Below, in pieces: positions 1 to 18,210 of a DNA stretch of 18,210 bases (positions within the stretch are counted from its first letter, which is position 1; the number at the start of each line of letters is the position of its first letter). The notes beneath the pieces were generated by a model. The model saw only the letters and a list, made by a program, of their open reading frames with translations, made no database searches and was not told the DNA's origin. Location of the stretch: assembly GCA_009781575.1 (NCBI GenBank), contig WQXW01000007.1:1-18210 (forward strand), written 5' to 3'. The stretch comes from Solirubrobacterales bacterium. Its GTDB lineage: Bacteria > Actinomycetota > Thermoleophilia > Solirubrobacterales > Solirubrobacteraceae. Made by a program: the position numbers and the translations under genes.

Positions 1-1
1 C

Positions 2-262
2 ATCGCGCCGCCCTCGTTCGAGGCGCTGCGCGCGCGGCTGCTCGGGCGGGGGACCGACGACGCGGCGGAGGTCGAGCGGCGCCTGGCGGTGGCGCGCGAG
101 GAGCTCCACGCCCAGCCGGAGTTCGCGCACGTGATCGTCAACGACCAGCTCGAGCAGGCACTCGCGCAGCTGGTCGCGCTCGTCGAGCGCGAGCCCGAGT
201 CCGAGCCCGAGTCCGAGTCCGACGCGCAGCGTCAAGGCCACTACACTCACGGGCAGCGATGA
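2..262 (+). CDS. gmk: Guanylate kinase, C-terminal part (5' end outside window)
   Basis: Guanylate kinase phosphorylates GMP to GDP with ATP in the cytoplasm. Only the last 86 codons are present. What is visible matches the end of the family: IAPPSFEALRARLLGRGTD (the PPS...L..RL..RGTD lid segment), an EVERRLAVAREEL helix, and FAHVIVNDQLEQAL corresponding to the usual 'yD.vvvNd.le.A' strand and helix. After the conserved end at VEREPE there is a non-conserved acidic tail built from repeated Glu-Pro and Glu-Ser dipeptides. The TGA stop (260-262) overlaps an ATG at 259-261 that opens a six-codon frame reaching the rpoZ start. The order gmk-rpoZ-coaBC is widely conserved in bacteria and supports the call. 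ATP-binding and GMP-binding residues lie outside the window. Confidence 0.88.
   Translation: MAPPSFEALRARLLGRGTDDAAEVERRLAVAREELHAQPEFAHVIVNDQLEQALAQLVALVEREPESEPESESDAQRQGHYTHGQR
242..247 (+). promoter_or_regulatory. Possible -10 element for rpoZ inside the end of gmk
   Basis: The hexamer TACACT fits the actinobacterial TAnnnT -10 pattern. It would start transcription near 254, just before the ATG at 259 and about 22 nt before the rpoZ TTG. The hexamer at the -35 distance (around 218-224) is only weakly similar to consensus. This is an inference from spacing and pattern; read-through from gmk is an equally good explanation for rpoZ expression. Confidence 0.3.
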
Positions 263-275
263 AAGGCAAGCTCAC

Positions 276-503
276 TTGATCTCTCCCCGTATCGACAACC
301 TGCTGGAGCACGTCGACTCCAACTACGCCAGCGTGCTGGTCGCCGCCAAGCGCGCGCGCCAGATCAACAGCTACTACCACAACCTCGGCGAGGGCGCGTT
401 CGACGAATTCCCGCCCCCCATGATCGAGACCAGCTCCAAGAACTACCTCACGATCGCGCTCGAGGAAGTGGCCGCGGGCAAGATCAAGTACCACTACCGC
501 TGA
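276..503 (+). CDS. rpoZ: DNA-directed RNA polymerase omega subunit
   Basis: This is the small omega subunit that helps assemble and stabilise RNA polymerase by chaperoning beta'. At 75 aa it is in the usual range for short actinobacterial forms. The family core is clear: PRIDNLLEHVDSNYASVLVA, then KRARQINSYY (the signature AAKRARQIN), then a C-terminal LTIALEEVAAGKIKY segment matching the family's 'pl..Al.Ei..Gki'. The start is TTG at 276. It is chosen because AAAGG at 262-266 sits 9 nt upstream and the protein then begins MISPRID, with no room for more conserved sequence. The TTG overlaps the TGA of the six-codon frame starting at 259. It is followed by repeat copy 1, which carries a terminator-like hairpin. 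Confidence 0.93.
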   Translation: MISPRIDNLLEHVDSNYASVLVAAKRARQINSYYHNLGEGAFDEFPPPMIETSSKNYLTIALEEVAAGKIKYHYR

Positions 504-535
504 CGGGCCGGCGGCCCGGGGGGGGCTACGGGCTC

Positions 536-646
536 GGTCGAGCAGCGGCCGTTACGTGTTTTGTTTTGAGGATTCGTTCCGCGCGGAACGAATCCTCTTT
601 TCGAATCCCCCAACGGCGCCGGCGACAGGTGTGCTCAGAGGCCCGC
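536..646 (+). repeat. Interspersed structured repeat, copy 1
   Basis: This is the first of three copies of an intergenic repeat (others about 10862-10999 and 13565-13692). In order it has GGTCGAGCAGC, a CCGTT outer arm at 549-553, a G/T-rich tract (557-567), a perfect 30-bp palindrome (568-597), TTTT, a second CGAATCCCCC block, the AACGG outer arm (612-616) and a conserved GACAGGTGTG tail (624-633). The copies align without gaps from the T-rich tract to the tail. It fills most of the 247-bp gap between rpoZ and coaBC. The remaining 105 bp hold a small GCCACC/GGTGGC hairpin and the coaBC promoter. Repeat ends are approximate. Confidence 0.85.
568..601 (+). terminator. Intrinsic-terminator-like hairpin in repeat copy 1
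   Basis: GAGGATTCGTTCCGC (568-582) is followed directly by its exact reverse complement (583-597). As RNA it folds into a 13-bp stem with a four-base GCGC loop and is followed by four T (598-601). It lies downstream of rpoZ on the coding strand. The T-run is short, and the opposite strand has no T-run directly after the hairpin, so termination, if any, acts on the + strand. Confidence 0.6.
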
Positions 647-715
647 CACCGGCTCGGGTGGCAGCGCCCGGGAGGCGGGAGGCCGGCGCCGCTCGCGCAA
701 GGCGCGCACCGGGGC

Positions 716-744
716 TTGCCGTGGCGGCGTGTCGGCGGTAGAAG
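716..744 (+). promoter_or_regulatory. Probable leaderless promoter of coaBC
   Basis: TTGCCG (716-721) and TAGAAG (739-744) are separated by 17 bp, and each matches the principal-sigma consensus at 4 of 6 positions. The predicted transcription start, about 7 nt after the -10, falls on the ATG of coaBC at 751. No Shine-Dalgarno sequence precedes that ATG, which fits leaderless translation, a common mode in Actinomycetota. This is pattern-based inference. Confidence 0.45.
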
Positions 745-750
745 CCACTC

Positions 751-1992
751 ATGTCCAGGATCCTGCTCGGCGTGAGCGGCGGGGTGGCCGCCTACAAGGC
801 GCTCGAGTTCATCCGCCTGGCCACCGGCGCCGGCCACTTGGTGCGCGTGATCCTCACGCCGGCCGCCGAGCGGTTCGTGGGGCGCGCCTCCTTCGAGGCG
901 CTCAGCGGCGCGCCCGCGCTGATCTCCGAGTTCGAGCGCGACCCGCTGCGCGGCGCGTTTCCCGGGGAGCCGCCGCCCGCGCATACGCCGATCAGCCACC
1001 TCGAGCTCGTCGCGAAAGCGGAGCTCTTGCTCGTGGCGCCGGCCACCGCCAACACGCTGGCCAAGCTCGCCCACGGCCACGCCGACAACCTGCTGAGCAG
1101 CGCGGCGCTGGCCGCGCGCTGTCCGCTGCTCGTGGCGCCGGCGATGAACAACCGCATGTACGAGCACCCGGCCACGCGCGCCAACCTCGAGCTGCTGCGC
1201 GCGCGCGGCGTCGAGCTCGCCGAGCCCGGCGCGGGGCGGCTGGCGTCGGTGGGGGAGGAGGGCATCGGCCGCCTGGCCGAGCCCGCCGCGCTGCTCGAGC
1301 GCTGCGAGGCGCTGCTGGGCGCGGGCGCCCGCGAGTGGCGGGGGCTCCATGTGCTCGTCACCGCAGGGGGCACGCGCGAGCCGATCGACAGCGTGCGCTA
1401 CCTCGGCAACCGCTCCTCCGGGCGCATGGGCCTCGAGCTGGCGCGCGCGGCGCATCGGCGCGGCGCGCAGGTGGTGCTGGTGGCCGCCAACGTCTCCCTC
1501 GCCTCGCCCGACGGCGTGGCACGCCGCGACGTCACCACCACGGCCGAGCTGCAGCGCGTCTGCGAGGAGGAGTTCGAGCGCTGCGAGTTGCTGCTGATGA
1601 GCGCCGCGGTGGCCGACTACCGGCCCGCCGCGCCGGCCGCCGGCAAGCTCAAGAAGGCCGGTCGCGAGCGTGTCGAGCTCGAGCTGGAGGCCACCCCCGA
1701 CGTGCTGAGCGGACTCGCCGCCCGGCGCCGCCCGGGGCAGACGCTCGTCGGCTTCGCCGCCGAGCACGGGCCCGACGCGGTCGCGCTCGCCCGCGAGAAG
1801 CTCGCCCTGAAGGAGCTCGACGCGCTCGTGGTCAACGACATCTCACGATCCGACATCGGCTTCGACGCGCAGGACAACGAGGTGACGGTGCTCACCTCCG
1901 CACAGGAGCGCCACGTGCCGCGCGCCGCCAAGGCCGCGGTGGCCGAGGCGATCCTCGATGTGGTGGCGGCGCTGCGCGCCGAGGGCGCCTGA
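751..1992 (+). CDS. coaBC: Bifunctional phosphopantothenoylcysteine decarboxylase / phosphopantothenate-cysteine ligase
   Basis: CoaBC performs two successive steps of coenzyme A synthesis. CoaB joins 4'-phosphopantothenate to cysteine using CTP, and CoaC decarboxylates the product using FMN. The protein has 413 aa, normal for the fusion. CoaC half (about 1-190): FMN-binding GVSGGVAAYKAL near the start, active-site His83 in ISHLEL, APATANTLAKLA, and the PAMN motif at 130-133 (PAMNNRMYEHPAT). CoaB half (about 198-413): VTAGGTREPID, RYLGNRSSGRMG (215-226), AAVADYRP, the KLKK lysines near 299-302, and VNDISRSDIGF. The flap that normally carries the catalytic Cys (ACGD...GRM in E. coli) reads LASVGEEGIGRL, with Ser at the Cys position (residue 166). 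The ATG at 751 is the family start and coincides with a predicted transcription start. Confidence 0.95.
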   Translation: MSRILLGVSGGVAAYKALEFIRLATGAGHLVRVILTPAAERFVGRASFEALSGAPALISEFERDPLRGAFPGEPPPAHTPISHLELVAKAELLLVAPATANTLAKLAHGHADNLLSSAALAARCPLLVAPAMNNRMYEHPATRANLELLRARGVELAEPGAGRLASVGEEGIGRLAEPAALLERCEALLGAGAREWRGLHVLVTAGGTREPIDSVRYLGNRSSGRMGLELARAAHRRGAQVVLVAANVSLASPDGVARRDVTTTAELQRVCEEEFERCELLLMSAAVADYRPAAPAAGKLKKAGRERVELELEATPDVLSGLAARRRPGQTLVGFAAEHGPDAVALAREKLALKELDALVVNDISRSDIGFDAQDNEVTVLTSAQERHVPRAAKAAVAEAILDVVAALRAEGA

Positions 1993-2000
1993 GCGGCCGC

Positions 2001-2045
2001 GCACGGGCGCCCTCCGCACGAGCGCCCTCCGCACGAGCGCCCTCT
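2001..2045 (+). repeat. Three tandem 15-bp units
   Basis: The units are 2001-2015, 2016-2030 and 2031-2045, with consensus GCACGAGCGCCCTCC. One base differs in unit 1 (G for A) and one in unit 3 (final T). They fill most of the gap between the coaBC stop and the TPR gene and abut a -10-like TACAGT. They are non-coding unless the TPR gene starts far upstream. This could be slippage-generated sequence or a set of binding sites. Confidence 0.8.
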
Positions 2046-2050
2046 ACAGT
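2045..2050 (+). promoter_or_regulatory. Possible -10 element for the TPR gene
   Basis: TACAGT fits TAnnnT and lies 11 nt before the ATG at 2062, which would give a leader of only a few bases. No convincing -35 is seen; the expected region is the tandem 15-bp repeat. Weak evidence. Confidence 0.25.
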
Positions 2051-2061
2051 TGAGAGCCGGC

Positions 2062-2430
2062 ATGGAGAGCGTGTATGAGCTCTACCGCCGCGGCTGCGAT
2101 CTGCTGGGCCACGGCGACTATCAGGCGGCGATCGTGCCGCTCAGCCGCGCGCGCGATCTGGAGCCGGGCAAGACCTCGATCCGGGAGACGCTCGGGCGCG
2201 CGCTCTTTCACGCCCAGCGCTACGAGCACGCCGCCGCGGAGTTCCAGGCGGTCGCCTCGGCGGCGCCCACCAACGATTATGCGCTCTTCTGTCTCGGGCG
2301 CGCGTGGCAGCAGCTGGGCCGCCACCGCGAGGCGTGCCAGCCGCTGGCGCTGGCCTGCTCGCTGCGCCCCGAACGGGAGGACTATCGCGTGTATCGCGAT
2401 CGCGCGCGGCGCGCCGCGGGCCACCGCTGA
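2062..2430 (+). CDS. Small tetratricopeptide-repeat protein
   Basis: This 122-aa protein consists almost entirely of helical TPR-type repeats, so it probably binds another protein. I see three consecutive units: about residues 3-35 (YELYRRGCDLLGHGDYQAAI), 38-70 (ETLGRALFHAQRYEHAAAEF) and 73-105 (YALFCLGRAWQQLGRHREA). Each has the small-residue and aromatic spacing typical of TPRs. There is no signal peptide or membrane segment, so it is probably cytoplasmic. The ATG at 2062 is preferred; a TTG at 2050 would add four residues. No clear ribosome-binding site precedes it. It sits between coaBC and the rimP operon, outside any well-known operon. The partner cannot be told from sequence. Confidence 0.75.
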   Translation: MESVYELYRRGCDLLGHGDYQAAIVPLSRARDLEPGKTSIRETLGRALFHAQRYEHAAAEFQAVASAAPTNDYALFCLGRAWQQLGRHREACQPLALACSLRPEREDYRVYRDRARRAAGHR

Positions 2431-2468
2431 GCTCGCTTGCAGGCGCCCGCGCCGGCCCCGGCGTCTCG

Positions 2469-2497
2469 CTGAGCGGACCGGCGGGCGGTGCTATTCT
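2469..2497 (+). promoter_or_regulatory. Probable promoter of the rimP-nusA-infB operon
   Basis: An extended -10, TGC followed by TATTCT (2489-2497), is the best -10 match in this gap. A weak -35 (CTGAGC, 2469-2474) lies 17 bp upstream. Transcription would begin near 2504, giving an 84-nt leader before the rimP ATG that contains the hairpins and terminator described separately. The TG extension may compensate for the poor -35. Inference from pattern and position. Confidence 0.5.
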
Positions 2498-2507
2498 CGG
2501 GGCACAG

Positions 2508-2545
2508 CTTTCGTACCGGCGCCGGGCCGGATTTCGTACCGAAAG
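2508..2545 (+). promoter_or_regulatory. Leader with competing hairpins before rimP
   Basis: TTTCGTACCG occurs twice (2509-2518 and 2532-2541). CTTTCG at 2508-2513 can pair with CGAAAG at 2540-2545, enclosing a GC-rich segment, while the second copy can form its own five-base stem (2532-2536 with 2540-2544). These pairings reach the base of the terminator stem that starts at 2544. The arrangement resembles a transcription attenuator, but the shared overlap with the terminator is only two bases, so a switching mechanism is speculative. Confidence 0.35.
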
Positions 2546-2567
2546 TGGGCGCTCGCCCGCTTTTTTT
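2544..2567 (+). terminator. Intrinsic terminator in the rimP leader
   Basis: AGTGGGC (2544-2550), loop GCTC, and GCCCGCT (2555-2561) form a 7-bp stem with one T-G pair, and the T-run spans 2561-2567. This is a textbook intrinsic terminator. It ends 20 nt before the rimP ATG and only 6 nt before its Shine-Dalgarno sequence, after the predicted promoter. It would therefore either end transcription from the TPR gene or act as an attenuator on the operon's own transcripts. Confidence 0.75.
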
Positions 2568-2587
2568 GCGTCAGGAGGGAAAAATCG

Positions 2588-3066
2588 ATGACAGCGTTGC
2601 AGAGGTCGATCGAAGCGCGTCTCGCACAGGGCGAGCCCGAGGTCGAGGTGCTGCTGGCCGAGGTCGTGAACGGACCCGCCCACTCCACCCTGCGCGTGTT
2701 CATCGATCATCCCGACGGCGTCACCCTGGCGCTGTGCGAGCGGGTCTCGGCGCTGCTCGGCGAGGAGCGCGAGCGCTACGCGCTGGAGGTGTCCTCGCCG
2801 GGGAGCGAGCGCCCGCTGACCAAGCCCGCCCACTTCCGCCGCTTCGTGGGGCGCCGCGCGCGCGTGCGCACGCGCGCGCCCCGGCGGCTCACCGGCTCCG
2901 GGGCCGGCTCCGGGGCCGCGGCCGGCGGAGCGCCGTGTGAGCGGCGCAGCTTCACCGGCGAGCTGGTGGGTGCCACGGAGAGTGAGATCACGCTCGCCGC
3001 CGACGGGGGCGTGATCGCGATCCCCTACTCGGAGATCCGCCGCTCGAACCTGCTCGGTGATCGCTG

Positions 3067-3067
<1 letters not shown>
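2588..3067 (+). CDS. rimP: Ribosome maturation factor RimP
   Basis: RimP binds the pre-30S subunit and aids its maturation, notably S12 assembly. The protein has 159 aa. The family core is present: LRVFIDHPDGVTLALCERVSALL, then YALEVSSPGSERPLTKPAHF (the EVSSPG.eRPL signature), then the C-terminal SH3-like part with FTGELVGATESEITLA and IPYSEIRRSNL. Between the two parts lies a Gly/Ala-rich insertion (about residues 100-115), and the segment before the YALEVSSPG signature is shorter than in many homologues. The ATG at 2588 has a strong AGGAGGG at 2573-2579 with 8-nt spacing. Its TGA (3065-3067) shares a base with the nusA ATG. First gene of the long operon. Confidence 0.93.
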
Positions 3068-4497
<1,430 letters not shown>

Positions 4498-4505
4498 CGC
4501 CCCAC

Positions 4506-4792
4506 GTGCCCAGGCGCCGCTGCGCCGGCTGCGGGCGCGCGGCCCCCAAGGCCGAGCTGGTGCGCCTCGCCCTCACGCGCGAGCGCGGCCGCCCGCCCCG
4601 GCTCGTGCTCGACCGCGCCGGGGTGATGCCCGGCAGGGGCGCCTACCTCTGCGCGGCGCCCGGCCCGGCGCACGGCGCGCAGGAGCCCGCGCCACGCTGC
4701 GCGGAGCTCGCCGCGCGGCGCGGCGCGATCGCGCGCACGCTGCGCGCGCCGGTCCAATTCGACCCCGCAGACCTCGTAGAATCGGAGCGCTG

Positions 4793-4793
<1 letters not shown>
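4506..4793 (+). CDS. ylxR: YlxR family RNA-binding protein
   Basis: YlxR is a small protein regularly encoded between nusA and infB. The family has been reported to bind nucleic acid or RNase P and to influence gene expression, but its role is not settled. The 95-aa product shows the hallmarks: RRRCAGCGRAAPKAELVRLA (family RtCvgC...pK.eLiR), the PGRGAYLC motif, and a C-terminal ARRGAIARTLR helix. An extra Ala/Pro/Gly-rich stretch (APGPAHGAQEPAP) follows the GRGAYLC motif. The GTG start at 4506 lies 8 nt after the nusA stop. The TGA at 4791-4793 shares one base with the infB ATG. Confidence 0.9.
4777..4782 (+). promoter_or_regulatory. Possible internal -10 element before infB
   Basis: TAGAAT is a strong match to the -10 consensus (5 of 6) and an unusually AT-rich hexamer for this region. 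It lies 10 nt before the infB ATG, inside the end of ylxR. No -35 is visible at the expected distance. It could give an infB transcript with a very short leader. Confidence 0.3.
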
Positions 4794-7261
<2,468 letters not shown>

Positions 7262-7301
7262 GCGTGCGCGCGATTGATCCGGCGCCTGGCTGGAGGGTAG
7301 G

Positions 7302-7721
7302 ATGGGCTCCAATCGCTTACGCCGCGTCGATGAGGCGATCCGCCAGGTGCTGGGGGACGCGGTCGGCGAGCTCCAGGATCCGAGGGTGGGATTTGTGACC
7401 GTCACCGACGTCAGGACGAGCCCCGACCTCCGGCACGCGCGGGTGTATGTGAGCGTGCTGGGCGAGGAGGCCACGCGCGCCGCCACGCTCGCGGGCCTGG
7501 AGAACGCGCACGGCCACCTGCAGAGCCGCCTGGCCACGGAGCTGCGCCTCAAGCACACGCCAACGCTAGTGTTCCGCTACGACGAGACCACCGACCGCGC
7601 GATGCGGATCGAGGAGTTGATCGAGCAGGCGCAGAGCGGCGCGCGCGCCGGCGACGGTGAGGAGCACCCCGGCTCCGGCGAGCCGCCGGGGGGGCGCGCG
7701 CAAAAGGGGCAGATCGATTGA
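7302..7721 (+). CDS. rbfA: 30S ribosome-binding factor RbfA
   Basis: RbfA is a KH-type protein that binds the pre-30S subunit and supports 16S rRNA 5'-end maturation. At 139 aa it has the usual size. Visible signatures are NRLRRVDEAIRQVLGDAVGELQDPRVGFVTVTDV (family R...i...ia.il..ei.DPr.g.vtVt.v), HARVYVSVLG, and LRLKHTPTLVFRYDE with a following helix. The last 30 or so residues are Gly/Glu/Ala-rich and not conserved. The ATG at 7302 has GGAGGG at 7292-7297. Its TGA overlaps the TTG start of the next gene by 4 nt, consistent with translational coupling. Confidence 0.94.
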   Translation: MGSNRLRRVDEAIRQVLGDAVGELQDPRVGFVTVTDVRTSPDLRHARVYVSVLGEEATRAATLAGLENAHGHLQSRLATELRLKHTPTLVFRYDETTDRAMRIEELIEQAQSGARAGDGEEHPGSGEPPGGRAQKGQID

Positions 7722-8758
7722 GCGTGGCGATTGGAGAGGACACGGCCGCCGGCCGCCGGCAGGCGCTGGAGCGCATCGAGGGCGACTCGCGCTTCGTGCT
7801 GGTCACCCACGAAAACCCCGACGGCGACGCGCTGGGCTCGATCGTGGCGATGCACGGGCTGCTGCGCGCGCTGGGCAAGGACGCGGAGATGCTGCTCTCG
7901 AGCGACGATCTGCCGCTGCCCTACGAATACCGCTTCTTCGTGCTGGACGATCTGATCGAGGAGCCGCCCGAGGATGTGGCGCAGCGCACCGCGATCTTCC
8001 TGGACTGCGGCAACGTGGACCGCGTGCCGGCGCGCCTGCTCCAGGAGAGCGCGCACCTGCTCAACATCGATCACCACCACGACAACACGCGCTTTGGCAC
8101 GGTCAACCACGTGGTGGCCAGCGCCTCCTGCACCGCCGAGATCGTGTGGGACCTGATGAAGGCGCTCGAGATCACGCCCACCCCGCAGATCATCGAGGCG
8201 CTGTATGTGGGGCTGATCACCGACACCGGCCGCTTCATGTACGAGAACACCGGCCCCGGCGCGCACGAGATGGCAGCCGAGCTGATCGAGCTGGGCGTGG
8301 ACGTGCAGGGCATCTACCGCCGCCTCTTCGAGGACATGCCGCCGGCGAAGCTGACGCTGCTGGGCCTGGCGCTCGAGCGCATGCGCCGCTTCGACGAGGG
8401 CGAGCTCACGCTGGCCGCGCTCAGCGCGGAGGACTTCCGCAGCGTGGGCGCCGAGGAGAGCTACTCCGAGGGCGTGATCGACCACCTGCGCGCCGTGCAG
8501 GGCACCAAGGTGGCGGCGCTCGTGCGCGAGCTGCTCTCCGGCTCCGAGCGCGGCCGCCACAAGGTGTCGCTGCGCGCGACCGACGGCGACGTGGACGTGT
8601 CGGCGATCGCGCGCGCCCAGGGCGGCGGCGGCCATCGGCGCGCGGCCGGCTTCTCCACATCGCTGTCCAGCGAGGAGCTGATCGCCTTCCTGCGCCTGGA
8701 GATCGCCGCCCAGCTGCACCCATCGCGTGAGGGCCCGCGCGCCCCCGCGCCGGCCTGA
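7718..8758 (+). CDS. nrnA: DHH/DHHA1 phosphoesterase, NrnA-type (nanoRNase / pAp phosphatase)
   Basis: Members of this family degrade 2-5 nt RNAs and often dephosphorylate 3'-phosphoadenosine 5'-phosphate or cyclic dinucleotide products. The protein has 346 aa. DHH domain motifs are all present: HENPDGDALGS with His31, Asp35 and Asp37; FLDCGN with Asp96; the DHH triad at 118-120 (IDHHH); and GLITDTGRF with Asp169. The C-terminal DHHA1 domain contains the substrate-binding GGGGHRRAAGF near residues 302-312. The TTG at 7718 overlaps the rbfA stop by 4 nt; a GTG at 7724 is an alternative. Position between rbfA and truB is conserved in many Gram-positives. The exact substrate cannot be read from sequence. 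Confidence 0.9.
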   Translation: MSVAIGEDTAAGRRQALERIEGDSRFVLVTHENPDGDALGSIVAMHGLLRALGKDAEMLLSSDDLPLPYEYRFFVLDDLIEEPPEDVAQRTAIFLDCGNVDRVPARLLQESAHLLNIDHHHDNTRFGTVNHVVASASCTAEIVWDLMKALEITPTPQIIEALYVGLITDTGRFMYENTGPGAHEMAAELIELGVDVQGIYRRLFEDMPPAKLTLLGLALERMRRFDEGELTLAALSAEDFRSVGAEESYSEGVIDHLRAVQGTKVAALVRELLSGSERGRHKVSLRATDGDVDVSAIARAQGGGGHRRAAGFSTSLSSEELIAFLRLEIAAQLHPSREGPRAPAPA

Positions 8759-8788
8759 GGCCCGGGGTCCGAGGCGCGAGGCCCGGGG
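8757..8788 (+). repeat. Short direct repeat after the DHH gene
   Basis: GAGGCCCGGGG occurs at 8757-8767 and again at 8778-8788, starting within the stop codon of the DHH gene. It lies in the 69-bp gap before truB and shows no T-run or strong hairpin. It is probably a local duplication. Confidence 0.5.
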
Positions 8789-8827
8789 CGACGGCAGGCG
8801 CGGCCACGGCCGGCGTAGGCGGCGAGC

Positions 8828-9571
8828 ATGAGAGCGCGGCGCACGGGCATCGACGGGGTGCTGGCGGTCGACAAGCCGGCCGGCTGGAGCTCCCACGACG
8901 TGGTCGCGGCGGTGCGCCGGGCGCTGGGGGGGCCGCGCACCGGTCACGCCGGCACGCTGGACCCCTTCGCCACCGGCCTGTTGCTCGTGCTGGTGGGTGC
9001 GGCCACCCGCTGCCAGCGCACCCTGATGCAGCTCCCCAAGCGCTACGAGGTGGTCGCGCGGCTGGGCGCGCGCTCGAGCACCGGCGATCCCGAGGGCGAG
9101 ATCGAGCTCACCGGGCGCGTGCCGCCACAGCAGCCGCGGCTGCCCACGGGCGAGATCCACCAGCGCCCGCCGATCTACTCGGCGGTGAGGGTGGGCGGTG
9201 AGCGCGCCTACCGGCGCGCGAGGAGGGGTGAGCGCTTCGAGATGCCGGAGCGGGTGGTGACGGTGCATCGCTTCGAGCAGCGCTGGCGCGAGGGGGCCAC
9301 GCAGCCCGGGGAGCTGGCCCGCGCGGGCTTCACGATCGAGTGCTCCGCGGGCACCTACGTGCGCGCGCTGATTGCCGAGCTGCACGACGCCTACTGCGAG
9401 GAGCTGCGGCGCACCGCGATCGGGCCGTTTGAGGTGGCCGGCGCGATCGCGCCGCCCCGCCGCGGTGAGCGCTGGCCGGAGCCGGCGCTCACGGCGGCGC
9501 TCATGAGCGTCGAGGAGGCGCGCGCGAGGGCCGGGGTCGGGGCCGGTCCCGGCTACGCTTTCCGCTCATGA
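8828..9571 (+). CDS. truB: tRNA pseudouridine(55) synthase TruB
   Basis: TruB isomerises uridine 55 in the T-loop of tRNAs. The protein has 247 aa, shorter than E. coli TruB (about 314), mainly through a reduced C-terminal region, as is common in Gram-positives. The conserved segments are GVLAVDKPAGWSSHDVV; the catalytic motif GHAGTLDPFATGLL with Asp45; KRYEVVARLGARSSTGDPEGE; the HQRPPIYSAVRVGGERAYRRAR block; and CSAGTYVRALIAEL. The ATG at 8828 places the first motif at residue 7. The Shine-Dalgarno is weak. The TGA overlaps the ribF ATG by 4 nt (ATGA), a typical truB-ribF arrangement. Confidence 0.96.
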   Translation: MRARRTGIDGVLAVDKPAGWSSHDVVAAVRRALGGPRTGHAGTLDPFATGLLLVLVGAATRCQRTLMQLPKRYEVVARLGARSSTGDPEGEIELTGRVPPQQPRLPTGEIHQRPPIYSAVRVGGERAYRRARRGERFEMPERVVTVHRFEQRWREGATQPGELARAGFTIECSAGTYVRALIAELHDAYCEELRRTAIGPFEVAGAIAPPRRGERWPEPALTAALMSVEEARARAGVGAGPGYAFRS

Positions 9572-10560
9572 GGATCACGCGCCTGCCCGATGTGCGGCGC
9601 CGGGCGCGCAGGGTCGCGGTTGGCACCTTCGACGGCGTGCACCTGGGACACCGCCGCGTGATCGGCGGCGCCGACAGCGTGCTCACCTTCGAGCCCCACC
9701 CGGTGTCGGTGGTCAAGCCGGAGCACGCGCCCCGCCTGCTCACCGACGCCGAGCAGAAGGCCGAGCAGATCGGGGCGCTCGGTGTGGAGGAGATGATCGT
9801 GATCCCGTTCGACACCGCCTTCGCCGCGCGCAGCGCGCGCGAGTTCATCGACGATGTGCTGATCGGCGCGCTCGGCGCGCTCGAGGTGTCGGTCGGCGAG
9901 AACTTCCGCTTCGGCAATCGCGCCAAGGGCGACCCCCAGCTGCTCGCGCAGGAGCCCCGCTTCTCCACCGTGGTCGCGCCGCTGCTGGAAATAGATGGCG
10001 AGATCGTCTCCTCCAGCCACATCCGCGGGCTGGTGGTGGCGGGCGAGGTGGAGTACGCCACACGCTTCCTCGGCCGCCCCTTCCAGCTGCGCGGCGAGGT
10101 GGTGCATGGCGATGAGCGCGGCCGCACTCTCGGCTTCCCCACCGCCAACCTGATCCCCTCCGAGTCCCACGTGACCCCCGGTCACGGCGTGTACGCCTGC
10201 CTCGCCGACGGCCGCCCCGCAGCGGTGAGCATCGGCGTGCGACCCACCTTCGACACCGGCCGCGGCGAGCTGATCGAGGCCCACATCCTGGACTTCGACG
10301 ACGACCTCTACGGCCACCGCCTCAGCCTCGATTTCCTGCAGCGCGTGCGCGGCGAGCGGCGCTTCGACAGCGCGCAGGCCCTGGTGGCGCAGATGGCGCG
10401 CGACGTGGCGCTCACGCGCGAGATCGCAGGCGCGGGGCGCGGCGCCGAGCGGGGTGCGGAGGGGCGCGCCGAGCGGGGTGCGGAGGGGCGCGCCGAGCGC
10501 GGCGCACAGAGTGCCGCTGGGGGTGGCGAGGCGTCTGCTACGGTGTCGGACCGCCCATGA
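9568..10560 (+). CDS. ribF: Bifunctional riboflavin kinase / FAD synthetase
   Basis: RibF converts riboflavin to FMN and then to FAD. The protein has 330 aa. The N-terminal nucleotidyltransferase half has [10 protein letters not shown] and, later, [14 protein letters not shown] and SSSHIRGLV. The C-terminal flavokinase half has [32 protein letters not shown] and [12 protein letters not shown], all canonical. Two oddities are visible. Between [14 protein letters not shown] and the TFEPHP motif there are only about seven residues, whereas E. coli RibF has roughly 13 more, so a helix appears to be missing. The last 45 or so residues are a non-conserved Ala/Gly/Glu/Arg tail with an AERGAEGR tandem repeat. 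ATG 9568 overlaps the truB stop; the TGA overlaps the rpsO ATG. Confidence 0.95.
10444..10506 (+). repeat. 24-bp tandem repeat in the 3' end of ribF
   Basis: Two identical 24-bp units (10444-10467 and 10468-10491) plus a partial, diverged third (10492-10506) encode AERGAEGR repeated in the C-terminal tail of RibF. The period is a multiple of three, so copy-number change would keep the frame open. The tail lies after the conserved kinase domain and is probably tolerated slippage. Confidence 0.85.
10536..10544 (+). promoter_or_regulatory. Possible extended -10 element for rpsO
   Basis: TGC followed by TACGGT fits an extended -10 and lies 12 nt before the rpsO ATG, inside the end of ribF. No -35 match is seen 17 bp upstream. 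If used it would give an rpsO mRNA with a leader of about 5 nt. Weak, pattern-based. Confidence 0.3.
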
Positions 10561-10826
10561 CCCCGACCAGCGAGCGCAAGCGCGAGATCACGGCGAAGTT
10601 CGGCTCCAGCGAGCGCGACACCGGCAACACCAAGGTGCAGATCGCGCTGCTCACCGAGCGCATCAACCACCTGACCCAGCACCTGCGCGAGCAGCGCAAG
10701 GACCACCACTCGCGCCGCGGCCTGCTCATGTTGGTCGGGCAGCGCCGGCGCTTTTTGACCTACCTGCAGCGCACCGACCTCGAGGGCTACCGCGCGCTGA
10801 TCAAGGAGCTCGGCCTGCGCAAGTGA
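10557..10826 (+). CDS. rpsO: 30S ribosomal protein S15
   Basis: S15 is a primary 16S rRNA-binding protein of the 30S platform and takes part in an intersubunit bridge. The 89-aa length is exactly that of the family. The fold is recognisable throughout: [49 protein letters not shown] (the signature, including the rRNA-contacting [10 protein letters not shown] segment), and [30 protein letters not shown]. The ATG overlaps the ribF TGA (ATGA), so it is probably translationally coupled. Repeat copy 2, carrying a terminator-like hairpin, follows 36 nt later, before pnp. The rpsO-pnp order is conserved in most bacteria. Confidence 0.98.
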
Positions 10827-10861
10827 GCGCACGCGCCCGCGGCTCGAGCTCCGCGCGGGCG

Positions 10862-10999
10862 CCCGCTCCGGCGGCGCGGCCGCCGGTCGAGCAGCAGCAG
10901 CGGCCGTTGGGTTTTTTGTTTTGAGGATTGGTTCCGCGCGGAACGAATCCTTTTTTTGAATCCCCCGACGGCTCCTCAGACAGGTGTGTTCGAAGCCGC
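10862..10999 (+). repeat. Interspersed structured repeat, copy 2
   Basis: This second copy is in the same orientation, in the 309-bp gap between rpsO and pnp. Similarity to copy 3 begins already at CCCGCTCCGGCGG (10862-10874) and runs to GTGTGTTCGAAGCCGC. Outer arms CCGTTGGG (10904-10911) and CCCGACGG (10964-10971) form 8 pairs including one T-G. The core palindrome (10923-10952) differs from the consensus at two positions, giving one G-G mismatch and one G-T wobble. A seven-T run spans 10951-10957. The rest of the gap (11000-11135) holds only the pnp leader hairpin and no convincing promoter; TAAGCT at 11057 is the best -10 candidate. Confidence 0.85.
10923..10957 (+). terminator. Intrinsic-terminator-like hairpin in repeat copy 2
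   Basis: A stem formed by 10923-10937 and 10938-10952 (one mismatch, one wobble) is followed by T at 10951-10957, the longest T-run of the three copies. It sits where transcription of the rimP-rpsO operon would be expected to end or be reduced before pnp. Confidence 0.65.
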
Positions 11000-11097
11000 G
11001 GGGCCCACGTCACGCTGGAGGAGAGCGCCGCTGCCCTGCACGCTCGGGGCGTCCGCTAAGCTGGCTCGCATTCGGAACGGAATATGAACTGAAGAGA

Positions 11098-11119
11098 CTC
11101 CGCCGACCGAAGGGCGGAG
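11098..11119 (+). promoter_or_regulatory. Hairpin in the pnp leader next to the ribosome-binding site
   Basis: CTCCGCC (11098-11104) pairs perfectly with GGCGGAG (11113-11119) around an 8-nt loop. The 3' arm ends 2 nt before the GGGAAGG Shine-Dalgarno region (11121-11127), which is 8 nt from the pnp ATG. In E. coli a pnp leader hairpin is the site of RNase III-dependent autoregulation. A similar role here is an inference from position only. Confidence 0.5.
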
Positions 11120-11135
11120 AGGGAAGGTAGAAAAT

Positions 11136-13454
11136 ATGAGCAGTGACGCCGTTACGCGGGTCTCCGTAGAGATTGCCGGTGATGAGATTTCCTTTGAGAC
11201 CGGCAGGATGGCCCGCCAGGCCTCCGGCGCGGTGGTCGTCCGTCAGGGCGACACGATGGTGCTGGCCACCGCCACCGCGGGGGCACAGCGAGATGTCGAC
11301 TTCCTGCCGCTCACGGTGGACGTCGAGGAGCGCATGTACTCGGCCGGCAAGATCCCCGGCTCCTTCTTCAAGCGCGAGGGGCGCTCCGGCGAGAAGGCCA
11401 CGCTGACCGCGCGCATGATCGACCGGCCGCTGCGGCCGCTCTTCTCCAAGGGGTGGAGCTTCGACACGCAGCTGGTCGCGATCCCGATCTCCGTCGATCA
11501 CGAGCATCCCTACGACATCCTGGCCATGAACGGCGCCTCCGCGGCGCTCATGATCTCCAACGTGCCGTTCGCCGGGCCGGTGGGCGCGGTGCGCATCGGC
11601 AAGGTCGACGGCAACTTCGTGGTCAACCCCGACGAGCACGACATCAGCTCCGAGGCGGGCGCGCCGCCGAGCTCCGAGCTGGACCTGGTGGTGGCCGGCA
11701 CCGAGGAGGCGATCCTGATGGTGGAGGCCGGCGCCAACGAGATCTCCGAGGCGGAGATCCTCGACGCGCTGGACATCGCCCACTCGGAGATCCGCAAGCT
11801 GTGCGCGCTGCAGCGCGAGCTGGCCGAGCGCGTGGGCAAGCCCAAGACGCCGGTGGAGGCGCCGGTGGTCGATCAGGCGATTCTCCAGGAGGTGCGCGCC
11901 TCGCACGGCGCGGCGCTCGATGAGGCCACCCAGGTGGAGGACAAGCTCGCGCGCCAGGACGCGACCCACGCCGTCGAGGAGGCGGTGCTCGCCCAGCACG
12001 CGCCGCCCGCCGCGGAGGGCGCGGGCGATGAGGAGCAGGAGCGCGCGCGGGCGCGCCGCGGCGCGGCGCAGCTGGCCTTCGACTCGCTGGAGAAGGCGAT
12101 CATCCGCGAGCGCATCGCGGTGCACAAGAAGCGCCCCGACGGGCGCGGCGAGAGCGAGATCCGCCCGATCTCGATCGAGGTGGGCGTCACTCCCCGCACG
12201 CACGGCTCGGCGCTCTTCACGCGCGGCCAGACCCAGGCGCTCAGCGAGGTCGCGTTCGGCACGCTCAAGGAGGAGATGCGCCTCGACACGCTGGGGCTGC
12301 AGGGCAAGAAGTACTACTTCCACCACTACAACTTCCCGCCGTTCTCGGTGGGCGAGGCCGGGCGCCTCGGGCCCAAGCGGCGCGACATCGGCCACGGCGC
12401 GCTCGCCGAGCGCGCGCTGGTGGCGATGGTGCCCTCGATCGAGGAGTTCCCCTACACGATCCGCGTGGTGTCCGACATCCTCGAGTCCAACGGCTCCTCC
12501 TCGATGGCCTCGGTGTGCGGCTCCTCGCTGGCGCTGATGGACGCGGGCGTGCCGATCCGCCGCCCGGTCGCCGGCATCGCGATGGGGCTGATCAAGGAGG
12601 GCGACGACTACACAGTGCTCACCGACATCGCGGGCGTCGAGGACCACCTGGGCGACATGGACTTCAAGGTCGCCGGCACCGAGCGCGGCATCACCGCGCT
12701 GCAGATGGACATCAAGATCGGCGGCGTCACCTTCGAGATCCTGCGCGACGCGCTGGGCCAGGCGCGGGAGGCGCGCACCTCCATCCTCGCCAAGATGGCC
12801 GAGGTGATCGGCTCGCCGCGCGGCGAGCTCAGCCAGTATGCGCCGCGCATCCAGACGATCCAGATCGATCCCAGCCAGATCGGGCTGTTGATCGGCAAGG
12901 GCGGTGAAACGATCCGCGGCCTCTCCGAGGAGTTCGAATCGGAGATCGACGTCAACGACGACGGACAGGTGCTGATCTACTCCGCCAACGGCGCGCTCGC
13001 CGAGGAGCTGCTCGAGCGGATCCGCATGATGATGAAGGAGGTCGAGGTCGGCGACGAATACGCCGGCAAGGTGGTCAAGACCACCGCGTTCGGCGCGTTC
13101 ATTGAGCTGACCAAGGGCACCGACGGCCTGTTGCACATCTCCAACGTCTCGCCCGGCGCGCGCGTGGACACCGTCGAGGACGTGCTCAACCGCGGCGACG
13201 AGGTCGCGGTGCGCGTGGTCGAGGTCGATCGCGAGCGCGGCCGCATCGGCCTGCGCCTGGCCGACGACCCCGAGGTCGCGGGCAAGTCGGTCGAGGAGCT
13301 CGCCGGCGTCGGGAGCGGCGGCGGCGGTGGTGGTGGCGGGCGCCCGCGCGAGGGCTCCGGCCGCAACGGCCGCGGCGAGGGCCGTCGCAGCGATCGCGGC
13401 TCCGGCCGCCCGCGCCACGGCGCGGGCCGCGACCGCGACCGCGACCGCTATTGA
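11136..13454 (+). CDS. pnp: Polyribonucleotide nucleotidyltransferase (PNPase)
   Basis: PNPase is a trimeric 3'-5' phosphorolytic exoribonuclease central to mRNA decay. The protein has 772 aa, a little longer than the usual 700-740. It has a first RNase PH domain (about 10-145, with SFFKREGR and ARMIDRPLRPLF); a helical linker containing an Ala/Glu/Arg-rich insertion (about 285-310); a second, catalytic RNase PH domain with SNGSSSMAS (451-459) and Asp503 and Asp509 in EDHLGDMDFKVAG, equivalent to the E. coli catalytic residues; a KH domain with IGKGGE near 586; and an S1 domain (about 642-710, GKVVKTTAFGAFIEL). A Gly- and Arg-rich tail (about 725-772) with a Gly8 run and Arg-Asp repeats follows. 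ATG 11136 has a GGGAAGG ribosome-binding site. Confidence 0.97.
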   Translation: MSSDAVTRVSVEIAGDEISFETGRMARQASGAVVVRQGDTMVLATATAGAQRDVDFLPLTVDVEERMYSAGKIPGSFFKREGRSGEKATLTARMIDRPLRPLFSKGWSFDTQLVAIPISVDHEHPYDILAMNGASAALMISNVPFAGPVGAVRIGKVDGNFVVNPDEHDISSEAGAPPSSELDLVVAGTEEAILMVEAGANEISEAEILDALDIAHSEIRKLCALQRELAERVGKPKTPVEAPVVDQAILQEVRASHGAALDEATQVEDKLARQDATHAVEEAVLAQHAPPAAEGAGDEEQERARARRGAAQLAFDSLEKAIIRERIAVHKKRPDGRGESEIRPISIEVGVTPRTHGSALFTRGQTQALSEVAFGTLKEEMRLDTLGLQGKKYYFHHYNFPPFSVGEAGRLGPKRRDIGHGALAERALVAMVPSIEEFPYTIRVVSDILESNGSSSMASVCGSSLALMDAGVPIRRPVAGIAMGLIKEGDDYTVLTDIAGVEDHLGDMDFKVAGTERGITALQMDIKIGGVTFEILRDALGQAREARTSILAKMAEVIGSPRGELSQYAPRIQTIQIDPSQIGLLIGKGGETIRGLSEEFESEIDVNDDGQVLIYSANGALAEELLERIRMMMKEVEVGDEYAGKVVKTTAFGAFIELTKGTDGLLHISNVSPGARVDTVEDVLNRGDEVAVRVVEVDRERGRIGLRLADDPEVAGKSVEELAGVGSGGGGGGGGRPREGSGRNGRGEGRRSDRGSGRPRHGAGRDRDRDRY

Positions 13455-13487
13455 GGCCGACCCGGACGGCCGGCCGTGCTGATGATC

Positions 13488-13541
13488 GCCGGTGCAAGCG
13501 GAACGTTCACGCATCTATCGAGAAGTGGAGCTTGCACCGGC
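13488..13541 (+). repeat. Perfect 12-bp inverted repeat after pnp
   Basis: GCCGGTGCAAGC (13488-13499) and its exact reverse complement GCTTGCACCGGC (13530-13541) flank a 30-nt loop. The loop itself contains the palindrome GAACGTTC (13501-13508). It begins 34 nt after the pnp stop. As RNA it would make a stable 3' stem-loop; there is no T-run, so it is not a classical terminator. It could protect the 3' end or bind a protein. Confidence 0.75.
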
Positions 13542-13564
13542 CCAAAGGGCAAAATGCGCCGACA

Positions 13565-13692
13565 CCCGCTCCGGCGGTGCCGGTCGTGAGCAGCGTCCGT
13601 TGCGTTTTTTGTTTTGGGGATTCGTTCCGCGCGGAACGAATCCTCTTTTTGAATCCCCCAACGGCGCCTCCGACAGGTGTGTTCGAGGCCGC
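13565..13692 (+). repeat. Interspersed structured repeat, copy 3
   Basis: This third copy, same orientation, runs from CCCGCTCCGGCGG (13565-13577) to GTGTGTTCGAGGCCGC. Outer arms are CCGTTG (13597-13602) and CAACGG (13659-13664); the core palindrome is 13616-13645. GGGGATTC at 13616-13623 can pair either with GAATCCTC inside the palindrome (one wobble) or, perfectly, with GAATCCCC at 13651-13658. Two exclusive folds are therefore possible. From the T-rich tract to the tail it aligns with copies 1 and 2 without gaps. Confidence 0.85.
13616..13650 (+). terminator. Intrinsic-terminator-like hairpin in repeat copy 3
   Basis: A stem from 13616-13630 and 13631-13645 (one G-T wobble, otherwise perfect) is followed by five T (13646-13650). 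It lies downstream of pnp on the coding strand, as expected for the end of the pnp transcript. Confidence 0.65.
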
Positions 13693-13727
13693 ATTGCGTC
13701 CCCTCCCGCGGGCCCAGCGGGCACGGC

Positions 13728-13780
13728 CTTTGATCGGTTTGATCCACTCGACCGGTGGCGGCTGATCAAATCGATCAAAG
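13728..13780 (+). promoter_or_regulatory. 17-bp inverted repeat with four TTTGATC half-sites upstream of the M16 gene
   Basis: Positions 13728-13744 and 13764-13780 are reverse complements at 16 of 17 positions (the exception is a G-T pair), around a 19-nt loop. Each arm holds two copies of TTTGATC or GATCAAA spaced 9 bp apart (13729, 13738; 13764, 13773). This AT-richer block ends 31 nt before the ATG at 13812. It may be an operator for a dimeric or tetrameric regulator, or a 5' UTR hairpin. No T-run follows. Confidence 0.65.
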
Positions 13781-13811
13781 CGGCAAGCGAAACGGGAACC
13801 CACACCGCCCC

Positions 13812-15179
13812 ATGACCCACCGGATCACCACCCTCCCCTCCGGCCTGCGCGTGGTGAGCGAGCGCCTCGAGCACGCCCGCTCGGTCGCGCTCGGCTTCTT
13901 CGTGGGCACCGGCTCGGCGCTGGAGGCGCGCGAGCGGGGCGGGATCTCCCACCTGCTGGAGCACATGCTCTTCCGCGGCACCGAGCGCTACCGCTCGCGC
14001 GAGGTCGACGAGCTCTTCGACAGCATGGGCGCCGAGCTGGACGCCGGCACCGACCGGGAGACCACCTCGTTGCAGACGCGCGTGCTGGAGCGCCACCTGG
14101 AGCGCGCCCTGGACGTGATGGCACAGATGATCTGGCATCCGCTGCTGGAGGATCTGGAGGCCGAGCGCGAGGTGGTGCTGGAGGAGATCGCCTCCTATGA
14201 GGACGATCCCCAGGAGCGCGTCTTCGACGCGCTGGGCGAGGCGATCTTCGGCGATCACCCGCTGGGGCGCCCCGTGATCGGCAACGCCACCTCGGTGGGC
14301 GCGATCGACGCGGATCACCTGCACGCCCACCACGCCCAGCACTACGTGCCGGCCAACGTGGTGGTGGCCGCCGCGGGCGCGGTCGATCACGACGCGCTCA
14401 CCGCGATGGTCGCCCGCACGTGTGCCGGAGAGGGCGGCGCGGTGCCCCTGAGCCCGCCGCCCCCGCGCACGACCCCCCGGGTGCTGTTCACGCCCAAGGA
14501 CACCGAGCAGTACCACGTTTGCATAGGCGCTCCCGGCATCGCACACGACGACGAGCGGCGTTTTGAGCTGTGCCTGCTCGACAACGTGTTCGGCGCGATG
14601 GCCTCCTCGCGCCTCTTCCAGGAGGTGCGCGAGCGGCGCGGTCTGGCCTACTCGGTGTACTCCTTCGAAGCGCTCTATTCGCGCACCGGCGAGGTGGGCA
14701 TCTACCTCGGCACCCGCCCCGAGAACCTGCGCGAGGCGCTCGAGGTGGTGGCGGCCGAGCTGCAGCGGCTGCCCTCCGACCCCGCCGGCGCCGCTGAGCT
14801 CGAGCGCTCGCGCGAGGGCACCAAGTGCGCGTTGGCGCTCGCGCTGGGCTCGCCCACCGCGCGCATGGGAGAGCTCGGGCACGCGGTGGCGGCCGCTCTG
14901 CCGATTCTCACGATCGAGCAGCAGTGCGCGCGGCTCGACGCCGTCTCGGTGGAGGGCCTGCGCGAGCTGGCGCACGCGCTGTATGACCCGGCGGGGCTGT
15001 CGGTGGCGGCGATCGGGCCCGGCGAGGCGCGCCTGCGCGAGGCGCTCGCGCCCCTGCACGAGCTCGGGCTGCCCGAGCCCCAGCCGATCGGGATCGCGCC
15101 CGTCGCCCCCCCGGCGGCGGAGATCGCGCCCACCGCGCCGCCGGTGCGCGTCGCGGGCGGCGGCCGCGCGCGGCCGTGA
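13812..15179 (+). CDS. M16 family zinc metallopeptidase (processing-peptidase-like)
   Basis: This belongs to the M16B family, related to mitochondrial processing peptidase and to Bacillus YmxG/MlpA. The protein has 455 aa. The inverted zinc motif HLLEH is at 47-51 in GGISHLLEHMLFRGTERY. The third ligand is in EREVVLEEIASYEDDPQ (Glu124 or Glu125). The C-terminal half contains RERRGLAYSVYSFEALYSRTGEVGIYLG, the conserved R/Y substrate-clamp region. So it has an active-type N-terminal half plus the usual second half in one chain. The Pro/Ala-rich last 30 residues are not conserved. I chose ATG 13812 because MTHRITTLPSGLRVV is the family start; a GTG at 13755 would translate part of the upstream inverted repeat. 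No signal peptide. The TGA overlaps the dapB GTG by 4 nt. Substrate unknown. Confidence 0.92.
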   Translation: MTHRITTLPSGLRVVSERLEHARSVALGFFVGTGSALEARERGGISHLLEHMLFRGTERYRSREVDELFDSMGAELDAGTDRETTSLQTRVLERHLERALDVMAQMIWHPLLEDLEAEREVVLEEIASYEDDPQERVFDALGEAIFGDHPLGRPVIGNATSVGAIDADHLHAHHAQHYVPANVVVAAAGAVDHDALTAMVARTCAGEGGAVPLSPPPPRTTPRVLFTPKDTEQYHVCIGAPGIAHDDERRFELCLLDNVFGAMASSRLFQEVRERRGLAYSVYSFEALYSRTGEVGIYLGTRPENLREALEVVAAELQRLPSDPAGAAELERSREGTKCALALALGSPTARMGELGHAVAAALPILTIEQQCARLDAVSVEGLRELAHALYDPAGLSVAAIGPGEARLREALAPLHELGLPEPQPIGIAPVAPPAAEIAPTAPPVRVAGGGRARP

Positions 15180-15907
15180 TCCGCGTCGGGGTCGCCGGCG
15201 CGGCCGGGCGCATGGGGCGCGCGGTCTGCTCCGCGGTGGAGCGCGCGCCCGACTTGGAGCTCTGTGGACGCGCCGATCCGCTGCTCGACACCGGGCTCGA
15301 TCGGCTGTTGGCCGGCGCGCGCTGTGAGGTGGTGGTCGATTTCACCCGGCCCGACACCGCCCTGGAGAACGCGCTCGCGTGCGTGCGCGCGGGCGTGCAC
15401 GTGGTGATCGGCACCACCGGCTTTGACGTGCAACGACTGCGCGAGGAGTACCGGTCGCTGGAGGGAGCCCACGCGGGCGCCGCGCCGGAGCACGCGGGCG
15501 GCGGCGGCGCGCGCGCCAACGTGTTCGTGGCGCCCAACTTCGCGATCGGCGCGGTGCTGATGATGCGCTTCGCCGCGCAGGCCGCGCCGCACATGGCGGC
15601 GGCGGAGATCGTCGAGCTGCACCACGACGGGAAGGTCGATGCGCCCAGTGGGACCGCCGCGCGCACCGCGGCGCTGATGGCCCAGGCGAGCGGCGGGCGC
15701 GAGCCGCCGATCCACTCGGTGAGGCTGCCCGGCCTGGTCGCCCACCAGGAGGTGATCCTCGGCGACGTGGGTCAGACGCTGTCGATCCGCCACGACACCA
15801 CCAGCCGCGAGTCGTTCATGCCGGGGGTGCTGCTCGCCGTGCGCCGGGTGGGATCGCTCGAGCGCTCGCCCACGGTGGGGCTCGAGCACCTGCTGTTCGG
15901 CGAGTAA
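15176..15907 (+). CDS. dapB: 4-hydroxy-tetrahydrodipicolinate reductase
   Basis: DapB reduces the DapA product with NAD(P)H on the route to meso-diaminopimelate and lysine. The protein has 243 aa, slightly shorter than usual. It has an N-terminal dinucleotide-binding GVAGAAGRMG (5-14), VDFTRPD, and GTTGF (79-83). The catalytic motif ELHHDGKVDAPSGTA contains His149, His150 and Lys153, matching E. coli His159, His160 and Lys163. A Gly/Ala-rich insertion (about 97-113) precedes the conserved VAPNFAIG. The GTG start at 15176 overlaps the stop of the peptidase gene (GTGA) and places the nucleotide motif at the very N-terminus, as in the family. dapA follows after 31 bp. Confidence 0.96.
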   Translation: MIRVGVAGAAGRMGRAVCSAVERAPDLELCGRADPLLDTGLDRLLAGARCEVVVDFTRPDTALENALACVRAGVHVVIGTTGFDVQRLREEYRSLEGAHAGAAPEHAGGGGARANVFVAPNFAIGAVLMMRFAAQAAPHMAAAEIVELHHDGKVDAPSGTAARTAALMAQASGGREPPIHSVRLPGLVAHQEVILGDVGQTLSIRHDTTSRESFMPGVLLAVRRVGSLERSPTVGLEHLLFGE

Positions 15908-15932
15908 CAATCGCTGCCGGCCGTGAGATACT
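15904..15932 (+). promoter_or_regulatory. Probable leaderless promoter of dapA
   Basis: GTAACA (15904-15909, overlapping the dapB stop) and GATACT (15927-15932) are 17 bp apart, each 4 of 6 to consensus, with an extended -10 TG at 15924-15925. The predicted start of transcription is at about 15939, the first base of the dapA ATG. No Shine-Dalgarno sequence precedes that ATG. This supports a leaderless dapA mRNA in addition to read-through from dapB. Confidence 0.5.
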
Positions 15933-15938
15933 GCCGGG

Positions 15939-16853
15939 ATGACGGCCCTCGGCAGCATGCTCACCGCGATCGTGACCCCCTTCGACGGCGAGCTGCGCGT
16001 GGACGAGGGGGCGTTCGTGGCGCTGCTCCACCACCTCGCCGCGCACGGCTCCGACGGGTTCGTGGTGTGTGGCACCACCGGCGAGGCGGCCACGCTCCAC
16101 GACGAGGAGCACCTGCGCCTGATCGAGCTGGCCGTACAGGAGCGCCCGCCCGGTGTGAGCGTCGTCGGCGGCACCGGATCGAACGACACGCGTCACGCGG
16201 TGCACCTGACAGAGCGCGCCACCGAGCTGGGTGTCGACGCCACGCTGAGCGTGACCCCCTACTACAACCGCCCGAGCGGCCGCGGCCTCGTGCGTCACTA
16301 CACGGAGGTGGCCAGGGCCACCGACAGGCCGGTGCTGTTGTACAACATCCCCTCGCGCACCGGCACCAACATGCCGCCCGACCTGCTGGGCGAGCTGGCA
16401 CAGATCGAGCACATCGATGGGGTCAAGCAGGCCAACGCCGCGGAGCTCCAGCTGATCGACGGGCTCGCGCTGTACGCCGGCGACGACGCCACCTTCGCAC
16501 GCGTGCTCGAGCTGGGTGGGGCCGGCGGGGTGCTGGTCGCGAGCCACATCGTGGGCGACGAGATGCGCCGCATGGTGGACGAGCCCGAGCGCCGCGCGGA
16601 GATCGACGCCTCGCTGCGCGACGTGTACGAGACGCTGTTCCTCACCTCCAACCCCACCTGCACGAAGGCGGCGCTCAACCTGCTCGGCCACCGCGTGGGC
16701 GGCCTGCGCCTGCCGCTGGTGCAGGCCAGCCCGCAGGAGCTGGCCGCGGTGCGCGCGATGCTCGAGCGCCACGGCCTGCTCGGGGCGCCGGGCGCGCCCG
16801 CCCCCGCCGAGGCGCTTCCAGGCGCGCACCGCTCTCAGGCCGCGCGCGCGTGA
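15939..16853 (+). CDS. dapA: 4-hydroxy-tetrahydrodipicolinate synthase
   Basis: DapA condenses pyruvate with aspartate semialdehyde, the first committed step to diaminopimelate and lysine. The protein has 304 aa and is a TIM-barrel class I aldolase of typical length. Landmarks are LTAIVTPF near the N-terminus; CGTTGE (44-49), which binds the pyruvate carboxylate; YYN at 108-110; the catalytic Tyr135 in LYNIPSRTG with Arg140; and the Schiff-base Lys163 in GVKQAN. All catalytic residues are present. The last 20 or so residues are Ala/Pro-rich and not conserved. ATG 15939 is the only start compatible with the family N-terminus. The TGA overlaps the GTG of rnj by 4 nt. Confidence 0.97.
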   Translation: MTALGSMLTAIVTPFDGELRVDEGAFVALLHHLAAHGSDGFVVCGTTGEAATLHDEEHLRLIELAVQERPPGVSVVGGTGSNDTRHAVHLTERATELGVDATLSVTPYYNRPSGRGLVRHYTEVARATDRPVLLYNIPSRTGTNMPPDLLGELAQIEHIDGVKQANAAELQLIDGLALYAGDDATFARVLELGGAGGVLVASHIVGDEMRRMVDEPERRAEIDASLRDVYETLFLTSNPTCTKAALNLLGHRVGGLRLPLVQASPQELAAVRAMLERHGLLGAPGAPAPAEALPGAHRSQAARA

Positions 16854-18210
16854 GCGGACTGCGGGTCCTGCCCCTGGGGGGGCTGGGGGAGATCGGTAAG
16901 AACATGACCGTCGTCGAGTGCGACGGTCACATCGTGGTGGTGGATGTGGGTCTGCGCTTTCCCACGCCGGAGATGGTGGGGATCGATCTGGTGCTGCCCG
17001 ATTTCAGCTACCTGCGCGAGCGCGCGCGCGACATCGAGGCGATCGTGATCACGCACGGCCACGAGGACCATCTCGGCGCGCTGCCGTGGGTGGCGCGCGA
17101 GCTGGGCGAGCACGCGCCGCGCGTGTACGGCGGCGCGCTCACGGTCGCGATGGCGCGCTCCAAGCTCGAGGAGCACCGGCTCGAGCAGGTGGAGCTCTTC
17201 GAGCTGGGGGTGGCCGACGCGGTCGAGCTCGGCCCCTTCCAGGTGGAGCTCGTGCACATGACACATTCGATCCCCGACTCGCGCGCGGTTGCCATCACAA
17301 CGGAGCTCGGCACCGTGCTGATCACCGGCGACTACAAGTTCGACCAGACGCCCGTCGACGGGCCCGCGGCGGACGTCTCGCGCTTGGCCGAGCTCGGCAG
17401 GGAGGGGGTGCTGCTGCTGTGCGGCGACTCCACCAACGTCGATCGCGAGGGCTTCTCGCCGTCGGAGTCGGTGGTCGGCCCCCACCTCGAGGACACCTTC
17501 GCGCGCTGTGAGGGCCGCATCGTGGTGACCTGCTTCGCCTCCAACATCCACCGCGTACAGCAGGTGGTCGACGCGGCCGCCCAGTTGGACCGCAAGATCG
17601 CGCTGGTGGGGCGCTCGATGCGCAAGAACGTCGGGATCGGCCGCTCGCTCGGACACATCGAGCTGCCCGAGGGCATCGTCGTGGGGCCGCGCGAGATCGA
17701 GGACTTTCCCGACGAGCGCCTCGTGATCGTGTCCACCGGCTCCCAGGGCGAGCCGCTGTCGGCGCTGCGGCGCATGGCCTACCGCGACCATCCGCAGGTG
17801 CAGCTGCGCGAAGGCGACACCGTGGTGTTCTCCGCCACGCCGGTGCCCGGCAACGAGCGCGCGGTGAACGAGACCATCGACCGCCTGTACCACATCGGCT
17901 GCGACGTGGTCACGCCGCGCCACGCGCAGGTGCACGCCTCCGGACACGGTTACGCCGAGGAGGTCAAGCTGATGCTCAACCTCGCCAAACCACGCTACGT
18001 GATGCCCGCGCACGGCGACTTCCGGCGCCTGCGCGTGCACGCGCAGCTGGCCGAGGCGGTGGGCGTCCCGGCGGAGGCGATCTTCCAGGGCGAGAACGGC
18101 CAGGTCTTGGAGATCGACGCGCGCGGCGCGCGCTTCGGCGCGCGCGAGCAGTCGGGCATGATCTTCGTCGACGGGGTCGACCTCGGCGAGGTCACCGACG
18201 TGGCGCTGCG
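16850..18210 (+). CDS. rnj: Ribonuclease J (3' end outside window)
   Basis: RNase J is a metallo-beta-lactamase/beta-CASP enzyme with endonuclease and 5'-3' exonuclease activity in mRNA decay and rRNA maturation. The frame is open from GTG 16850 to the window edge, 453 codons of an expected 550 or so; the missing part is the rest of the C-terminal domain. Visible features are LPLGGLGEIGKN at the N-terminus, zinc motif HGHEDH at 69-74, His139 in HMTHSIPDS, Asp161 in TGDYKFD, the CGDSTN segment, beta-CASP STGSQGEP and FSATPVPGNE, SGHG with His366, and PAHGDFR with His388. All catalytic residues are present. The GTG overlaps the dapA stop (GTGA). The dapA-rnj order is shared with Bacillus and many actinobacteria. 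Confidence 0.96.
   Translation, partial: MSGLRVLPLGGLGEIGKNMTVVECDGHIVVVDVGLRFPTPEMVGIDLVLPDFSYLRERARDIEAIVITHGHEDHLGALPWVARELGEHAPRVYGGALTVAMARSKLEEHRLEQVELFELGVADAVELGPFQVELVHMTHSIPDSRAVAITTELGTVLITGDYKFDQTPVDGPAADVSRLAELGREGVLLLCGDSTNVDREGFSPSESVVGPHLEDTFARCEGRIVVTCFASNIHRVQQVVDAAAQLDRKIALVGRSMRKNVGIGRSLGHIELPEGIVVGPREIEDFPDERLVIVSTGSQGEPLSALRRMAYRDHPQVQLREGDTVVFSATPVPGNERAVNETIDRLYHIGCDVVTPRHAQVHASGHGYAEEVKLMLNLAKPRYVMPAHGDFRRLRVHAQLAEAVGVPAEAIFQGENGQVLEIDARGARFGAREQSGMIFVDGVDLGEVTDVAL

Follow-up and report, generated by a model that had tools for sequence, protein, structure and literature searches.

A bacterial lineage of the Solirubrobacteraceae most probably carries a non-coding, non-autonomous small interspersed repeat at several hundred intergenic sites, a reading to which we give a probability of about 0.7 and under which the copies would have been moved by a transposase acting in trans. 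The mobilising enzyme would most plausibly recognise the folded palindrome of the repeat, and the dispersed copies may exchange sequence by recombination. The repeat is placed between genes irrespective of strand, is restricted to one lineage and, at one site, accompanies an insertion-like gap.

Three copies in the window

We analysed an 18,210-nt stretch of DNA (the window), which is the entire contig C7 of a 2,254,892-base genome in 401 contigs that is 73% complete. Its pnp protein is closest to those of Solirubrobacterales/Solirubrobacteraceae genomes, with at most 84% identity in the best segment, very near records having possibly been excluded, and the host thus probably belongs here. The three copies of the original prediction are present at 541-644, 10896-10999 and 13589-13692, all on the plus strand, and a repeat alignment of the window joins them over 104 nt without gaps, as had been claimed, the other two having 85% and 91% identity with the copy at 10896. 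A core pattern search places their palindromic cores at 571-594, 10926-10949 and 13619-13642.

Copy 1, with an alignable unit of 102-104 nt, lies between a called gene (275-503) and coaBC (DFP; 751-1992), and its palindrome GAGGATTCGTTCCGCGCGGAACGAATCCTC (568-597) is a perfect 30 bp followed by T4. Copy 2 lies between rpsO (10557-10826) and pnp (11136-13454); it is extended on the left (10862-10895) by a GC-rich module, CGCCCGCTCC...GGTCGAGC, that is common to other copies, and its imperfect palindrome (10923-10952) has a G.G mismatch at 10930, the majority state of the family. Copy 3, located between pnp and an M16 peptidase gene (13812-15179), has a palindrome (13616-13645) directly followed by T5, a left extension (13565-13588) and a right extension (13693-13791), the latter containing TTTGATCGGTTTGATCC (13729-13745) and GGCTGATCAAATCGATCAAAGC (13760-13781), two motifs also found beside some other copies; these features too are all on the plus strand. 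The segment between the pnp stop codon and copy 3 also contains an inverted repeat, CCGGTGCAAGC/GCTTGCACCGG (13489-13540).

Copy number and distribution among genomes

A 24-nt core pattern with up to 3 mismatches has 334 matches in the 2,254,892 bases, about one per 6.7 kb, each match being counted on both strands because the core is palindromic; the reversed pattern has none in the same genome at the same threshold. This is a repeat family far beyond chance, and the possibility that only the three copies of the window exist does not hold. A 26-nt version of the core likewise gave 334 matches in the host genome at up to 3 mismatches and none in the 398 further genomes searched within the class, of which 17 belong to the same genus; at up to 2 mismatches it gave 331 in the host and none in 295 other genomes drawn from the phylum, a set that overlaps the class set. 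Using blastn (E 0.001), a 98-nt consensus matched none of 60 relatives, including 23 of the same genus. A 154-nt consensus searched against 145 other family members, with 5 candidates scored per genome, found pieces of 21-42 nt from the GC-rich flanks or tail in 7 genomes, none of these matches, among the same scored candidates, lying over the palindrome. The core pattern was absent from viral contigs, and plasmids gave no blastn match. Samples of three sister species (136,987, 89,017 and 140,000 bases) contained no non-simple 16-mer seen at least 5 times, and two comparable samples of the host genome contained 159 and 182.

Non-coding, short, multi-copy and not found in the related genomes searched, the repeat shares these traits with MITEs. 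A narrow literature search found no published report of such a repeat in this bacterial group. The load is about 2% of the assembled genome (334 copies of about 139 nt), yet a search of 23 genomes of the same genus did not find the repeat. Such a lineage-specific load makes it possible to ask how a short non-autonomous sequence can multiply and be maintained in a bacterium where no partner enzyme is recognisable.

Anatomy and sequence variation

To describe the family we sampled 556,496 bases, made up of the window and 40 further stretches, in which a 102-column profile (consensus AGCAGCGGCCGTTGCGTGTTTTGTTTTGAGGATTGGTTCCGCGCGGAACGAATCCTCTTTTTGAATCCCCCAACGGCGCCTCCGACAGGTGTGTTCGAGGCC) located 86 copies. 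The core is an imperfect palindrome of 26-30 bp between a T-rich tract and a AATCCCCCAACG box. The commonest left end lies 36-38 nt before the end of the AGCAGCG box (21 of 85 copies) and the commonest right end 26 nt from GACAGG (17 of 85), which gives a modal unit of about 139 nt; some copies are longer, 7 of the 85 extending far on both sides. A companion sequence of 19-20 nt, AGATTCCCGCAAAATGCGC, stands beside a core in 29 of its 33 matches (up to 4 mismatches), 17 times on the right and 12 on the left, always in the orientation of the core. Close pairs of copies are 156, 162, 171 and 250 nt apart and all share the same orientation. At about 12311-12373 in L047 (minus strand 1014-1076) the tail of a copy, GAATCCCCCAACGGCGCCTGCGACAGCTGTGTTC, is tandemly duplicated, and in a copy in L040 (174-275, minus) the right arm mirrors the left almost fully up to CCGTTGCG, as if either arm had been copied onto its partner.

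The 80 copies compared all differ from one another, with a pairwise identity that averages 0.84 (0.66-0.96); despite this diversity, 43 columns are nearly invariant. For 80 of the 86 copies, the T tract and the palindrome (four positions excluded) each have a mean heterozygosity of 0.019, compared with 0.033 for AATCCCCCAACG and 0.13-0.61 for the remaining regions. That 43 columns are nearly invariant and others highly variable is not accounted for by a simple neutral decay of inserted copies. The constraint on the core could come either from the replication of intact copies or from host selection.

Among the variable columns, scored in the 81 of 86 copies with a score of at least 100, 21 of 378 pairs had a z above 4, and 18 of these 21 are adjacent or fall within one six-base block, the others being (31,58), (-23,-2) and (-30,-26). 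When two-state sites are paired, 59 of the 66 pairs contain all four combinations of states, and r2 reaches 0.23 at most. The variable sites are in near linkage equilibrium, freely shuffled among copies. Subfamilies would be expected if a few masters had been copied in a tree-like manner; the observed pattern suggests that copies exchange sequence, or else that change recurs under a strong constraint on the core.

Gene context and orientation

Genes in the sample were called with a home-made codon-usage script, which missed a small ylxR-like frame at 4506-4793. None of the 86 copies has its centre inside a called gene, and just two reach into a gene end, over 8 and 22 nt. As predicted, all three window copies lie between co-directional genes and are read with them; this arrangement does not extend to the genome, as 27 copies are sense and 25 antisense in co-directional gaps (binomial p = 0.89), and the proposed orientation with transcription is not supported. 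The even orientation of the 86-copy sample indicates that the three-out-of-three pattern of the window is due to chance. The remaining copies are in divergent (15) or convergent (12) gaps, or at contig edges without context (7 of 86).

Of the called intergenic gaps, 174 measure 110 nt or more, and copies occupy 75 of them, namely 48 of 114 co-directional, 15 of 40 divergent and 12 of 20 convergent ones. The median distance is 63 nt to facing 3' ends (76 cases) and 134 nt to facing 5' ends (82 cases), and in 69% of 51 co-directional cases the copy lies in the half of the gap adjoining the upstream gene. This proximity to 3' ends fits promoter avoidance as well as any role at the 3' end. The orientation of copies agrees with local GC skew in just 46 of 86, and we consequently rejected a replication-strand marker; an integron attC array was rejected as well, because the copies are interspersed at about one per 6.7 kb.

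RNA structure and termination

When folded as sense RNA, the three window copies yield the inner hairpin as well as the outer pairing that had been described (z of -2.2, -2.9 and -2.8), and the antisense strands of these copies fold equally well (z of -3.0, -2.7 and -3.7). A test of 20 pairs in 80 of the 86 copies revealed no stem covariation, 1427 of 1600 cells being paired versus 1425.2 ± 3.8 after shuffling, with 185 of 500 shuffles reaching 1427. The original prediction singled out 10930 as the only position that breaks a pair, but the G.G mismatch turns out to be the rule, with 62 G.G, 11 C-G, 10 G-C and 3 C.C among the 86 copies; these frequencies match independence, as do the 19 paired states in 80 copies (shuffled mean 19.9). 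Selection on RNA structure, which had been deduced from the stem differences, is thus not borne out, and a family of regulatory RNAs is unsupported, given the even orientation and the lack of stem covariation. A structured RNA family was likewise rejected, as stem covariation was absent and Rfam 15 at its gathering thresholds had no match in the window. In 80 of the 86 copies, a putative tail hairpin scored 600 versus 590 ± 4 after shuffling, a value attained by 9 of 500 shuffles. Its three double-change cells derive from one truncated copy (L031, 12248) and one copy shifted by one base (L040, 5278), and we therefore did not count it as covariation. There is a caution in this: three copies suggested strand bias and structure-preserving changes, and 86 copies do not bear these out.

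A terminator scan recognised the whole of copy 3 but no more than 14 inner nt of copy 2, and did not list copy 1; over the whole window it found 9 sites versus 3.5 ± 2.0 in shuffled sequence. TTTT follows the stem in 68 of 86 copies. In 17 of the 86, which we call A-type, CTCAAAACAAA replaces CTCTTTTTGAA, so that the palindrome is longer and the T run is lost. Only 39 of the 79 placed copies lie sense after a gene, which is not the distribution expected of a terminator family. In 76 of these 79 copies, all of which have two flanking genes, the A-type makes up 8 of 38 copies able to terminate the upstream gene versus 8 of 38 others, and the variable stem position is paired in 9 of 38 potential terminators versus 9 of 38 others. 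We accordingly rejected a strand-biased terminator, orientation being even and the A-type, devoid of a T run, being equally frequent in both groups. The only result leaning towards a terminator role is that copies lying sense after a gene have slightly fewer changes in the 43 conserved columns (0.34 versus 0.66 per copy, p = 0.045). It is plausible that copies which happen to lie sense after a gene act as Rho-independent terminators, the hairpin followed by T4-T7 probably having this predicted effect incidentally.

Insertion evidence and search for a mobilising enzyme

The pnp-M16 gap is 357 nt long in the host, versus 25-41 nt, free of the repeat, in five relative loci (L051, L054, L057, L060 and L079). 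These five are the loci, among 24 with both pnp and M16, in which the pnp alignment reaches the stop codon; for the 19 remaining loci the calculation gives a shorter gap (L084, L087) or one that takes in an unaligned pnp tail or more divergent sequence. At this one site, then, the gap is enlarged by about 320 nt in an insertion-like manner. The rpsO-pnp gap measures 309 nt in the host and 147 nt in L079, with a common segment before pnp that is recognisable by eye. In many relatives (L051-L087) the rpsO-pnp gap contains a frame that by eye resembles a peroxiredoxin; it is absent from the window (10827-11135), L054 and L079, and looks shortened in L056.

The joined flanks of 83 copies gave no clean, base-accurate empty site. 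Target-site duplication was not detected in 74 copies (longest word shared by the flanks 3.82 versus 3.90 ± 0.11 shuffled) or in the 28 copies with modal ends (4.14 versus 4.06 ± 0.17), a test that is weakened by the imprecise ends. As for terminal inverted repeats, visual comparison shows matches at just a few GC-rich bases of the termini. The 73%-complete genome gave no match to the Y1/RAYT family PF01797 (E 0.001), nor to PF02371 (IS110-type), PF07282 or PF01610 (ISL3); PF01797 did match in 9 of 61 genomes searched, strongly in the same-genus genome G007. A coding partner between close copies was considered for an uncalled stretch of 2.7 kb in L044 and rejected, the stretch containing a long frame that by eye resembles a secreted peptidase, and two further gaps showed nothing mobile by eye.

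Relation to known repeats and alternative explanations

On our best reading the repeat would resemble ERIC, RUP and SPRITE in kind. SPRITE is described as a dispersed terminator-like pneumococcal repeat in which a hairpin precedes a U-rich tract, and it and its fellow small-repeat families can insert into one another (PMC3049150, PMC10969869). Our repeat is similarly dispersed and short, with a hairpin and a T-rich run, and one of its copies likewise has another repeat nested in it; compared by description only, it differs in lying in called intergenic gaps irrespective of strand and in having a nearly invariant core. The hosts of the two belong to different phyla. ERIC is given as 127 bp with up to 711 copies and Correia as 204 bp (PMC3049150, PMC10969869), and the repeat shares with them a size class of about 130-200 nt, an intergenic location, palindromy and, in some hosts, hundreds of copies, but is without a demonstrable target-site duplication or clean terminal inverted repeats. 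MITEs are characterised by terminal repeats and target duplications (PMC3733652, PMC8266576, PMC10969869, PMC3049150), and REPs as palindromes of 20-50 nt with a GTAG or CGTC tag (PMC3733652, PMC8266576); REP, BIME and REPIN sequences are reported in species-specific versions that replicate as populations (PMC3116915, PMC8049555). The likeness to the latter lies in high-copy, intergenic, imperfect palindromes, and the difference in the absence of a GTAG/CGTC tag, a length 3-7 times greater and the lack of a detected RAYT in the 73%-complete genome. The column tallies and alignment of 81 copies contain no GTAG tag; a CGTC-like string does occur left of CCGTT, at least 22 nt from the palindrome, and reads CGTC in about 32 and CGGC in about 42 of the 81 copies. 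The conserved core spans about 102 columns and the unit about 139 nt, beyond the REP range. The earlier suggestion of a terminator-bearing mobile repeat or REP-like element is supported as regards a high-copy, intergenic, palindromic family (334 matches) with a terminator-like core. As the tested sequence marks of REPs are lacking and there is no target duplication, we file the repeat under the broad heading of small interspersed intergenic repeats, neither a REP nor a proven MITE. One might tentatively speculate, though we are doubtful, that it represents a class outside both tagged REPs and TIR/TSD MITEs, namely a recombining population of several hundred copies in one actinobacterial lineage, the folded core of which, mostly with the G.G mismatch, would be held nearly invariant by an enzyme acting on single-stranded hairpins.

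We find it unlikely that the copies form a REP/REPIN-type population whose RAYT gene either falls within the 27% of the genome absent from the assembly or no longer exists. The majority mismatch in the stem would suit an imperfect palindrome such as REP hairpins can have (PMC8266576), and so would the hundreds of intergenic copies, some in tandem pairs, and the strong Y1-transposase matches in G007; the aligned consensus, however, has no GTAG/CGTC tag adjoining the palindrome, the unit is about 139 nt and not 20-50 nt, and PF01797 has no match in the 73%-complete genome. Also unlikely is a host DNA site, in which the palindrome and its flanks would bind a chromosome-organising or regulatory protein and the host would keep the core invariant after its spread. 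Such a site would account for a core heterozygosity of 0.019 next to columns of up to 0.2-0.6, for the rarity of core changes whatever the context (0.34 and 0.66 per copy in the 43 columns) and for strand-indifferent placement. Chromosome-organising sites tend to be common within a genus, and this argues against it, as the repeat is absent from all 23 same-genus genomes searched; moreover, its orientation is unrelated to GC skew (46 of 86), and selection for continued replication of the repeat would also preserve the core. It is unlikely, finally, that the copies have been selected as intrinsic terminators or as cis-acting RNA hairpins at 3' ends. The stable hairpin followed by T4-T7 in the window copies, the TTTT after the stem in 68 of 86, the shorter median distance to 3' ends (63 versus 134 nt) and the slightly fewer core changes of sense-after-gene copies all point that way, but half of the placed copies (all except 39 of 79) are not sense after a gene, 15 are in divergent gaps, the stems do not covary, and neither the A-type (8 of 38 in each group) nor the pairing of the variable stem position (9 of 38 in each) distinguishes potential terminators from the others.

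Other mobile DNA associated with the repeat

The same genome contains a second repeat family with 24-nt terminal inverted repeats, GGGTGCGGCTCTCCTGGAGGGACG, seen in L050 (6447-6841, about 395 bp) and L049 (12959-13132). Among the 40 of 49 candidates that were scored, 8 match it over 81-93 nt and others match just the end repeat. The L050 element is flanked by 9-nt direct repeats and is inserted in a copy of the main repeat. Another copy of the main repeat is split, its halves being located near the start of L041 (minus strand, 14407) and near the end of L135 (10176, minus); the halves terminate in IS-like ends that are complementary to each other, AGTGGGGTATCCATC, with 8 nt possibly duplicated, and the inserted element has been lost to the assembly gap. 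The nested second repeat and the IS-like end that splits a copy indicate that the main repeat is itself a target of other mobile DNA.
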